Of a stretch of DNA of 64,000 nt, positions 1 through 64,000 are shown piece after piece (position 1 is the stretch's first letter; each line of letters starts with the position of its first letter). The stretch is from assembly GCA_009692205.1 (NCBI GenBank), contig SHZR01000006.1:1-64000 (forward strand). The letters are read 5' to 3'. The position numbers and the translations under genes are program-made. The notes under the pieces were generated by a model. The model saw only the letters and a program-made list of their open reading frames with translations. It did not search any database and was not told where the DNA came from. The stretch comes from Gemmatimonadota bacterium. Its GTDB lineage: Bacteria > Gemmatimonadota > Gemmatimonadetes > Longimicrobiales > Gaopeijiaceae.

Positions 1-259
1 TCGGACGTCGCGGGCGATAGACGGGTCGCGGTGTGGCCCAGCCCGAGGCCGGCAACCGGTGCTCTCGACGCCGGCGCCGCACGTGAGGGTTCGCCAGAGT
101 CGCCATGGCCCAGCTTGAGCGAACTCACAGGGCTCCCCCATGGCTGGCTGGGCGCGCGTGGAGCCATGGAGTAGCCAACCCTTCCCAGCCGGTCCGCGTC
201 CATTACGATAGTCGCGCCATCCTTCAGGTAGTCCGCCTGCCAGCTCCACCGAGTCATCC

Positions 260-1267
260 ATGACAACGACCGAGACCAAGGGCCTCGACATCGAGGTCAT
301 CCAACAGAAGATCCGCCAGGAGAGCGCGTTCGTCGACCGCCTCCTCGGCGAGGTAGGCAGCGTCATCGTCGGGCAGAAGACGATGATCGAGCGACTCCTC
401 ATCGGGCTGCTCGCCGATGGGCACGTGCTCATGGAGGGCGTGCCGGGGCTCGCCAAGACGCTGACGGTGCGCACCCTCGCCCGCGCGATCGACACGACGT
501 TCCGCCGCATCCAGTTCACGCCGGACCTGCTGCCCGCCGACCTCATCGGCACGCTCGTCTACGATCCCAAGGATCAGGAGTTCAAGACGAAGCGCGGGCC
601 GATCTTCGCGAACATCATCCTGGCCGACGAGATCAACCGCTCGCCCGCCAAGGTGCAGTCCGCGCTGCTCGAGGCGATGCAGGAACACACGGTGACGATC
701 GGCGAGACGACCTACCCGCTCGACGACCCGTTCCTCGTGCTCGCCACGCAGAATCCGATCGAGCAGGAAGGCACGTATCCGCTTCCGGAGGCGCAGGTCG
801 ATCGCTTCATGTTGAAGCTCGCCGTCGACTATCCGACGGATGCGGAAGAGCTCGAGATCATGCGGCGCATGTCGACGGGCAAGTCCGCCGACGTGAAGCC
901 GGTCGTGACACCCGCCGAGCTCCTGCGCGCGCGCTCGGCGGTGGAGATGATCTACATGGATCCGCAGGTCGAGCGCTACATCGTGGACCTGGTGCTCGCG
1001 ACGCGTAATCCGGCGGCGTACGGGCTCAAGGATCTCACGGAGCTGATCCACTACGGAGCTTCGCCGCGCGCCACGATCTGTCTGGCAAAGACGGCTCGCG
1101 CGCACGCCTTCCTCCGGCACCGCGGCTTCGTGACCCCGGACGACGTCCGCGCGATGGGCATGGACGTCCTGCGCCATCGCGTGATCATCACCTACGAGGC
1201 GGAGGCCGAGGAGGTCACGCCCGAGGATGTCGTCCGGAGGGTCCTCGACAGCGTCGAGGTCCCCTAA
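260..1267 (+). CDS. MoxR-family AAA+ ATPase, first gene of the Bat operon
   Basis: A MoxR-type AAA+ ATPase of 335 residues, the usual family length. The Walker A motif GVPGLAKT is at residues 60-67, the Walker B LADEIN at 121-126, and the sensor-1 region carries the family-typical TQNP. MoxR proteins act as cytoplasmic chaperone-like ATPases that work with VWA-domain partners. Here the gene heads a run that includes a DUF58 protein and two VWA proteins, the classical MoxR-Bat order. The ATG at 260 is chosen because upstream sequence in frame shows no family similarity. The 259 bases before it hold no gene or clear promoter that I can see. Confidence 0.95.
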   Translation: MTTTETKGLDIEVIQQKIRQESAFVDRLLGEVGSVIVGQKTMIERLLIGLLADGHVLMEGVPGLAKTLTVRTLARAIDTTFRRIQFTPDLLPADLIGTLVYDPKDQEFKTKRGPIFANIILADEINRSPAKVQSALLEAMQEHTVTIGETTYPLDDPFLVLATQNPIEQEGTYPLPEAQVDRFMLKLAVDYPTDAEELEIMRRMSTGKSADVKPVVTPAELLRARSAVEMIYMDPQVERYIVDLVLATRNPAAYGLKDLTELIHYGASPRATICLAKTARAHAFLRHRGFVTPDDVRAMGMDVLRHRVIITYEAEAEEVTPEDVVRRVLDSVEVP

Positions 1268-1277
1268 GGACGGTCCG

Positions 1278-2156
1278 ATGATCCCACGGGAGATTCTCAA
1301 GGAAGTCCGCCGAATCGAGATCTCCACCCGGGGCCTGGTCAACGAGGTGTTCTCGGGGGAGTACCACTCGGTCTTCAAGGGCCGCGGCATGAGCTTCGCC
1401 GAGGTGCGCGAGTACCAATACGGCGACGACATCCGCAGCATCGACTGGAACGTGACGGCCCGCACGGGCGCGCCGTTCGTGAAGATCTTCGAGGAGGAAC
1501 GCGAGCTCACGGTCATGCTCCTCGTGGACGTGAGCGCCTCAGGAGACTTCGGCACCCGGCAGCGGCTCAAGGCCGAGGTCGCGGTGGAGATCTGCGCGCT
1601 GCTCGCGTTCAGCGCGATCAAGAACAACGACAAGGTCGGGCTCATCATCTTCTCGGACCTCGTCGAGAAGTTCGTGCCGCCTCGCAAGGGGAGACGGCAC
1701 GTCCTGCGCGTGCTGCGCGAGCTGCTCTACCACCGGCCCGAGGGGCGCGGCACCGACATCGGAGCGGCGCTCGAGTTCCTGGCGCACGTGCAGCGGAAGC
1801 GCGCCGTCACCTTCTTGGTCTCGGACTTCCGCGACGAGGGCTTCGAGAAGGCGCTGGCCGTCGCCGGGCGTCGGCACGACGTGGTGGCCGTGCGGTTGGC
1901 CGACGCGCGCGAGTCGGAACTGCCCTCGCTCGGCCTGCTCGAGCTCGAGGATCCCGAGACGGGTGAGCGCGTGGTGGTGAACACCTCGAAGCCCGCGTTC
2001 AGCGCGGCGTTCCGGGGCGTGAACGCGAGCCGGCGGGCTGCGCTCGACCGCACGCTCCGGCGGAGCAAGATCGACGTGATCGACATCGAGACCGGGCAGC
2101 CGTGGGTGAAGCCGCTGATGCGGTTCTTCCAGGCGCGGATGCGGAGACAGCGATGA
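1278..2156 (+). CDS. DUF58 domain protein (VWA-like), MoxR partner
   Basis: A DUF58 family protein of 292 residues. The hallmark segment YQYGDDIRSIDWNVTAR is near residues 47-62 and is followed by a VWA-like fold with a DVSAS motif (D-x-S-x-S, a possible MIDAS metal site). DUF58 proteins nearly always sit next to moxR and are thought to be clients or partners of the ATPase. An earlier in-frame ATG at 1227 lies inside moxR, so the ATG at 1278, ten bases after the moxR stop, is preferred. The stop overlaps the next start as ATGA, which indicates translational coupling. Confidence 0.93.
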   Translation: MIPREILKEVRRIEISTRGLVNEVFSGEYHSVFKGRGMSFAEVREYQYGDDIRSIDWNVTARTGAPFVKIFEEERELTVMLLVDVSASGDFGTRQRLKAEVAVEICALLAFSAIKNNDKVGLIIFSDLVEKFVPPRKGRRHVLRVLRELLYHRPEGRGTDIGAALEFLAHVQRKRAVTFLVSDFRDEGFEKALAVAGRRHDVVAVRLADARESELPSLGLLELEDPETGERVVVNTSKPAFSAAFRGVNASRRAALDRTLRRSKIDVIDIETGQPWVKPLMRFFQARMRRQR

Positions 2157-3166
2157 GGCGCCGCGCCTTTGGCGGGGCGTTCAGTGCGGGGCGGACGGCG
2201 GGACTCGCGGTCGCCCTCGCCGTGTACGCGACGGCCTGCGCGCTCGCCGCTCCTCTCGCAGCACAGTCGCGGGTTTCGACGCAGGTGGACTCGACGCACG
2301 TGACCGTAGGGGACCGGATCACGATGACGGTGGCGGTCGAGCATCCGCCGTCGGCGCGCGTGACGTGGCCGGACTCGCTGGATCTCGCGCCCTTCGAGGT
2401 CCTGGAGGCACGCGCGCAGCCGGACGAGGTGGTCGGCGACGTCACCCGCTCGAGCACGGTGCTCACACTCGCGGCGTTCGAGCTCGGGGAACTCGAGATC
2501 CCTTCGTTCGACTTGGTCGTGACTGCTGCCGACGGCACCGAAGAGGTGCTCTCCACCGATCGTTTCGGCATCGAGGTGGCGAGTGTCGGTGCCGACGAGT
2601 CGGGTGACATCCGCGACATCCGCGGGCCGATGGGGATTCCCCTCGGCGCCCTACGGCTCGCGCTCTGGGTGCTGCTCCCGCTTCTGCTCGCCGCCGCGCT
2701 CTGGGTCGTCGCGCGCCGACTACGCGCGAAGCCCGGCGACGCGGCTCAGCCGGCACTCGGCGTGCCCCCGCGACCCGCGCACGAGGTAGCGCTCGAAGCG
2801 CTCGCGGCACTCGAGGCCTCTCCGATGCTTGAGCGCGGGCTGGTGAAGGAGTACCACATCGAGGCCTCGGACATCCTGCGCACGTACGTGGAGGCCCGCT
2901 TCGGCGTCGAGGCGCTCGAGATGACCACGCTCGAGGTGCTCGCGGGTCTCGATGCGGCCGGGACGGACGCGCGCTTCCGCGACGGGCTCCGTGCATTCCT
3001 CCAGCAGTGCGACCTCGTGAAGTTCGCCAAAGTGCGGCCGGGCCCCGACGCGTCCAGCCAGGTGCTCGATCTGGGGCGGCGCATCGTGCTGGACTCGGCG
3101 CCGCCACAGCCGGTGGCGACAGAGTCGGGACGTGGCCCGGTGCCCGCGGCCGTAGGGGAGCCCTAG
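2153..3166 (+). CDS. BatD-like/DUF4381-like membrane protein in the Bat operon
   Basis: A 337-residue protein with an N-terminal signal or anchor (residues 15-38), a beta-rich periplasmic domain resembling the Ig-like repeats of BatD, one transmembrane segment near residues 170-190 and a cytoplasmic tail. The tail carries the KEYHIEASDILRTYVEARFG type of segment seen in DUF4381-like partners of Bat operons. The in-frame ATG at 2102 lies inside DUF58; the ATG at 2153 overlaps the DUF58 stop (ATGA). Its role is not known. By position it probably links the DUF58/MoxR machinery to the envelope VWA proteins. Family assignment is by pattern and moderately sure. Confidence 0.8.
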   Translation: MRRRAFGGAFSAGRTAGLAVALAVYATACALAAPLAAQSRVSTQVDSTHVTVGDRITMTVAVEHPPSARVTWPDSLDLAPFEVLEARAQPDEVVGDVTRSSTVLTLAAFELGELEIPSFDLVVTAADGTEEVLSTDRFGIEVASVGADESGDIRDIRGPMGIPLGALRLALWVLLPLLLAAALWVVARRLRAKPGDAAQPALGVPPRPAHEVALEALAALEASPMLERGLVKEYHIEASDILRTYVEARFGVEALEMTTLEVLAGLDAAGTDARFRDGLRAFLQQCDLVKFAKVRPGPDASSQVLDLGRRIVLDSAPPQPVATESGRGPVPAAVGEP

Positions 3167-3169
3167 CCG

Positions 3170-4159
3170 ATGTTCCGCTTCGAGGATCCCTGGGCGCTTT
3201 TACTGCTGGTCCTGATTGCCGTCGCGTATGTGGTGCGACGTCGGCTGACGGAGCGGCGGAGCGGCACGCTGCGCTACTCGGCGGTGGACGCGGTGGTGGA
3301 GGCCAAGGCCGGCCGGAGCCGATGGGCCCATCGGGTGCCGGGGCTCCTGAGGACGCTCGCGCTCGCGGCGCTCGTGGTCGCGATCGCGAGGCCCCAGACG
3401 GGCATCACCTCGGAGAGCGTGCTCACCGAGGGCATCGACATCGTGCTCGTGCTCGACATCTCGAGCTCGATGCTCGCCGAGGACCTGACGCCCAACCGAC
3501 TCGAGGCAGCGAAGACGGTTGCCGCCGACTTCGTCGGGGGGCGACGCAACGACAGGATCGGGCTGGTGGCGTTCGCGGGGCAGGCGTTCACGCAGGCGCC
3601 GTTGACGCTCGACTACTCCGTGGTCACGACGCTCCTCGGCGAGCTGCAGTCGGGCATGATCGAGGACGGGACCGCCGTGGGAATGGGTCTCGCGACCGCC
3701 GTGAAACGCCTGCAGGCGTCCGAGGCTGCCTCGAAGGTCGTGATCCTGCTCACCGATGGCCGCAGCAACCGCGGTGAGATCGGCCCCGTGACCGCGGGGC
3801 AGATGGCCCAGGCTCTCGGCGTGCGCGTCTACACCATCGGAGCGGGCTCGAGGGGGACGGCGCGTATCCCCGTGGACGATCCGCTGCGCGGGCGCGTGTA
3901 CGCGACCATGCAGGTGGACGTGGACGAGGAGACGCTCCAGGAGGTCTCGAGCCTCACGGGCGGGCGTTACTTCCGCGCCACGGACAGCGAGGGGCTCGCC
4001 GAGATCTGGGAGGAGATCGACCAACTCGAGCGCACCGAGATCGAGGTCGAGAACTTCACGCAGTACGCGGAGCGCTTTCCGCTGGCCCTCGGGGTGGGCT
4101 TCCTGCTCCTCCTGACCGAGTTGGGGTTGTCGCAGACGGTGCTCCGGAGGCTGCCCTGA
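3170..4159 (+). CDS. batA: BatA, VWA-domain membrane protein
   Basis: A 329-residue BatA-type protein. It has a membrane segment at residues 9-22, a second near 59-73, a VWA domain with a perfect MIDAS motif D96-I-S-S-S100, and a C-terminal membrane helix near 305-325. This topology (helix, helix, periplasmic or cytoplasmic VWA, helix) and the length match the Bacteroides aerotolerance family. It starts three bases after the previous stop and its own stop overlaps batB, so it is part of the same transcript. VWA domains in Bat proteins are believed to mediate metal-dependent protein contacts in an envelope stress complex. Confidence 0.93.
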   Translation: MFRFEDPWALLLLVLIAVAYVVRRRLTERRSGTLRYSAVDAVVEAKAGRSRWAHRVPGLLRTLALAALVVAIARPQTGITSESVLTEGIDIVLVLDISSSMLAEDLTPNRLEAAKTVAADFVGGRRNDRIGLVAFAGQAFTQAPLTLDYSVVTTLLGELQSGMIEDGTAVGMGLATAVKRLQASEAASKVVILLTDGRSNRGEIGPVTAGQMAQALGVRVYTIGAGSRGTARIPVDDPLRGRVYATMQVDVDEETLQEVSSLTGGRYFRATDSEGLAEIWEEIDQLERTEIEVENFTQYAERFPLALGVGFLLLLTELGLSQTVLRRLP

Positions 4160-5190
4160 TGTTCCGATTCGCCTCCTCGGAGTGGCTGGCCGCGCTCGCG
4201 CTCGTGCCCGTCCTGGCGGCGCTCTTCGCGGTCGCGTCGCGTCGCCGCCAGCGCGCCCTCGACGCGTTCGGGGAGTCCGAGATGGTGAAGCGGCTCACCG
4301 CCACGGTGAGCGTCGTGGCTCGCCGCTGGAAGGCAGCGCTCCTGCTCTGCGCGCTGGCACTGCTCGCGGTCGCGCAGGCGCGTCCCCAGTTCGGCACGCG
4401 CGTCGAGACCGTGCAGAGCGTCGGCCAGGACATCGTGGTCGCCGTGGATCTGTCGACCTCCATGCTCGCGGAGGACGTGGCGCCCAACCGGCTCGAGCGG
4501 GCCCGTCTCGCCATCCTCCGGCTCATCGGAAACCTGGATGGCGACCGCATCGGCCTGGTGGCGTTCGCCGGCGACGCGTTCGTGCAGAGCCCGCTCACGG
4601 TGGACTACTCGGCCGCGGGGATGTTCCTCGGCGCGATGCACCCGGAGCTGATGCCCGTACAGGGGACCGATCTCGGGGCGGCGCTGCGTGTATCACTCGA
4701 CGCCCTGGAGCAGGGGGCTCGAGAGGCGCGCGTTATTGTGCTGGTCACGGACGGCGAGCATCTCGAAGGCGATTACGAAGCCGAGCTCGAGCGGGCCGTG
4801 GAGAGCGGCGTCCAGGTACACGTGGTCGGGATCGGTTCCGCGGAGGGCGGGCCCATCCCCGAATACGACGAGCAGGGCCAGCGGACGGGGTTCCTCCGGG
4901 ATGAGGAGGGCGCGGTGGTGACGACGCGCCTCGATGAGCAGACGCTCCGCGCAGTGTCCGAGCGCACCGGCGCGAGGTATGTACGGGCAGGGGCGGGAGG
5001 TACGGCGTTCGACGACCTGGTGGACGAGATCTCGAACGTGGAGGGCGAGGCCCTCGACGCTCGGCAGATCACGCAGTTCGAGGAGCAGTTTCAGATCTTC
5101 TTGGGGGTAGCCTTGGCCCTGCTGCTGATCGAGTGGCTCCTGCCGGAGCGACGCCGAGAGCGCACGGCCTGGGCGGGAAGGTTCGAATGA
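4159..5190 (+). CDS. batB: BatB, second VWA-domain membrane protein
   Basis: A 343-residue paralogue of the preceding gene. Both begin MFRF and have the same helix-helix-VWA-helix plan. The MIDAS motif D97-L-S-T-S101 is intact, and TDG follows about 100 residues later as in active VWA folds. The C-terminal helix is close to residues 310-330. The start ATG shares a base with the batA stop (TGATG), and the stop overlaps the next ATG. BatA/BatB pairs are normally found together, and the duplication here is old because the two differ over much of their length. Confidence 0.92.
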   Translation: MFRFASSEWLAALALVPVLAALFAVASRRRQRALDAFGESEMVKRLTATVSVVARRWKAALLLCALALLAVAQARPQFGTRVETVQSVGQDIVVAVDLSTSMLAEDVAPNRLERARLAILRLIGNLDGDRIGLVAFAGDAFVQSPLTVDYSAAGMFLGAMHPELMPVQGTDLGAALRVSLDALEQGAREARVIVLVTDGEHLEGDYEAELERAVESGVQVHVVGIGSAEGGPIPEYDEQGQRTGFLRDEEGAVVTTRLDEQTLRAVSERTGARYVRAGAGGTAFDDLVDEISNVEGEALDARQITQFEEQFQIFLGVALALLLIEWLLPERRRERTAWAGRFE

Positions 5191-5966
5191 TCACATCGAA
5201 ATGGATCCTGCGACTCGCGGCGTTCGCGACGGCCGCGCTGCTTTGGCCGGCCTCCGCGCACGCGCAGGGGGGCCGCGCCGAGGCGCGCGACGGGAACCGG
5301 CTCTACGAGGAGGGCCGCTTCCAGGAGGCGCACGAGAGGTACCTCGAGGGTCTCGCCGCCGCCCCCGAGTCGGGCGTGCTCCGCTTCAACGACGGCAACG
5401 CGCTCTACCGGAGCGACGACTACCAGCGAGCCTTGGAGGCGTACCAGCGCTCGATCGAGTCGGGCGACCCCGATCTGGCTGGCTCCGCGTGGTACAACCT
5501 CGGCAACGCGCTCTATCGCCAGCAGCAGCTCGAGCCGAGCCTCGAGGCGTACAAGCAGGCGCTCCGTCTCGACCCGTCCGACGTGGATGCCAAGCACAAT
5601 CTTGAGCGCGTCCTCGAGCAGATGCAGCAACAGCAACAACAGCAGCAACAGGGCGGCGATCAGGACCAAGACCAGCAGGACCCGCAGGATCAACAGGAGC
5701 CTCAAGACCAGCAGGGTCAGGACCCACAGGACCAACAGCAGCCCGAGGAGCCGCAGGACGGACAGGACCCACAACAACCGCAGCAGGAGCCCGGCGAGCC
5801 CCAGGACCAGCAGCAGCCGCAGGGTCAGGGGGCGCCCGAGCCCCAGCCCGGGCAGATGACGCCCGAAGAGGCGGAGCGCCTGCTCGGGGCGATCGACGAA
5901 GACCCTGGGGACGTGAACCGTCCTCGCGTTCCGGTCACGGGCGCGAGGCCGCGGCGGCCGTGGTGA
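5187..5966 (+). CDS. batC: BatC-like TPR protein with Gln/Asp/Pro-rich tail
   Basis: An exported 259-residue protein. It has a signal peptide (residues 1-26, ending AHAQG), then about three TPR motifs (residues 30-140; pairs such as FNDGNALYRSDDYQRALEAY and YNLGNALYRQQQLEPSLEAY), then a low-complexity tail. The tail, residues about 143-225, is dominated by Q, D and P. BatC proteins pair a TPR block with a disordered tail, so the domain order fits. The start at 5187 overlaps the batB stop and is favoured over an upstream in-frame ATG at 5133 because it opens a clean signal peptide. Confidence 0.88.
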   Translation: MITSKWILRLAAFATAALLWPASAHAQGGRAEARDGNRLYEEGRFQEAHERYLEGLAAAPESGVLRFNDGNALYRSDDYQRALEAYQRSIESGDPDLAGSAWYNLGNALYRQQQLEPSLEAYKQALRLDPSDVDAKHNLERVLEQMQQQQQQQQQGGDQDQDQQDPQDQQEPQDQQGQDPQDQQQPEEPQDGQDPQQPQQEPGEPQDQQQPQGQGAPEPQPGQMTPEEAERLLGAIDEDPGDVNRPRVPVTGARPRRPW

Positions 5967-7774
5967 CGCGGATGCGCGCTCTGCGGTCCGGCCTGCTCGC
6001 GTGTGCGATGGCGGTCGCCGCTTTCGCCGGGCCCGTGTCCGGACAGGGCGTCGGCGTGCGCGCCTACCTGAGCCCCGGCAACACGGTGGCCGTCGGCCGA
6101 CCCTTCGTGCTGAACGTGGAGATCGCCGGCACGCAGTCCCTGACGGAGGAGCCGCAGGTCCCCGACCTGGGCTCCTTCGCGCAGTACCTCGGAAGCAGCA
6201 CGCAGTCGTCGATGCAGATGGTCAACGGGCAAACGAGTGTGTCGCTCACGGTGCAGTACCGCTTTCAGGCGCTCCGGGAAGGCACGTTCGAGATTCCGGC
6301 GTTCGAGGTCGCCGCTGGCGGCGCGATGCACACGACCGAGCCGCTCACGGTCATGATCTCGTCGACGCCCCAGCCCTCGGGGCAGAGTGGGGGCGCGGGC
6401 GGCGACGGAGGCATTCCCGCGAGGGACCTCTTCGTCACCGCGGAAGCGACGAAGACCCGCGTCCGGGATGGAGAGCCGTTCGTGGTGGAGTACCGAATCT
6501 GGACTCTCGTCGACGTCAGCTCGTTCAACTTCACGCGCGTGCCCGAGCCGCAAGGCTTCTGGGTCGAGGACGTAACCCCCGCCGGCCAGCCCCAGGTCGA
6601 GCAGCTCACGCGCAACGGCCGCTCGTACACCACTGCGGTCATCCGCCGCGTGGCGCTCGTGCCCAGTGGGCCTGGCGAGAAGACTCTCGATCCGGTCGCG
6701 CTGGAGGTGCAAGTCCGGGTGCGGCGCTCCGACCCCTTCGGGGACTTCTTCGGCAACCCGTTCGGCGCGTCGGTCGTCCCGACGGCGATCCTCTCGAACC
6801 CGCTCACGGTCTCTGTCGCGCCGCTCCCCCCGGGCCGCCCCGAGCCGTTCAGCGGAGTGGTGGGACGGCTGACGATCACCGCCACCATCGACCGCGACTC
6901 GGTCGACGCCAACGAGGCGGTGACGCTCACGGTGCGCGCATCCGGGGAGGGCAACATCCGCGCGGTGCCGGCGCCCGTGCTCGGTCTCCCGCCGGACTTC
7001 GAGGTCTTTCCGCCGGAGATCTCCGAGTCCGTAGAGCCCTTCGGCCCGGGGCTCTCGGGGGAGAAGACATTCGAGTACGTGCTCATTCCCAGAGCGCCCG
7101 GGAACCGGGAGATCCCTGCGATCACGATGGGATACTTCGATGAGCGCGCGGGCGCGTACCGGACGGCTTCGACGGGCGCGCTCGCGCTCGAGGTGACGGG
7201 CGTGGCAGGGGAGGGGCCGGGCGATGTCGCGCGCGGCGGCGTGGCGCAGCTCCGGGAGGACATCCGCTTCATCCGCCTCGGCGCCGGCACGCTTCAGGCG
7301 CGCGACCGGCCGCTCTTCGCGGGCGCCGCATTCTGGATGCTCGCGCTCCTGCCGCTCGTGGGCGTGGCAGGCGCGGTCGCGGTGCGGCGTCAACGCGATC
7401 TCCTCGAAGGGGACGTAGCGTACGCGCGCGGCCGGCGAGCGAGTCGAGTGGCCAAGAAGCGCCTCGCGGAGGCGCGCCTCCTGGCCGCGGGCACCGACGC
7501 GCGTCCGTTCTACGCCGAGGTCGCGCGCGCGCTTCGCGGGCTCGTCGCCGACCGGCTGAACCTGGCCGAGGCGGGGCTCCAGTCGACGGAACTCGATCAG
7601 CGCCTCGGGGCGCGCGGCGTGCCCGAGGGGACGGTGGCCGAGGTCCGGGCGTGCCTCGAGCACTGCGACCGCCAGCGCTTCGCGCCCCTGGGGATCGATC
7701 CCCACGAAAAGGAGCGATTCCTCGACCGCGTCGGCGACGTGATGACCGCGCTCGACAAGGCGATCCGCCGATGA
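5963..7774 (+). CDS. batD: BatD, large envelope protein
   Basis: A BatD family protein of about 603 residues. It has a signal peptide (about residues 1-28), a long stretch of Ig-like beta repeats in the periplasm (residues 30-410), a transmembrane helix near residues 450-470 and a cytoplasmic C-terminal domain with conserved Cys and His residues. Two GTG codons (5960 and 5963) and an ATG at 5972 could start it. The GTG at 5963 is preferred because it overlaps the previous stop as GTGA, the coupling style used along this operon. BatD is required together with BatA, B and C for oxidative-stress or envelope fitness in other bacteria. Confidence 0.9.
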   Translation: MTRMRALRSGLLACAMAVAAFAGPVSGQGVGVRAYLSPGNTVAVGRPFVLNVEIAGTQSLTEEPQVPDLGSFAQYLGSSTQSSMQMVNGQTSVSLTVQYRFQALREGTFEIPAFEVAAGGAMHTTEPLTVMISSTPQPSGQSGGAGGDGGIPARDLFVTAEATKTRVRDGEPFVVEYRIWTLVDVSSFNFTRVPEPQGFWVEDVTPAGQPQVEQLTRNGRSYTTAVIRRVALVPSGPGEKTLDPVALEVQVRVRRSDPFGDFFGNPFGASVVPTAILSNPLTVSVAPLPPGRPEPFSGVVGRLTITATIDRDSVDANEAVTLTVRASGEGNIRAVPAPVLGLPPDFEVFPPEISESVEPFGPGLSGEKTFEYVLIPRAPGNREIPAITMGYFDERAGAYRTASTGALALEVTGVAGEGPGDVARGGVAQLREDIRFIRLGAGTLQARDRPLFAGAAFWMLALLPLVGVAGAVAVRRQRDLLEGDVAYARGRRASRVAKKRLAEARLLAAGTDARPFYAEVARALRGLVADRLNLAEAGLQSTELDQRLGARGVPEGTVAEVRACLEHCDRQRFAPLGIDPHEKERFLDRVGDVMTALDKAIRR

Positions 7775-8538
7775 ACGCACGTGCCGTGACGTTCGCCGCG
7801 CTCGTGATGCTCGCGCTCCTGGCGCCGGCCCGCGCCGGGGCGCAGGCGGAGATCTTTGAGCAGGGCAACCAGCTGTACCAGCAGGGCGACTATCCCGGAG
7901 CGATCGCCGCGTACGAAGCCGTCCTCGGCTCGGGGTTCGAGAGCGCCGCGCTGCATTTCAACCTGGGCAACGCCTACTTCAAGACGGGCGACCTCGGCCG
8001 TTCGATCCTGCAGTGGGAGAGGGCGCGCGCCGTCGCGCCCTCGGATCCCGACGTGCTCGCCAACCTGGAGCTCGCCCGCTCGCTCACCGCCGACGCGGTC
8101 GAGCCGCTCCCGCGCTTCTGGCTCGTCTCGGCGGTGTCGTGGTGGGTCGATCTGCTGCCGCGGGGGCTCCTGCTCGCGACCGTCGCGGCGGCGTGGCTCG
8201 CCGCGGGCGCGGGGGTCTCCGCGCGCATCCTCGCGCGCCGGGACGATGTGCGGCGCGGCGCGGCGTGGGTCGCGATCGCGGGAGGGGCCGTCGTCGTCAT
8301 CCTCGGGACCAACCTCTTCGTGCGCGAGCTCGGGGTCGGGCGCGCGGAGCGCGGCGTGATCCTGGCGGATGCGGTGCCCGTGCGATCGGCTCCGTCAGAT
8401 CAGGACGACCTCACGCTGTTCGAGATCCACGAGGGGACGCGCGTGCGGATCGATCAGCGCGCTGGCGAGTGGGCCGAGATCGTGCTCGAGGACGGCAAGG
8501 TCGGTTGGGTGCCCGCCGACGTGATGGGCGTGATCTGA
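7771..8538 (+). CDS. batE: BatE-like protein: TPR, two membrane helices, SH3 domain
   Basis: A 255-residue protein ending the Bat operon. A signal peptide (residues 1-24) is followed by two TPR motifs (GNQLYQQGDYPGAIAAYEAV and a second copy), two membrane helices (about residues 120-145 and 165-185) and a C-terminal SH3b-like domain that ends in EDGKVGWVPADV. This order is the BatE plan. The ATG at 7771 overlaps the batD stop (ATGA); a longer upstream frame exists inside batD but has no signal peptide. The operon is closed by a small symmetrical hairpin shared with the convergent gene. Confidence 0.9.
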   Translation: MNARAVTFAALVMLALLAPARAGAQAEIFEQGNQLYQQGDYPGAIAAYEAVLGSGFESAALHFNLGNAYFKTGDLGRSILQWERARAVAPSDPDVLANLELARSLTADAVEPLPRFWLVSAVSWWVDLLPRGLLLATVAAAWLAAGAGVSARILARRDDVRRGAAWVAIAGGAVVVILGTNLFVRELGVGRAERGVILADAVPVRSAPSDQDDLTLFEIHEGTRVRIDQRAGEWAEIVLEDGKVGWVPADVMGVI

Positions 8539-8559
8539 CCGGTACCGCCGAACGGTCAG
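8535..8559. terminator. possible bidirectional hairpin between convergent genes
   Basis: Arms CTGACCG and CGGTCAG (7 bp, perfect) enclose an 11-base loop. The stop codons of batE (+) and of the MBL gene (-) both lie in the stem, so it could end transcription from both sides. No T-run follows on either strand, so the assignment as a terminator is weak. Confidence 0.3.
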
Positions 8560-9425
8560 CTGCCGCCGAGCTCTGTGACCAGCGCTCGTAGGAACCGCTC
8601 GGGGCTGTCCATGCCTGCATCGTAGGCTGCGGTCGGCCGAGCCGCCGCGACCTGATCGTAGGTGGTGAGCCCCTGCGCGATCAGTGCCACCACCCGCGCT
8701 TTCACATCGAGGATCATGTCGCGGTGCGCGATCACCTGTGCGCGCGTGGCCACAGCGCCGTGCCCCGGAATGATCTTCGTGTTGGGCCCTGCGAGGCCGA
8801 TCGCGATCCCCAGCGCCTCGAGTAGGCCGTTCAGGGACCCGCCGTTGGCGAGGTCCATGTAGGGATAGCCCGTCGTCCGGTATACGTCCCCCATGTGCAG
8901 AACGTCCGAGTTCACGAAGTGGATGAAGCTGTCCCCGTCGGTGTGTGCGGGGGCCACGGGGATCGTGCGCACCTGCTCGCCGTTCAGGTGGATGTTGATG
9001 GGCTCACTGAACGTCAGCACGGGGAGTGCAACCGCCGGCGCGGTGGCCATGAGACGAACCCGCACCGCGTCGCGCGCCAGGATCAGGATCCCCATGCGGC
9101 CGAGGTTCTCGTTGCCGCCCGTGTGATCCCCGTGCACGTGCGTGTTGATGAGGAAGCGGATCTCGCCGGGGTTGATCTGGCGGATCGCCGCGAGGATCCG
9201 CTCCGTGAGCGGCGCGAACTGGTCGTCGATCATGACGACGCCGTCCTCGCCGACCGAGAGCCCGATGTTGCCGCCCTGGCCCTGGAGGTAGTAGATGCCG
9301 CCCGTGACCTGGTGCGGGATGATCTGCACCTGGCTCATGTCGTTCGCCTGGCCGCTCAGCGCGGTCGGGAGCGCGCCCAAGGCGAGCGCGAGTGCGGAGC
9401 CTACGAGCCTATGCGCCAACTTCAT
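8556..9425 (-). CDS. exported metallo-beta-lactamase-fold hydrolase
   Basis: A 289-residue MBL-fold enzyme with a signal peptide (residues 1-26). The zinc motif is complete: H96-V-H98-G-D100-H101, followed by a GDxY segment and the distal PGHGAV histidine. It is probably periplasmic. The family includes class B beta-lactamase relatives and quinoprotein-associated hydrolases, and the substrate cannot be told. An in-frame GTG or ATG further upstream gives 16 extra residues without signal character. The ATG at 9425 has a GGAGG ribosome site seven bases ahead, so it is the start. It is the first of three MBL proteins in the window. Confidence 0.92.
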   Translation of the reverse strand: MKLAHRLVGSALALALGALPTALSGQANDMSQVQIIPHQVTGGIYYLQGQGGNIGLSVGEDGVVMIDDQFAPLTERILAAIRQINPGEIRFLINTHVHGDHTGGNENLGRMGILILARDAVRVRLMATAPAVALPVLTFSEPINIHLNGEQVRTIPVAPAHTDGDSFIHFVNSDVLHMGDVYRTTGYPYMDLANGGSLNGLLEALGIAIGLAGPNTKIIPGHGAVATRAQVIAHRDMILDVKARVVALIAQGLTTYDQVAAARPTAAYDAGMDSPERFLRALVTELGGS

Positions 9426-9520
9426 GGAGCCTCCTTGGCCTAGTCCGGATTCCGACACCTCAGTTCCTACCAACGCCGGGCAACATACGCCGGGCCTGCT
9501 CGGGGGTCACGACAGCGAGA

Positions 9521-10078
9521 TCAGCCTTCGGACGAGATCGTGAACTTGAACCCGTCCGGGTCCGTGAGACTGAACTGGCGCGATCCCCAGGACATGTCGG
9601 CCGGCTCGGAGTCGAGCTTGCCCCCGCGCGCCTTGATGCCGGCTGCGATCTCGTCGATGTCCTGCGCGGTCTCCAGGTGAATACGCAGGCCTTCGCCCTT
9701 CTTGCGGTCGCGGCCCTTCGCCCAGTCGTCCTGACCGATGAAGAGGCGAGCCGAGCCCGCCAGCAACTCCGCGCCCTGCACTTTGCCATCCTGGCTCCAG
9801 AGCTCGCCGACGAAGAACCCGGCCACGTCACGATACCACGCGATGCTCTTCTGAAGATCTCCCACGGTGAGGCCCGCGGTGATCCGCCTGGCCCAGAGCG
9901 TTTCGGGTGACCTGCGCTTCGGCGCCGCCTTCTTTGCCGTGGGCTTCTTCACCGTCGACTTCCTCGAGGCAGCCTTCTTGGACGACGCCTTCTTCGCCAT
10001 GCCCTTCTTCGCAGGTGCCTTCTTGGACGCCTTTCGCGAGGCCGCCTTCTTCACTTTGCCCTTCTTCTTCGCTGCCAT
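9521..10078 (-). CDS. glyoxalase/VOC-fold protein with lysine-alanine-rich N-terminal tail
   Basis: A 185-residue protein in two parts. Residues 1-58 are almost only K, A, S, P and R in AKKA/SKKA-like repeats, like the C-terminal tail of histone H1 or bacterial HU extensions. Residues about 62-185 form a VOC (glyoxalase/bleomycin resistance) domain, with motifs such as WYRDVAGF and LTDPDGFKFTI. The usual metal-binding pattern is incomplete, so catalysis is uncertain. The basic tail suggests binding to nucleic acid or to an acidic surface. The gene sits 12 bases downstream of the DUF5916 gene and may share its transcript. Confidence 0.85.
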   Translation of the reverse strand: MAAKKKGKVKKAASRKASKKAPAKKGMAKKASSKKAASRKSTVKKPTAKKAAPKRRSPETLWARRITAGLTVGDLQKSIAWYRDVAGFFVGELWSQDGKVQGAELLAGSARLFIGQDDWAKGRDRKKGEGLRIHLETAQDIDEIAAGIKARGGKLDSEPADMSWGSRQFSLTDPDGFKFTISSEG

Positions 10079-10090
10079 TCGACTCTCCTC

Positions 10091-12421
10091 CTATCGCGTG
10101 AAGTCGAACTGCTTCGTGTACTTGATGACGAGCTGCCGCGCCAGCGGCCCTGAGTCGAGTCCGGTCGTCGCCAACGAGCCGTAATGCTCAGTGTCGTTGT
10201 ACACGATGTACAGGCCGGTCCCTGCCGTGTCCACCCAACCGAACCGCAGGTTGGTCCCCAGGTTCTCGGTGTCGTCGTTGTACTGCACTTGTGCCTGCAA
10301 GTAGATGCGCGGCGTGAACGAGTACGAGCCTGAGAGCGCGACGACGGCGGTCTTGAACTTGTCGGTGTCGTTGAGCCGGACGTCGAAGTAGTTCACCCGG
10401 AGCTGCGTCACGAGCCGATCCTGGAACCGATACGTCACGCTCCCGTTGGGTCCGACGCGCGTGCCCGTGTAGAACCCGCCCGCGTCCCATCCGACGTTAG
10501 CGGACAGGGCGGCGCTCTGGTTCGAGTTGGCCCTGAACTGCCAGTCGAGGTTGGTGTAGCTTCCCGCGGGAACGAACATCCCCGGCCGGATCTCGAAGGG
10601 CTGCTTCAGGCCCTCCCCCGTGATGTTGATTCCGGGGAGCTGGAAGAAGGCGCCGTTCGCGAATTCGAAGTGGTTGTCGAGATGCACGACGCTCGACTCG
10701 CTGAACCCCGTCATGTCCCAGTACTCGTTCCACGAGGCGTGCGGCCGGATCTCGCGGAGCCAGGGGACATTGGGGAAACGGATGTGCCGCAGGATGCGCG
10801 CGTTCACGCTCCGGTAGTCGCTACGGGAGAGGAAGCCGACCTCGGGGTTGAAGCCGTCCCCGATCTGGTGATAGCCGAGGGCGAACTCCCAGTCCCGATC
10901 GCGGTACTCGCCGCCACCGCTGAACCCGTACTCGCCCCCGCTCATACCCGGAGTGCTGGTCATCGCACCCCAGCCGTCTACGGTCAGCGCTTCACCGATG
11001 CCGAGGCTTCCGTCGACTCCGTACGTCAGGTTGTAGTCGCCCGAGTCGTCCGTGTTCAGACGAGAGACGAACGTGGTCCCGAGCTGCGTGCGGTTCGCGT
11101 ACTCCCTCACGAGACGTGCGACGCTGAAGTTGTTGGCCGGCGCGACATGCTGCATGGCCCCTGCGGTCGCGCTGTAGGCGTGGAAGTGCTCGGTCTGGAT
11201 GTTCAGGAACCCCACCTGCACGGGACCCGTGCGGCCCGTGATGCGCGCGCCCGCAACGATCGGTACGGCTTTGCCGCCCGACAGTCCGATGCGGCGGCTG
11301 AAGAAGAGTTCCGCCTGGCGCCCGCTCCCCACGGAGAATGTGCCCGCGTTCTCGAGAAAGAATCCCCTCTTCTCGGGGAAGAAGAGCGGGAACCGCGTGA
11401 GGTTCACCTGCTGGTCGTCCACCTCTGCCTGCGCGAAGTCGGTGTTCACGGTCAGGTCGAGCGTGAGGCTCTGTGTCAGCCCGATCTTGGCGTCGCCGCC
11501 GATCTGTGCGCCGCAGTCCGTCCTTCCGCCACTGCCCAGGCAGTCGACCGACGAGAGGCGCGTGTAGTCGCGGAACACGTCACCGAGCGCGTATGGCGTC
11601 ACCGTGACCACTCGTCGGGCGGGCGCCTGGAACCCACTGAGCGTCCCCGCCAGCGACACGCGGTAGAGGCTGTACTGCCGCGGGACGGGTGCCCAGAGCG
11701 ACTCCTCGTTCCTCCGGCGTATGCTGCGGGAGAAGTTCATTCCCCACGTCTGGTCGCCCGCGCCCGCGTAGCGGAGGGTCGAGAACGGGATGCGGAACTC
11801 TGCGTACCACCCCCCTGCATCGGTGGAGGTCGCCACCTCCCAGCTGCCGTCCCAGTTCAGGTTGAAGCCGCTGCCGGAGCCGCCCTGCTGGCGGCCGCCG
11901 AAGGCCGCGCCCCCGCCCCCGCCGCCGCCACCACCGCCGCCACCGCCCGGTACCGCTCCGCCGCCTTCATCGGTGACCTGTCCGTCGTACTCGATGCCGG
12001 AGGGCGTCGTGCCGAACACGAAGCCGTTTTGACGATCGAGGTAGGTGTCGAAGATCACGAGGAACGCGTCGCTGTCCCCGAGCGAGGCGTCACGAAGCGT
12101 CCGGCCGACGACGATGCCGCCGGGGTCGCGGTCGTGTAGCCAGGCACCGATGTAGAGGGCCTGCTCGTCGTAGAGGATTCTGACTTCCGTCCTCTCGGAG
12201 ACCGGCTGGCCTTCCGTCGGCTCTCGCTGCGCGAACTCGGAGAGGGCCTGGCCTCGGGCCCACACGGCGTCGTCGAGGCGCCCGTCGATCGCCGGTGCTT
12301 CGGTTACGGAAGTCGCTACCGCGGCGGGGCCGGTAGGGGGCGGTGATGCCGGCTGCTGCGCGGCTGCGTTGCCGGCGGCGAAGAGGCTCAGGATCGTGGT
12401 CGAGATTACTATGTTACGCAT
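10091..12421 (-). CDS. DUF5916 outer-membrane protein with CBM9-like domain
   Basis: A 776-residue exported protein. It has a signal peptide (1-20, ending NAAAQ), a CBM9-like sugar-binding-type domain (residues about 35-210, beginning TEAPAIDGRLDDAVW) and a DUF5916 beta-barrel that ends in an aromatic-rich strand QFDFTR, as expected for outer-membrane insertion. Motifs such as FPEKRGFFLENAGTF are typical of the family. A glycine run of about 13 residues interrupts the first domain. The start at 12421 opens the signal peptide; 29 extra upstream codons in frame have no signal character. The function is unknown; such proteins are common in Gemmatimonadota and Bacteroidota. Confidence 0.88.
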   Translation of the reverse strand: MRNIVISTTILSLFAAGNAAAQQPASPPPTGPAAVATSVTEAPAIDGRLDDAVWARGQALSEFAQREPTEGQPVSERTEVRILYDEQALYIGAWLHDRDPGGIVVGRTLRDASLGDSDAFLVIFDTYLDRQNGFVFGTTPSGIEYDGQVTDEGGGAVPGGGGGGGGGGGGGAAFGGRQQGGSGSGFNLNWDGSWEVATSTDAGGWYAEFRIPFSTLRYAGAGDQTWGMNFSRSIRRRNEESLWAPVPRQYSLYRVSLAGTLSGFQAPARRVVTVTPYALGDVFRDYTRLSSVDCLGSGGRTDCGAQIGGDAKIGLTQSLTLDLTVNTDFAQAEVDDQQVNLTRFPLFFPEKRGFFLENAGTFSVGSGRQAELFFSRRIGLSGGKAVPIVAGARITGRTGPVQVGFLNIQTEHFHAYSATAGAMQHVAPANNFSVARLVREYANRTQLGTTFVSRLNTDDSGDYNLTYGVDGSLGIGEALTVDGWGAMTSTPGMSGGEYGFSGGGEYRDRDWEFALGYHQIGDGFNPEVGFLSRSDYRSVNARILRHIRFPNVPWLREIRPHASWNEYWDMTGFSESSVVHLDNHFEFANGAFFQLPGINITGEGLKQPFEIRPGMFVPAGSYTNLDWQFRANSNQSAALSANVGWDAGGFYTGTRVGPNGSVTYRFQDRLVTQLRVNYFDVRLNDTDKFKTAVVALSGSYSFTPRIYLQAQVQYNDDTENLGTNLRFGWVDTAGTGLYIVYNDTEHYGSLATTGLDSGPLARQLVIKYTKQFDFTR

Positions 12422-12507
12422 GGAGTCTCGTAGGCCTGGGCGGGTCGACGGGTGGATCCGTGGGACGCGGAAGATAGACCGAGCGCGCGGCCGCATCCAA
12501 GGAGGCA

Positions 12508-12744
12508 TCCCTCTAGCGACAGGGCAGTCCGATCCGCGACGAACACCGGCGATCCCTGGTCTTCGTCGGTGAGCGCCCCGAGGAACACGATGATGTCCGC
12601 CATCTCCTGGTCGCTCATGTCGTCGACGCGGCGGAACTGCCCGCTCAGGCTCGCGATCCCGTCATTCTGGCGGCCAGCGCCGTCCCCGTCGTTGCCGTTG
12701 CGTCCCCTGTAGACCCTGGTTTGGAGTGGCGCAGGGCGCTTCAC
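12508..12744 (-). pseudogene. C-terminal remnant of a di-heme cytochrome c peroxidase/MauG-like gene
   Basis: The 410 bases between two divergently read genes contain no intact gene. Reading the minus strand from about 12744 gives VYRGRNGNDGDGAGRQNDGI, then MSDQEMADIIVFLGALTDED. This matches the style of the extreme C-terminus of cytochrome c peroxidase/MauG proteins (..LSDEEIADLVAFLRALT..). There is no start codon, no heme-binding CxxCH and no signal peptide, so only the tail of a once longer gene remains. The assignment rests on the recognisable tail alone; the rest of the gap (12422-12507 and 12745-12831) shows nothing I recognise. Confidence 0.45.
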
Positions 12745-12831
12745 GTTAGGGTCGCGTATGCCCGTGGTCACCGCGCGACTTGACGGGGACGCCCCGCCGC
12801 TGTCTTCTACGCGCAACCTAGGAGGTGAGCC

Positions 12832-14013
12832 GTGTCGCGCTCTCGCGAATTCAAGATCGGTGTCTCGTGTCTGGTTCTGGCCGGAGCGCTCGGCATCGGT
12901 TCGGCATGTCTGCAAGGCGCATCCGACGCCGCGGAGGAGGCTACGGGGGGCGGTGAAGTCCCCATGTTCGAGGTCGATCCGCTCTGGCCCATGCCCCTTC
13001 CGAACCACTGGGTACTCGGCTCGACGATCGGGGTCGACGTCGACTCGCGTGACCACGTGTGGATCATCCACCGCCAGGCGACCGTGATTCCCCAGGAGCT
13101 CAGTCTGGCTCAAGGCACCGGCGCGTGCTGCGTAGCGGCGCCGCCCGTGCTCGAGTTCGACGCCGAGGGCAACGTCGTGGGGTCGTGGGGCGGACCCGGC
13201 GAAGGGTACGACTGGCCCGAGTCCAACCACGGCGTCACGGTCGACCACATGGACAACGTGTGGATCGGCGGGAACGGAGCGGCCGACTCGCACCTCCTGA
13301 AGTTCACTCGCGCCGGCCAGTTCCTCCTCCAGGTCGGCCAGCCCAACATGCGCACGGGGAGCAACGACCCCCAGAACTTCTGGCGCGTCGCCGAGATCGA
13401 GATCGACGCGGAGGCGAACGAGGCCTACGTGGCCGACGGTTACGGCAACCGGCGCATCGCGGTTCTTGATATCGCAACCGGCGCGATGAAGCGCTTCTGG
13501 GGCGCGTACGGCAACGTGCCGAACGACGATCCCCTACCCGCCTACAGCCCCGACGCGCCGCCCGCGCAGCAGTTCCGCAGCCCCATGCACTGCGCCCAGC
13601 CGTCGAACGACAACCTCATCTACGGGTGCGACCGAGCGGGGGACCGTATCCAGGTCTTCAACCCCGACGGCACGTACATCCGGGAGGCCTTCATCGCTCC
13701 CGAGACGCTCGGATCAGGCTCCGTCTGGGACCTCGCGTTCTCACACGACCCGGAGCAGCGCTACATCTATCTCGCCGACGGGACCAACGAGAAGATCCAC
13801 GTGATCGAGCGCGAGACGCTCGAGGTCGTCACCTCGTTCGGGGACGGCGGACGCTACCCTGGTACGTTCTTGGGCGTGCACAGCATCGCCGTCGACTCAC
13901 AGGGCAACATCTTCACGACCGAGACCTACGAGGGTAAGCGGGTCCAGAAGCACACGTTCGTGGGCTACGGGAACCCGCCGCGCGATCAGGGCGCGGTCCG
14001 ACCGTCGCGCTGA
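12832..14013 (+). CDS. NHL-repeat lipoprotein (6-bladed beta-propeller)
   Basis: A 393-residue secreted protein with a lipobox (LGIGSAC, cysteine at residue 27) and NHL-type beta-propeller repeats from residue 45 onward (GVTVDHMDNVWIGGN, VADGYGNRRIAVLDI, HSIAVDSQGNIFTTE). Such proteins resemble peptidylglycine alpha-amidating lyase propellers. The catalytic function is unproven, so binding or sensing is equally likely. The start is a GTG at 12832 with a strong GGAGG ribosome site at 12821-12825; the first in-frame ATG lies about 130 bases further in and would remove the lipobox. Confidence 0.85.
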   Translation: MSRSREFKIGVSCLVLAGALGIGSACLQGASDAAEEATGGGEVPMFEVDPLWPMPLPNHWVLGSTIGVDVDSRDHVWIIHRQATVIPQELSLAQGTGACCVAAPPVLEFDAEGNVVGSWGGPGEGYDWPESNHGVTVDHMDNVWIGGNGAADSHLLKFTRAGQFLLQVGQPNMRTGSNDPQNFWRVAEIEIDAEANEAYVADGYGNRRIAVLDIATGAMKRFWGAYGNVPNDDPLPAYSPDAPPAQQFRSPMHCAQPSNDNLIYGCDRAGDRIQVFNPDGTYIREAFIAPETLGSGSVWDLAFSHDPEQRYIYLADGTNEKIHVIERETLEVVTSFGDGGRYPGTFLGVHSIAVDSQGNIFTTETYEGKRVQKHTFVGYGNPPRDQGAVRPSR

Positions 14014-14038
14014 CGCGCCGCGTTTCGACCGAAAGGGT

Positions 14039-14069
14039 GGTGGGGGCGGCGGGTCATCCGCCCCCCACC
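14039..14069. terminator. GC-rich hairpin between convergent genes
   Basis: A left arm GGTGGGGGCGG pairs with CCGCCCCCCACC across an eight-base loop, with a single bulge. It lies just after the NHL gene and over the end of the opposing lipoprotein gene, whose stop codon is in the loop. There is no T-run, so it may act only as an RNA end-protector. Confidence 0.35.
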
Positions 14070-14641
14070 TCTCGGCTCACGATCGTGATGGGCTGCGGGT
14101 AGCGGATCGGACCGAGCGCGGTGTCGACGGTCGGCGTTGCGCGTAGCGTCACCTCGGTGGGCGCCCCACCACGGCCTGAGAGCGAGAGCGCGAGGTTCAG
14201 CAGGTCCTGGGCGCTGCCCTGGAAGAAGTCCATCAGGTCGACGCTCACCGTGATGGGCACGTCGGTCGGCTGACCGCGCCGGAGTAGGGTCTCCTCGGCG
14301 AACACGCCGGACAGCGTCTCGCGGTTCTGGAGCAGCAGCGTCCAATCCGTCCGCACCAGCCGGGCGTCGACCGTGTTGTCCGAGGGGTTGAGCGCGGTGA
14401 GGTGGACGCGGAAGTCCATCGGCAGGCTTCGCTGGGAGACCGCTGCCGCGAGCCGACCCGCATCGACGAGGCCGAGCTGCGAATAGAACGCGACGCGAGT
14501 GATGTCGATCCCGGCCAACCGAACGTCGGAGAGTCGATCGACCTCGAAGGCGACGTCGCGGAGCGCGGCGAGTTGCTGGAGCGTCGCGCAGCCTGCGAAC
14601 GAGAGGAGCAGGGCGATGAGCCCGAGGCGGGTGGTCTTCAT
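14054..14641 (-). CDS. LEA/WHy-like lipoprotein
   Basis: A 195-residue lipoprotein (lipobox LSFAGC, cysteine at residue 18). After the anchor it has one beta-sandwich domain. The central part, DFRVHLTALNPSDNTVDARL followed by a repeated strand pattern, resembles LEA type 2/WHy domains, which are found in desiccation and envelope-stress proteins. Only the fold-level similarity is visible to me. The start ATG overlaps the stop of the upstream M42 peptidase gene by four bases, so the two are translated from one transcript. Confidence 0.7.
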   Translation of the reverse strand: MKTTRLGLIALLLSFAGCATLQQLAALRDVAFEVDRLSDVRLAGIDITRVAFYSQLGLVDAGRLAAAVSQRSLPMDFRVHLTALNPSDNTVDARLVRTDWTLLLQNRETLSGVFAEETLLRRGQPTDVPITVSVDLMDFFQGSAQDLLNLALSLSGRGGAPTEVTLRATPTVDTALGPIRYPQPITIVSREVGGG

Positions 14642-15801
14642 CGTGGGATCCTAGGCTCGAAACTCGCCAGCTCTTCCACCGTCTCCGCGTCGAGCCGCGT
14701 CAGGATCTGGATGAGGAGCTCGACCGCATGGTCGAAGTCCGAGCGCTGGATGATGCCGGTGTGCGAGTGCAGGTAGCGCGTCGGCACGGTCATGTTCACG
14801 GACGGGCGGCCCGTGTCGTAGAGCTGGATCTCGGAGCCGTCCTCCCCGTACCCGGTGAGAACATCCGCCTGGAGGGAGATGCCCTCCTCGCGCGCGACGG
14901 AGAAGAAGAAGTCGCGGAGCTTCCGGTTTGGAATCATCGAGCTGTCCAAAAGGAATATCCCCGGACCGCGGCCTAGGCGCTCCTGGGCCTGCGTGGGCCC
15001 GATCCCCGGGAAGTCGGCGGCGACGCCCGCCTCGATGGAGATGCCGAGGTCGGGTCGCGCGAGGTCCACGGAGGTTTGCGCTCCTCGCAGACCGATCTCC
15101 TCCTGGGTCGTCGCCACCCAAAGGATCTGGGCGGGAAGCCGGAGGTTCTCCGCTCGGATGCGGCGCGCCGCGGCGATCATGACCGCCAGGCCTACACGGT
15201 CGTCCCAGGCCTTCGCGGCATATCGCCCGTTGGGCAGGACCAGGAACGGGCTCCACGGGGCGATGCCGTCGCCGGGACGCACGCCCAGGGCCTCGACCTC
15301 GGCACGAGACGCGGCGCCCACGTCGAGGAAGATCTCGTTGAGCGACCACACCCGACTCCGCTGCTCAGGCGGCGTGACGTGGATGGTCGGCAGCCCGCTG
15401 ATCGCGGGCACAGGCCCGTTCGCGCCCAAGATGGTCCAGCGCTGGTCGGGGTACGCCTGATCGAGCAGGCCGCCGAGGTTCTTCACGCGGATGAAGCCGT
15501 CGTCCGTCACGTACTGGACCATCAGGCCGACCTCGTCCATGTGCGCCGTGACCATGACGCGAGGTCCGCTCGTGTTGCCGGGGAGCGTCGCTACCACGGA
15601 GCCTAATCCGTCGAATGCGATGCCCGCGCCGAGAGAGCGATACTCCGCGACGACGATCTCGCGCACCGACTCCTCGAACGCGGAGGGGCCGGGCGCTTCG
15701 GTGAGGTCCCGCATCAGCCTCGCCGTTGCATCGAGTTCCTGGGCGCCGGCGCTCGTGACGAGAAGCGAGCAGGCGAGCAACGCCGCGAACGAGCGAACCA
15801 T
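14638..15801 (-). CDS. exported M42-family aminopeptidase
   Basis: A 387-residue member of peptidase family M42 (glutamyl/TET aminopeptidases). Metal and catalytic residues are visible: H87 in AHMDEVG, D200 in WDDRVG, the E234-E235 pair in TQEEIGLRGA, E257 in SIEAGV and H345 in RYLHSH. M42 enzymes are normally cytoplasmic, but residues 1-20 form a clear signal peptide ending SAGAQ, so this one should act in the periplasm or outside. The start at 15801 has GGAGG seven bases upstream. A much longer frame exists only because upstream bases happen to be open. Confidence 0.9.
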   Translation of the reverse strand: MVRSFAALLACSLLVTSAGAQELDATARLMRDLTEAPGPSAFEESVREIVVAEYRSLGAGIAFDGLGSVVATLPGNTSGPRVMVTAHMDEVGLMVQYVTDDGFIRVKNLGGLLDQAYPDQRWTILGANGPVPAISGLPTIHVTPPEQRSRVWSLNEIFLDVGAASRAEVEALGVRPGDGIAPWSPFLVLPNGRYAAKAWDDRVGLAVMIAAARRIRAENLRLPAQILWVATTQEEIGLRGAQTSVDLARPDLGISIEAGVAADFPGIGPTQAQERLGRGPGIFLLDSSMIPNRKLRDFFFSVAREEGISLQADVLTGYGEDGSEIQLYDTGRPSVNMTVPTRYLHSHTGIIQRSDFDHAVELLIQILTRLDAETVEELASFEPRIPR

Positions 15802-15809
15802 GGAGCCTC

Positions 15810-17042
15810 CTAGTTGACTGCTGCCCCGGCCGCGAGAGCGTCCACCAGCCGCGGGATCTGCGACAGTGGGGTCCCGCACAGCGCGACTCGGACGGCGCCC
15901 TTCAGGGGGAGCACGAACACGCCCATTTCGCGCATTTTCGCCGCCGCCCGCTCGCCGTCTCGTACGAAGACCATGCTGAAGAAGCCGTTCTCGTAACGCG
16001 GCATCCGCAGGCCTGCGGCCTCGGCGGCGGCGTTGAAGGCTTCGATGCGCTTGTGGAGCACGTCGACCAACTCCTCGCGCTCGGCATCGGCGCGGCGGCG
16101 CAACTCCGGCTGGGTCAGTAGCTCTGTGATGACGCGCTGTCCCAGGTGGTTGCCATTCGACCAGGTCGAGCGGCACGAGAACCCGAGTGCGTTCTTGATC
16201 TGGGTGCGCTCGGCGTCATCGGTGTGGAGCGCGATGAGCGACCCCACGCGAGCCCCGTACTGGGTGAACGTCTTCGAGGCGGTCCATGCGACGAGCACGG
16301 TCGCGTTCTTCAGCAGGGCAGGGATCTGATCGATCCATGTGCGGGCCGCCTGTCCGCCGAACATGAAGTACGCCACGTCGAGAAGCACGGTAACGGGCGC
16401 CCGCTCGCCGGCGTGCTGCACCGCCTCGGTCACGCGACGCCACTCGTCCTGCCTGAGCGTGTAGCCCGTGGGGTTGTGGCACGGGAAGTTCAGCACCACC
16501 AGAGCGCGTCCCTGCGTGTCCACGTGCCGGTCGAGCGCTCCGGCGAATCCCTCGACGTCGAACGTGCGGTCGGGCCGGAACATCGTGAACGTCTCGGCGT
16601 CCCGCCCGATGTTGCGTGCGATCCCGGTGTAGGGCCCCCAGTGGTAGCTCGTGGTGAGGAGCTTCTGGCCGGGCTCGAGGAAGTTCACGACCGCCTGGTA
16701 CACGGCACCCGTGCCGCCCGGCGTCGCGACCGCGACGGCCTGGCGCGCGAGCGGACCGTCGCCGAAGAGGTCGGCGATCGTGGCGTTCAGGAACGCCGGC
16801 ATGCCTGCCACGGGGGCGTAGCCAGCTGCCGCCCGCGCGTCGGCGCATGCGAGAGTCTCGAGCACGGAGGGCATCACCGCGAGCCGGCCGTCCTCGCCCG
16901 AGAGCGTGCCGAGCGTCGCGTTCACGATCGACTCGCCCGCCGCGGCGCGCTCGGTCGCCTCCCGGTTCAGCGCGAAGAGCGGGTCGTCGGCCGGGCGATC
17001 CCTCGCGCCCGGGACGACGGCGCTCAGCCTGGCGAGCGTCAT
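15810..17042 (-). CDS. class I aminotransferase (PLP enzyme), aromatic/aspartate type
   Basis: A 410-residue fold-type I PLP enzyme. N190 in CHNPTG, D222 and Y225 in LLDVAYF, the Schiff-base lysine K257 in TASKTFTQYGARVG and R265 are all in place. The combination resembles aspartate/tyrosine aminotransferases of the TyrB group. It most likely transfers amino groups between aromatic or acidic amino acids and 2-oxoglutarate in the cytoplasm. It is eight bases upstream of the M42 gene, and its start overlaps the stop of the MBL-like gene, so a peptide-degrading operon (peptidase plus aminotransferase) is plausible. Confidence 0.9.
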   Translation of the reverse strand: MTLARLSAVVPGARDRPADDPLFALNREATERAAAGESIVNATLGTLSGEDGRLAVMPSVLETLACADARAAAGYAPVAGMPAFLNATIADLFGDGPLARQAVAVATPGGTGAVYQAVVNFLEPGQKLLTTSYHWGPYTGIARNIGRDAETFTMFRPDRTFDVEGFAGALDRHVDTQGRALVVLNFPCHNPTGYTLRQDEWRRVTEAVQHAGERAPVTVLLDVAYFMFGGQAARTWIDQIPALLKNATVLVAWTASKTFTQYGARVGSLIALHTDDAERTQIKNALGFSCRSTWSNGNHLGQRVITELLTQPELRRRADAEREELVDVLHKRIEAFNAAAEAAGLRMPRYENGFFSMVFVRDGERAAAKMREMGVFVLPLKGAVRVALCGTPLSQIPRLVDALAAGAAVN

Positions 17043-17917
17043 GAGGCCCGGAGCTCGCCGTTCAAGTCGGCATACACGCGCCGGATCGCGGGTTCACGCA
17101 GGCTCTCCGCGCGAGACCAGGTGGCCGCGTCTCCGAAGTTGGCCCGCGCGATCGCCTCTTCGACCGCGGCGCCCTCGTCGTGCACACCATCGACGGCGTC
17201 GATCACGGTACGGATCGCGCCCTGGAACGTCTCGAGCTCCTCGGCCAGGATGGGCGGCATGTCTACGAAGCCGTGTCCGGGCACGAACACCGCGACGTCC
17301 ATGGCCTGCGCGCGCTCGATCGTCTCGATCCACTCGGACGGATACGACTCGCTCATCGACGGGAACATGTGGTTCATGAAGACCTCGCCGAGGAACATGA
17401 TGCGCTCCTGTGGGAGGTAGACCACGAGGTCTCCGCCCGTGTGGGCGCGCCCGAGGTACATCACGCGGATCTGGCGGCCGCCCATGGTGATCGTCCGCTC
17501 GTCGTCGACCGCCTCGAGGGTGGTCGGCGCTCCGCCCCGCGCACGGAGCCGGTCGACGGAGAAGGGATGAGCCAGGAACGTGGTGCCGCTCGGGAAAGCG
17601 GAGTTCCCGCCGTCGGCGACGAGGACCCCCTCGGTCGTGACCACGAAGAAGCTCACCGTCGTGACGCGATCCGCTCCGAAGGTGGCGAGCTGCTCGTAGC
17701 TATAGACGTCGGGCGCGAGCTTCTGCACGCGGGGGAACTCCGAGTCCGCATATCCGCTGACGGCAGGATCGGAGGTCCGAACGACGTTCTCGACGTGGGT
17801 GCTTGGGGCCGCCGCCGGTGTCGATCCGACTTCCGGCTCGGCTTGCGGCTCACCGCCGCCGCAAGCGGCGATGGCGAAAGAAAGGGCGATGACGGAGAGG
17901 GTCAGCCTGGTACGCAC
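17039..17917 (-). CDS. MBL-fold lipoprotein lacking the HxHxDH metal motif
   Basis: A 292-residue lipoprotein (GTG start, lipobox AIAAC) of the metallo-beta-lactamase superfamily. The first strand GVLVADGG and the later motifs GRAHTGGDLVVY and FVPGHGFV are present. The stretch that should join the first strand to the GNSAFPSGTTFLAHP segment, including HxHxDH, is missing with the reading frame kept, as if some 40 residues were cut out near 17606-17611. As it stands the enzyme cannot bind metal normally and is probably inactive or repurposed. The upstream frame to 18010 is open but overlaps the next gene, so 17917 is preferred. Confidence 0.8.
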   Translation of the reverse strand: MRTRLTLSVIALSFAIAACGGGEPQAEPEVGSTPAAAPSTHVENVVRTSDPAVSGYADSEFPRVQKLAPDVYSYEQLATFGADRVTTVSFFVVTTEGVLVADGGNSAFPSGTTFLAHPFSVDRLRARGGAPTTLEAVDDERTITMGGRQIRVMYLGRAHTGGDLVVYLPQERIMFLGEVFMNHMFPSMSESYPSEWIETIERAQAMDVAVFVPGHGFVDMPPILAEELETFQGAIRTVIDAVDGVHDEGAAVEEAIARANFGDAATWSRAESLREPAIRRVYADLNGELRAS

Positions 17918-17978
17918 AGTGTCCTGGGTGAACGACGTGCTCTTGGGGAGCACACGATCATGAAACCGAGGCGTCTTG

Positions 17979-18794
17979 TCATGGGCCCCCTCCGGCACGC
18001 CTCCAGGCATCGAAGCGCAGCCGGAGCGTCACCACCGGGTTGGCGTTCTCGTCCGCCCGGACGTTTTCGTCGGTGACGTCGAGGTACAGGAAAGGACGGT
18101 CGGCGGGGTCGTCCCGATCCGCCCCGAGGAGGTACGCCACATGAGCGTTCTTGCCGTCGCACGGCGCGGCCGAGACGGGCTCGGTCTCGCATGTGCAGCG
18201 ACGGTCTCCTCCCGCCGCGTCGGCGGCCTCCATGGCGGCCATGACCTTGTCGAGAACATCTCCCCCGGCGGTCTGGATCGCTCTGACCGCCGCGAGGACC
18301 ACCTCGTCGGAGGCCAGGATGTTCCCCTGGATGGAGTAGTAGATCTCCGTGTCGGGCACCTGTCCCTGGCGCGAGAGAGAGGCCGCGAGGCTCTGGTTTC
18401 CGGAGAAGCCCGCGCTGCGTCCGCGCAGGTCGACGATGCCGAACTGGCGGCGCTGGAAGTCCGGATCCTCGCGGAGCATCTCCAGGATCAGGCGGGGCTC
18501 CGTTCCCGCGCGGAGCTCGTCGGCGATCAGGCGCTGGTTTGCGCGCGTGCGATCGGCGGCAGCCTGGGCGGCCGCGACCCCCACTCCGGGCACCACGATG
18601 GCCTGCACGTCCCGGAGTCCGGCCGCAGGGAAGTCGCGGAACGTCGCCTGGGCGACGCACGTCGCGGACGTGATCACCACGCGGCCGGTCCGCAGGTCCA
18701 CCGCGATGATCGACCAGGTGGCCGAGACCGCGGCGGGGACGAGCGCGAGTGCGGCGAGCGCCGCAGCCAGACGTCGGAGGAGAGGGGTGCGCAT
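17979..18794 (-). CDS. DUF1028 exported protein (Ntn-hydrolase-like)
   Basis: A 271-residue DUF1028 protein with a signal peptide (1-25). The mature part begins with TWSIIAVDLRTGRVVITSAT, the conserved N-terminal strand of the family, and contains GIVDLRGRSAGFSGN and GNILAS, both characteristic. DUF1028 proteins are predicted Ntn-hydrolase-fold enzymes often fused to or encoded near peptidases. This one sits in a run of exported hydrolases. The substrate is unknown. It is upstream of the MBL-like gene by 61 bases and probably shares its transcript. Confidence 0.88.
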   Translation of the reverse strand: MRTPLLRRLAAALAALALVPAAVSATWSIIAVDLRTGRVVITSATCVAQATFRDFPAAGLRDVQAIVVPGVGVAAAQAAADRTRANQRLIADELRAGTEPRLILEMLREDPDFQRRQFGIVDLRGRSAGFSGNQSLAASLSRQGQVPDTEIYYSIQGNILASDEVVLAAVRAIQTAGGDVLDKVMAAMEAADAAGGDRRCTCETEPVSAAPCDGKNAHVAYLLGADRDDPADRPFLYLDVTDENVRADENANPVVTLRLRFDAWRRAGGGP

Positions 18795-18800
18795 GGTGGG

Positions 18801-19223
18801 CTAGCGGCGGAAGTTCATGCGACCGGAGAGCGCATCGTCACAGTCGGCGATCGTGACCGGTCCCTCGATGACGCCTCCGCCGGCCTCCACCGTGAGGATG
18901 CCCTCGACGCGCCCGTCGCAGTCGGTGCGGCCATCGCTGCGGTAGGTGACCGTGAGCCTGAGCAAGTCGTCGATCACGGTGCCTTCCGCGCGCCCGTCGA
19001 TCTGGAGCGGATGGCGCACGCGGAAGGTTCCGCGCACGCGTCCGCCCCTCGAAGTCGAGAGCTCGAGCTCCGCATCGAAGGCTTCGCCTTCGACGGTCAG
19101 GCGCCCGGTGTAGACGCCTGCTAGGTTGTACGGGTACCCCGGGTCGCCGGGACCGGGACCTCCGCCGCATGCGGCGAGGAGGAGTGCCATCGTCAGGGAT
19201 AGGCGGCGTGTCGAGGTGCTCAT
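18801..19223 (-). CDS. small lipoprotein of unknown function
   Basis: A 140-residue lipoprotein with lipobox LLLAAC at about residue 18 and a single beta-rich domain (repeated strands such as VYTGRLTVEGEAFDAELEL). I do not recognise a named family; it resembles the small eight-stranded secreted domains often found in this phylum. The start is placed at ATG 19223, eleven codons inside a longer open frame, because it leads directly into the signal sequence. It ends six bases before DUF1028 begins, so the two are probably one transcription unit. Confidence 0.65.
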   Translation of the reverse strand: MSTSTRRLSLTMALLLAACGGGPGPGDPGYPYNLAGVYTGRLTVEGEAFDAELELSTSRGGRVRGTFRVRHPLQIDGRAEGTVIDDLLRLTVTYRSDGRTDCDGRVEGILTVEAGGGVIEGPVTIADCDDALSGRMNFRR

Positions 19224-19275
19224 GATCGTCGTGGGGCTGGAACCCCGCGGGGGCACTCCGTCGTAATAGGGTGGG

Positions 19276-20304
19276 GTGAAGATGCGCCGACTCCTCCGCT
19301 CGCGCGCCGGGCTGGCGCTCGCGCTCCTCGCCGACCTGCTTCTGTATGCGGGCGATCACGGCCCCTATGACTACACGGCGAGCAGCTTTGAGATCGCTCT
19401 CGCGGCTCAGGAGCGGCTCACCGCGCACTGGCTGGCGCTCGACGGTGTGGTGGGGACGGCGATCGGCGTCGACGGAGCCGGCCATGCCGTCCTGAAGGTC
19501 TACCTCACCACGCCCGGCATCGCCCTGCTCCCGCGGTTCGTCGGAGTCGAGGTCGTTCCGGAGGTGACCGGCCCATTCCTGGCGCTGCCCGCGTTCGACG
19601 ATGACGGGGCGAGAGCGGACCCGACTCAGGGGTTCGAGCGTCCCGTCCCGATCGGCGTGAGTACCGGCCACCCCCAGGTCAGCGCGGGTACCATCGGCAC
19701 GCGCGTCACGGACGGGCCGCGTGCCTTCGCGCTCAGCAACAACCACATCGTTGCCGCGAGCAACGGAGGGCAGGAGGGCGACCCTCTCCTCCAGCCCGGC
19801 AAGGTCGACGGCGGGCGTGATCCGGACGACGCCATCGGGACGCTCTATGACTTCGAGCCGCTCCGCTTCTGCGAGCTCTCGGGCTGCGCGCCGAACCAGA
19901 TCGACGCCGCGCTCGCGCTCACCACCCCGGACGAGCTCGGGAGCGCCACACCCGAGGGTGGATACGGAAGCCCGCGCACGCGGACCGTCGAGGCGACGCT
20001 CGGGCTCGAGGTGCAGAAGTATGGACGCACCACGGGCCTCACGGTCGGGCGCGTGACCGGTATCCACGCCACCATCGACGTCGGCTACAGGAACGGCAGC
20101 GCGCGCTTCGAGGAGCAGATCGTGATCTCCGGGACGGGCTTCAGCGCGGGTGGAGACTCGGGCTCTCTCATCGTGACCAAGGGCGTGCTGCTCGGCGACC
20201 GGCGGCCGGTCGGGCTGCTCTTCGCGGGCGCGACGGCGACCACGCTCGCCAACCCGATCGACTTCGTGCTGGACCGGTTCGGCGTCCGGATCGACGGAAA
20301 CTGA
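19276..20304 (+). CDS. chymotrypsin-fold serine protease with N-terminal extension domain
   Basis: A 342-residue protein with an N-terminal hydrophobic segment (residues 11-25), an N-terminal domain of about 60 residues (43-105) and a trypsin-like domain. The catalytic triad is readable: H157 in LSNNHIV, D210 in NQIDAAL and S295 in GGDSGSL. The serine motif and the spacing fit the bacterial trypsin-like group rather than the DegP group; no PDZ domain is present. It is probably anchored or secreted. The next gene encodes a free copy of the N-terminal domain, so that domain may act as a removable pro-region or inhibitor. Confidence 0.85.
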   Translation: MKMRRLLRSRAGLALALLADLLLYAGDHGPYDYTASSFEIALAAQERLTAHWLALDGVVGTAIGVDGAGHAVLKVYLTTPGIALLPRFVGVEVVPEVTGPFLALPAFDDDGARADPTQGFERPVPIGVSTGHPQVSAGTIGTRVTDGPRAFALSNNHIVAASNGGQEGDPLLQPGKVDGGRDPDDAIGTLYDFEPLRFCELSGCAPNQIDAALALTTPDELGSATPEGGYGSPRTRTVEATLGLEVQKYGRTTGLTVGRVTGIHATIDVGYRNGSARFEEQIVISGTGFSAGGDSGSLIVTKGVLLGDRRPVGLLFAGATATTLANPIDFVLDRFGVRIDGN

Positions 20305-20329
20305 CGCAGCCGCCGACTTCGCGAACGAC

Positions 20330-20539
20330 ATGGCAGACGACCTGGCGAGCGCCCACCGCGAGCTGACGCGCAGTGTGATGGAGCGCCCCGGAGTGTCGGG
20401 CACCGCGATCGGAGAGAGAGGCGGAAAGCCCTGCCTCAAGGTGTACGTGAGCGACCCGAAGGCAGGTCGCTCACTCCCCAAAGTCGTGGGCGGCTACCCG
20501 GTCGTCGTCGAGACGACCGGGTCCTTCGAAGGCCGCTGA
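20330..20539 (+). CDS. stand-alone copy of the protease N-terminal domain
   Basis: A 69-residue protein without a signal peptide. Its core, GVSGTAIGERGGKPCLKVYV followed by LPKVVGGYPVVVETTGSF, lines up with the N-terminal domain of the protease 26 bases upstream (GVVGTAIGVDGAGHAVLKVY and LPRFVGVEVVPEVTGPF). It therefore appears to be a duplicated domain kept as a separate small gene. A role as a cytoplasmic inhibitor, chaperone or partner of the protease is an inference. It lacks a strong ribosome site and is probably translated from the protease transcript. Confidence 0.7.
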   Translation: MADDLASAHRELTRSVMERPGVSGTAIGERGGKPCLKVYVSDPKAGRSLPKVVGGYPVVVETTGSFEGR

Positions 20540-20549
20540 GCGAAGCTCG

Positions 20550-20993
20550 TTAACGCACGATGAAGTTGATGGTGTCCACCACCCACGGCTGCAGCGGCAC
20601 GTGGACGCCGTCGGCGACCACCGCGATGAGGCGGTGCGGGCCCGGCTGGACGCTGTCGAACCGGAACTCACTGGCGGCGTTGCCCATGTGCATGATGCTG
20701 CCCGGCACGCTGGGCACCGGCACCATCGCAGGCGTCTGGTCGGCGTCCAGATAGAGGTGGTGGTGGCCCGTGTTGGGCGTGAGATCGCCCGCGGGGAGGA
20801 TCGGCACGGTGGCGGCGAGGCGCACCGTCACGACCGGTCCCGTCACCTCCGAGCCTTCTGCCGGCTCGAGGATCGTGACCGTGAAGGCCGCCGGCGGGGG
20901 CGGGGTCTCTTCTTGTGCGGGTTCGTCGGCCGGGGCGCCGCAAGCGGCGAGCCCGAGGGCGCAGACGAAGGAAAGCGCGAGGACGTTTTTCAT
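20550..20993 (-). CDS. DUF4399 lipoprotein
   Basis: A 147-residue lipoprotein (lipobox LGLAAC). The mature part carries the DUF4399 signature GHHHLYLD with a following PGSIMHMG and a C-terminal strand. DUF4399 proteins are small periplasmic domains with a conserved histidine cluster that could bind metal; no function is established. It lies convergent to the small domain gene, with eleven bases between stops, and is followed upstream by a 129-base gap with A+T-rich sequence at 21000-21016 (TATACAGGTATAAAGG) that may hold its promoter. Confidence 0.85.
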   Translation of the reverse strand: MKNVLALSFVCALGLAACGAPADEPAQEETPPPPAAFTVTILEPAEGSEVTGPVVTVRLAATVPILPAGDLTPNTGHHHLYLDADQTPAMVPVPSVPGSIMHMGNAASEFRFDSVQPGPHRLIAVVADGVHVPLQPWVVDTINFIVR

Positions 20994-21122
20994 GGCAGGT
21001 ATACAGGTATAAAGGATCTAGGGAGGGTCGAAACACAGAAAAGCTAGACTAAAAGGAAGGACATCCCGCGTCGAGCCGCAAGGCGGTCTGGGTCGTCGGC
21101 CACCCCCCCCTGGCGGGTCGGC

Positions 21123-24100
21123 TCAGTTGGCCTCGCCCGCCGCCTCGTCTTCCTTCTCCGGGGGGCGGGGCCGTGCCATCTGGAGCGTCACGCCCCCGAA
21201 GAACGTCGACCCCGAGCGGTTCACCTCGTGGTCGCCCTCGGCGAGGTAGTCGAGGATGGCCTGGTCCCAGGAGAGCCCGGCCTTGGCGACGAGCTCCATC
21301 CACGGGCCGTGCGCGGTCTCGTCCGGGGCCTCCGTCGTCCCGTTCCAGATCGTGACGCGCGGGTTGAAGCCGCCGTTCAGCTCTCCGGTCCCGGTCGAGC
21401 CCTTGAGCGGCATTTCGATGAGCACGCCGTCGGTCATCGGCAGGCGAAACACGTCCGGATCGAACGCTGCGCCGTAGCGCGCGTAGCGAGCGTACGCCCG
21501 CTGGTTGAGCGCGACCACGTCGGGGTTCGAGTTGATGCCCCGAGTGACATAGTTGCGTAGCCCGAGCGCGGCATCCTTGTGGCGGGGGAAGTCGGGGCTG
21601 TCCACGTAGTCGAACCCCGGCATGAACCAGCCCTTGTTGAAGCCCCAGTTTCGTTCGGTCACTCGCCCGCCCCGCACGAGGCCGCTGAACTCGGAGAAGA
21701 GCTGGACGAGTTGGCGCGACGGGTAGCCGTGCGGGTTGAGGAAGACGTCGGGCAGCCACCTTTCCCACAGCTGTTGGCGGACGCGCGCCTCGGGATGGAT
21801 CGGGTGATCGTCCGTCTGGCCGATGGTCACGTTGGCGCCGAGCGCCGCCAGGTAGCCCGCGTGCAGCACGTAGTCGGGCGTGAGCTGGAAGAGGTCGTAG
21901 GCGAGCTGCGCTCCGTCGGGGTTCGTGAACGGGTGGATCACCACGTTCACGCGGTCGAGTTTCGCGCGCTGCACGGAGTCGGTGAGGAGCAGCTCGGCGT
22001 GGCGCAGCACGTGGCTGGTCGACGAGACCTCGTTCGCGTGCTCCCGGGCCGAGTAGATCACGGTGGGCTTGAACGTGGTGGCCTTCGCGTGCGACCAGTG
22101 CGTCGCCGTGACGGGGCTCATGAGGTCCATCGCCCAGACGTCCCGGCCGAGGTACGAGCGGCCCGCGCGGTAGACCGTCACCTCGTCGAATGTCTGCGCC
22201 ATCTTGGCCAGGATCTCGTTCCCCTCCGGCGGCGGAATCGGCGTGTCCCACTGCACCAGCCGCTCGTTCCGGTACTCCCAGCCTCGCGGGAGCAACGCCC
22301 GCCAGTCGGGCAGCGGGGCGGGCGTCCCGTTGGCGGCGAGCGAGCCCGTCCGACGCGACTCGGTGCTCTGCTCGTGCATCCACTCGGCCCACACCTCAAG
22401 CGAGCCCAGGCCGGGGAACGCGAGCGCCGACGTGTACATACCGGCGGCGCGCAGCGCCTCGATCTCGCGCAGCGTCACCACGACCTGCTCGGCCGAGACC
22501 ATGGTGCGGTCCACCTGCTCGGGCGTCGCGTACGTGAGGAGGCTGTCGCGCACGTCGAGCTCGGTGTCCACGCGGACACGGAGGGCCATATGCGCAACGC
22601 CCGGCTGGCCCGCTGTCACCCTCGCGAGCCGTGCGGAGGGGCGAGCGAGCGTCGTCTTCGGGATGTCGAGGCGCACCTCGCCCGTCGCGCCCGAGCGCTC
22701 CTCGTACTCCACCACGACCGCCGGCCTCGAGGTGGCGAAGCCCGTCAGCTTCACCGTGGCGCGCGCGGGGCTCCCGTCGGACTTCGGGCGCATGGTGGGA
22801 ATGACGCGCCCTGGGAACGTGAGCGCCTGGCCCCGCGAGTTCCTGCCCATGATGTCGAAGAACTCGAGCGTCCCGAAGTAGATTTCCTCGTGCAGCGCGT
22901 CCATCGGCGCGTGCAACTCGTTGTCGAGCCCGAGGCGATAGTCGGGCTCGCTCATCTCCATGTCGACGGTGAGCTCGCCGAAGAACGGCGCATCGATGCC
23001 TCCGCCGCGCGGCAGACCCTCGTGGCGCTCCATCACGTAGTCGTAGACCGCGGGTAGCACGTCGGCCTGGAAGTAGTCCCAGAACGCTTCGGGGTCGGTG
23101 AGGATGCTCTCGTCCACGAGGGTGCGCTCGCCGCTCTGTGCGGTCATCCAGCCGGTCGTCACGCGGACGTGCTCGTAGTCCGCGAACCGGTCGAAGAACG
23201 GCCTGACCACCCACTTAGGATCGAACGTATCCGAGAGGATCTCCCCGCCCGCGGGGTCGGTGACGCGCACCTCGTACGTCGGCCCCTCGAGCGTCTCCTC
23301 GAAGCGGATGCGGTCGAGCGGTATGCCGAGCTCGCGCGAGAAGATCTCATCGATCGGAAAGATTTCGTGCAGCCAGCGCACGGGCGTGTGCATCGCTTGC
23401 TGCGGCCACTCCGCGGGCGGGTCGTTCCGACGGAAGCGGATGACGATCTCGCCGATCGGGCGCCCTTCGATCCGCGGGCGCACGGTCTCGTAGAGCCAGT
23501 AGTAGCCCTGCTTGAACGCCGAGAGCACGACGACCTCGGTGCGGACCGGGTCGGCTCCGGCCTCGATGAGCATGCGGCGGGCATCCGCGGCGAGTCGGGC
23601 GCGCAGCTCGGGCGACTCGCTGAGGCGCGCTTCCAGGCGGATAGGGTCGCCCGCCCCTACGGACGGAAGCACACTCTCGCGGACCAGCGACCAAAAACGT
23701 TCGACCTCCGAGGGAAAGTCCCTCGTCTCCTCGAAGATCGTGCGCGCGTTCGTGACGTCGCGGTCGTCGAGCGTGACGTCTACCTGTGCGGCCGGGAGTC
23801 GCAGCGCCGCCGCGGCTCGGTCGCGCACGTACGGCGCGAGCGCCGAATCGGCTTTCTCGATGGACATCAGCACGTGGGCCGACACGAGGTCGCGGTCCGC
23901 CAGCTCGAGTCCGATGCGGTCGAGCTTGTAGAGCCCGATCGCAGCCTGACCGACCGGCGAATACCCCGCGAGTGCGTCCCAGACGTCCTGCTCGACGTGG
24001 TCCACCGTCGGGCGGTCTTTCCCGCGGTCGGCGAGGTTGGGGAATGTGAGCGCGACCTGTTCGAGCGCGCGCGCGGCGCCCGCCGAGTCCGCGCCCGTGA

Positions 24101-25364
24101 CGACCAGCGCCGCCTTGTCTCCGAACGCCTTCGGGACGAGCTCGATCAGCCCGTCGCCGGGCGTGAGCGCGTCCAGTGCGACTTTGCCGCTGTCCGCGAG
24201 CTGCGCGGTGAGCCGGTTGCCCGTGCCCGCGAGGACCAGCGTCGGCTGGGTGCTGGGGCGCGTGATCGAGGATGCGGGCTCGACGAGCGGCACCGCGAGG
24301 CCGGTGGACTCGAGGCCGAGCCGCGCGGCTAGATCCGGCAGGCCCTCGACCCCCGCGTCACCCGGGACGAGCACCACGTCGACGCGGCTCGGGATCGGAT
24401 CCCCGCCGAGGAGGCCGGCGATGGTGTAGAGGTTGGAGAGGTCGAGATCGTTCTTGGCGCCATTGCCCGGGCGAGCGGCGACCGGCCCCGGTACGTCGGG
24501 CTCGGCACGGCCGGGCAATCGCATCACGGTTTCGCCCGGGAGCCGGACCTCGACCTCGCCGAGGCCTGCGTAGGCGAGCGGCGTCCGGCGCGGCGCGGCC
24601 GTCGTCGTGTCGCCGGCGGCCGGCGCGGGGGGGGCAGCAGGCTCCGTGCTGGCGAGGCTGCTGAGGGCTGCCATCGCGGCGACGGCGTCCACGTTGGTGA
24701 CCTCGGCGACGACTCTCGTGACGCCTTCCCGTCCGGCCCGCGCGTGTGCCTCCGTCAGGCGAATCTCGGAGCCCGTGACTCCGGCGCTGTCGAGCGCGGA
24801 GGACAGGTCCACGCGCACACTGTCGAGGCTCGGCGTCGAGAGCGTGCGCGTGTGCGGGAGCACGCCCGCCAGCAGCCGTGCGGCGGCGAGCAGTCCCGCA
24901 TCGTTGCCGCCGAGCACGAGCACCCAGGTTCGGCCGTCGACCGAGCGGACCGCGACCACACCCTCGCCCGAGTCGAGCGACGTCGGGTCGACGCCAGGGG
25001 CCTCGAGCCCCGAAGCCGAGAGCCCGGAGCGGCCGATCACGATCGGAATGACGGCACCGGCGCCTATGCCGCGCGCGAGCGGGAGGTCGAGCGCCATCGT
25101 CTCGAAGCCCAGGCGAGCCGCGATCTCCGCTGCAGCGGATGTCTCGACGACCGTGGGCGCCGGGCCGAGCACGAACGATACGTTCAGCAGGTCGGGGACG
25201 CTGTCTCCGTTCGTGTCGAGGAGAAGCTGGCCCAAGTCGAAGAGCGAGGCGAGGTCGGCGGGCGGCTGCTGGGCTGCGGGCTCCTGAGCGCGGACCGCCG
25301 AGGGGGCGAGCGCGAGCGCGAGTGCGAGTGCGGTGCACTTCAGGGCGCGCGGGGCGCGGATCAC
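21123..25364 (-). CDS. very large exported M14-family zinc carboxypeptidase
   Basis: A 1413-residue protein with a signal peptide (GTG start, residues 1-27, ending VRAQE). The zinc carboxypeptidase domain is C-terminal, with the H-x-x-E pair in REHANEVS near residue 1106 and the third-ligand region HPFTNPDG near 1145. M14 catalytic domains are about 300 residues, so more than 1000 residues precede it. The N-terminal part contains a repeated alpha/beta motif (VLVLGGNDAGLLAAARLLAG and a similar second region) that I cannot name. The protein probably degrades extracellular peptides. The start is supported by GGAGA upstream of GTG 25364. Confidence 0.88.
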   Translation of the reverse strand: MIRAPRALKCTALALALALAPSAVRAQEPAAQQPPADLASLFDLGQLLLDTNGDSVPDLLNVSFVLGPAPTVVETSAAAEIAARLGFETMALDLPLARGIGAGAVIPIVIGRSGLSASGLEAPGVDPTSLDSGEGVVAVRSVDGRTWVLVLGGNDAGLLAAARLLAGVLPHTRTLSTPSLDSVRVDLSSALDSAGVTGSEIRLTEAHARAGREGVTRVVAEVTNVDAVAAMAALSSLASTEPAAPPAPAAGDTTTAAPRRTPLAYAGLGEVEVRLPGETVMRLPGRAEPDVPGPVAARPGNGAKNDLDLSNLYTIAGLLGGDPIPSRVDVVLVPGDAGVEGLPDLAARLGLESTGLAVPLVEPASSITRPSTQPTLVLAGTGNRLTAQLADSGKVALDALTPGDGLIELVPKAFGDKAALVVTGADSAGAARALEQVALTFPNLADRGKDRPTVDHVEQDVWDALAGYSPVGQAAIGLYKLDRIGLELADRDLVSAHVLMSIEKADSALAPYVRDRAAAALRLPAAQVDVTLDDRDVTNARTIFEETRDFPSEVERFWSLVRESVLPSVGAGDPIRLEARLSESPELRARLAADARRMLIEAGADPVRTEVVVLSAFKQGYYWLYETVRPRIEGRPIGEIVIRFRRNDPPAEWPQQAMHTPVRWLHEIFPIDEIFSRELGIPLDRIRFEETLEGPTYEVRVTDPAGGEILSDTFDPKWVVRPFFDRFADYEHVRVTTGWMTAQSGERTLVDESILTDPEAFWDYFQADVLPAVYDYVMERHEGLPRGGGIDAPFFGELTVDMEMSEPDYRLGLDNELHAPMDALHEEIYFGTLEFFDIMGRNSRGQALTFPGRVIPTMRPKSDGSPARATVKLTGFATSRPAVVVEYEERSGATGEVRLDIPKTTLARPSARLARVTAGQPGVAHMALRVRVDTELDVRDSLLTYATPEQVDRTMVSAEQVVVTLREIEALRAAGMYTSALAFPGLGSLEVWAEWMHEQSTESRRTGSLAANGTPAPLPDWRALLPRGWEYRNERLVQWDTPIPPPEGNEILAKMAQTFDEVTVYRAGRSYLGRDVWAMDLMSPVTATHWSHAKATTFKPTVIYSAREHANEVSSTSHVLRHAELLLTDSVQRAKLDRVNVVIHPFTNPDGAQLAYDLFQLTPDYVLHAGYLAALGANVTIGQTDDHPIHPEARVRQQLWERWLPDVFLNPHGYPSRQLVQLFSEFSGLVRGGRVTERNWGFNKGWFMPGFDYVDSPDFPRHKDAALGLRNYVTRGINSNPDVVALNQRAYARYARYGAAFDPDVFRLPMTDGVLIEMPLKGSTGTGELNGGFNPRVTIWNGTTEAPDETAHGPWMELVAKAGLSWDQAILDYLAEGDHEVNRSGSTFFGGVTLQMARPRPPEKEDEAAGEAN

Positions 25365-25452
25365 GGAGTCTCCATGGAGCCGTGACGGTGTTTCGGCAGG
25401 GCGTGCGGCGCAAGCGAGGAGCGCGAGCGTCCCAGGTCGCCATCGCAGCCCC

Positions 25453-25478
25453 GTCTGGTCCCACTAATTGGACCAGAC
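25453..25478. promoter_or_regulatory. inverted repeat upstream of the Phd/PIN pair
   Basis: Perfect 9-bp arms GTCTGGTCC and GGACCAGAC are separated by eight bases, 14 bases before the antitoxin start. A second smaller inverted repeat (GACTA/TAGTC, 25476-25489) overlaps its right side. Phd-type antitoxins normally bind such palindromes to repress their own operon, so this is the likely operator. Confidence 0.6.
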
Positions 25479-25491
25479 TAGACTTAGTCCT

Positions 25492-25785
25492 ATGAAATCC
25501 ATCAACATCCATCAAGCCAAGACGCACCTCTCCCGCCTGGTCGAAGAGGCCGCCCGGGGCGAGGAGATCATCATCGCCAAGGCGGGCAAGCCGATGGTGA
25601 GGCTCGTGCCCGTCACGTCCAGCGAGGGCTCGCGTCCGCTGGGCTCCCTCGCGGGGCGCGTCCGAGAGTCCGAGGGTTGGTGGGCGCCCGACCGAGAGAT
25701 CGAGGCCCTGTTCTATGGTGATGACGAGGATCGAGAATCGGCCGCGGACCCGTCGGGCCCGGGGAACCAGAAAGACCCGCGGTGA
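25492..25785 (+). CDS. Phd/YefM-type antitoxin
   Basis: A 97-residue antitoxin. The N-terminal segment MKSINIHQAKTHLSRLVEEA and AKAGKPMVRLVPV are diagnostic of the Phd/YefM fold that binds DNA and its toxin. The start at 25492 is set by this conserved N-terminus; eight upstream codons in frame are not conserved. No ribosome site precedes the ATG. The stop overlaps the toxin start (GTGA). The C-terminal part, rich in acidic residues and WWAPDREIEALF, should wrap the toxin. Confidence 0.88.
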   Translation: MKSINIHQAKTHLSRLVEEAARGEEIIIAKAGKPMVRLVPVTSSEGSRPLGSLAGRVRESEGWWAPDREIEALFYGDDEDRESAADPSGPGNQKDPR

Positions 25786-26159
25786 GCCTCCTCCTGGATT
25801 CCCACGCCCTTCTCTGGGCTCTGCACGCTCCCGAGAAGATCGCGCCGCAGGCGGTCGAGGCCATTCGCGACAGACGCAAGGCGGTGTACTTCAGTGCCGC
25901 CTCCGTCTGGGAGCTCGAGCTCAAGGCCAGCTCGGGGAAGCTGGAGCTTCCCGAGGAATGGGTGAGCGCCGCCGTGGATGCCGGGTTCGTCGAGCTTCCT
26001 GTGAGGGCGACCGAAACGCGCGCGAGCGTCCGCCTTCCTTGGCATCATCGGGATCCGTTCGACCGGCTCCTCGTAGCGCAGGCGATGGAGCACGGGCTGC
26101 GCATCGCGACCCGCGACGCGCTCATCGCCCAGTACGGAGTGGCTGTCCTGACCGTCTAG
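25782..26159 (+). CDS. PIN-domain toxin (VapC-like RNase)
   Basis: A 125-residue PIN-domain ribonuclease toxin. The acidic catalytic residues D6 (LLLDSHALLW), E44 (SVWELELK), D91/D94 (RDPFDRLL) and D112 (ATRDALI) are all present, so the active site looks intact. The GTG start overlaps the antitoxin stop. Together they form a two-gene toxin-antitoxin operon of the Phd/PIN type. The gene ends nine bases before the end of the convergent ABC-F gene. Confidence 0.9.
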   Translation: MSLLLDSHALLWALHAPEKIAPQAVEAIRDRRKAVYFSAASVWELELKASSGKLELPEEWVSAAVDAGFVELPVRATETRASVRLPWHHRDPFDRLLVAQAMEHGLRIATRDALIAQYGVAVLTV

Positions 26160-26168
26160 GGCCGCGTC

Positions 26169-28112
26169 CTACGCGCTCAGGTCCCCGATCTCGTCCTCGA
26201 GGCCTTCCCACTCGGTGAGCAGCCGCGACACCTCGGCCACTAGATCGGCCCGCTCTCGCTGTTGTGCGGCAACGTCGTCAGCGGGCGTCTCGTCGAAGTA
26301 TCCAGGTCGGCAGAAGAGCGCATCGATGTCGCTCACGCGTGCCTCCGCGACCTCGACTCGCGACGTGAGTTCTTCGCGGCGCTGCTCGAGCGTGCGCAGA
26401 CGCTTCGCCCTATCCCCCGCGCCGGCCGGAGGTTGCGGTCGCGGGGCCCCGGCCGCTTCCTTCCGCGCCGCCTTCTTCTCTTTTTGGGCCTTGAGCACGA
26501 CGCCCTCGACGTCGAGGTGGTCGTCCCCGCACGCCTGCACGTATTCCTCGTAGGTCCCCAGGTAGTCGCGGATCCGTCCGGGCGTGATCTCCACGATGCG
26601 CGAGGCGACTTGGCTGACGAGCCACCGATCGTGCGACACCAGGATGAGCGTGCCGTCGAACGCGGCCAGCCCTTCGACGAGCGCCTCGATCGACTCGAGG
26701 TCCAGGTGGTTGGTCGGCTCGTCGAGCAGGAGCACGTTGGCGTGCTCGAGCGAGAGACGGCTGAAGACCAGGCGAGCCGCCTCGCCTCCCGAGAGCGACC
26801 CGAGCTTCTTCGCCCCGTCGTCGCCGGAGAAGAGCATCAGCCCCATCTGGCCGCGCACGTATCCGCGGTCCTTGCCGGGGCAGAAGTCCCACAGCCACGC
26901 CTCGGCGGTGCGGTCCGACCCCGCCAAGCTCTCGCGATGGTCCTGCGCGAAGTATCCGCGGTGGGCCTCGTGGCCCCACACGACCTCTCCTACGTCGGGC
27001 TGCAGCTCGCCCATCAGGATCTTGAGGAGCGTCGACTTGCCGATGCCGTTCGGGCCCATGATCGCGAGCCGATCGCCGCGCCTCACCTCGAGGTTCACGC
27101 CGTGCAGCACTTCCTTGTCGCCGAAGCGCTTCTTCACGCCCTTCACCTTGAGCACCTCGCGACCCGACGGGCGCCTCTCCTGGAAGCGGAACGTGGGATA
27201 GCGACGGCTCGAGCCCGGCAGGGCGGTCAGCGACTCGGTCACCTTCTCGATCAACTTGACCTTGCTCTGCGCCTGCCGCGCCTTACTCGCCTTGGCCTTG
27301 AAGCGATCGACGAACTTCTGGTGGTGCGCGATCTCCTTCTCGCGCTTGTCGATGTGCTTCTCGCGGCGCTCACGCTCCTCGACCTTCGCCTGGATGAAGC
27401 GCGTGTAGTTGCCGGGGTAGAGCGTGACCGTGCGGTAGTCCACGTCGAGGATGTCGGTGGCGATGTTGTCCAGGAAGCGGTGGTCGTGCGAGATGACCAC
27501 CACCGGCCCGGCGAAGTCGCGCATGAACTTCTCGAGCCACCGGATGGAGAGGATGTCCAGGTGGTTCGTCGGCTCGTCGAGCAGAAGGATGTCCGGGTTG
27601 CCCGCGAGCACCTGCGCCAGTAGCACACGGAGCTTGAACCCGCCGGAGAGCGTCGAGAGCGCTTGGTGGTGCACCGAGGTGGGCAGCCCCAGTCCCTCGA
27701 GGATCGTGCCGGCGCGTGACTCGGCCGAGTAGCCGTCGTGGAGCTGCACGATCTCCTCGAGATCGCCGAAGCGCTCCGCGTCGAAGCCGGCCTCGCCCTT
27801 CGCGAGCATGACTTCCTTCTCCGCCATCGCCTCGTAGAGCTCCGCGTTCCCCATGATCGCGACCGACAGGATCTCGCGGTCCTCGTAGAGGAACTGATCC
27901 TGCCGCAGCACCCCGAGCCGAAGGCGCTTGGGGATCGACACGGATCCCTCCGTCGACTCGATCTGCCCGGACAGGATGTTGAGCAGAGTCGTCTTGCCCG
28001 ACCCGTTCGCGCCCACCAGGCCATAGCGTTGGCCGGCGTTCAGCTGGAAGGACGCATTCTCGAAGAGATAGCGCCCGCCGAAGTCCATCGAGACGTTGGA
28101 GGCAGAGATCAT
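26169..28112 (-). CDS. ABC-F family ATPase (ribosome-associated, no membrane part)
   Basis: A 647-residue soluble ATPase with two ABC cassettes. Walker A is GANGSGKT (34-41) in the first and GPNGIGKS in the second; both signature (LSGG) and Walker B (LLDEPTNHLD) motifs are intact. The linker between the cassettes and the C-terminal coiled-coil extension of about 110 residues are typical of Uup/YbiT-like ABC-F proteins, which bind the ribosomal E-site and rescue or modulate translation. The exact subfamily is uncertain. No Shine-Dalgarno-like sequence is visible before the ATG at 28112. Confidence 0.92.
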   Translation of the reverse strand: MISASNVSMDFGGRYLFENASFQLNAGQRYGLVGANGSGKTTLLNILSGQIESTEGSVSIPKRLRLGVLRQDQFLYEDREILSVAIMGNAELYEAMAEKEVMLAKGEAGFDAERFGDLEEIVQLHDGYSAESRAGTILEGLGLPTSVHHQALSTLSGGFKLRVLLAQVLAGNPDILLLDEPTNHLDILSIRWLEKFMRDFAGPVVVISHDHRFLDNIATDILDVDYRTVTLYPGNYTRFIQAKVEERERREKHIDKREKEIAHHQKFVDRFKAKASKARQAQSKVKLIEKVTESLTALPGSSRRYPTFRFQERRPSGREVLKVKGVKKRFGDKEVLHGVNLEVRRGDRLAIMGPNGIGKSTLLKILMGELQPDVGEVVWGHEAHRGYFAQDHRESLAGSDRTAEAWLWDFCPGKDRGYVRGQMGLMLFSGDDGAKKLGSLSGGEAARLVFSRLSLEHANVLLLDEPTNHLDLESIEALVEGLAAFDGTLILVSHDRWLVSQVASRIVEITPGRIRDYLGTYEEYVQACGDDHLDVEGVVLKAQKEKKAARKEAAGAPRPQPPAGAGDRAKRLRTLEQRREELTSRVEVAEARVSDIDALFCRPGYFDETPADDVAAQQRERADLVAEVSRLLTEWEGLEDEIGDLSA

Positions 28113-28188
28113 GGGGGGAGAATGTAACCAAGGCGGCGGAGCCGTCGGGGTGCCCGCCCCAGCGAGCCCCGGCTGCTAGGTTGGAGGC

Positions 28189-28692
28189 ATGCCGAGTCTC
28201 TCATGGCCTCCGCGTCGGCCTTCGTCGCCCATCGGCGCGTTCGTCCTCCTGGCATCGCTCCTCGTGTCCGTGCCCACCGCGGCGCAGCTGCCGGGCTCCG
28301 CGGCAGACAGCGTGTCCGCCCAAACCGCGCCCTCCGAGCGGAGCCCGCTGGTGGCCGGCCTGCTACAGGCGGCGCTTCCGCCCCTTCCGGTCGGCTACCT
28401 CTACGCGGGCAGCTTTGCTCGGGGACTCATCCCCACGGGCCTGACGATCGGCGGCACGACTCTCTTCCTCATCGAGACGATCGAGTTGATCGACTGGACC
28501 GACGAAGCCGGCTCAGGATCTCTGCTGTGGCTGGGGCTGGGGATGACGCTCGGAGGCTACGTCTTCGGCATCGTGGACGCGGCCAACGTCGCCCGGAACC
28601 GGAATGTGCGCGTGAGGGCGGGGGGTGCGGCCTTCAGGGTCGTGCCGAGTCCGTCGGGTGTCGGCTTCGCGGTGACGATACCGGTGGGCTGA
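28189..28692 (+). CDS. small exported membrane protein, unknown
   Basis: A 167-residue protein with a signal peptide (residues about 12-33, ending TAAQ) and two hydrophobic segments (about 60-90 and 100-125). The glycine-rich helices (LPVGYLYAGSFARGLIPTG) are like those of small membrane proteins found in Gemmatimonadota operons. No family name comes to mind. The ATG at 28189 has a GGAGG site two bases upstream of the usual spacing. The gene stands alone and divergent from ABC-F. Confidence 0.65.
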   Translation: MPSLSWPPRRPSSPIGAFVLLASLLVSVPTAAQLPGSAADSVSAQTAPSERSPLVAGLLQAALPPLPVGYLYAGSFARGLIPTGLTIGGTTLFLIETIELIDWTDEAGSGSLLWLGLGMTLGGYVFGIVDAANVARNRNVRVRAGGAAFRVVPSPSGVGFAVTIPVG

Positions 28693-28826
28693 GCGGGTTG
28701 CCCCTAGCCCGCGTGCGGATAGACCGCGTGCGGGTCGCGGGCAAGACGAGACCGACTCGTCGCCGAGCTCGCGATGCGACCCGAGGCGGCGAAGGGCCCG
28801 GCCGTAGGCATATGGCCACCCGTTGA

Positions 28827-28852
28827 CATCGTGATGCTGTGATGCGACGATG
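28827..28852. promoter_or_regulatory. operator-like repeats before the RHH/PIN pair
   Basis: Inverted arms CATCGT and ACGATG (14-base spacer) enclose two direct copies of GTGATGC (28831-28837 and 28839-28845). A consensus -35 element TTGACA is at 28823-28828 with a weak -10 (GACGAT) 17 bases later. Ribbon-helix-helix antitoxins bind such short direct repeats, so this is the probable autoregulatory site. Confidence 0.45.
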
Positions 28853-28856
28853 CTTC

Positions 28857-29081
28857 ATGCGTACCACTGTCAACCTCGATGAGGACGTCCTGCGGGCCAT
28901 CCGAAGCCTCGCCCGGGAGCGCCGAGCGAGCCTCGGAGAGGTGATCTCGACGCTGGTCCGCGATGCGATGCGCCCGCCCGAGCGCGTCAGCTATGAAGCC
29001 GACTTTCCGGTCTTCGAGGTGCGGGAAGGCGCGCCACCGATCACGCCCGAGATGGTGGAGTCGGCGCTGGAGGAGAGTTGA
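28857..29081 (+). CDS. ribbon-helix-helix antitoxin
   Basis: A 74-residue antitoxin. The N-terminal MRTTVNLDEDVLRAIRSLAR is a standard ribbon-helix-helix DNA-binding motif (one beta strand followed by a helix and turn), and the second helix ends near residue 40. The rest is an acidic tail for toxin binding. The ATG at 28857 has no ribosome site, and a run of upstream in-frame codons is not conserved. The stop overlaps the toxin's TTG start, so the pair is coupled. Confidence 0.85.
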   Translation: MRTTVNLDEDVLRAIRSLARERRASLGEVISTLVRDAMRPPERVSYEADFPVFEVREGAPPITPEMVESALEES

Positions 29082-29506
29082 TCCGCCTGCTCGACGTCAA
29101 CGTGCTCGTGGCCATGGCGTGGCCCAACCATGTGCATCATCGGCGTGCCATCGCCTGGTTCACGCACCATCGCGGGGATGGGTGGGCGACCTGCCCGGTG
29201 ACGGAGTCGGGCTTCGTCCGAGTTTCCAGCAATGCGCGTGTGATCCCGGACGCGCGCCCGCCCGCACAGGCGATCGATCTGTTGGGCCGGATGCGCCGCC
29301 TCCCGGGACACACGTTCTGGACCGATGACGTCTCTCCCACCGATCCCGACGCGGCCGCCTTCAGCCGCCTGGTCGGCCACCGGCAGATCACGGACGCGCA
29401 CTTGCTCACGCTCGCGATTCGCCGGGGAGGGCGGCTCGCGACCTTCGACCGTGGCGTGCTGGACCTCGCGTCGGGGAGCCCGACCGCCGTGGAGTTGATT
29501 CCCTAG
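29078..29506 (+). CDS. PIN-domain toxin (VapC-like RNase)
   Basis: A 142-residue PIN ribonuclease with intact acidic residues D6 (RLLDVNVLVA), E43 (VTESGFVR), D106 (QITDAHLL) and D124 (ATFDRGV). The TTG start overlaps the antitoxin stop by four bases. It belongs to a different PIN branch from the one at 25782, as shown by the ITDAHLL motif common in VapC toxins with RHH partners. It ends 13 bases from the convergent nadC gene. Confidence 0.9.
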   Translation: MIRLLDVNVLVAMAWPNHVHHRRAIAWFTHHRGDGWATCPVTESGFVRVSSNARVIPDARPPAQAIDLLGRMRRLPGHTFWTDDVSPTDPDAAAFSRLVGHRQITDAHLLTLAIRRGGRLATFDRGVLDLASGSPTAVELIP

Positions 29507-29518
29507 GACCGGTCCCGC

Positions 29519-30397
29519 TTACGCCTCGAAGTCCAGCGCCACGTCGAGCGACGGCGCCGAGTGTGTGATCCACCCCACCGAGATGAAGTCCACGCCCGTC
29601 TCGGCGACCCTCCGCACATTCGTGAGGGTGATGCCACCCGAGGCCTCGAGCAGGCAGCGGCCCGCGGCGAGCGCCACGGCCTTCCGCATCTGGGCTGGCG
29701 ACATGTTGTCGAGCATGACGATGTCCGCCCCGGCCTTGATCGCCGACTCCAGGTCGGCCACGCGGTCGATCTCCACCTCGACGTGCATCTTGCGGCCGAC
29801 GTTCTTCCGCGCGCGCTTCACCGCTTCGGCCACCGTGCCCACCGACTGCACGTGGTTGTCTTTGATCAGCACCGCATCGTAGAGGCCCATGCGGTGGTTG
29901 CGGCCGCCGCCCGCTCGCACGGCCATCTTCTCGAGGGCGCGAAGGAGCGGTGTGGTCTTCCTGGTGTCGAGGATCGTGGCGCCTGTTCCTTCGACTCGGT
30001 CGACGAGTCGACGCGTCGCGGTCGCCACGCCCGAGAGGTGACCCAGCAGGTTGAGCGCGACGCGCTCGCCCGCGAGGATCGCCCGGGCAGGTCCCTTCAC
30101 GGATGCCAGCACCGTATTCGCGTCCACGACAGTCCCGTCGGCGACGAGCGCGGCGGTCGCCACGGACGCGTCGAGCAACTCGAACACGCGGAGCGCCGGC
30201 CCGAGTCCTGCGATGCACCCCGGCGCTCGCGCGACGACGTTGGCGACGGCCTCGACATCCTCGGGAATGGTCGCCTGCGACGTGACGTCGCCGGCCTTGT
30301 CGAGGTCCTCCGCGAGGGCCGCCGCGAGCAGCTCGTCGACGTGGATTCCTGCGAAGAGCCCGGCCGCGGACTGAGCCGCCGGCTTCCTCGAGGTCAT
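29519..30397 (-). CDS. nadC: NadC, nicotinate-nucleotide pyrophosphorylase (carboxylating)
   Basis: A 292-residue quinolinate phosphoribosyltransferase, which converts quinolinate and PRPP to nicotinate mononucleotide in de novo NAD synthesis. Diagnostic motifs include [20 protein letters not shown] and [20 protein letters not shown], which form the PRPP and quinolinate site, and the following barrel strands ADIVMLDNM and ASGGITLTN. The length is normal. Its start overlaps the nadA stop (ATGA), so the two are an operon. Confidence 0.96.
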
Positions 30398-31371
30398 ACT
30401 CTTACCTCGAGCATGCGCGCCACGGCCACGCGTGCGCGTGCGGCGACTGCGGGATCGATCAAGACCTCGTGCTTCATGTCGCGCAGGCTGTCACGGATGC
30501 CTGCGAGCGTGATCATCTTCATGTAAGGGCAGAGGTTGCATGGGCGTACGAAGTCGGTCTCCGGCACCTCGACCGCGACGTTGTCGCTCATCGAGCACTC
30601 CGTCACCATCACGACGCGCTTCGGTCGCTCCCGCTTCACCCAGTTGATCATTCCAGAGGTGGAGCCGACGAAGTCCGCCTCTTCGAGGACGTCCGGCGGG
30701 CACTCGGGGTGCGCGATGATCTGGATGCCAGGATACGAGGCGCGGTACTCGCGCAATTCCGCTCCCGTGAAGCGCTCGTGCACGATGCAGGAGCCCTCCC
30801 AGAGGATGATGTCGACCTTGGTCTGCGTGGCGACCCAGCGACCGAGGTACTGGTCGGGCAGGAAGATCACGCGGTCGACGCCGAGCGATTCGACGATTTG
30901 CACCGCGTTGCCCGACGTGCAGCAGATGTCCGATTCGGCCTTCACGTCGGCCGAAGTGTTCACGTACGTGACGACGGGGACGCCCGGGTAGCGCTGGCGG
31001 AGCAAGCGGATGTCATCACCGGTGATCGACTCGGCGAGCGAGCACCCCGCGCCCAGGTCCGGAATCAGGACGGTCTTCGCCTCGTTGACGATCTTGGCCG
31101 TCTCGGCCATGAAGTGGACGCCCGCCATGACGATGATGTCGGCGTCCGTCTTCTCGGCCATGCGCGCGAGCGCGAGCGAATCGCCCTTGAGGTCCGCGAC
31201 GCCGTGGTAGATGTCGGGCGTCATGTAGTTGTGCGCCAAGACCACAGCGTTCCGCCGCTGCTTGAGCTCCTCGATCTCCTCGATGAGGGGCGCCAGCGCA
31301 GCGATCTCGACGTCGGGCAGAACGCCGCGGAGGCGCTCCAACGGACCGACGGATGTCGACGAGATGCCCAC
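30394..31371 (-). CDS. nadA: NadA, quinolinate synthase
   Basis: A 325-residue iron-sulfur quinolinate synthase. The [4Fe-4S] ligand cysteines are readable in GAGCSLAES, in the DICCTSGNA region and in [10 protein letters not shown] near the C-terminus. The active-site histidines lie in LAHNYMT and [11 protein letters not shown]. It condenses iminoaspartate with dihydroxyacetone phosphate. A GTG start at 31371 is supported by AGGAGG five bases upstream. nadB (L-aspartate oxidase) is not in the window, so iminoaspartate must come from elsewhere in the genome. Confidence 0.96.
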
Positions 31372-31522
31372 GGATCCTCCTGACTGTGCTACCGAACCGG
31401 CTTCAGCCTACTCAATACACGGGTCACGGCGTAGGGATTCCCCCGCGGCAGGGCCCTCGCCCGGTTGGGCCATTCCCCCGCTCGCGTTACCTTCGGGCTT
31501 CCATCAAAATCGAGGAAGGACG

Positions 31523-32230
31523 ATGAAGCTTGGGCTCGGGGCCACGCTGCTCGGCGCGGCGCTGCTGACGGTCGGTTGCTCGGAAGGAGCACCTTCCGAT
31601 GAGTCGGCCGCGCTCGAATCGAACGACCAAAAGGCCAGCTACGGCATCGGCATGAACATGGGTAGCCAGCTGTCGGCGGCGAAGGATCGTCTCGACCGGG
31701 CGGCGCTGATGCGCGGCATCGAAGACGGGCTCCAGGGGAGCGACTCGCAGATCCCGGATGGCGAACTGCAGTCCGTCCTCATGCAGTTCGGGAGCGAGAT
31801 CGAGGCTGCCGCGGAAACCGAAAGGTCAGCCGAGGGCGAGGCGAACCTCGCCTCCGGCGCCGCGTACCTCACGCAGAACGGCACCAAGCAGGGGGTCACC
31901 ACCACGGCCAGCGGCCTGCAGTACGAGGTGCTCCGCGTGGGAGATGGCGAGCGACCCACCGTCGAGAGCACGGTGCGCCTCCACTACAAGGGGACGCTCG
32001 TGGACGGCACCGAGTTCGACTCCTCGTACGGCGGCGAGCCGGCGGTCTTCCAGGTGAGCGGGGTCATTCCGGGATTCACCGAGGCGCTGATGCTCATGCC
32101 GGTCGGGAGTCACTACAGGGTCGTGATTCCTGCGGGGATCGGATACGGCCCCCAGGGGAGCGGACGCATCGGTCCTAACTCCACGCTGATCTTCGAGATC
32201 GAGCTCCTGGAGATCGTTGACGCCGAATAG
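31523..32230 (+). CDS. FKBP-type peptidyl-prolyl isomerase lipoprotein
   Basis: A 235-residue lipoprotein (lipobox LLTVGC) with an N-terminal FKBP-N dimerisation domain (KASYGIGMNMGSQL, residues about 35-105) and a C-terminal FKBP domain (VRLHYKGTLVDGTEFDSS, PAGIGYGPQG). This is the FkpA/FklB plan; here it should act on the periplasmic side. The start is set at 31523 because it begins the lipoprotein signal; a longer open frame begins at 31229 inside the divergent nadA region. GAGGA is found seven bases ahead of the ATG. Confidence 0.92.
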   Translation: MKLGLGATLLGAALLTVGCSEGAPSDESAALESNDQKASYGIGMNMGSQLSAAKDRLDRAALMRGIEDGLQGSDSQIPDGELQSVLMQFGSEIEAAAETERSAEGEANLASGAAYLTQNGTKQGVTTTASGLQYEVLRVGDGERPTVESTVRLHYKGTLVDGTEFDSSYGGEPAVFQVSGVIPGFTEALMLMPVGSHYRVVIPAGIGYGPQGSGRIGPNSTLIFEIELLEIVDAE

Positions 32231-32284
32231 CCGCACGCTGTAGCGTCGGAGTTGTCCCCCCCTAAGGCGAGGTTCGATCCCATC

Positions 32285-32973
32285 ATGTCGTTCCTTTCCC
32301 GCCTGTTCGGGTCCACGGACGAGCCTGCGCAGGCAAAGGGCAAGCTCACCCAGCGCCTCGAGCGGCTGGAGGAAGAGGCCCAAAACGCCGCGCCCGGCTA
32401 TGTGGGGAGCTCGTACAACCGGGCTGGCGACATGGCCCTCCGAGAGAGAGATCCGGAGCGCGCGGTGGGCTACTACGGCCGCGCGATCGACGAGTTTCTC
32501 GAGGATGAGCAGCCCGGAGCTGCCCGTGGGGTGGCGAACAAGATGATTCGGGTGCGCCCGCACGCGGTGCGCGCCCTCTGCACCCTGACGTGGCTCGACC
32601 TCGCCGCCAAGCACTCCGCGACGGCCCTCCTCCACCTCCGCGACTACGTGGAGGCCGCGAAGGAGGCGAAGCAGTGCGCGCTCGCGGCGGGCCAGATCTA
32701 CGAGATGGCGCGCCTCGTGCCCTATACGGAGTTCAGGCGCGCCTCGTGCCCTATACGGAGTTCATAGGTGCGGTCGCCGACGCGCTCGACGGACTCGACT
32801 TCGCCAAGAGGGCGGACGAGGTGCGCGAGTGGGAGAGCAAGAAGGGGTCGCCCGATGTCGTGACCGATGCGGAGGCGCTCGCCATCGCGTGCCTCAAGGC
32901 CGCGGTGCGGCCGAACGAGCCCTTGACGGCGGAAGAAGCCAAAGGCTCGGCGGAGGCCCGCCCCAAGGCCTGA
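32285..32973 (+). pseudogene. TPR-like cytoplasmic protein broken by a 29-bp tandem duplication
   Basis: The reading frame from ATG 32285 runs 161 codons (MSFLSRLFGSTDEPAQAKGK, helical TPR-like repeats) and stops at 32767. The same protein continues in the -1 frame as FIGAVADALDGLDFAKRADE to 32973. The break falls in an exact tandem repeat: bases 32707-32735 are repeated as 32736-32764. Removing one copy restores a single frame of 219 codons. The intact form is probably a soluble, helical repeat protein of unknown role. In this sequence the product would be truncated and end in a short foreign tail. Confidence 0.75.
32707..32764. repeat. 29-bp exact tandem duplication
   Basis: Two identical, directly adjacent 29-base units (32707-32735 and 32736-32764). 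Because 29 is not a multiple of three it shifts the frame of the host gene. The units have not diverged at all, so the event is recent or an assembly artefact. Confidence 0.95.
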
Positions 32974-32996
32974 AGCAGGCGGGCCCCGGTCGGCGC

Positions 32997-34802
32997 CTAC
33001 CTTCCCGTGGACCCGGTGAGCAGCCCGTTGCGGATGCGGGCCGCCTTCTCGTTCGCACCCGAGTCCTCCTCGATCGTGGTGCTTCTGACGTCGTCGAGCC
33101 GGAGTTCGGTCGAGAGCGTCAGGCGCTGACCGCCACGCTCGACGACGAGGTCGTAGCGCGTTCCAGCCGGCGCGCCGGCGAACTGGATCCGGAACACCGC
33201 GCCGAAGTCCGTGTTGCCGGCGTCCACACCGGCAACGGAGACGATGAGGTCCCCGACCTGCACGCCCGCCGCGGCCGCGGCACTCCCCGGCGTGAGGGCT
33301 GCTACGCGCACTCCCTCGGCGCTCCCGGTGGTGCTGATGCCGATGCGGGGCACCCTCGTCACGTCCACGCGCAGGCGGAGTCCCGCGAGCGGGAGCATCT
33401 CTTCCCACGGATACGCCTCGCGCCCGTCAATGTAGGCGTCGTGGAAGTCCGTGAACGAGCGTCCACCGGCGGCGCTGCGCACGGCGGCCCACCACTGCTC
33501 CTCCGTGAAGCCGCGGCCGCGCCCGTATGAGGCCTCGTAGACCGCCTTCATGACGTCGTCGAGCGAGCGCGCGTTGTCCGAGGCATCGCGGACGAGGATG
33601 TCGAGCATGAGTCCCGCCAGCGATCCCTTGGGATAGTAGACGGACGCGGTACCGTCGCGCGGGCCGATCCAGGCCGAGAGCGACGCGTCCTCCAGGGCGA
33701 CCGGGGGCACGCCGTTCACCTCGTCGATCTTGGCTTGGGTGTCCTCGTAGAACGACTCCGGGGACACGATGCCTCCGCGCAGCAGTGCGAGGTCGGCGTA
33801 GTAGTCGGTGATGCCCTCGCTCACCCACAGGAGCTCCGTGGGCATCGGCCGACCGTAGTCGTAGGGCCACATATCCACGGGCCGCATCCGCTTCACGTTC
33901 CAGGCGTGGAAGATCTCGTGCGCGGTGATCGACGCGAGCGTGGGGGATCCGAGGAAGTTCGGATGATAGATGCCGAGATGAGAATTGGAGTGCTCTAGTG
34001 CCGAGCCGCCCCCGAAGGACTCATCGAACACGAGCATCGTCGTGTAGTGATCCCAAGGGACTTGGTCGGTCACGGCTTCCATGGGCGGCATCATGCGCAC
34101 GATCTGATCCCACAGGAGCGAACGGACCTGGCCCGCCATCATCCCCTGCGGGTAGGTCGCGAGGCGGTACCACTTCCCTCCGATCTGCGTGCTGTCGACA
34201 TCGAAACGCCCCACGAACGTCGGCATGTCCACGAGCTCGTGGTAGTCGGCGGCCGAGTACGTCCGAGCGGCGGAGGCCGCGGTGAGCCCCGTGGCGACGC
34301 CCCAGTCGCTCTCCGTGTGGAAGACGACCTCGGAGGCGAACTCGAGGCTCTCGCCCTCGGGGTAGGGGAACAGATTCGTACCGTTGAAGAACGCGAAGTC
34401 GGGCCGGGCCCACGCGTTGCCATTGTCGAGCTGGTCGGCGACGTAGTCGAAGCCGAGGGTCACGCGTCCCCGACCCGTGGGATAGACGCGCCACGTATCG
34501 AAGTCGGCCTTGTCCCAGCGAATCTCTGCGCCACCCTGACTCGCGCGTATACCGATGACGTTCTTGGCGAAGTCCTCGATGCTGTAGGAGCCTGGGGTCC
34601 AGGACGGGATCGAGAGCGCGACCGCGTCGCCGTTGGAGACGTCGAACGACATCTCGACATGGATCGCGCGATTGGATGCCGTCTCGGCGGTGAACGTGAC
34701 GTCGTAGCGGACGTTGCTGACGGCTTCCTCGGCGAGCGTCGTGGCGCCAGCGCCGATCAGCACCAGCGACAGCGACAGCGCTCCAGCGATCCTGTTCGTC
34801 AC
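32997..34802 (-). CDS. M61 family glycyl aminopeptidase with PDZ domain
   Basis: A 601-residue exported peptidase. It has a signal peptide (residues 1-24), an N-terminal beta domain, a thermolysin-like catalytic domain with H295-E296-x-x-H299 (AHEIFHAWN) and the third zinc ligand E329 in WVSEGITDYY, then a C-terminal PDZ domain (residues about 465-560; GVQVGDLIVSVAGVD). This is the M61 plan seen in glycyl aminopeptidases. It starts with GTG at 34802. It probably degrades peptides in the periplasm. Confidence 0.92.
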   Translation of the reverse strand: MTNRIAGALSLSLVLIGAGATTLAEEAVSNVRYDVTFTAETASNRAIHVEMSFDVSNGDAVALSIPSWTPGSYSIEDFAKNVIGIRASQGGAEIRWDKADFDTWRVYPTGRGRVTLGFDYVADQLDNGNAWARPDFAFFNGTNLFPYPEGESLEFASEVVFHTESDWGVATGLTAASAARTYSAADYHELVDMPTFVGRFDVDSTQIGGKWYRLATYPQGMMAGQVRSLLWDQIVRMMPPMEAVTDQVPWDHYTTMLVFDESFGGGSALEHSNSHLGIYHPNFLGSPTLASITAHEIFHAWNVKRMRPVDMWPYDYGRPMPTELLWVSEGITDYYADLALLRGGIVSPESFYEDTQAKIDEVNGVPPVALEDASLSAWIGPRDGTASVYYPKGSLAGLMLDILVRDASDNARSLDDVMKAVYEASYGRGRGFTEEQWWAAVRSAAGGRSFTDFHDAYIDGREAYPWEEMLPLAGLRLRVDVTRVPRIGISTTGSAEGVRVAALTPGSAAAAAGVQVGDLIVSVAGVDAGNTDFGAVFRIQFAGAPAGTRYDLVVERGGQRLTLSTELRLDDVRSTTIEEDSGANEKAARIRNGLLTGSTGR

Positions 34803-34917
34803 GATCCCGGCCCCCCCTTCACTCGTTGGCGGTGACCCGTCCGTACGCGGGAACGGGGATGGACGTTCCAGGGGCCGACTCTCGTCCTATACTGTGAGCG
34901 GGACCCACGCACAGGGG

Positions 34918-36100
34918 ATGGCCAAGATGGGGACGGCGTCGCGTCCGTGGCAGCCGGAGGTGCATCGGACGCTCGCCGTCCTGGGAGGGGAGGGCACGCT
35001 CGGCGACATCGTCGCGCTGACCGGTCTGGCGGATGCGAACGTCGAACGTGCGCTCGAGGCACTGATCGCCGGGGGCTGGGGGCACGCGCGAGTGTTGGAG
35101 TCCGGCGACGTCGTCTACCATCTGGGCGAGGGAGCACGCGGCGCAGAGGGACCTGACGGACGCGGCGGAGATCCTCGCTGGACCGGCCGTCTGGGCTTCG
35201 ATCGGAAGACGGTGTAGCTGATCCGCGCCCGCGAGGGTGTCATCAGCCTCGCGGAGCTGGTCGAGCACACGGGACTTTTCCTCGCCGACGCCCAGGAAGA
35301 GATGCGTCGGCTCGGGCAGAGCTACGGCGGCGTTCCCTATCCGTCGCTCGACGGGCATGTCGTGTACGCGTTTCCCGAGCTGATGGCGAGTGCAGCGTAC
35401 CGGCCTCGCTGCTCACGAGCCGCGGCCGGCTTGGGTGCGCTTCGAGGATCCGATGCGGTCGTCCCGCCGGAACGCGCGTCGGGAAGCTGTGACCCTGGGC
35501 CTCAGCGTCGCCGGTATCGTCGCTTCGCTCGCGGCCCCTTGGCTCATGCTCGGGGCCTCGATTCCTGCGCTGTCGGCCACGGCCGTCGCCGCGGGCGCCG
35601 TCCTCCTCGGGTGCGGCCGCAACGTACTCGGCGCGATCCAGCGCCACCGACGCTTTCGCTCCCGTCACACGCCCACTGTGCGGCGTTACCTCCTCGGCCT
35701 CGTCATCCAGACCGCCCTTGCGGGCAAGGGCGGCGTCTCGCTCGATCGTGCGGTGCGCTACATCGCGGCGCGGATGGAAGAGACGCCCGTGCGCCGCGAC
35801 GTCGTCGAGCGCGCGCTGCGGGAGCTCGCGAGCGAGCTCGACGCGCCGATCACGGAGTTTGCGGGCGATCTCTTCTTCGGCTTCCGTAACGTCAAGCGCC
35901 CGTTCCTGGCGAGCCTCCTCGTGCGCCGGCGCGAGCACCTAGGCCGAACGGTCTCCGGAGCGACCGTGTTCGACACCGCAGACTCCCCGCTCATGGCGGC
36001 CGCGCGCGGCCTCGAGGCGTTCGACCGAGCGCTCCTCGAGGGGACCGTGGCGCCCACCGACGCTGAGAAAACCGATGACGGCACCGCGGCGGCGGACTAG
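34918..36100 (+). pseudogene. broken gene: winged-helix domains plus two-helix membrane region
   Basis: Starting from ATG 34918, frame 1 encodes a helix-turn-helix-like block (QPEVHRTLAVLGGEGTLGDI). An extra G near 35128-35132 moves the continuation (EHAAQRDLTDAAEILAG) to another frame, a missing base near 35203 moves it back, an in-frame TAG stands at 35215, and the second HTH-like block (LIRAREGVISLAELVEHTGL) follows. Near 35385-35410 another shift leads to a membrane part with helices AGIVASLAAPWLMLG and ATAVAAGAVLLGCG, ending at 36100. At least three frameshifts and one stop make the gene non-functional as read. The family is not recognised. Confidence 0.7.
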
Positions 36101-36140
36101 CTTGAGGGCGACGCGTCCGACCCACCTTGGGAGATCGATC

Positions 36141-37502
36141 ATGGCTGCCCAACGCCACCGTGTGGCTCTCCTCTCCGTGCTCGTGGCCGTGACGGCGTGC
36201 GTCTCGGCCGGAGATCGCCTCAACGAGGGGGTCGCCCTACAGTCCCAGGGCCGGTACATGGAGGCCGTCTATCGCTACGCCGACGCCCTCGAGCGGGACG
36301 CCGAACTTTCCGAGGCGCGCGAGCGGCTCCTGGCGGCCGGGGACAGCGCGATCAGCGTGGCGATGGACGAGGCGGACGAGTTCGAGCGGCGCGGAGATCC
36401 CGTCGGATCCGCCGAGCAGTACCGCGGCATCGATCAGATGCTCGCGCGCGTGCGCCAGGTCGGCATACGCCTCGATCCCCCGGCGGACTACGACACCATC
36501 CGGCGGGCGGCCTTCGACAACGCCGTCGGCTGGCGGATGCTCCGCGGATCGGAGGCGGTCGAGACCGGCCGTTGGGAGGAGGCCCGAGGCCACTTCGTGG
36601 GCGCGCGGGCGGACTTTCGCCTGCCGTCGAGGATCCAGGTCGACGAGGCGTACGAGGCCGAGGTTCGGGTCCTGCTGAGATGGGCCGAGACCGAGCTCGG
36701 CGACGGCCGCCCGCGAGCCGCTCATGCGATCGCGCAGGAGGCCGTCGAGGTGCGCAGCTCTCCGGCTCGTGACGTCGTGTTGGAGGTGCGGGATCTCCAG
36801 GCGCGCGCGCTCGAGGCCGGCACCGTCGTGGTCGCCATGTTGCCGGTGACGGGCGCTCCGGGCGTCCGCGAGTTCCTCGGCGCCGAATTCGATATCGCTC
36901 TGGACGAGGATCTCACGCGAGACCACTGGAACGGGCCGCCGCTCTTCGTGCAGGTCGCCGATCCCCTCATCCTACGGCGGGAGCTGCGGGGACTGTTGCG
37001 CGGGCAGCTCGCGCAGACGCCGATCGTCGTCGGGCGCTCTCTCGACATGATCGGTGCCGACCTGGGCATCCTGATCCAGCTCTCGGACATCGAGGTCGTC
37101 GAGGAGGACGTGGACTCCACGCGGCGCCAGGCGATCGTCCCGTTGCAGGGCGCCGGCGGAAGAGGCGTGAATCGCACCGCCGACCAGGCGATGGACACGG
37201 TCTATTACTCTACGATCGAGGGCACGCTCTCCTACTACCTGGAGGCGGACATCGTCCTCGTCGATCCGAGCGGGAGGGAGATCGAGCGGTTCACGGCATC
37301 GTCTCGCAGGAGCGGCCCGTTCCGCAGAGGCCAGTTCGACGGGGACCCCGCCGTGCTCGAGCTGCCCGAGCGGGACGCTCCGTTCTTCGATCCCGACGTG
37401 TTCGCTGGGCAGGTCGGCCGGATCGAACGCGAACTGATGGAGGACCTGGCGGTCGCGATCGCCACGGGCACGTACGACACCGTGCTTTCGGGCGTGCGCT
37501 GA
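36141..37502 (+). CDS. lipoprotein with TPR-like N-terminal repeats, unknown
   Basis: A 453-residue lipoprotein (lipobox LVAVTAC, cysteine about residue 20). Residues 25-200 look like TPR-type helical pairs (NEGVALQSQGRYMEAVYRYA); the C-terminal half is mixed alpha/beta and ends with a VLSGVR strand. No family is recognised. The ATG at 36141 is preferred over the longer frame from 36075 because it opens the signal peptide. It is followed 28 bases later by the MMPL exporter, so the two may be co-transcribed, as periplasmic partners of RND/MMPL exporters often are. Confidence 0.6.
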   Translation: MAAQRHRVALLSVLVAVTACVSAGDRLNEGVALQSQGRYMEAVYRYADALERDAELSEARERLLAAGDSAISVAMDEADEFERRGDPVGSAEQYRGIDQMLARVRQVGIRLDPPADYDTIRRAAFDNAVGWRMLRGSEAVETGRWEEARGHFVGARADFRLPSRIQVDEAYEAEVRVLLRWAETELGDGRPRAAHAIAQEAVEVRSSPARDVVLEVRDLQARALEAGTVVVAMLPVTGAPGVREFLGAEFDIALDEDLTRDHWNGPPLFVQVADPLILRRELRGLLRGQLAQTPIVVGRSLDMIGADLGILIQLSDIEVVEEDVDSTRRQAIVPLQGAGGRGVNRTADQAMDTVYYSTIEGTLSYYLEADIVLVDPSGREIERFTASSRRSGPFRRGQFDGDPAVLELPERDAPFFDPDVFAGQVGRIERELMEDLAVAIATGTYDTVLSGVR

Positions 37503-37530
37503 CGTTCGTGCCCGCCCACCCGAGCCCGAC

Positions 37531-39636
37531 GTGATCAGCATGCCGCTGCGGCTCTGGGCGTCACGCGGCGCGCCCTGGACCGCAGCCGCGCTGGCGCTCG
37601 TCGGACTCGCGCTCGTGGCGCGCTTCGTAGACGTCTCTCCGCGCGTGGAAGGCGACTTCTTCTTCGCTGACGACGACCCCCAGATGCAGGCCTCGCAGGG
37701 GGTCGCGGCGCGATTCCCGTCGAGTTCCCAGATCATCTTGCGCGTCGAAGATCTGGCGAGCGACCGGGCGGCGTACGAAGAGCGCGTCGGCGCGCTCACC
37801 GAGGACCTCCTGGCGGTCGAAGGCATCGCCGGCGGATACAGCATCGCGACGGACGACCCCAGGAGTCCCCTATTCGGGCGCATCCTGCTGACGCCCGACT
37901 CGGCCGCGACGAACATTATCCTGTCGACGGACGACACGGATCCGGAGATCCTCGTGCCGCGCATCGAGTCCGTCGTGGCCGCGCACGCGTCCGCCGAGCT
38001 CGGCGTGATCACCTCGGGCGTGCCCGTCATCGTCGAGCTCATCCGCCGGAGCCTGTACCGCGACCTGGTCGTCTTCAGCCTGGCGGCCGTGCTCGTGTTC
38101 GGGCTCATCTCCGGCCTGGTCTACCGTGACGCCGCGCTCGTGGTCGGGATCCTCGCCACGTGCTTCGGCGCGGTGGCCCTCACGCTGATCATCGTCCAGG
38201 TCATCGACGTGCCGATCGGGCTGCTCACGGCGAACCTGGTGACGATCGTATTCGTGCTGACGCTCTCGCACACCGTGTTCCTGACCACGAACTGGAAGCG
38301 CCGTGCCGCCGTGACCCCGGACAGAAGCGAGGCGCTGTCCCAGGGGATCCACGACACGATGGAGGGTTCGTTCTGGAGCATGGCGGCCACGCTGCTGGGG
38401 TTCCTCAGCTTGCTCGTGGCAAGCGCGAAGCCGCTGCGCGACCTCGGCATCGCCGGTTCGGTGGGTACGGTGACCGGGTTCTTCACGGCGTACACTCTCT
38501 ACCCGGCGTTCCTCGCGCGCTGGGCGAAGGTACGCCCGTTCACGGACAGCGTCCTCGCGCAGGGCTCGGCCGGCGGGCGCCGCGGGATGGTGGTCGCGAT
38601 CGTGGTGGTCGTCGTCATCTCGGCGGTGGGCGTGTTTCGCGTGAATACGGATCCGGGGCTCCTCACGTACTTCGGGGAGGGCACCGAGCTGCGGGAAGGG
38701 CTCGAGCAGATGGACCGTGACGGTGGCAGCAGCACGCTCGACATCGTGGTGCGGAATGCGGAGGGCGGTCGGCTCGATGCGCCCGAAACGTTCCGCGAGT
38801 TGGAGGCGCTGCACGTCGCGATCGAGTCGGACTCGGTCGTCGGTGTGGCGCTCTCTCCGACCGTGTTGGTCGCGCACGCGCGTACGCTGCCCCTGGCCGG
38901 GTTCCTGCCAGTGTCCGTGCTCCTCGACCTGGCGTCGAGCCCGCGCCTCGGTGGGGTGGGCCTGACCTACATCACGCCCGAGCGCGATCAGGCGCACTAC
39001 TTCCTGAGGATGCGGGAGTCGGGCCAGGAGGACCGTGAAGCCGTGCTGGCGCGCATGCGCGGGTACGTGACGGGCGCCGGCCTCGAGCCTGTCGCCGTGG
39101 CTGGGTTATACGACCTCCAAGCGCAGCTCGGGCGCCTGATCTCGTCGAGCCTCGTCGAGGGCATTGGCGGCCTGATGCTTCTTTTCCTCGGCGTAGCCGC
39201 GGCCGTGTCGAGGTCCGTCGGGACCACGCTGAAGATGTGGGTGTGCCTCTTCGGGATTCCGGCGGTGACCCTCGGCACGTTCGGCTATCTCGGCATCGCC
39301 GTCGATATCATCACGTCGCCCGCGGCGAACGTCGCGCTCGGCCTGGGCGCGGACTCGATGATCCACCTCGTCGTGCGCGTGCGCAGGCTCACCCGCGCGG
39401 GGGATTCCATGCCATGGACCCACGGGGTCGCACAGGTCGGCCGGGCGGTGCTGGGAGCCACGGGAATCGTCGCCGCCGGCTTCGGCATCTTCGTGTTGTC
39501 GACCTTCCCGCCGACGCAGCGCTTCGGGCTCGCGGTGATCGTGGGCACCGCGGCAGCAGCCGCGCTGGCGCTCGTGGTGCTGCCCGGGCTCGCCCGTCGT
39601 GAGGGCGGCACGCCCTCGCCCCAGGTCGCAGCCTAG
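37531..39636 (+). CDS. MMPL/RND-superfamily membrane exporter
   Basis: A 701-residue polytopic protein with the MMPL plan. It has an N-terminal helix, a periplasmic loop of about 130 residues, a block of five helices (SLAAVLVFGLISGLV, LATCFGAVALTLIIVQVI and others), a second large loop and a second block of helices (LGLGADSMIHLVVRVRRL near the end). Such proteins move lipids, hopanoids or hydrophobic compounds out of the inner membrane. The GTG at 37531 and an in-frame ATG at 37540 are both possible starts. Its upstream neighbour is a lipoprotein. Confidence 0.88.
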   Translation: MISMPLRLWASRGAPWTAAALALVGLALVARFVDVSPRVEGDFFFADDDPQMQASQGVAARFPSSSQIILRVEDLASDRAAYEERVGALTEDLLAVEGIAGGYSIATDDPRSPLFGRILLTPDSAATNIILSTDDTDPEILVPRIESVVAAHASAELGVITSGVPVIVELIRRSLYRDLVVFSLAAVLVFGLISGLVYRDAALVVGILATCFGAVALTLIIVQVIDVPIGLLTANLVTIVFVLTLSHTVFLTTNWKRRAAVTPDRSEALSQGIHDTMEGSFWSMAATLLGFLSLLVASAKPLRDLGIAGSVGTVTGFFTAYTLYPAFLARWAKVRPFTDSVLAQGSAGGRRGMVVAIVVVVVISAVGVFRVNTDPGLLTYFGEGTELREGLEQMDRDGGSSTLDIVVRNAEGGRLDAPETFRELEALHVAIESDSVVGVALSPTVLVAHARTLPLAGFLPVSVLLDLASSPRLGGVGLTYITPERDQAHYFLRMRESGQEDREAVLARMRGYVTGAGLEPVAVAGLYDLQAQLGRLISSSLVEGIGGLMLLFLGVAAAVSRSVGTTLKMWVCLFGIPAVTLGTFGYLGIAVDIITSPAANVALGLGADSMIHLVVRVRRLTRAGDSMPWTHGVAQVGRAVLGATGIVAAGFGIFVLSTFPPTQRFGLAVIVGTAAAAALALVVLPGLARREGGTPSPQVAA

Positions 39637-39777
39637 GGCGCCCACCGCTGGTGCGGTCGTTGCATCTCGAGGGGTGCAGAAGTGTGCGAGTTCCGCCCTT
39701 TACGGCGTCCCTTGGGGATGCAAGAGGGGAACTCAGTGTCGACCGGAGGCAGAAAAGTGCAGAACCAAGGTGAAGTG

Positions 39778-40362
39778 ATGCTCATCGCGGCTTTGTCGGC
39801 CTTCGCGCTCACCGGGGTGGTCGCGCTGTCATTCGACCGGGGGCACGACGCGCCGCGGGGCGGAGTGGAGCCCCTTCCCATCGTCGAACCGCAGCCGGCT
39901 CCCGGCGACGCGACCGCGTGGCTCGGCTACGTGCGTCAGTTCTGCAATCCGGTCGAGGTGGACACGCGCATGCGCCTCGACCCGGCGCCAGCGATGCCCG
40001 AGGGTGCCATGCACGAGGCCGCGTGCTACGCCCTCGCCGGGCGCATCGACCAGGCGCGCGGGGTGATCCAGAGGCTCGAGCCAGAGTTGCGCTACCAGGC
40101 GGCGGGAGTCGTGTTTGAGGCCGGCCACCCGGCAGCGGATGCAGGCGACGACGTCGCTGCGGGTCCGCTCATGGAGCTCGTGGTCGAGTACTGGCCCAAC
40201 CATTACATGGCGCTCTGTCACGCCGGCGCGGCCCGCTACGACCTGGGCGAGTGCGAGGCCGCGCGAGGCTACCTCGAGCGTTTCATGGTCGAGTACGCGA
40301 CCGAGGACGGTTGGCGCACGAGTGCGCGAGGGATGCTCGAGCGCATCGAGGAAGGGCAGTGA
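39778..40362 (+). CDS. TPR-like membrane-anchored protein, unknown
   Basis: A 194-residue protein whose first 20 residues (MLIAALSAFALTGVVALSF) form a membrane anchor, followed by a charged linker and a helical region with TPR-like pairs (YALAGRIDQARGVIQRLEPE, and HAGAARYDLGECEAARGYLE). Upstream in-frame ATGs at 39682 and 39718 give extra residues that are not hydrophobic. The ATG at 39778 has an AAGGTGA site. No family is recognised. It stands alone between the exporter and the PEP-CTERM gene. Confidence 0.6.
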   Translation: MLIAALSAFALTGVVALSFDRGHDAPRGGVEPLPIVEPQPAPGDATAWLGYVRQFCNPVEVDTRMRLDPAPAMPEGAMHEAACYALAGRIDQARGVIQRLEPELRYQAAGVVFEAGHPAADAGDDVAAGPLMELVVEYWPNHYMALCHAGAARYDLGECEAARGYLERFMVEYATEDGWRTSARGMLERIEEGQ

Positions 40363-40437
40363 GGCGCTTAGGCCCCAAGAATTCTCTTGTGTTCCGGCGG
40401 GACAGTCCGCTCTGTGGCGGGCGGACCCCTAGAACGT

Positions 40438-40473
40438 GTGGTGTTGCTGCAACACCACGGGGGTCGCGACCCC
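40438..40473. promoter_or_regulatory. two adjacent perfect palindromes upstream of the PEP-CTERM gene
   Basis: Left: 10-bp arms GTGGTGTTGC and GCAACACCAC around a single centre base (40438-40458). Right: GGGGTCG/CGACCCC with no spacer (40460-40473). They are one base apart in the 184-base leader of the next gene. They could be operators for a repressor, or hairpins in the 5' untranslated RNA. Position and perfection argue for function; the binding protein is unknown. Confidence 0.5.
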
Positions 40474-40546
40474 TCCCCCACCTTTGCACTCTCCTGGGGC
40501 GACGTAGTGTACGTCGGTATCGCACCCGTACCTAAGGGGAGGCTGG

Positions 40547-41218
40547 ATGAAGCGGTTCCTTCTATCCGCTCTGAGCGCAGCACTCTTGGCGCAGCCGCTG
40601 CAGCTCAACGCGCAGCAGCCCTGCCTCTACCCGGGCGTTCCGGGCGCGACCGAGTACCTGAACTTCTTGTCCGGGTCCGGCGTGAACGGTGGGTACGGGG
40701 TCCAGGTGGGTCCGTACAAGGCGGCGTTCGGCATCGGCGTCACGGCGCCCGCGTTCAGCATCTACTGCGTCGACTACACGCACTATGCCAAGGACCAGTA
40801 TGTGAACGTCACGGGCCTCGGTCCCGTGGGCACCCTCTCGAACACGCGTCTCAACAACTACGGCCTCTACCAGCAAGCCGCCTACCTCTCCTCGCTCTTC
40901 GACACGGCGCCGACGACGTCGTGGGGTGGCATCCACGCCGCGATCTGGTCGCTCACGTCGGGTCAGACGCTCGGGAATACGACGCAGCGCAACTACTACC
41001 TCGGCCTCGCGGCTACGAACGCCTCGGCGTTCAACACTTCGGGCTGGTATGTGCTGTCGCCCACGTCGCTCAGCTCGACCACGGGTGGCCAGGAGTTCTT
41101 GATGCGGACGGTCTCGGTGCCCGAGCCGGCCACGGTCCTCCTCTTGGCCACGGGGCTACTCCTCATGGCAGGCGTCAGCCGCAAGCGACTCATCGGGCTG
41201 AACGAAGAGGACGCCTAG
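40547..41218 (+). CDS. PEP-CTERM-anchored exported protein
   Basis: A 223-residue exported protein. It has a signal peptide (1-22, ending NAQQ), a central domain with repeated NYGLYQQAAYLSSLF- and TTSWGGIHAAIWSLT-like segments that I do not recognise, and a C-terminal sorting tail from residue 191 (VPEPATVLLLATGLLLMAG then SRKR). The VPEP motif, hydrophobic helix and basic end are the PEP-CTERM signal processed by exosortase, so the protein is sorted to the outer surface or to an exopolysaccharide matrix. No exosortase gene is in the window. A strong rho-independent terminator follows. Confidence 0.88.
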   Translation: MKRFLLSALSAALLAQPLQLNAQQPCLYPGVPGATEYLNFLSGSGVNGGYGVQVGPYKAAFGIGVTAPAFSIYCVDYTHYAKDQYVNVTGLGPVGTLSNTRLNNYGLYQQAAYLSSLFDTAPTTSWGGIHAAIWSLTSGQTLGNTTQRNYYLGLAATNASAFNTSGWYVLSPTSLSSTTGGQEFLMRTVSVPEPATVLLLATGLLLMAGVSRKRLIGLNEEDA

Positions 41219-41249
41219 CGCGTCCAGGCACGACCCCCAAGCGTGCATG

Positions 41250-41289
41250 AAGCGGAGCGCGAGTCCTAACTCGCGCTCCGCTTCTTTTT
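41250..41289 (+). terminator. strong rho-independent terminator
   Basis: Perfect 14-bp arms AAGCGGAGCGCGAG and CTCGCGCTCCGCTT, six-base loop, then CTTTTT. It lies 31 bases after the PEP-CTERM stop and insulates it from the following operon. Confidence 0.9.
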
Positions 41290-41335
41290 GCCCTACTGTG
41301 CCGCGCCTCGCCGCACTCTCCAACGAGCACCGCCG

Positions 41336-41833
41336 ATGACGCGCACGCACCTATCTCCTTGGGCCGTTTGGGGCCTGTACCTGTTCGCGGCCGTGCTGGT
41401 CCTATCGCCGCTGATCGACCTGGGCACGACCGTCTGGCCGCCGCGCTTCGGCGACCTCTCCTGGCGGTACGGCTTCTTCGGGCTCGCGGCGGGTTACGTG
41501 CAAACCCCGCTCATCGGCGTGGTGTTGGCCATGGCCGTTGCCTACTGGCAGGGCCACGCCGGGTCTCTGCGCGCTCTCGGGATCGTGAGCCTCGTGGTGG
41601 CCGTAGTCCTCCTCCCGGTGCTCGCGCTCTGGCCGATGGATGTCCTCCAGATGCGGGCCCTGCGCGAGCCGGAGGTTCAGCGCGGCGTCCTGATCGGGGG
41701 CGTGATTCAGGAGCTCAAGTACTTGGGCGCGTGCATCGTCCTGGGCTGTCTCGGGCTGGGCTCGGTGGGTACGTCCTCCGACCTCGGCTCGGCCGCGCGC
41801 CGGGAGTCGCCCGGTATCCTAAGGCGGGACTGA
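41336..41833 (+). CDS. small multi-span membrane protein preceding soxC
   Basis: A 165-residue protein with four hydrophobic helices (residues about 8-28, 45-70, 80-100 and 125-150). No family is recognised. The ATG at 41336 is favoured over a longer frame because it directly starts a membrane helix. Its stop overlaps the soxC-like start by one base (TGATG), so it is the first gene of the sulfur-dehydrogenase operon and may be its membrane partner or electron-transfer helper. Confidence 0.6.
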   Translation: MTRTHLSPWAVWGLYLFAAVLVLSPLIDLGTTVWPPRFGDLSWRYGFFGLAAGYVQTPLIGVVLAMAVAYWQGHAGSLRALGIVSLVVAVVLLPVLALWPMDVLQMRALREPEVQRGVLIGGVIQELKYLGACIVLGCLGLGSVGTSSDLGSAARRESPGILRRD

Positions 41834-43089
41834 TGAACCCACCGCGCCTCTCCCGTCGCGCCTGGATCACCACCGCTTCGGGTGTCGTCGCCGCCGGGCT
41901 GATCAAGACCCAAGCCGACGCCGTGCGGCTCGCCGCCCAAGAGGCCCCCCTGCAGGCGCCCGACCCGACCAAGGTGCCGGGACGGTTCACCTCGGAAGTC
42001 GGGCGTCGTGCGACCGGTGAGCAGCCGCGCCGCCTGGCGCGCGCGCAAGCTCTGTCCAGCTCGTCCCAGTCGCCGCTCCAGGACCTGATGGGCATCATCA
42101 CGCCGGCGGACGTCCACTTCGAGCGCCACCACGCCGGCATTCCGGAGATCGTGAAGGGGAGCCACGAGCTGTTGGTGCACGGGATGGTCGAGCGACCGAT
42201 GGTGTTCCGCATGGCCGACATCGAGCGCTATCCGCGCGTCTCGCGACTCTACTTCATCGAGTGCTCGGGCAACGGCGGTGGCGCCTACTCGCGGGACGCC
42301 ATGCCGACCGAGATCACGGTGCAGGCGCTCGACGGCCTGCTCTCCACGAGCGAGTGGACCGGCGTCCCGCTCGCGACCATCCTGCGCGAGGTGGGCGTTC
42401 GCCGCGGAGCGAGCTGGCTGCTCGCGGAAGGGAGCGACTCGGCGATGCTGTCCAGGAGCATTCCGCTCGAGAAGGCGATGGACGACGCGCTGCTCGCGTT
42501 TGGACAGAACGGCGAGGCGATCCGGCCTGAGCAGGGCTATCCGATGCGGCTCATGCTCCCGGGCTGGGAGGGCAACGCGCAGGTGAAGTGGCTCCGCCGC
42601 ATCGAGGTGACCGACCGGCCGACGATGACCCGGGAGGAAACCTCGAAGTACACGGATCCGCTCCAGAACGGCACGGCGCGTCAGTTCAGCTTCGTCATGG
42701 ACGCCAAATCGACGATCACGTTCCCGACGTATCCGTACGTGCTCCCCGACCGCGGCTGGTGGGAGATCACTGGTCTCGCATGGACCGGGCGCGGGCGCAT
42801 CACCCGCGTCGAGGTCAGCACCGACGGGGGCGAGAGCTGGGCCGACGCCGCGCTCCAAGGGCCGGTCCTGCCGAAGTGCACCGTGCGCTTCCGGCACCTG
42901 TGGGAGTGGAACGGGCGCGAGGCGATCGTGATGAGCCGCGCGACCGACGAGACCGGCTACGTGCAGCCGACCGTGCAGCAGCTCTGGGAGGCTCGCGGCG
43001 ACCAGACGCGCTACCATTTCAACAACCAGCGGGCCTGGAAGATCGCGAGCGACGGTGTCGTGACCTTCGGCCTCGGAGACCTGGTGTGA
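41833..43089 (+). CDS. SoxC/SorA-type molybdopterin sulfite/sulfur dehydrogenase
   Basis: A 418-residue molybdopterin protein of the sulfite oxidase family. It has a twin-arginine signal (LSRRAWITTASGV), a Mo-ligand cysteine C144 in FIECSGNGGG and the family-typical strand ITRVEVSTDGGESW of the C-terminal dimerisation domain. Paired with the next cytochrome gene, it matches SoxCD or SorAB, which oxidise sulfane-sulfur intermediates or sulfite in the periplasm. It overlaps both neighbours and ends against the cytochrome start. No SoxXYZAB genes are in the window. Confidence 0.88.
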   Translation: MNPPRLSRRAWITTASGVVAAGLIKTQADAVRLAAQEAPLQAPDPTKVPGRFTSEVGRRATGEQPRRLARAQALSSSSQSPLQDLMGIITPADVHFERHHAGIPEIVKGSHELLVHGMVERPMVFRMADIERYPRVSRLYFIECSGNGGGAYSRDAMPTEITVQALDGLLSTSEWTGVPLATILREVGVRRGASWLLAEGSDSAMLSRSIPLEKAMDDALLAFGQNGEAIRPEQGYPMRLMLPGWEGNAQVKWLRRIEVTDRPTMTREETSKYTDPLQNGTARQFSFVMDAKSTITFPTYPYVLPDRGWWEITGLAWTGRGRITRVEVSTDGGESWADAALQGPVLPKCTVRFRHLWEWNGREAIVMSRATDETGYVQPTVQQLWEARGDQTRYHFNNQRAWKIASDGVVTFGLGDLV

Positions 43090-43673
43090 GGCGCGCTCTG
43101 GTCGTAGCAGGGCTCGCGCTCGCCGCGTGCGGTCCCGTCCCGTCGACGTCGAGCGCAGGCGCGGTCGTGGACTTCGCGGACGCGCTACCAGCAAACGCAC
43201 CCTCGCGCTTCGAGTTCGGCGCGGAGGCGAGCGAAGCCCGCATCGCGCTCTGGGACGTCGACGTGAAGCCCGACGGCGAGGGCTTGCCGCTGGGGAGCGG
43301 GACCGTCGCCGAGGGCGAGCGCATCTTCCAGATGCATTGCATCGCGTGTCACGGCCCGACGGGTACCGAAGGGCCGAACGACCAGCTCGTGGGCTCGGAG
43401 CCGTGGGGCGAGTGGCCCGGCAGTGTGACCGTGGGTGGGTACTGGCCGTACGCGACCACACTCTACGACTACATCACGCGCGCGATGCCCCAGCTCACGC
43501 CCGGCATCCTCACGGCGGATCAGAAGTACGCGGTGATCGCGTTCATCCTGAACCGCAACGGCATCGTGCCCGAGGACGCCGTGATGAACGCCGAGACGCT
43601 GCCGGCGGTCAGCATGCCCGCCCGCGATCGTTTCGTGGTGGACGACCGGCAGGGTGGGGCGCAGGTCCGCTAG
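43086..43673 (+). CDS. SoxD/SorB-like monoheme cytochrome c lipoprotein
   Basis: A 195-residue c-type cytochrome with a lipobox (LALAAC) and a single heme motif C85-I-A-C88-H89 followed by a helix and possible axial methionines (MPQLTP, SMPARD). The GTG start overlaps the soxC stop (GTGA). Pairing with a SoxC-like molybdoprotein suggests it carries electrons from the molybdenum site to a cytochrome oxidase. It has one heme, whereas classical SoxD has two, so SorB-like is the closer analogy. Its stop shares the palindrome CTAG with the convergent gene. Confidence 0.85.
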   Translation: MRRALVVAGLALAACGPVPSTSSAGAVVDFADALPANAPSRFEFGAEASEARIALWDVDVKPDGEGLPLGSGTVAEGERIFQMHCIACHGPTGTEGPNDQLVGSEPWGEWPGSVTVGGYWPYATTLYDYITRAMPQLTPGILTADQKYAVIAFILNRNGIVPEDAVMNAETLPAVSMPARDRFVVDDRQGGAQVR

Positions 43674-44857
43674 GGACTTCCCGGCGGCAGCAGTTCCGTG
43701 AGGTCGGTCGCGAGCTGGCCGGCCATGTATCCGATCAGTGCGTCCGTAGCCATGTCCTGGTTGAGCGAGGTCAGCTCGATCGTGTAGACCGGCTCGTTGC
43801 CTCCGGTCCCCGTCGGACGGAGCGCGGTGAGCGCGAGCGGATCGCCCGCCTGGAGCTGCGTGAGGTGCGCGGGGCCGAGGTCGACGACTCCCTCGAGCGG
43901 CAGTCCCGTCCCGGCCTCGCCTGCCCACAGGATGTCCGCATCTTCGGGCGTGCCGAAATGGAGTATGTACATCAGCTCGTCCCCGATGGGCACGGGCAGC
44001 GTCGCCTGGATCGCCAAGGAGGGCGCGTAGACGATTCGGTCGTGCGCGGCCCCGAAGCCCAGCGAGTCGCTCAGCGCCGCCATGCGCGCGGCCTCCGAGA
44101 CGGTGAGGTCCTCGCGCAGGCGCAGTCGCGGTCCGAACGCGAGCGTCACCACGATGTTGGCGGCGCGCGTCAGTCCCACCGTCCGGGCCCCGCCGGTCTC
44201 TCCGGTTGGCGACACCTGGATCGGCCCGGGGACGCTCCAGGCCCTGAACTCCTGGAGGCCCCACAGAACCTCCGCCGACTCGACAAAGCGGAAGTCGCGG
44301 CGCGGAGAGATCGAGTCGCGGGCCGCATCGCACACGGGGCTGGCCTCCGTCTGGCACGTCTCGAGCACGGCGGGTCGTAGGAACACCGCGCCGGTGCAGC
44401 GGCCCGCTTCAGCGCCGAGCGTGCCCGTGGTGGCGACGATCGCGTCGGCCTCGGCCTGGATGCTCTCGAGCGCCTGCTCCACCCTCGACTCGATGCTGTC
44501 TCTGGCCGCGGCGCGCCGCTCGAGCGACGCGGGGGTGGGGAGGGCGAGGTAGCGCTGCGCCATCTCGCCGTCGGCGACGAACCAGGCGCGCACCTCCGCC
44601 TCCACCGGGTCGGAGACGCGCAACGAGTCGATCACGTCTCGCTCTTCCAGCGCGATGGCCTGGGCGATGGCCAGGAGACGCTGTGAGCGCTCGGCCAGCG
44701 GCGCGAGCTGGATGTCCAGCTCGGCGACACGCGCCATCAGCGCCACGCAGTCACGCGAGCGAGCGAGCTCGACCGCCTCGAAGTTGACCGGAAAGTCCTG
44801 TGCGGACGCTCCGGTGGCGAGCACGCCCACCGCGAGCACCCCGACAAGGCGGCGCAC
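43670..44857 (-). CDS. exported protein of unknown function
   Basis: A 395-residue protein with a signal peptide (1-20, ending GASAQ). Residues 25-130 form a charged, helical, coiled-coil-like region with heptad-like spacing; the remainder is beta-rich. No family is recognised. It starts with GTG at 44857 with a GAGG ribosome site, eight bases after the small secreted-protein gene. Both genes probably share a transcript. The stop codon shares four bases with the stop of the opposing cytochrome gene. Confidence 0.65.
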   Translation of the reverse strand: MRRLVGVLAVGVLATGASAQDFPVNFEAVELARSRDCVALMARVAELDIQLAPLAERSQRLLAIAQAIALEERDVIDSLRVSDPVEAEVRAWFVADGEMAQRYLALPTPASLERRAAARDSIESRVEQALESIQAEADAIVATTGTLGAEAGRCTGAVFLRPAVLETCQTEASPVCDAARDSISPRRDFRFVESAEVLWGLQEFRAWSVPGPIQVSPTGETGGARTVGLTRAANIVVTLAFGPRLRLREDLTVSEAARMAALSDSLGFGAAHDRIVYAPSLAIQATLPVPIGDELMYILHFGTPEDADILWAGEAGTGLPLEGVVDLGPAHLTQLQAGDPLALTALRPTGTGGNEPVYTIELTSLNQDMATDALIGYMAGQLATDLTELLPPGSP

Positions 44858-44865
44858 GATACGCC

Positions 44866-45222
44866 TCAGGGGGCCCTCGTTCCTGTGAACGAACCGGCGC
44901 CTAGGGCACCGTACTCGCAGGTGCCCTCCATGGCGTTACCCTCGAACTGGACCTTACCGGCATCCGGTGAGTCGAACCCGAACTTGGCGGTGTTGCCCTC
45001 GATGGTGCCGGTGACGGCCTGCTCGCCGAGCACGCCCCCATACGTCCCCGTGATGACGTTCCCCTCGACCAGTAATACGAACGTGGCCCGTCCATTGCCT
45101 GCGTCGAGGGTCACGTCGAGCTGCCAGGTGCCGGCCACGGTCTGTGCGGCGGCGGGGGCGGCGGCGCCGCCCAATGCGAGCGCGAGCGCGATGACGAAGG
45201 TGACGGATGTGCGTCGAATCAT
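44866..45222 (-). CDS. small secreted beta-barrel-like protein
   Basis: A 118-residue exported protein with a signal peptide (1-27, ending APAAAQ). The mature part has regular beta strands (TWQLDVTLDAGNGRATFVLL and VITGTYGGVLGEQAVTGTIE) and resembles the small sheet proteins seen in many Gemmatimonadota genomes; the function is unknown. The ATG at 45222 has GGAGGA seven bases upstream; 28 upstream codons in frame do not look like a signal. It is read with the next gene. Confidence 0.65.
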   Translation of the reverse strand: MIRRTSVTFVIALALALGGAAAPAAAQTVAGTWQLDVTLDAGNGRATFVLLVEGNVITGTYGGVLGEQAVTGTIEGNTAKFGFDSPDAGKVQFEGNAMEGTCEYGALGAGSFTGTRAP

Positions 45223-45348
45223 GTCAGTTCCTCCTTCCACTTGGGGATTGAATGAATGGCGAGCGGCGACGGTGCGCGGCAAGCCCGCTGGCCGATGGCA
45301 GTGCAACCTCTCTGGCCGCGGTCACGTCAGAAGGTATGAGCAGCGCGA

Positions 45349-45389
45349 GGAAGCGGTGGGGGTGGGGTGGGGAGGTTGGGACCGCTTCC
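45349..45389 (+). repeat. G-quadruplex motif enclosed by a perfect 9-bp hairpin stem
   Basis: Arms GGAAGCGGT and ACCGCTTCC enclose a 23-base loop of five guanine tracts (G5, G4, G4, G2, G3) separated by single T or A. The loop fits the standard four-tract G-quadruplex rule. It lies in the 217-base gap between the small secreted gene and the YeeE-type genes, on the strand opposite their transcript. The role is unknown. Confidence 0.55.
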
Positions 45390-45397
45390 GACGGCTC

Positions 45398-45427
45398 AGC
45401 CCCGGGTGGCCACGGCTGCCCGGGGCT
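45398..45427 (-). terminator. GC-rich hairpin after the YeeE-type pair
   Basis: Perfect 9-bp arms AGCCCCGGG and CCCGGGGCT around a 12-base loop, 13 bases beyond the stop of the downstream YeeE-type gene on the minus strand. No T-run follows on that strand, so it may be a weak or RNA-stabilising terminator. Confidence 0.45.
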
Positions 45428-45439
45428 CTTCGTTGGCCG

Positions 45440-45892
45440 TCAGTGCGGCAGGCTCGGCCGCAGGAGCCCGTACACCCAGGCCCCCGCCACGGCCGCGAGG
45501 AGCGCCACCAGCATGACGGCGAGGCCGCTGCCGGCGAGCGCGTAGATCGGGCCGGGGCAGGCGCCGAGGAGGCCCCAGCCGAGGCCGAAGATCGTGCCGC
45601 CGGCGGCGTGTCGGATTCCGGGCCGGCGCTCCGTCGCGTCGGGGAACGCGATCGGCTCTCCCCGGATGGTGCGCACGCCGAGCCGCTTGAGCAGCGCGAC
45701 GCCCAGCGCACCCACGCCCACGGCTCCGCCGATGACGCCGTACATGTGGACCGCCTGGAAGCGGAACATCTCCTGGATACGGAACCAGGAAGCGACCTCG
45801 GACTTGATGAAGATGATGCCCAGCACGATGCCCAGAACGAAGTAGACCGCGAGCGGCTCTGGGCGCTCCGCCTGCTTGGGGAGTTCGCTCAT
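45440..45892 (-). CDS. YeeE/YedE-type membrane protein, short subunit (DUF6691-like)
   Basis: A 150-residue membrane protein with four helices. The motif GLGWGLLGACPGPIYALAG is typical of the second half of split YeeE/YedE transporters, whose cysteine lies in the transport pore. These proteins move thiosulfate or related sulfur compounds. It is eight bases downstream of a partner that holds the other half. With the nearby SoxC/SoxD genes this supports a sulfur-compound uptake and oxidation role. Confidence 0.83.
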   Translation of the reverse strand: MSELPKQAERPEPLAVYFVLGIVLGIIFIKSEVASWFRIQEMFRFQAVHMYGVIGGAVGVGALGVALLKRLGVRTIRGEPIAFPDATERRPGIRHAAGGTIFGLGWGLLGACPGPIYALAGSGLAVMLVALLAAVAGAWVYGLLRPSLPH

Positions 45893-45900
45893 GTCGCGCG

Positions 45901-46464
45901 TCAGAAAAGCAGCGGAAGGAGGAAGTGCACCGACACGAGCCCGCCCGCGAAGAACCCCATCACGGCGAGCAGCGACGACGGCTGCAGCGTCGCGAGGCCC
46001 GAGATCGCGTGCCCCGAGGTGCAGCCGTTCGCGTAGCGAGCGCCGAACCCGACCAGGAAGCCGCCGACGACGATGAGCACGAAGCCCGTGGGCGTGAGCA
46101 GCTCCTCGAACGAGAACAGGTCGGAGGAGACCATCCCGCTGAAGTCAGTGACTCCGAGGCGCGTGAGGTCAGTGCGCGTCGCCTCGGAGATCGCGACCAC
46201 GTCGTCGGGGCTCGACAGGATGCGTCCGCCCACGAACCCGCCGACCACCACGCCGCCGACCATCGCCAGGTTCCAGCTACCGTCCTTCCTCCAGTCGTAG
46301 CGGAAGTATTCGATCTTGCGGGGGAGCGTGGCCGCGCAGAGGTGCTGCAGGCTCTGCGACACGCCCCACTTCCTGCTGCCGTACCAGAACACGAATGGCA
46401 CGACGAGTCCGATCAGGGGGCCGGCGACGTACCAGGGCCAGGGTTGGCGTAGGAGTTCGAGCAT
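45901..46464 (-). CDS. YeeE/YedE-type membrane protein, first subunit
   Basis: A 187-residue membrane protein. The conserved motif RYANGCTSGHAISGLATLQ with the pore cysteine is in its second half. YeeE/TsuA moves thiosulfate in E. coli. Together with the following gene it forms a split transporter. The ATG at 46464 is favoured; the upstream frame to 46524 adds 20 residues without a helix. It is the first gene of the two-gene unit. Confidence 0.83.
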   Translation of the reverse strand: MLELLRQPWPWYVAGPLIGLVVPFVFWYGSRKWGVSQSLQHLCAATLPRKIEYFRYDWRKDGSWNLAMVGGVVVGGFVGGRILSSPDDVVAISEATRTDLTRLGVTDFSGMVSSDLFSFEELLTPTGFVLIVVGGFLVGFGARYANGCTSGHAISGLATLQPSSLLAVMGFFAGGLVSVHFLLPLLF

Positions 46465-46549
46465 GGGGGCGGACGATAATTGGACCCAGGCCGAGCCGGC
46501 ACCCCTGCCGGCCCATCCAGCCATGTCGGGCGCGTAGTCGGAGGGACGC

Positions 46550-46715
46550 TCAGGAACCCCCGACGCGCGCCCTCAGCTCCTCGAAGAAGTTCTCCACGAG
46601 GATGAGCGCATCTTGGGCGCTGTCGCCCAACGGCCATGCCGCCCTCGCCGAGCTGGCGCTCGACGCGGTAGCGGCCGGACAGGGCGGCGTTCAGCCGGGC
46701 GACGACGTCGGTCAT
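46550..46715 (-). pseudogene. collapsed Ser/Thr protein kinase gene (both ends only)
   Basis: From ATG 46715 the minus strand encodes MTDVVARLNAALSGRYRVER followed by QLGEGGMA, the N-terminus and glycine-rich loop of Gemmatimonadota-type PknB-like kinases. After about 29 codons the reading changes frame and the other frame gives GDSAQDALILVENFFEELRA then RVGGS and a stop at 46550, which resembles the C-terminus of the same kind of kinase. More than 1.5 kb that a complete gene would need is absent. The join is near 46628. Confidence 0.55.
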
Positions 46716-46767
46716 GGATGAATCCTCATGCATCTCCCGTTCGTTCCCGCACCTTTGGAGAGGGCGG

Positions 46768-46848
46768 GATAGCGTAACGCCGCCCCGCGCCCACGTCGAA
46801 CACGAACTCGACTTCGGCTCCGGCGGAGGTACGGTAGAAGAGCGGCCC
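46768..46848 (-). pseudogene. DUF4143-like fragment
   Basis: A short minus-strand stretch reads GPLFYRTSAGAEVEFVFDVG followed by AGRRYAI, closely resembling the C-terminal nuclease-like strand pattern of DUF4143 proteins (YYWRTSAGAEVDFVLE). No start or full domain is present. It is the second gene fragment in the 448-base gap between 46465 and 46912; the rest of the gap shows nothing else that I recognise. Confidence 0.4.
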
Positions 46849-46912
46849 GGTTTGACTCCCCCCTCGCCGTCGCGTTACATGGTGCGGCGTCTGACGCCCA
46901 TCAGGAGGTCCC

Positions 46913-47968
46913 ATGCGTCGCTCTCGGATCGCTCTCCAGCTCTTCTTGATCACGTTCGTCCTCGCCTCCGGCGCCGCGGCCCAGACTCCGGCACCGACGG
47001 GCGGGGCGCTCGCCGGGAGCCCCTACCTCGGCCAGATCCTCAGGGAGGACCTCTACGGCGACATCTGGTTGCGCCCGGGCCTGTCGCCGCGCGACCGGAG
47101 CCTGGTCACGATCGCGGTCAATCAGTCGCTCTACGCCACGGAAGAGATCCGCGCCCACGTCAGGCGCGGGCTCGACAACGGGCTGACGCAGGCCGAGATC
47201 GCGGAGCTGATCGCGCACGTCCTGGTCTACTCGGGCTTCCCCACGGGTGTGAACGCCGCGCGCGTGGCCACGGAGGTCTTCCAGGAGCGCAATCTCCCGG
47301 CGGTGCCGCCGTCGTCGCCGCGGAACCGTGAGCCGGTGGTGCCTCCGGCGTATCCCAATTCGTTCCCGTCGACGCCCTACCTGGCCGCGCTCCTGAACGA
47401 GTGGGTGTACGGGGAAGTTTGGGAGCGGCCGGACCTCTCCAAGCGGGACCGGAGCCTCGCCACGATCGCGGTGGCGCAGGCGATGGGTGCGTCCTCCGAG
47501 CTGCGCTCGCACCTCGGTCGCGGGCTCGACAACGGGGTCACGCAGGCGGAGATCGGCGAGTTGATCGCGCACGTGGCGTTCTACTCGGGGATCCCGAGCG
47601 CGGTGAACGCCTCGCGCGTGGCCGCGGCGGTCTTCGAGGCACGCAACCTGCCCATGCCTCAGGCCGAGTTTCCCGCCGCCCCGTATCTGGAGCCGCTCGT
47701 TGATGGACTTCTCGCGGAGACATGGGAGCGGCCGGATCTCTCGGCCCGGGAGCGGAGCCTGATCACGATGGCGGTCGCACAGACGCTCTACTCGACCGAC
47801 GAGCTGCGCAGCCAGATGGAGCGCGCACTCGAGAACGGCATCACACCCCAGGAGATCTCCGAGCTCATCGCGCAGGTGACGCTCTACTCCGGCTTCCCGA
47901 TGGGCGTGAACAGCTCGCGCACCGCGGGAGCCCTGTTCCAAGAACGCGGGCTGCCGATGCCGCGGTAG
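46913..47968 (+). CDS. exported protein with three carboxymuconolactone decarboxylase domains
   Basis: A 351-residue protein with a signal peptide (1-24, ending GAAAQ) and three tandem copies of the carboxymuconolactone decarboxylase fold (residues about 36-132, 152-248 and 258-350). Each has the RDRSLxTIAVxQ helix, a GLDNGxTQAEIxELIAHV helix and a VNxxRxAxxVF helix. The AhpD-type CxxC pair is absent in all three, so a redox role is unlikely. The catalytic function is not clear; it may be a decarboxylase or a binding protein. A perfect AGGAGG ribosome site is at 46903-46908. Confidence 0.88.
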   Translation: MRRSRIALQLFLITFVLASGAAAQTPAPTGGALAGSPYLGQILREDLYGDIWLRPGLSPRDRSLVTIAVNQSLYATEEIRAHVRRGLDNGLTQAEIAELIAHVLVYSGFPTGVNAARVATEVFQERNLPAVPPSSPRNREPVVPPAYPNSFPSTPYLAALLNEWVYGEVWERPDLSKRDRSLATIAVAQAMGASSELRSHLGRGLDNGVTQAEIGELIAHVAFYSGIPSAVNASRVAAAVFEARNLPMPQAEFPAAPYLEPLVDGLLAETWERPDLSARERSLITMAVAQTLYSTDELRSQMERALENGITPQEISELIAQVTLYSGFPMGVNSSRTAGALFQERGLPMPR

Positions 47969-48022
47969 GAGCGCAGTCGATAAGAACCACGGGACGAACT
48001 TCCAACACGAACGAGGACTCGC

Positions 48023-48931
48023 ATGACGTACAGCCGTCGCAGCTTCTTCAAGGCATCCGCAGTCGGGCTCGGCGCAGCGGCGCTCGGGCGTCCCCAGAGC
48101 GTCTCGGCTGCGCCACGCGCGGTCTTCACGCCGCTCCGGCGCAACGTCGGCATCTTCCAGGAGCGCGGGGGCACGATCGGGTGGTTGATCAACAGCGACG
48201 GCGTCGTGGTGATCGACAGTCAGTTCGCCGATACGGCTCCCCTGCTCGTGGCGGGGATCCGGGAGCGCACGAGCCTCCCGATCGATGTGCTGATCAACAC
48301 GCACCAACACCCGGATCATACGGGCGGGAATGGCGTGATGCGGGACGTGGTGGGCAAGATCGTCGCGCACGAGCGCGCGGCAGCCAACCTACGCAACAGC
48401 GCGGCACAACGTGCGACCCCGGACCCGCGCCCGCTCCCGGACACAACGTTCGCAGGGTCGTGGAGCGTTTCCGTGGGTGACGAAACGGTGCGGCTGCGGC
48501 ACTACGGGGCGGCGCACACGGGCGGTGACGCGGCGATCTTCTTCGAGCGCGCGAACATCGTGCACCTCGGCGACCTGCTGAACAACCGCGGGTGGCCGAA
48601 CATCGACGCTCCGGCGGGGGGCTCCGTGCACGGCTGGGTCGAGGTGCTGGAGCAGATCATGCCGGAGTACCCGGCCGACGCGCTCTACGTCTTCGGGCAC
48701 AACGAGGCGGGGTACCCTCCGACCGGGACGCGCACGGACCTCGCGTTCCAGCGCGACTACTTCCTGGCCGTGATCGAGGTGGCCGCCGCGGCACTGCGCG
48801 AGGGGCGCCCGCGCGAGCAGGCGATCGCGCTCCAGACGCTTCCGGGGTTCGAGCACTTCGGGGGTCAGTTGCCTCGACTGGGGTTGGCGGTGGGGATCGC
48901 CTACGACGAGCTCCAGGCGATGCGGCGCTGA
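48023..48931 (+). CDS. Tat-exported metallo-beta-lactamase-fold hydrolase
   Basis: A 302-residue MBL-fold enzyme. A twin-arginine signal is readable at the start (YSRRSFFKASAVGLGAAAL), so the folded metalloprotein is exported by Tat. The metal motif is complete: INTHQHPDHTGG, then AAHTGGDAAIFF and FGHNEAG. The fold is the same as that of the MBL gene at 8556 but the two are distant. The substrate is unknown. It lies 54 bases after the CMD gene and is probably a separate unit. Confidence 0.9.
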   Translation: MTYSRRSFFKASAVGLGAAALGRPQSVSAAPRAVFTPLRRNVGIFQERGGTIGWLINSDGVVVIDSQFADTAPLLVAGIRERTSLPIDVLINTHQHPDHTGGNGVMRDVVGKIVAHERAAANLRNSAAQRATPDPRPLPDTTFAGSWSVSVGDETVRLRHYGAAHTGGDAAIFFERANIVHLGDLLNNRGWPNIDAPAGGSVHGWVEVLEQIMPEYPADALYVFGHNEAGYPPTGTRTDLAFQRDYFLAVIEVAAAALREGRPREQAIALQTLPGFEHFGGQLPRLGLAVGIAYDELQAMRR

Positions 48932-49018
48932 AGTGCGCAGGCGCTCGAGCGCCGCCCGGCCCCTTGGGAAATTGCGTTCCCGCGCCGACCTTAAGAGCCT
49001 CCTCAGCAGGCGGTGAGC

Positions 49019-49405
49019 ATGGCCAAGTCGAAGAAGCGCCTCATCGTCGTGGGCGACCGCGTCCTGATCCAGCCGGAGGAGGGCGAGGATCGCACGAAGA
49101 TCGGTCTATACCTTCCGGCGAGTGCTGTCGACAACCAGGCGGTCCAGAGCGGCAAGGTCGTGGCGACGGGTCCCGGCAACGCGGTATCCGCGCCCACGGA
49201 GCTCGACAAGGAGCCCTGGAAGATCGGCGGGAGCGAGGCCAAGTACGTGCCGCTGCAGGCGCGCATCGGCGACCACGCGATCTTCTTCCGACGCGCGGCG
49301 GTGGAGATCACGTTCGAGGGCGAGAAGTACCTCGTGGTGCCGCAGGCGGCGATCCTGACGCTGGTCCGCGAAGAGAACGACGAGGACCTCGGCCTTCCCT
49401 ACTGA
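49019..49405 (+). CDS. GroES-fold-like protein without groEL
   Basis: A 128-residue protein whose core matches the GroES beta-barrel: GDRVLIQPEEGEDRTKIGLY and LPASAV, then GKVVATGPG, and GEKYLVVPQAAIL near the end. True GroES proteins are about 95 residues; this one has about 30 extra. No groEL neighbour exists here, so it is probably a divergent paralogue with its own task. Start choice: the GTG at 49013 is possible, but the ATG at 49019 behind AGGCGG is preferred. Its end overlaps the frame of the methyltransferase. Confidence 0.75.
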   Translation: MAKSKKRLIVVGDRVLIQPEEGEDRTKIGLYLPASAVDNQAVQSGKVVATGPGNAVSAPTELDKEPWKIGGSEAKYVPLQARIGDHAIFFRRAAVEITFEGEKYLVVPQAAILTLVREENDEDLGLPY

Positions 49406-49571
49406 GACACCCGCTTCGGCCGCGAGGCAGTCCCGCCGCGCCCGCACCCCGGTCGATCTCAGCCGTTACCAGCGGATCATTCCGGACTGGGATCGCTTCC
49501 TCGAAGCTGTCTCCCGCCCGGAGCCGACGGTCTTCCGCGTCCGCACCGGCCGCATCGCCGAGGCGGACCTC

Positions 49572-50909
49572 TTGGCCCGGCTCGAACGCGCGGGCTTTCG
49601 GCTGCGCACCCTCGACGGGATGCCGTCGTTCTTCGTCGTCGAGGACGGTCCCTACCCGCTCTCGCTGACGCTCGAGCATTGGGCGGGCCTCTTCTACGTG
49701 CAGCAAGCGTCGACGGGGTTGGCCGCGCCTGCGCTCGGCGCCCGGCCGGGCGAGCGGGTGCTCGACCTCTGCTCGTCACCCGGCGGGAAGCTCACGCACC
49801 TGGCAGAGTTGATGGGGGACTCTGGGAGCCTGGTGGCGTGCGACGTCGACGAGAAGCGGATCCGCGGACTCCTCGGCAACGTCTATCGACTGTGCGTGCC
49901 GAACGTGCTGGTCGTGGCGGGCGATGGCCGCGCGTTCCCCGAGGGGGCGCTGTTCGACCGGGTGCTCGTCGATGCGCCGTGCTCGGGGGAGGGCACGATC
50001 CGGCGACGCTCCGGTGACGCTCAGGACCACTCGAAGAAGTTCCGCGCGAGCGTGGCGCACACACAGCGAGCGCTGCTCGAGAAGGCGATCCGACTGACGC
50101 GCCCGGGGGGGACGCTGCTGTACGTCACCTGCACGTTCGCGCCCGAGGAGAACGAGGCGGTCGTGAGCGCGGTGCTCGAGCGCCTCCCGGTCGAGATTGA
50201 GCCGCTCGATCTGGCCGTTCCCCACGCGCGAGGACTCACGTCCTTCGAGGGAGCCGTCTACCACCCCAGCATGGTAGGCGCCGCGCGCATCTACCCGCAC
50301 CACCTGGACTCCGGTGGCCTGTTCATGGCCAAGCTGCGCCGGCTCGAGGGTGACGCTCCCGTTGTCGGGCGCGACGCGGGCTGGTCCCCGATGTCGCGGG
50401 CGTTCCCCGACGATGGGCGAACGGAGGATGAGGCGGACCGGCTCGTCTCGGACGCCGTCGCCACGGTGCTCTCTCGCCACGGCATCGCGCCCGAGACCTT
50501 CGAGGGCTACGACTGGACGGTTCGCGCCGACACCCTCTGGCTCCACTCGCGCGGAGAGTGGCCGCTCCCGGCATGGGAGCCGGGGCGTTGGCGCGCGATC
50601 TCCGTGGGGCTGCGCGCCATCGAGCTGGATACGAGCGGTCGACCGCGCGCGACCAACGACCTCCTGCGCTTCGCGTCCGCCGCGGTGCGCTCCGCGGTCG
50701 TGGACGTGACCGAGGAGCGGCTGCTGAGGCTCCTCTCCGGCGAAGCCGAGCCGGTCGACGAGGCGACGCCCTACGGGCCGACCGCGTTGCGGCTCGATGG
50801 AGAGGTGGTGGGGCGGGGCGCATGCAAGGTCGCCGGCCTGTTCAGCGAGGTCCCGAAGTCGCGCGCCGTCGACCTGACACGCGCGCTCACGCGCAGCGAG
50901 AACGTCTAG
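49572..50909 (+). CDS. RsmB/NOP2/NSUN-type RNA cytosine-C5 methyltransferase
   Basis: A methyltransferase of the NOP2/Sun group, at least 445 residues. The SAM motif VLDLCSSPGGKLTHLAEL, the first catalytic cysteine in VDAPCSGEG and the second in TCTFAPEENEAVV are intact. A C-terminal RNA-binding-like domain follows. The first canonical start in frame is TTG 49572, but the conserved N-terminal sequence (VDLSRYQRIIPDWDRFLEAV) lies upstream in the same frame from about 49452, and no ATG, GTG or TTG exists between the stop at 49356 and 49572. The real start is therefore undefined in this sequence. Confidence 0.85.
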   Translation: MARLERAGFRLRTLDGMPSFFVVEDGPYPLSLTLEHWAGLFYVQQASTGLAAPALGARPGERVLDLCSSPGGKLTHLAELMGDSGSLVACDVDEKRIRGLLGNVYRLCVPNVLVVAGDGRAFPEGALFDRVLVDAPCSGEGTIRRRSGDAQDHSKKFRASVAHTQRALLEKAIRLTRPGGTLLYVTCTFAPEENEAVVSAVLERLPVEIEPLDLAVPHARGLTSFEGAVYHPSMVGAARIYPHHLDSGGLFMAKLRRLEGDAPVVGRDAGWSPMSRAFPDDGRTEDEADRLVSDAVATVLSRHGIAPETFEGYDWTVRADTLWLHSRGEWPLPAWEPGRWRAISVGLRAIELDTSGRPRATNDLLRFASAAVRSAVVDVTEERLLRLLSGEAEPVDEATPYGPTALRLDGEVVGRGACKVAGLFSEVPKSRAVDLTRALTRSENV

Positions 50910-51301
50910 GGGTTACCGCGCGCAAGGTGCGCGACGAAGCGCGCATCGGCGGGTGCGAGCGCGAGGCTTCTGAGCTCGGGAAACCCGAACCACCCCAGAT
51001 CGGTGTGCTCTCGCGCGACCGGGGTGCCTTCCGCCACGGTCTCGAAGAACTCGATGACGAAGGGTGACCCCTCGTCGTGCACGGAGAGCAGAAGGTCGCC
51101 GAGGGAGACGACCGCGAGATCGAGCTCCTCGGCGAGCTCCCTTCGCGCGGCCTCGAGGCGCGACTCGCCCTCCAAGACTTTGCCGCCGGGGAACTCCCAG
51201 AGTCCGCCGTGGCGTTTGGCCGCGGGGCGGCGCCCGAGCAGATAGCGGTCGCCCCGGCGGACCACGGACGCCACGACCGGCACCGTGGCGTGTTCGTCCA
51301 C
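50906..51301 (-). CDS. Nudix hydrolase (MutT-like)
   Basis: A 131-residue Nudix enzyme with the full signature: GGKVLEGES followed by RRELAEEL (GX5EX7REUXEEXGU). The short size and the HGGLWEFPGG start resemble MutT 8-oxo-dGTP hydrolases. The GTG at 51301 is chosen as start because the long open frame upstream reads through the transporter gene in another register. It ends in a CTAG shared with the methyltransferase stop. It is five bases downstream of the transporter gene. Confidence 0.88.
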   Translation of the reverse strand: MDEHATVPVVASVVRRGDRYLLGRRPAAKRHGGLWEFPGGKVLEGESRLEAARRELAEELDLAVVSLGDLLLSVHDEGSPFVIEFFETVAEGTPVAREHTDLGWFGFPELRSLALAPADARFVAHLARGNP

Positions 51302-51306
51302 CGTGC

Positions 51307-52659
51307 TCAGGTGAGGCCGATGCCCATGGCGACCGCGATCGCGATCGCGCCGAGCGCCATCAGCATCAGATAGAGTGGGACGGCGAACCTGAGCCACTCG
51401 TCGTAGTGCACGCCCGCAGCGGCGATGACGGCCATGAGGGCTCCATCCGTCGGCGTGAGCAAGCTGCAGAGCCCCGCGCCGTACTGGTAGGCGAGCACGG
51501 TCACCTGCCTGGAGATGTCGAGCAGGTCCGACAGCGGAACGAGGAGCGGCATGGTCAGGACGGCCTGTCCGCTCACGCTCGGCACCGGCACGTGGATCGC
51601 AGCCTGCGCGACGAGCATGCCGAACGCGGACACCAGCGTCGGGAGCCCCTCGAGCGGCAGGAAGGTCCCGTGCACGATCGTGTCGATGATGCGGCCCTGA
51701 TCGAGCACCACGTAGATCGCGCGCGCGAACCCGATGAGGATGCCGGCATAGGCCATCTCGCGGAACCCTCGCACGAACGCCGACGCGGTGCCTCCGAAGC
51801 CCATCCCCGATACGAGCCCAACCGCGACGCCCATGATGAAGAACGCCGCGGAGAGTCGGTTGAAGTCCCACCCCGCGCGCAGGAGGCCCCACACGACGAC
51901 CGCGAAGGTGACGCCGACCATGGCGAGCACGAGCCGGTCGCGCGCCGTGAGCGCCTCCCCTTCGCCGGCGTCGACCGCCGTGGGCGCGATGCGCGTGCGT
52001 GCCGCGTAGCGCATCGTCATGCCGATCCAGAGCGCGAGCGCGATCAGCAAGAAGAGCGTGCGGAACGCCCACCCGGAGACCGGTTGGAGTCCGGCCACGC
52101 CCTGAGCGATCAGCACCTGGAAGGGGTTCACCGGGCTGAACGCGCCGCCCACGAACGCGGCGCCCACGCTCATCGACACGGCCACCAGGGGAGTGAAGCC
52201 CACCCGCGCGCAGAGGATCAGCAGGACGGGTACGAGCGCCACGATCTCCTCGGCCATGTTCTCCGTCACGCCGCCGAGCGCGAAGAAGGCGGACACGATC
52301 GGGATGACCAGCAGGTCGCGGCCGCGGAGCTTGTGCACGAGCCCGGCCATGGCGCGTCCGAGAGCGCCGCTCGCGTCCACCACGACGAACGCGCCGCCGA
52401 TCAGGAACACCAGGAAGATGACGTCCGCCGCCTCGATCATGCCGAGCGGAAGCGCCACCACCGCTTCGAAGGGGCCGACCGGGCTCGCCTCCACCGCGCG
52501 GTAGGATCCCGCCACGACGACCGTGCGGCCTGTAGTCGCGTCCTCGCGCCGCTCGAACTCGCCCGCCGGGAGCACCCAGGTCGCCACGGTCGCGAGGAGG
52601 ATACACGCGCTCAGGAGCACGAGCGGGTCGGGCACCCTCAGCCGCCTCGGCTCCGTCAT
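51307..52659 (-). CDS. YfcC-type membrane transporter (C4-dicarboxylate/amino-acid-like)
   Basis: A 450-residue membrane protein with about 12 helices and the YfcC/DcuC-family sequences LPAGEFERRE, GGAFSPVNPFQVLIAQG and LLTPTDGALMAV. Such carriers are thought to move amino acids or dicarboxylates. Its ATG overlaps the stop of the M28 peptidase (ATGA), so peptidase, transporter and Nudix form an operon that could take up products of extracellular peptide hydrolysis. The substrate is not known. Confidence 0.85.
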   Translation of the reverse strand: MTEPRRLRVPDPLVLLSACILLATVATWVLPAGEFERREDATTGRTVVVAGSYRAVEASPVGPFEAVVALPLGMIEAADVIFLVFLIGGAFVVVDASGALGRAMAGLVHKLRGRDLLVIPIVSAFFALGGVTENMAEEIVALVPVLLILCARVGFTPLVAVSMSVGAAFVGGAFSPVNPFQVLIAQGVAGLQPVSGWAFRTLFLLIALALWIGMTMRYAARTRIAPTAVDAGEGEALTARDRLVLAMVGVTFAVVVWGLLRAGWDFNRLSAAFFIMGVAVGLVSGMGFGGTASAFVRGFREMAYAGILIGFARAIYVVLDQGRIIDTIVHGTFLPLEGLPTLVSAFGMLVAQAAIHVPVPSVSGQAVLTMPLLVPLSDLLDISRQVTVLAYQYGAGLCSLLTPTDGALMAVIAAAGVHYDEWLRFAVPLYLMLMALGAIAIAVAMGIGLT

Positions 52660-53588
52660 CGGGCGGCGCTGTCAGGCAGAGGGAGGGCGGCGTCGAGTGC
52701 GCGGAGGCCGAGCAGGATCGTGCGCACCGACGCCACGTATTCGCCGGGGTCCACGCGCTCGAAGTCGTCCGTCGGGCGGTGGTAGTCCGGGTGGTCCTCG
52801 ACGCCGAAGTACACGAACGGGATGCCCTTCTCGTGGAAGGCGATGTGGTCCGACTGGCTGGTCCAGTCATCGCCCTCGGGAGCTCCCGGGCGGTCGTGCC
52901 CGAGGCGCAGCGTGAGCGGGGCCTCGTCGGCCACCGCCTCGAGGATCGGCCGCAGCGCAGGCGTATGAGACGCGCCGCCTGCCCAGAGCAAGCCGCCGGT
53001 GCGCGACACCATGTCGAGGTTCACGTCGAGCGCGATGCGCTCGATCGCCACGGGCGGCGTGAGGACGAACGCGTGCGCGCCCTGCGACCCCAGCTCTTCG
53101 GCATCGAAGAGCGCGAGCACCAGGGTGTGCTCGAGCGGAGCAGCGACCACCCGGCGGGCGATCTCTAGGAGCGCCGCCGTTCCCGAGGCGTTGTCATCGG
53201 TCCCGTTGTAGATCACACCCTCGCGCACCCCGACGTGGTCGTAGTGTGCGCTGAGCACGATCACGTCAGAGTCCGTGCCACGACCGGGCACGAGGGCCAC
53301 GAAGTTCACGCCGCTCCCCCCCGCCCACTCGAACGGCTGGGCATACTCGTCGCCCGCCGGGCGCACCCCCGTCTCGGCGAGGGCGCGCTCCAGAAACGCT
53401 CGTGCCCTGAGGCTTCCCGGCGTTCCTGGAGCGCGGCCCTGCATGGAGTCGTGCGCCAGGACGGACAGGTGGGCGAGTAGTCGCGTCGAGTCGAGCGCGG
53501 GAACGGGCTGCGCCGCGAGAGAGGGAGCGCAGGCGACGAGACCGGCCAAGGCGAGGGCGCGCGCGGCCCGGGAAAGGCTTCGAGACAT
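52656..53588 (-). CDS. M28-family exported aminopeptidase
   Basis: A 310-residue M28 zinc peptidase. A signal peptide or lipobox is at residues 8-26 (ALAGLVAC). Metal and catalytic residues are readable: H115 and D117 in SAHYDH, D132 in DDNASG, E164/E165 in DAEELGSQG, D192 in LDMVS and a C-terminal histidine in DYHRPTDD. It cleaves amino acids from peptides on the periplasmic or outer side. The ATG at 53588 is preferred over the longer frame because it opens the signal. It is first in the peptidase-transporter unit. Confidence 0.92.
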   Translation of the reverse strand: MSRSLSRAARALALAGLVACAPSLAAQPVPALDSTRLLAHLSVLAHDSMQGRAPGTPGSLRARAFLERALAETGVRPAGDEYAQPFEWAGGSGVNFVALVPGRGTDSDVIVLSAHYDHVGVREGVIYNGTDDNASGTAALLEIARRVVAAPLEHTLVLALFDAEELGSQGAHAFVLTPPVAIERIALDVNLDMVSRTGGLLWAGGASHTPALRPILEAVADEAPLTLRLGHDRPGAPEGDDWTSQSDHIAFHEKGIPFVYFGVEDHPDYHRPTDDFERVDPGEYVASVRTILLGLRALDAALPLPDSAAR

Positions 53589-53745
53589 GGGCCCCCAGCT
53601 TGGTGCCGGAGGGGGTGCACGCGCCAGGACCAACGCCCGAGACGGTGATTGACATCGCGGAGGTCGGCGCCCAACAATAGGATTAGGATCAGGTTGTCGT
53701 CGCGGATCGAGTGCTGCCCCCCCAAAAGGCCGTTCGAGTCTGCTG

Positions 53746-54726
53746 ATGTCTATCGTCTTGGGACGGGAACGCTCGCCCGCGCTGCGCTACGCTCTCTATG
53801 GCGCGGCGTTCGGCGCGGTATTCCCCTTGGTCGCGACGCTGCTCGCGGCGGGGATGCAGGGTGAGGGCCTCTCCGTCGCGGCCTTCTTCGATGCCCAGGC
53901 CGCTCAGCCGCTGCTCTGGGTCATCGACTTCGCGCCGCTCGTCCTCGGGCTGTTCGCGATGCGGCTCGGCCAGAGCCAGCGTGATGTCGAGGAACTGGAG
54001 CGCGTCGCACACGAGCGCCGCCTAGGCGCCGAGATCGACCGGTTCTTCACGCTGTCTCCCGATGGCCTCGCGATCCTCGACGCCGAGCAGCTGTCCTTCC
54101 GCCGCATCAACCCGGGGTTCACGCAACTCCTCGGCTACACGCTGGAGGACTTGAAGGGACGTACGGCGCTCGACCTGACCATCGACGAGGATCGGGACGA
54201 TGCGTCGCGCCGCGCCGAGCGGTTGCATGGCGGCGAGACGATCGACCGCTACGAGGTCCGCATGCGCCATCGCTCCGGCCAGACTCGCTGGGTCCAGTGG
54301 AACGCGATGCCGCTACGCGAGGACCGCGTCATCTACGCGATCGGCCGCGACGTCACGGAGTCGCGCGACTCGCATGACGTGCTCGTGGCGGCGAAGGAGG
54401 CCGCCGAAGAAGCGAGCCGCGCCAAGAGCGACTTCCTGGCCAACATGAGCCATGAGATCCGAACTCCCATGAACGGGATTCTCGGGATGACGGGGCTCGC
54501 GCTCGACACCGATCTCTCGCCCGAGCCGCGGGAGTTCATCGAGGCGGTCGACGAGTCGGCGCGCTCGCTGCTCGACATCCTTACGGACATCCTCGACTTC
54601 TCGAAGATCCAGACGGGACGGCTCGCGCTGGTGCCGTCCTCGTTCGATCTCGAAGAGTGTCTCGCCGACGCGCTCAAGACGCTGGCGGTGCGTGCGGGAG
54701 AGAGGGGGGGTGGACCTTCTCTATGA
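53746..54726 (+). CDS. sensor histidine kinase, N-terminal half (split gene)
   Basis: The first 326 codons of a hybrid histidine kinase. Two membrane helices (residues 15-37 and 56-75) are followed by a PAS domain (about 97-205) and the HisKA dimerisation domain with the phospho-acceptor H236 in FLANMSHEIRTPMNGIL. The frame ends at 54726 just after a run of seven G (54714-54720) while the kinase continues in another frame (next entry). As read here the product lacks the ATP-binding domain. One base more or less in the G run would join the halves into one protein of about 850 residues. Confidence 0.8.
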   Translation: MSIVLGRERSPALRYALYGAAFGAVFPLVATLLAAGMQGEGLSVAAFFDAQAAQPLLWVIDFAPLVLGLFAMRLGQSQRDVEELERVAHERRLGAEIDRFFTLSPDGLAILDAEQLSFRRINPGFTQLLGYTLEDLKGRTALDLTIDEDRDDASRRAERLHGGETIDRYEVRMRHRSGQTRWVQWNAMPLREDRVIYAIGRDVTESRDSHDVLVAAKEAAEEASRAKSDFLANMSHEIRTPMNGILGMTGLALDTDLSPEPREFIEAVDESARSLLDILTDILDFSKIQTGRLALVPSSFDLEECLADALKTLAVRAGERGGGPSL

Positions 54727-56317
54727 GCAGGCCCCGGACGTTCCGGCGCTGCTGGTGGGCGACGAGGGTCGAGTCCGCCAGGTGGTGGTCAACTTGGTCG
54801 GGAACGCGGTCAAGTTTACCGAGCGCGGCGAGATCGTCGTGAGCGTGGCGGTCGAGGAGCGTAGCGGCGACTCGGTGACGGTCGCCTTCTCGGTGCGAGA
54901 CACAGGCATCGGGATTCTCGAGCACCTCAAGACGCGGATCTTCGCGGCGTTCGCGCAGGCGGACACGTCGTCAACGCGTCAGTTCGGCGGAACCGGGCTC
55001 GGTCTCACCATCTCATCCGAGATCGTCGGGATGATGGGGGGCCGGCTCGGTGTCGAGAGCACCCTGGGGCAGGGCAGCACGTTCCGGTTCGCCGTGAAGC
55101 TGCAGATGGCGGCTGCGGAGGGTGCGGATGCGAGCACGAAGCCAGCCGCACTGGAGGGTCGCGCCGCGTTGATCGTAGACGACAACGCAACCAGTCGTCG
55201 CCTGCTGTCGGAGTACCTGCGGTGGTGGGGCGCGCGGCCCGTGGCGGTGGGCTCGATCCACGAGGGGCTGGAGGAGGTCCTGAAGGCCCGTGCGGGCGGG
55301 CGGCCGTTCGACGTCGTGATCGTCGATGGAGACCTGCAGGCACCAGACGGGCGGGGACTGGCCGAGCGCCTGGCTGCGCCCGAGTTCGGCAACCCGGACG
55401 TCATCGCGGTGAGCTCGAAACGCAAGCCGGACCGAAGCAGCGCGTGGGCCGCGCGACCTGCGGGCGTAGCAAGCAGCGGTTATCTTGCGCGACCCCTGTT
55501 CCCCGGCGAGTTGCGCGAGGCTCTCGAGCGACGCGTACGCGTGCTCTCTTTCGAGGCTGCGGCCGCGGAGCGCGCGCCGGCCACAGCGGAGCAGCAAGCC
55601 CACCGGAAGGTTCGCATCCTGTTGGCGGAGGACAACAAGGTCAATCAGATGCTCGCGGTCGCGCTGCTGAAGAAGCGCGGCTACGACGTGACCATCGCCG
55701 ACAATGGACGCGAGGCGGTCGACCTGGTGAAGCGGTCGCAGTTCGACGCCGTGCTCATGGACGTGCAGACGCCCGAGCTGGATGGCTTCGAGGCGACCGC
55801 GTTGATTCGCGCGATGGAGGCGGGGACCGCGAAGCGGTTGCCGATCATCGCCGTGACCGCGCACGCGATGGAGGGAGACCGCCAGCGTTGCCTCGACGCC
55901 GGGATGGACGACTATGTCAGCAAGCCGTTGGACCCGGAGAGACTCGAGGCGGCGATCGTTCGGTGGACCGGGCGGCTGGCAGACTTCGAGCACTCTCGGG
56001 CCCTCGACCTGGCCGCGGGCGACGAGGGGGTGCTCGAGCAGATCGTGAGGATCTTCCTCGACAAGGCTCCGGATCGACTCGAGGCGATCCATCGGGCGCT
56101 GGACGCTCGCGATGGCGCGGGCCTCGAGCGAACGGCCCATTTGCTGGAGGACGCCGCCGTGAGCTTGGCGATGCCGAGGATCCGCGACATCGCGCATCGC
56201 ATCGCCGTGCTCGGTAAGCGAGGCGAACTCGCTCAAGCTGCTCAGCTCATCATCGACCTTGACGAGGCGGTGGGCAGCGGGACGTCGGCGGTTCGCGAGC
56301 TGATCAGCGTCGCGTAA
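54692..56317 (+). CDS. sensor histidine kinase, C-terminal half: HATPase, two receivers, HPt
   Basis: The continuation of the kinase, 541 codons from an internal GTG. It contains an HATPase domain (N box NLVGNAVKFT, G box DTGIGI, then GGTGLGLTIS), a first receiver (LIVDDNAT, with the acceptor aspartate in VIVDGDL), a second receiver (LLAEDNKVNQM, acceptor in VLMDVQTPELDG) and a C-terminal HPt-like domain with the histidine in TAHLLEDAAV. The HPt motif is degenerate (usual AHxLKGxA). This domain order is that of phosphorelay hybrid kinases. The start codon is not a natural one. Confidence 0.8.
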   Translation: MRERGGVDLLYEQAPDVPALLVGDEGRVRQVVVNLVGNAVKFTERGEIVVSVAVEERSGDSVTVAFSVRDTGIGILEHLKTRIFAAFAQADTSSTRQFGGTGLGLTISSEIVGMMGGRLGVESTLGQGSTFRFAVKLQMAAAEGADASTKPAALEGRAALIVDDNATSRRLLSEYLRWWGARPVAVGSIHEGLEEVLKARAGGRPFDVVIVDGDLQAPDGRGLAERLAAPEFGNPDVIAVSSKRKPDRSSAWAARPAGVASSGYLARPLFPGELREALERRVRVLSFEAAAAERAPATAEQQAHRKVRILLAEDNKVNQMLAVALLKKRGYDVTIADNGREAVDLVKRSQFDAVLMDVQTPELDGFEATALIRAMEAGTAKRLPIIAVTAHAMEGDRQRCLDAGMDDYVSKPLDPERLEAAIVRWTGRLADFEHSRALDLAAGDEGVLEQIVRIFLDKAPDRLEAIHRALDARDGAGLERTAHLLEDAAVSLAMPRIRDIAHRIAVLGKRGELAQAAQLIIDLDEAVGSGTSAVRELISVA

Positions 56318-56384
56318 GGGCGGCAAGTCCCACCGCGGTCGCGGCCATGGCGCAGCTGACCCGGCGCGCTCACGTTGGCGCGCC

Positions 56385-59300
56385 ATGAGACCACAGCTGA
56401 CGCGGCGCCCCGTGTTCTGGGTTGCCTTCGGGGCGCTCGGTGTGGCCGGTGCCGTGACCGCGCTCCGGCTGTTCTCGGTGGCGCTTCCCACGATCGCCCT
56501 CGACATCACGATGGACCGAGGCGCGGCGATCGAGCGCGCGGCCGCCGTCGCCGACGAGAACGCGTGGGGCGCCCCCGAGGACCGGTCCGCGGCCTCGTTC
56601 GGGCTCGTGGACCCCGAAGTCCAGACGTACGTCGAGCTCGAGGGCGGGGGCCGCGAGGAGTTCGTGCGTCTCGCCGAGCGCGGCGTCTACGAGCCGTATC
56701 AGTGGCGCGTGCGTCGCTTCGCGGAGCGGCGGGTCGAGGAGAGCCTCGTCCGCTTCACGCCGGCCGGTGAGCCGTACGGATTCAGCATCCAGCTGGCCGA
56801 GGACGACCCGGGCAGCGGCAACCAGGATGCGCTCGCGGCGCGCGCTGTCGCCGCGGCCGCCGCCGTGGAGTGGGGCGTGGACCTCGGCTCGTATCAACTG
56901 CTCGAGTCGTCCGAGGCGTCCCTGCCGAGCGGCCGGGTCGACCACACGTTCGTCTTCGAACGAACGGACGTGACGCTCGCCGAGGCCCGTTTCCGACTCC
57001 GGATCGTGGTGGCCGGAGGGGAGGCGTCGGAGCTGACGCACTTCGTCAACGTCCCGCAGGCGTTCTCCCGGCGCTACGCGGACATGCGCTCGACCAACGA
57101 CTCGATCGCGCTCGTGTCGCAGTCGGCGTTCATCCTCCTGTTCGTCCTGCTGGGAGCCGGCGTGGGGAGCGCGCTCCTGCTCAAGCGGGGTTGGCTCGAG
57201 TGGCGGCGCGCCCTCGTGTGGGGTGGGATCATCGCCGCGTGCTTCGGGCTGAACACGGCGAACCAGCTGCCGCTCTCCTGGATGGCGTACGACACCGCGC
57301 TGTCGGCCTCGAGCTTCGTGCTGCAGCTGCTCGCCGGGGGAGTGGCGGTCGCGATCGTCGGGACGCCGCTCATCGCGTTCTTCCTTCTGGCGGGTGAGTC
57401 CCTCGGGCGCCGCGCCTTCCCCGACCACCTGCAGCAGTGGCGCTTCTGGTCTCCGGAGGTCGCGTCTTCGACGACCGCGCTCGGCATGACGGTCGCTGCG
57501 TATCTGCTCGTGGGCTTGCAGCTCGGCTACGTGGTCCTCTTCTACTTGGGGACGCAGAGGCTCGACGGTTGGTGGTCGCCGGCCGATGCGCTGGTGCAGC
57601 CCGACCTTCTCGCGACGTACCTCCCGTGGCTCCAGGCCTTCTCCGTATCGCTCTTCGCGTCGTTCTGGGAAGAGAGCGTGTTCCGCGCGGTGCCGATCGC
57701 GTGCGCGGCGCTCCTGGGCGCGCGCTTCGGACGCCGAGGCGTCTGGATCTGGGGGGCCGTCGTGCTCCAGGCCGTCGTGTTCGCAGCGGGCCACGCGAAC
57801 TACCCCCAGCAGCCGCCCTACGCGCGCGTGATCGAGCTGACCGCTCCGGCCCTGCTGTGGGGAATCGTGTATCTGCGCTTCGGGTTGGTGCCGACCATCC
57901 TGGCGCATTTCCTCTACGATCTCTCGATGATCTCGATCGTGCTCTTCGAGTCCAACGCGCGCGTCGATCAGGGCATCGTCGTCGCGCTGGCGCTCGTTCC
58001 GCTGGGCATGATCGTCCGGGCTCGGGTCAGCCGAGGGGGCCGCCCGACGCCGCCCGAGTGGGCGTACAACCGCGCGTGGTCGCCCGCGGGGAAGAGGGCG
58101 GAGGATGCGGTCGCGGTCCCGACCGAGCCGTCAGGCGGGCCGGCGCCTGAGTCCGCGAGCGAGGTACTCCCCGCACGGCGTGCGCCACCGAGGGTGCCCG
58201 CCTGGAGCATTCCCGTGGCGGGGGGCGTCGGCCTCGTGCTCTGGCTGGGGGCGCAGTGGGTACGCGATCTCCCTCCCCGCCTCGAGGGTGACCGGGACGA
58301 GGCGACGGCCATCGCGTTGGACGAGCTGCGCGTCCTGGGCGCTCCCGTCGACGAGTGGAGCGTCGCCGTGGTTCCGACGGCCGGGCCGTCGGAGGGACGC
58401 GACTATGTGTGGGAGGAGGCCGGATCGGAGGCCTTCGCGGCCCTCTCCGGCACCTATCTCGATGCGCCCCAGTGGATCGTGCGTCTCGTCGATTGGGCGG
58501 CGAGCGCGGAGGAGCGCGTGGAGGAGTATCGGGTCTATGTCGGTGCCGGCGGGAGCGTCCGGCGCATCTCCCACTCGCTTCCCGAGGCGCGCACGGGTTC
58601 GGTGTTGGACGTGGATTCGGCGCGCGTGCTCGCCCGCCCGGTGATCGCGGCGCGCCTCGGCCTCGACGGTGGCCGGCTCCGGGAGGTCGAGGCCGCAGAG
58701 ACGAGCCGCCCCAACCGAACCGACTGGAGCTTCACGTTCGTCCACGTGGGAGCCCTCGTGGGGGTCGAGGGCGAGGCGCGCGTGCAGGCGCGGGTGGCCG
58801 GCGACGAGGTGGTCGATGTCTCGCGGACGATCCGCGTACCGGAGGAGTGGGAGCGGGCCCGGCGCGAGGCGGAGAGCCGGCGCGTCATCATGGTGGGAGG
58901 CCTCGCGCTGCTCCTCGTGATCTGCTTCGCCGGAGGGGTCGTCGCGGCGATCGTGGTGTGGAGCCGAGGCGGCCTCGACGTCCGGCCCGTGTGGCAGCTC
59001 GGGGCGGTGGCGCTCGTCGGGCTCGTGGCGTCCGCGCTGAACGCGTGGCCGGAGGTGACCGCGAGCTTCTCGACCGGGCAGCCGCGGGCCTTCCAGGTGG
59101 GGAGCATGGCGATCGTGCAGGTGATCCTCGCCGCCGTTGCCGCGCCCGCGTGCGGCCTCGTCGGCGCACTGGCGCACGGCTGGCTGCCGGCTGGAGAGCG
59201 TCGCGGCACACCGCGTGGCTCCGGAGTGGCGTTCGGACTCCTGGTGGGAGGTGTCTTCGCCGCGCTTCCGTACGCCCTCCCGGGAACACCGGCGTCCGCC

Positions 59301-59795
59301 GACTACTCGGGGGCCGCCTCCGCACTTCCGTTCCTCGACGAGGTCGCAAGCGTCATCGCACCGTACCTGCTGGTTACGGTGAGCCTCCTCCTCTTCGTGG
59401 CGGCGCGCGAACACTTTCGCGAGAGGCCCCGGCTGCACGCGATGCTGTCGAGCCTCCTCGCAGCGAGCGCGATCGTCATCGTGCCCCAGAGCGCACAGGC
59501 GAGTCTGCTGCTCTGGGCACTCGCGGCGCTCGTGATCGGGGCCGCGCTCTTCGGGGGCCTGAAGGTTTGCTCCGCCCATCCCGAGCTCGTGCCAGGCATC
59601 GTGGGAACGGCCGTGGTGCTCGATGGGCTGGCGTCGTCCCGCGCCTCGGTCCACGAAGGCGCGCGGATCGGAGGCATCCTGGCCGCGGTGGTGGTGGCCT
59701 CGATGGCCTGGGTGTGGACGCGCGCCCTATCGGCGAGCATCCGCCCGGCGGATCACTCGCGCGCCGGCGCCCTCGCCTCGGTAGGCAGCGAATAG
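56385..59795 (+). CDS. very large CPBP intramembrane protease-family protein
   Basis: A 1136-residue membrane protein. The CPBP (Abi/Rce1-like) site is in the middle: E429-E430-S-V-F-R434, H470 in AAGHANY and H508 in ILAHFLYD. CPBP domains are usually 200-300 residues, so the protein has two large extra parts: an N-terminal periplasmic-like domain (about 35-230) and a C-terminal half (about 620-1136) with a second soluble segment and at least six more helices. The N- and C-terminal parts each contain a similar beta pattern (WSFTFVH and VDHTFVF). The target is unknown. Its end overlaps the convergent gene by 43 bases. Confidence 0.85.
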   Translation: MRPQLTRRPVFWVAFGALGVAGAVTALRLFSVALPTIALDITMDRGAAIERAAAVADENAWGAPEDRSAASFGLVDPEVQTYVELEGGGREEFVRLAERGVYEPYQWRVRRFAERRVEESLVRFTPAGEPYGFSIQLAEDDPGSGNQDALAARAVAAAAAVEWGVDLGSYQLLESSEASLPSGRVDHTFVFERTDVTLAEARFRLRIVVAGGEASELTHFVNVPQAFSRRYADMRSTNDSIALVSQSAFILLFVLLGAGVGSALLLKRGWLEWRRALVWGGIIAACFGLNTANQLPLSWMAYDTALSASSFVLQLLAGGVAVAIVGTPLIAFFLLAGESLGRRAFPDHLQQWRFWSPEVASSTTALGMTVAAYLLVGLQLGYVVLFYLGTQRLDGWWSPADALVQPDLLATYLPWLQAFSVSLFASFWEESVFRAVPIACAALLGARFGRRGVWIWGAVVLQAVVFAAGHANYPQQPPYARVIELTAPALLWGIVYLRFGLVPTILAHFLYDLSMISIVLFESNARVDQGIVVALALVPLGMIVRARVSRGGRPTPPEWAYNRAWSPAGKRAEDAVAVPTEPSGGPAPESASEVLPARRAPPRVPAWSIPVAGGVGLVLWLGAQWVRDLPPRLEGDRDEATAIALDELRVLGAPVDEWSVAVVPTAGPSEGRDYVWEEAGSEAFAALSGTYLDAPQWIVRLVDWAASAEERVEEYRVYVGAGGSVRRISHSLPEARTGSVLDVDSARVLARPVIAARLGLDGGRLREVEAAETSRPNRTDWSFTFVHVGALVGVEGEARVQARVAGDEVVDVSRTIRVPEEWERARREAESRRVIMVGGLALLLVICFAGGVVAAIVVWSRGGLDVRPVWQLGAVALVGLVASALNAWPEVTASFSTGQPRAFQVGSMAIVQVILAAVAAPACGLVGALAHGWLPAGERRGTPRGSGVAFGLLVGGVFAALPYALPGTPASADYSGAASALPFLDEVASVIAPYLLVTVSLLLFVAAREHFRERPRLHAMLSSLLAASAIVIVPQSAQASLLLWALAALVIGAALFGGLKVCSAHPELVPGIVGTAVVLDGLASSRASVHEGARIGGILAAVVVASMAWVWTRALSASIRPADHSRAGALASVGSE

Positions 59796-60199
59796 AGGTG
59801 GAGCGTCACCGAGGACGCGACCACCAACAGCAGCGCTACGACCCAGAGCCGGCTCATGAGCAAGAAGGCCGAGGCGCCAATGAACACCCACAGCACCGCG
59901 AGGGACCCGAGGCGAACGCGGGTCGAGATGATGCCGTGCACGCGGTAATCCTTCAGGTACTTCCCGAAGAGCCGGTTCTCGTGTAGCCAGCGCTCGGCGC
60001 GCGGCGAGCTACGAGCGAAGCACCAGCCCGCGAGCAGCAGGAAGCAGGTCGTCGGCCAGAGCGGGACGAGGATGCCGATCACGCCGAACCCGACGGACAC
60101 CGCGCCGACCGAGAAGTACACGGCGCGACGAATCGGGTCGGGCAGCTTCTCGACCGCCCGCTCGGCGGCGTCGTGATCGACGGGGCAATCCTCGCTCAA
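59753..60199 (-). CDS. DUF454 (YbaN-like) membrane protein
   Basis: A 148-residue protein of DUF454, with three helices and the characteristic core GVIGILVPLWPTTCFLLLAG. The function is unknown. The family start should lie near AVYFSVGAVSVGFG; the nearest codon able to start it is TTG at 60199, as no ATG or GTG is close. A longer frame is open further upstream but is out of keeping with the family length. The last 43 bases overlap the end of the CPBP gene on the other strand. Confidence 0.8.
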   Translation of the reverse strand: MSEDCPVDHDAAERAVEKLPDPIRRAVYFSVGAVSVGFGVIGILVPLWPTTCFLLLAGWCFARSSPRAERWLHENRLFGKYLKDYRVHGIISTRVRLGSLAVLWVFIGASAFLLMSRLWVVALLLVVASSVTLHLYSLPTEARAPARE

Positions 60200-60279
60200 A
60201 CGCGCGCTCTCCGGCTGCGGGACAGGCGATACGGTGGGGAAACTCCTGCGCGGACTCAAGGGCACCGGTCGGAACCGGC

Positions 60280-60951
60280 TCAGAACGGCACGTCCAGGGC
60301 CTCGCACAGGAACCGCATGAACGGCGTCCCGGCCTTGAAGATCACGGCCAGCTGCGCGGGCAGGTCCGGATTCGTCGCGAACGACTCCTCGAGCTCGACG
60401 ATGCCGATGTAGTCTTTCCACTTCAGGTCATCGATCAGCGGGTGCTCGGGGTCGAATCCCTTGGGCGGACGGGCCAGCCGGTCGCCGTCGAGCGAGAACG
60501 TCGACGTGAAGTTCTTCGCGCGGGAGGCGCGCTTCCACGCTTGGGGCTCGTCGACGATGTGCTGACGGATGCGCTGCAGGGCCGCCGCGTCCGGGTGCCA
60601 GATGCCGACGCCTGCAAAGACGTTTCCGGGCTCGATGTGGAGGTAGTAGCCCGGTGCGTGCACATCCCTCGAGCGATCGTGTCGGAAATGGAGGCCGACG
60701 TGCGTCTTGAACGGGCTCTTGTCCTTGGCGAAGCGCGTGTCGCGGTGGATGCGAAAGAGCGACCGCGGCGTCGCCAAGAAGTGAGGACTCAGCTTCTTCA
60801 GGCTCGGCGCGAAACCATCGATGATGCGCAGGGCGGGCTCCTTCACGTGCTCCTCGTACCGAGCCTTGTTCTCCGTGAACCAGGCTCGCTCGTTGTTCTT
60901 CTTCAGATCGCGGAGGAAGCGGAACGTTTCCCGCGAGAAGTACGGGCCCAC
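60280..60951 (-). CDS. DUF2461 family protein
   Basis: A 223-residue protein of DUF2461. The family hallmark is clear: FSRETFRFLRDLKKNNERAW at the start and RIHRDTRFAKDKSPFKTHVG in the middle. It is a cytoplasmic domain of unknown function that is often found beside metabolic genes. The GTG at 60951 is chosen because it directly precedes the conserved start, eight bases after the pdxH stop; upstream GTGs at 60990 and 60999 are alternatives that overlap pdxH. Confidence 0.85.
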   Translation of the reverse strand: MGPYFSRETFRFLRDLKKNNERAWFTENKARYEEHVKEPALRIIDGFAPSLKKLSPHFLATPRSLFRIHRDTRFAKDKSPFKTHVGLHFRHDRSRDVHAPGYYLHIEPGNVFAGVGIWHPDAAALQRIRQHIVDEPQAWKRASRAKNFTSTFSLDGDRLARPPKGFDPEHPLIDDLKWKDYIGIVELEESFATNPDLPAQLAVIFKAGTPFMRFLCEALDVPF

Positions 60952-60958
60952 GGCGCGG

Positions 60959-61612
60959 TCAGGGATAGAGACGTCGGGTGGTCCAGCCACCCTCCGCACG
61001 CGAGAACACGAGCCGGTCGTGGAGACGACCGACTCGTCCCTGCCAGAACTCGATCCGCTCGGGATCCAGCCGGTATCCACCCCAGAACGGGGGCCGCGGA
61101 ACGTCGTCGCCGGCGAACTCCGTCTCCATATCGTGGATGCGCTCCTCCAGCTGCTCTCGATCACGGAGGTCTTGGCTCTGCCGCGAGGCCCACGCGCCGA
61201 TCTGGCTGCCCCTGGCTCGCGTGGCGAAATACTCGGCGCTCTCCTCGGCGCTCACGCGCGCGACGCGGCCCGTGACGCGCACCTGGCGTTGAAGCACGGC
61301 CCAGTGAAAGCAGAGCGCGGCGCGAGGATTGGCGTCGAGCTCGCGCGCCTTCTGGCTGCCGTAGTTGGTGAAGAAGACGAAGCCCCTGGGGTCCGCATAC
61401 TTCATCAGGACCATGCGTGCCGAGGGCACGCCGTCGGGTGACGCGGTCGCGAGCGCCACCGCCTCCGGCATCAAGATGCCGGACTGGTGCGCGGCGTCGA
61501 ACCAGTTCGTGAAGAGCTCGATCGGGTCCGCATCCTCGGTCGCGGGGGGGAGCCCGACGCTCACGCCCTGCCCGAGCGTCACCACGGTCTTGAGCGAGGA
61601 CTTGAGCGACAT
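60959..61612 (-). CDS. pdxH: PdxH, pyridoxamine/pyridoxine 5'-phosphate oxidase
   Basis: A 217-residue flavin enzyme that oxidises pyridoxamine or pyridoxine phosphate to pyridoxal phosphate. FMN-binding and active-site motifs are present: SARMVLMKYADPRGFVFFTN, then SQKARELDANPRAALCFHW, and the C-terminal RLDPERIEFWQG and RLHDRLVF. Length and order match the family. The ATG at 61612 is chosen; 14 upstream codons are not conserved. PLP from this enzyme would serve the aminotransferase at 15810. Confidence 0.94.
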   Translation of the reverse strand: MSLKSSLKTVVTLGQGVSVGLPPATEDADPIELFTNWFDAAHQSGILMPEAVALATASPDGVPSARMVLMKYADPRGFVFFTNYGSQKARELDANPRAALCFHWAVLQRQVRVTGRVARVSAEESAEYFATRARGSQIGAWASRQSQDLRDREQLEERIHDMETEFAGDDVPRPPFWGGYRLDPERIEFWQGRVGRLHDRLVFSRAEGGWTTRRLYP

Positions 61613-61739
61613 GGCGCGAGGGGGCTCCGCGGGTCCGAGGGGCGAGGCTCGCAAGGTGGATACGGCCGGGGCGGGTCACAAGCCCGAGCATCGACCGGGC
61701 ATTGACCGGTGCCGCCTGGGGGACGACATTCCAGCATAT

Positions 61740-61758
61740 CCCACCCCAGGGGGGTGGG
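61740..61758. promoter_or_regulatory. CsoR-type operator
   Basis: Perfect 8-bp arms CCCACCCC and GGGGTGGG separated by AGG, 48 bases before the csoR start. GC-rich palindromes of this type, flanked by A/T (ATAT on the left, AATA on the right), are the known CsoR/RcnR operators, so copper binding should release repression of csoR, copZ and copA. Confidence 0.75.
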
Positions 61759-61806
61759 GAATAGACTCGGTGACTACAAATTTGAGACCCCAGGAGCACA
61801 GACGCC

Positions 61807-62082
61807 GTGGATGCGAAGGCGGATGACGTCGCGCGGAGGCTGAAGAGCGTCGAGGGCCACGTTCGCGGCGTGCAGCGCATGGTCGAGGATGGGGAGTACT
61901 GCATCGACATCGTGAATCAGATCACGGCGATCCAGCGCGCGCTCAAGAAGGTGAGCGGCATGCTGCTGGACCACCATCTGCACGCGTGCGTGACGGACGC
62001 CATGCGCGGGCCGGATGCCGCGGCGCGAGAGCGCGTGCTCGGGGAGTTGCTCGAGGTCTTCGAAGCCACCGGCAAGTCCTGA
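61807..62082 (+). CDS. csoR: CsoR-family copper-sensing repressor
   Basis: A 91-residue all-helical regulator of the CsoR/RcnR family. The Cu(I)-binding triad is in the exact spacing: C32, H57 and C61 (as C36-H61-C65 in the M. tuberculosis protein). It binds the palindrome upstream when copper is absent. The GTG start at 61807 has an AGGAG site at 61792-61796. It leads a three-gene run with copZ and copA, which it most likely controls. Confidence 0.93.
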   Translation: MDAKADDVARRLKSVEGHVRGVQRMVEDGEYCIDIVNQITAIQRALKKVSGMLLDHHLHACVTDAMRGPDAAARERVLGELLEVFEATGKS

Positions 62083-62106
62083 CAAACCAGAGAAGAGAGG
62101 ACATTC

Positions 62107-62316
62107 GTGACGACCAAGACCGTGAAGGTGCCGAGCATCAGCTGCGGGCACTGCGTGGCGACCATCGAGCGGGAGGTCGGCGGCCTCGACGGCGTCGCTT
62201 CCGTGAAAGCCGACCGCGCCACGCGCGACGTGACCATCGCGTGGGATCCGAAGGCGACCGACTGGACTGCCATCGATAGTCTCATGAGGGAGATCAACTA
62301 CGCTCCCGCCGACTGA
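62107..62316 (+). CDS. copZ: CopZ-like copper chaperone (HMA domain)
   Basis: A 69-residue heavy-metal-associated domain protein. The copper site is C13-G-H-C16 in [11 protein letters not shown] and the sequence ends NYAPAD. Such proteins pass Cu(I) to the CopA pump. It lies 24 bases after csoR. Its stop TGA falls directly before the copA reading frame (+1 frame) with no separate start codon in between, which raises the possibility of recoding (see findings). Confidence 0.9.
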
Positions 62317-62344
62317 CTCGAGGGCCACGCTCCCGATCACGGGC

Positions 62345-64000
62345 ATGACGTGCGCGAACTGCGCGCTCACGGTCGAGCGCACGCTCCGGAAGGCCGCGGG
62401 CGTGGCGGAGGCGTCGGTGAACTTCGCCACGGAGCGCGCGACGGTTCGCTTCGACTCCGGGGCCGTGTCGATCCCCGACCTCGTGGCTGCGGTAGAGCGC
62501 GCGGGCTACGGCATGGTGACGGCGGCCGAAGGAGATCTAGAGGACGCCGAGCAGCGCGCCCGCGCCGAGGAGATCCGTGACCAGACCCGGAAGTTCTGGA
62601 CGGGCGTCGTGTTCGCCGCACCGCTTTTCGTGCTGAGTATGGCGCGCGACTTCATGGTCCTCGGGATGTGGGCGCATTCCCCCTGGATGAACTGGCTGAT
62701 GCTCGCGCTCGCCACGCCGGTCCAGACCTACGTCGCAGCCGACTATTACGTCGGGGCCTGGAAGTCCCTGAGGAACCGCGCGGCTAACATGGACGTGCTC
62801 GTCGCGCTCGGGTCGTCGGTCGCGTTCGTGTACTCGGTGGTGGTCACGGTGGCCATCACCCTGGGCTCGACCGCCGCGGGCGAGCACGTCTACTTCGAGA
62901 CGGCCGCGCTAATCGTGACGCTCATCAAGCTCGGGAAGCTGCTTGAGGTTCGCGCCAAGGGCCGGACCGGCAAGGCGATCCGGGAGCTGATGGCACTCAC
63001 CCCGGAACTCGCGCGCATCGTCCGGGACGGGGTCGAGTCCGAAGTGCCGGTGAAGAGCGTTCGGGTCGGCGACGAGCTGGTGGTCCGGCCGGGCGAGCGG
63101 ATTCCCGTAGACGGCGTGGTGCTCGACGGCCGCTCGGCCATCGACGAGAGCATGCTCACCGGGGAGAGCCTGCCGGTGGAGAAGGGGCCGGGCGACGAGG
63201 TGGTCGGCGCGACGCTCAATCGGACGGGCGCGCTCCGCTTCCGTGCGACGCGTGTGGGCGCCGCCACCGCGCTCGCCCGCATCGTCCAGCTGGTGCGGGA
63301 GGCGCAGGGGAGCAAGGCGCCCATCCAGCGGCTCGCCGACCGGGTCGCGTCCGTGTTCGTCCCGGCCGTGATCGTCCTCGCGCTCGTGACGCTGGGCGTC
63401 TGGTGGTTCTGGGTGGACGCTGGATTCACGCAGGCGCTCATCCGGCTCGTCGCGGTTCTGGTGATCGCCTGCCCGTGCGCGCTCGGGCTCGCCACGCCCA
63501 CGGCGGTCATGGTGGGCACGGGCCGAGGCGCGCGCATGGGCATTCTCTTCCGCTCGTCGGAGGCGCTCGAGGCCGCGAGGAGCGTCCAAGTGGTCGTGCT
63601 CGACAAGACGGGGACCCTCACGCGAGGGGAGCCGGCCGTGCGAGCGCTTGTCGCGCCCACGGGAGACGAGGCGTCGATGCTCCGCCTCGCCGCGTCCGCG
63701 GAGCGGAACAGCGAGCATCCTGTGGGCCAGGCAGTGGTTCGTGAGGCTCGGGTGCGTGACCTGAACCTGGCCCCGACTACGCACTTCGAGGCGATCCCCG
63801 GGAAGGGGGTGGCGGCGGTGGTCGAGGGCACGCCCGTGCTCGTGGGAACGCGCAGGCTCCTCGAGGACTGGGGCGTGGCGACCGCGGCGTTGGTGGGCGA
63901 GGCCGAACGCCTCGAGGAGTCCGGTGAGACACCGCTCTGGGTCGCCGCCGGAGGCGCCGTGCTCGGCTTGATCGGCGTCGCCGACACGGTGAAGGAAGGA
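62345..64000 (+). CDS. copA: CopA, Cu+-exporting P-type ATPase, runs off the window
   Basis: A P1B-type copper ATPase, at least 552 codons, cut by the window end. A first HMA domain ([15 protein letters not shown]), the TGES actuator motif, the CPC transport motif in [14 protein letters not shown] and the phosphorylation motif DKTGTLT are all present. The first ATG in frame is 62345, in the middle of the HMA motif. Its first beta strand (RATLPITG) and linker lie upstream in the same frame, where no start codon exists back to the stop at 62285. The true start or a frameshift from copZ is therefore unresolved. Confidence 0.93.

Follow-up and report, generated by a model that had tools for sequence, protein, structure and literature searches.

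A conserved two-gene unit of a NAL1-like serine protease and a free copy of its N-terminal domain in Gemmatimonadota

Yeast Ssy5, a protease of MEROPS family S64, is regulated by its pro-domain, which is encoded in cis. In the alpha-lytic protease and the streptogrisins, a pro region stands before the start of the mature enzyme, and we know of no alpha-lytic pro region encoded as a separate gene. Rice NAL1 (NARROW LEAF 1; Pfam NAL1_N, PF25608, and Nal1_C, PF25819) combines a trypsin fold with an N-terminal alpha/beta domain; no paper on the role of this domain was found in the open literature on NAL1 structure and oligomers, and none was found describing a separate gene for a NAL1-type N-domain. 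In Plasmodium, SUB1-ProM is a stand-alone propeptide-like protein that is encoded beside subtilases at a conserved locus and inhibits SUB1 in vitro (PMC6993865).

The window analyzed here, a stretch of 64,000 nucleotides from a Gemmatimonadota bacterium (assembly GCA_009692205.1, contig SHZR01000006.1), contains on its plus strand a serine protease gene and, 25 nt after the protease stop codon, a gene for a 69-residue protein, referred to below as the mini-protein. The pair is flanked by two genes on the minus strand. The features of the pair are as follows.

19276-20304, plus strand: NAL1-like trypsin-fold (S1/S64-type) serine protease, 342 aa (Pfam, invariant triad, homologue model)
19276-19353, plus strand: N-terminal basic and hydrophobic segment, probable export signal or anchor (sequence, protease alignment)
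19381-19587, plus strand: N-terminal domain of the protease, about residues 36-104, homologue of the free mini-protein (BLASTP, hhalign)
19639-19656, plus strand: RPVPIG motif, residues 122-127, start of the catalytic domain (protease alignment, structural alignment)
19744-19746, plus strand: catalytic His157 (invariant across 30 homologues)
19870-19887, plus strand: Cys199...Cys204 loop preceding the catalytic Asp (protease alignment, tree labels)
19903-19905, plus strand: catalytic Asp210 (invariant across 30 homologues)
20158-20160, plus strand: catalytic Ser295, in GGDSGSL (invariant across 30 homologues)
20330-20539, plus strand: mini-protein gene; its 69-aa product is a free N-domain copy that lacks a signal peptide (open reading frame, alignment, purifying selection)
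20432-20434, plus strand: Cys35 of the mini-protein (invariant in 31 of 31 aligned mini-proteins)

The protease is a NAL1-family enzyme of trypsin fold with an intact Ser-His-Asp triad. In a Pfam scan it matched Nal1_C at 31.4 bits against a gathering score of 26.1 (E 1.4e-7), and its catalytic part matched Peptidase_S64 more weakly (E 1.2e-5). An AlphaFold2 model of a homologue with 55-58% identity, from locus L019, aligned with the streptogrisins and alpha-lytic protease at Z 18-19 and with rice NAL1 at Z 16.5 (Foldseek E 6e-13), and NAL1 chains were the top Foldseek matches. The GTG start codon is the same in close relatives, with an alternative ATG possible at 19282. The hydrophobic N-terminal segment reported by the initial annotation can be read in the sequence, where it follows a basic stretch (VKMRRLLRSRAGLALALLADLLLYAG). 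The Cys199/Cys204 pair is conserved in the window's clade and missing in lipoprotein-type proteases, and this pair together with the basic-hydrophobic N-terminus fits an exported enzyme in that clade. Most proteases of the window's clade carry an Asp or Glu in the middle of the hydrophobic segment (ADLL, AELL, LDVL, VEAL; D20 in the window, 19333-19335), and an acidic residue inside such a segment is unusual for a signal peptide.

The N-domain of the protease ends about 18 residues ahead of the RPVPIG motif, in which R122, P123, P125, and G127 are invariant among 30 aligned proteases. In a structural alignment with streptogrisin B, the motif falls at the mature N-terminus of the streptogrisins, the VIA alignment setting model residue 96 against SGPB residue 16. 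The N-domain thus stands directly before the start of the enzyme and occupies the position of a pro region. The conservation of RPVPIG speaks against a simple cleavage site, and an invariant junction favors retention of the N-domain over its removal.

The domain that the initial annotation saw in both the protease and the product of the next gene was recovered by two comparisons. BLASTP aligned protease residues 43-101 with mini-protein residues 7-66 at 27 of 61 identical positions (44%, E 5e-8), and hhalign, run on profiles built from 31 mini-proteins and 30 protease N-domains, gave a probability of 99.4 and an E value of 1.5e-21, so that the likeness is not due to chance. The shared region extends over about residues 36-104, including the preceding helix, rather than over the 43-105 first proposed, and the sequence pattern described for it is present except in its "V.ETG" element, where the protease has PEVTG and the mini-protein VETTG. 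The free copy does lack a signal peptide, and none can be added to it, since the ATG at 20330 is the only in-frame start between the upstream stop codon and the domain. The dN/dS values of the mini-protein, 0.15-0.39 against five relatives and 0.08-0.53 across all pairs, indicate purifying selection. The mini-protein family has no model in Pfam or NCBIfam, and no description of it was found in the sources searched.

Pairing was surveyed in 98 relatives and 395 Gemmatimonadota genomes. Among the latter, 106 contained a strong match to the mini-protein, 111 contained the protease, and 102 contained both, which corresponds to 102/106 mini-bearing and 102/111 protease-bearing genomes (Fisher p 5e-78, a value that ignores kinship). 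Two of the nine genomes scored as having the protease only (G067 and G366) were found on inspection to have divergent mini-proteins beside it. The genes are adjacent in nearly all of the genomes bearing both, across families f1, f4, f5, f6, and f9, and the conserved pairing in relatives by which the initial annotation had proposed to judge its reading is therefore present; protease and mini-protein form a conserved two-gene unit. In family f1, the mini-protein match follows the protease match by at most 60 nt in 50 of 64 cases and lies within 1 kb in another 8. In the other families the mini-protein is generally close behind the protease open reading frame, its larger distance from the profile match being due to a C-terminal extension of the protease, and in family f4 the order is reversed, with the mini-protein upstream of the protease match at a typical distance of 61 nt. 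The spacing in the window's clade is mostly -4 to +25 nt, consistent with translational coupling. When 22 related loci were compared with the window, the mini-protein was common to 21, whereas the flanking DUF4399-like gene was common to 6; none of the window's flanking genes was shared by more than 6 of the 22, and no neighbor apart from the mini-protein has been retained outside the six closest relatives.

A short gene carrying a duplicated domain could be a functionless leftover of the duplication, kept by linkage only. We consider this highly improbable in view of the range of dN/dS (0.08-0.53), the invariant residues, the conservation of the gene across families whose other flanking genes differ, and the repeated change of its signal together with its hairpin cysteine described below. 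An "immunity" type of pair, as first suggested, is unsupported; nothing points to delivery to other cells, no delivery genes were seen in the small flanks read, and PADLOC matched no defense family.

The pair also occurs outside the phylum. In plasmid records of Rubrobacter radiotolerans, a 77-aa mini-protein is encoded 88 nt downstream of the protease (profile E 9e-10), and on a Rhizobium lusitanum plasmid the gene lies immediately upstream of the protease in divergent orientation (E 1e-5). An unannotated mini-protein on a plasmid of R. ruizarguesonis, a weak match by itself, has the same position as that of R. lusitanum. On both Rhizobium plasmids, L159 and L160, the genes immediately upstream of the pair are of the radical SAM and HEXXH peptide-modification kinds. 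In R. leguminosarum plasmid pRlvC (L162, 2156-3384), an 81-aa open reading frame lies 8 nt downstream of a NAL1-like protease and looks like a mini-protein that has diverged strongly, but it reached only E 0.059 in hhalign and was kept as a possible case outside the counts; this locus is bordered by an M48 peptidase gene and a phospholipase D-like gene. No mini-protein was seen beside the Gemmatirosa, Clostridiaceae, and Natronococcus homologues, and a search of plasmids with the lipoprotein form gave no match. A Gemmatirosa plasmid (L167) contains a tandem pair of NAL1-like proteases with N-domains and no mini-protein. On plasmids of Tsukamurella (L166, 2965-4863) and Streptomyces (L168, 2914-4794), a NAL1-like N-domain and protease share an open reading frame with a region annotated as a DNA/RNA non-specific endonuclease.

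The mini-protein domain is not confined to free copies next to a protease. In four loci of one genus (L098, L100, L101, and L102, in genomes G029, G171, G287, and G213, respectively), it forms the C-terminus, in frame, of an apparent beta-propeller protein and carries a two-cysteine hairpin. Genome G053 encodes a normal pair and also a second, lone lipoprotein mini-protein (L099), for which no NAL1-like protease was found within the 7 kb read. The fused and lone forms, like the reversed gene order of f4, would suit a substrate-recognition adaptor, or a substrate or sensor modulating activity, whose kinship with the N-domain reflects shared binding of a ligand such as a peptide or lipid and not binding to the protease. 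We regard this explanation as unlikely, given that the protease is present in over 95% of mini-bearing genomes and that nearly all pairs are adjacent.

The family occurs in two forms that differ in export signal and cysteine content. Most other lineages export the mini-protein as a lipoprotein that carries a two-cysteine hairpin, and in these lineages the protease is likewise a lipoprotein (e.g., L106-L109 and L112-L117). The hairpin, C-x(3-6)-C of the LCDGxPC type, was found in 47 of 104 distinct mini-proteins. Export signals accompany it in 41, a lipoprotein cysteine being present in almost all of these. A further 4 are the fusions to an apparent beta-propeller protein, and those with neither signal nor fusion are L108, which is frameshifted and has its signal in another frame, and L141, which is broken. 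Among the 57 mini-proteins without the hairpin, 53 have no signal and 4 were flagged for one, comprising two lipoproteins with no hairpin cysteine at all (L115 and L146), an artefact of overlapping reading frames (L010), and a doubtful case (L103). Cys35, invariant in the 31 aligned mini-proteins, has a second hairpin cysteine as its partner only in exported mini-proteins. A quick tree of the proteases shows at least three changes of the signal, each with a change of the hairpin, which are too few independent pairs for significance. Such joint change fits the difference between an oxidizing and a reducing environment. Within the window's own clade, L019 has both the lipoprotein signal and the hairpin, either re-acquired or kept.

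These patterns support the derivation of the window's signal-less mini-protein by a switch of compartment. Having neither a signal nor the cysteine hairpin of the exported form, it is probably cytoplasmic, and in the window's clade the two partners probably sit in different compartments after export. The "cytoplasmic safeguard" of the initial annotation thus finds support as to location, and it is a possible role for the window's clade only; it is not the general role of the pair, since in most other lineages both the mini-protein, which is exported, and the neighboring protease are lipoproteins.

Structure prediction offers a lead as to what the domain is. Modeled alone, the mini-protein is predicted to fold as helix-strand-strand-short helix-strand (pLDDT 80). 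Among biologically relevant structures, the model aligned best with NAL1 residues 93-172 at Z 6.0-6.2 (22-23% identity) and with the alpha-lytic protease pro region (3pro_C 87-162, 4pro_C) at Z 5.8-5.9, the latter tied with unrelated folds; since unrelated alpha/beta domains such as the MamB CTD and the ribosomal S3 KH domain also score near Z 6, these likenesses are a lead and not proof. The predicted fold resembles that of the NAL1 N-domain and, more weakly, that of the alpha-lytic pro region. Pfam scans gave no match of NAL1_N to the window's N-domain or mini-protein, and the R. lusitanum homologue reached that model at 28.8 bits against a cutoff of 27. Neither Pfam scans extended to E 5 nor profile searches of the PDB matched the window sequences to the alpha-lytic prodomain, and in the PDB searches the mini-protein and N-domain gave chance matches only. 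The L019 pair (genome G016), in which the mini-protein is in frame after one stop codon, was folded as an artificial read-through chain, with mini-only rows left out of the alignment, as they fell onto the protease N-domain. Single domains of this model are confident (pLDDT about 90), and its pTM of 0.69 says little; the model is used here for the folds of the single domains, and no interface is claimed from it.

Several NAL1 structure entries contain six chains of one sequence, which indicates that the family can be oligomeric. If N-domains oligomerize NAL1-like proteases, a free copy could join or cap the oligomer as an assembly subunit and be no inhibitor. The resemblance of the mini-protein to the N-domain of NAL1, the near 1:1 linkage, and the tight spacing would all agree with such a subunit, but the window's clade combines a probably cytoplasmic mini-protein with a probably exported protease, and we judge an assembly role to be improbable.

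We think it likely that the mini-protein is, in one way or another, dedicated to the protease as its partner because of the homology, the co-occurrence in 102 of 106 mini-bearing genomes, the adjacency, the tight spacing, and the pairs outside the phylum. The chances are about even that it exerts pro-domain-like control, by inhibition, assistance in folding, or both, a reading drawn from the fold likeness, the N-domain at the position of a pro region, and the SUB1-ProM precedent. The free domain would then act in trans as the N-domain acts in cis, binding to the catalytic domain and either restraining it or assisting its folding. Its binding site would resemble the one occupied by the protease's own N-domain, and, like a pro region, it would keep the protease inactive or aid its folding. 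That inhibition is its main effect is a more tentative proposal. The final residue of signal-less mini-proteins is variable (L, R, W, or S), which makes them ill suited to placing a product-like tail in the active site. Against pro-domain-like control stand the middling Z scores near 6, the lack of a sequence-profile link to the alpha-lytic pro region, the invariant RPVPIG, the separate compartments after export, and the unpaired or fused mini-protein domains.

Where both partners are exported lipoproteins, as in most other lineages, such control would take place outside the cytoplasm. The mini-protein of the window's clade, having neither the signal nor the cysteine hairpin, would meet its protease only before export and may act there as a cytoplasmic guard or a pre-export helper, which is close to the initial idea. 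It is possible, though we hold it with some doubt, that these loci represent an unnamed module, widespread in at least three phyla, in which NAL1-family proteases are controlled in trans by a free copy of their N-domain, with lipoprotein and cytoplasmic forms switching as the disulfide hairpin is lost or gained and control exerted outside or inside the cell.

A trans-acting pro-domain-like partner of a NAL1-family protease, whether inhibitor or folding helper, is a reading to which we give an even chance, and it can be set against the described systems. The kind of arrangement is known; the initial annotation had not seen such a pair described, and the concept has a precedent in SUB1-ProM (PMC6993865). 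This family of paired NAL1-type proteases and mini-proteins appears to be undescribed in the sources searched. If the mini-protein controls its protease, the pair would offer a simple bacterial system for asking what a NAL1-type N-domain does, a question that also touches a rice yield gene, and it would be an example of a pro-domain that acts in trans on an enzyme of trypsin fold, one whose exported and cytoplasmic forms could be compared as they occur in nature. The window protease shares with NAL1 the trypsin fold and the presence of an N-terminal alpha/beta domain, but its N-domain has no sequence match to NAL1_N and its N-terminus is hydrophobic. With the alpha-lytic protease and streptogrisins it shares the catalytic domain and the placement of a domain before the mature enzyme start, whereas its N-domain has no sequence link to the alpha-lytic pro region and its junction is invariant and probably uncleaved. 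Ssy5 is related through the weak Peptidase_S64 match to the catalytic part. SUB1-ProM, like the mini-protein, is a free homologue of a protease's N-terminal domain, encoded by an adjacent gene in conserved synteny; its partner is a subtilase and its fold that of a subtilisin propeptide, in a eukaryote, whereas the mini-protein is a different domain beside a trypsin-fold protease in bacteria.
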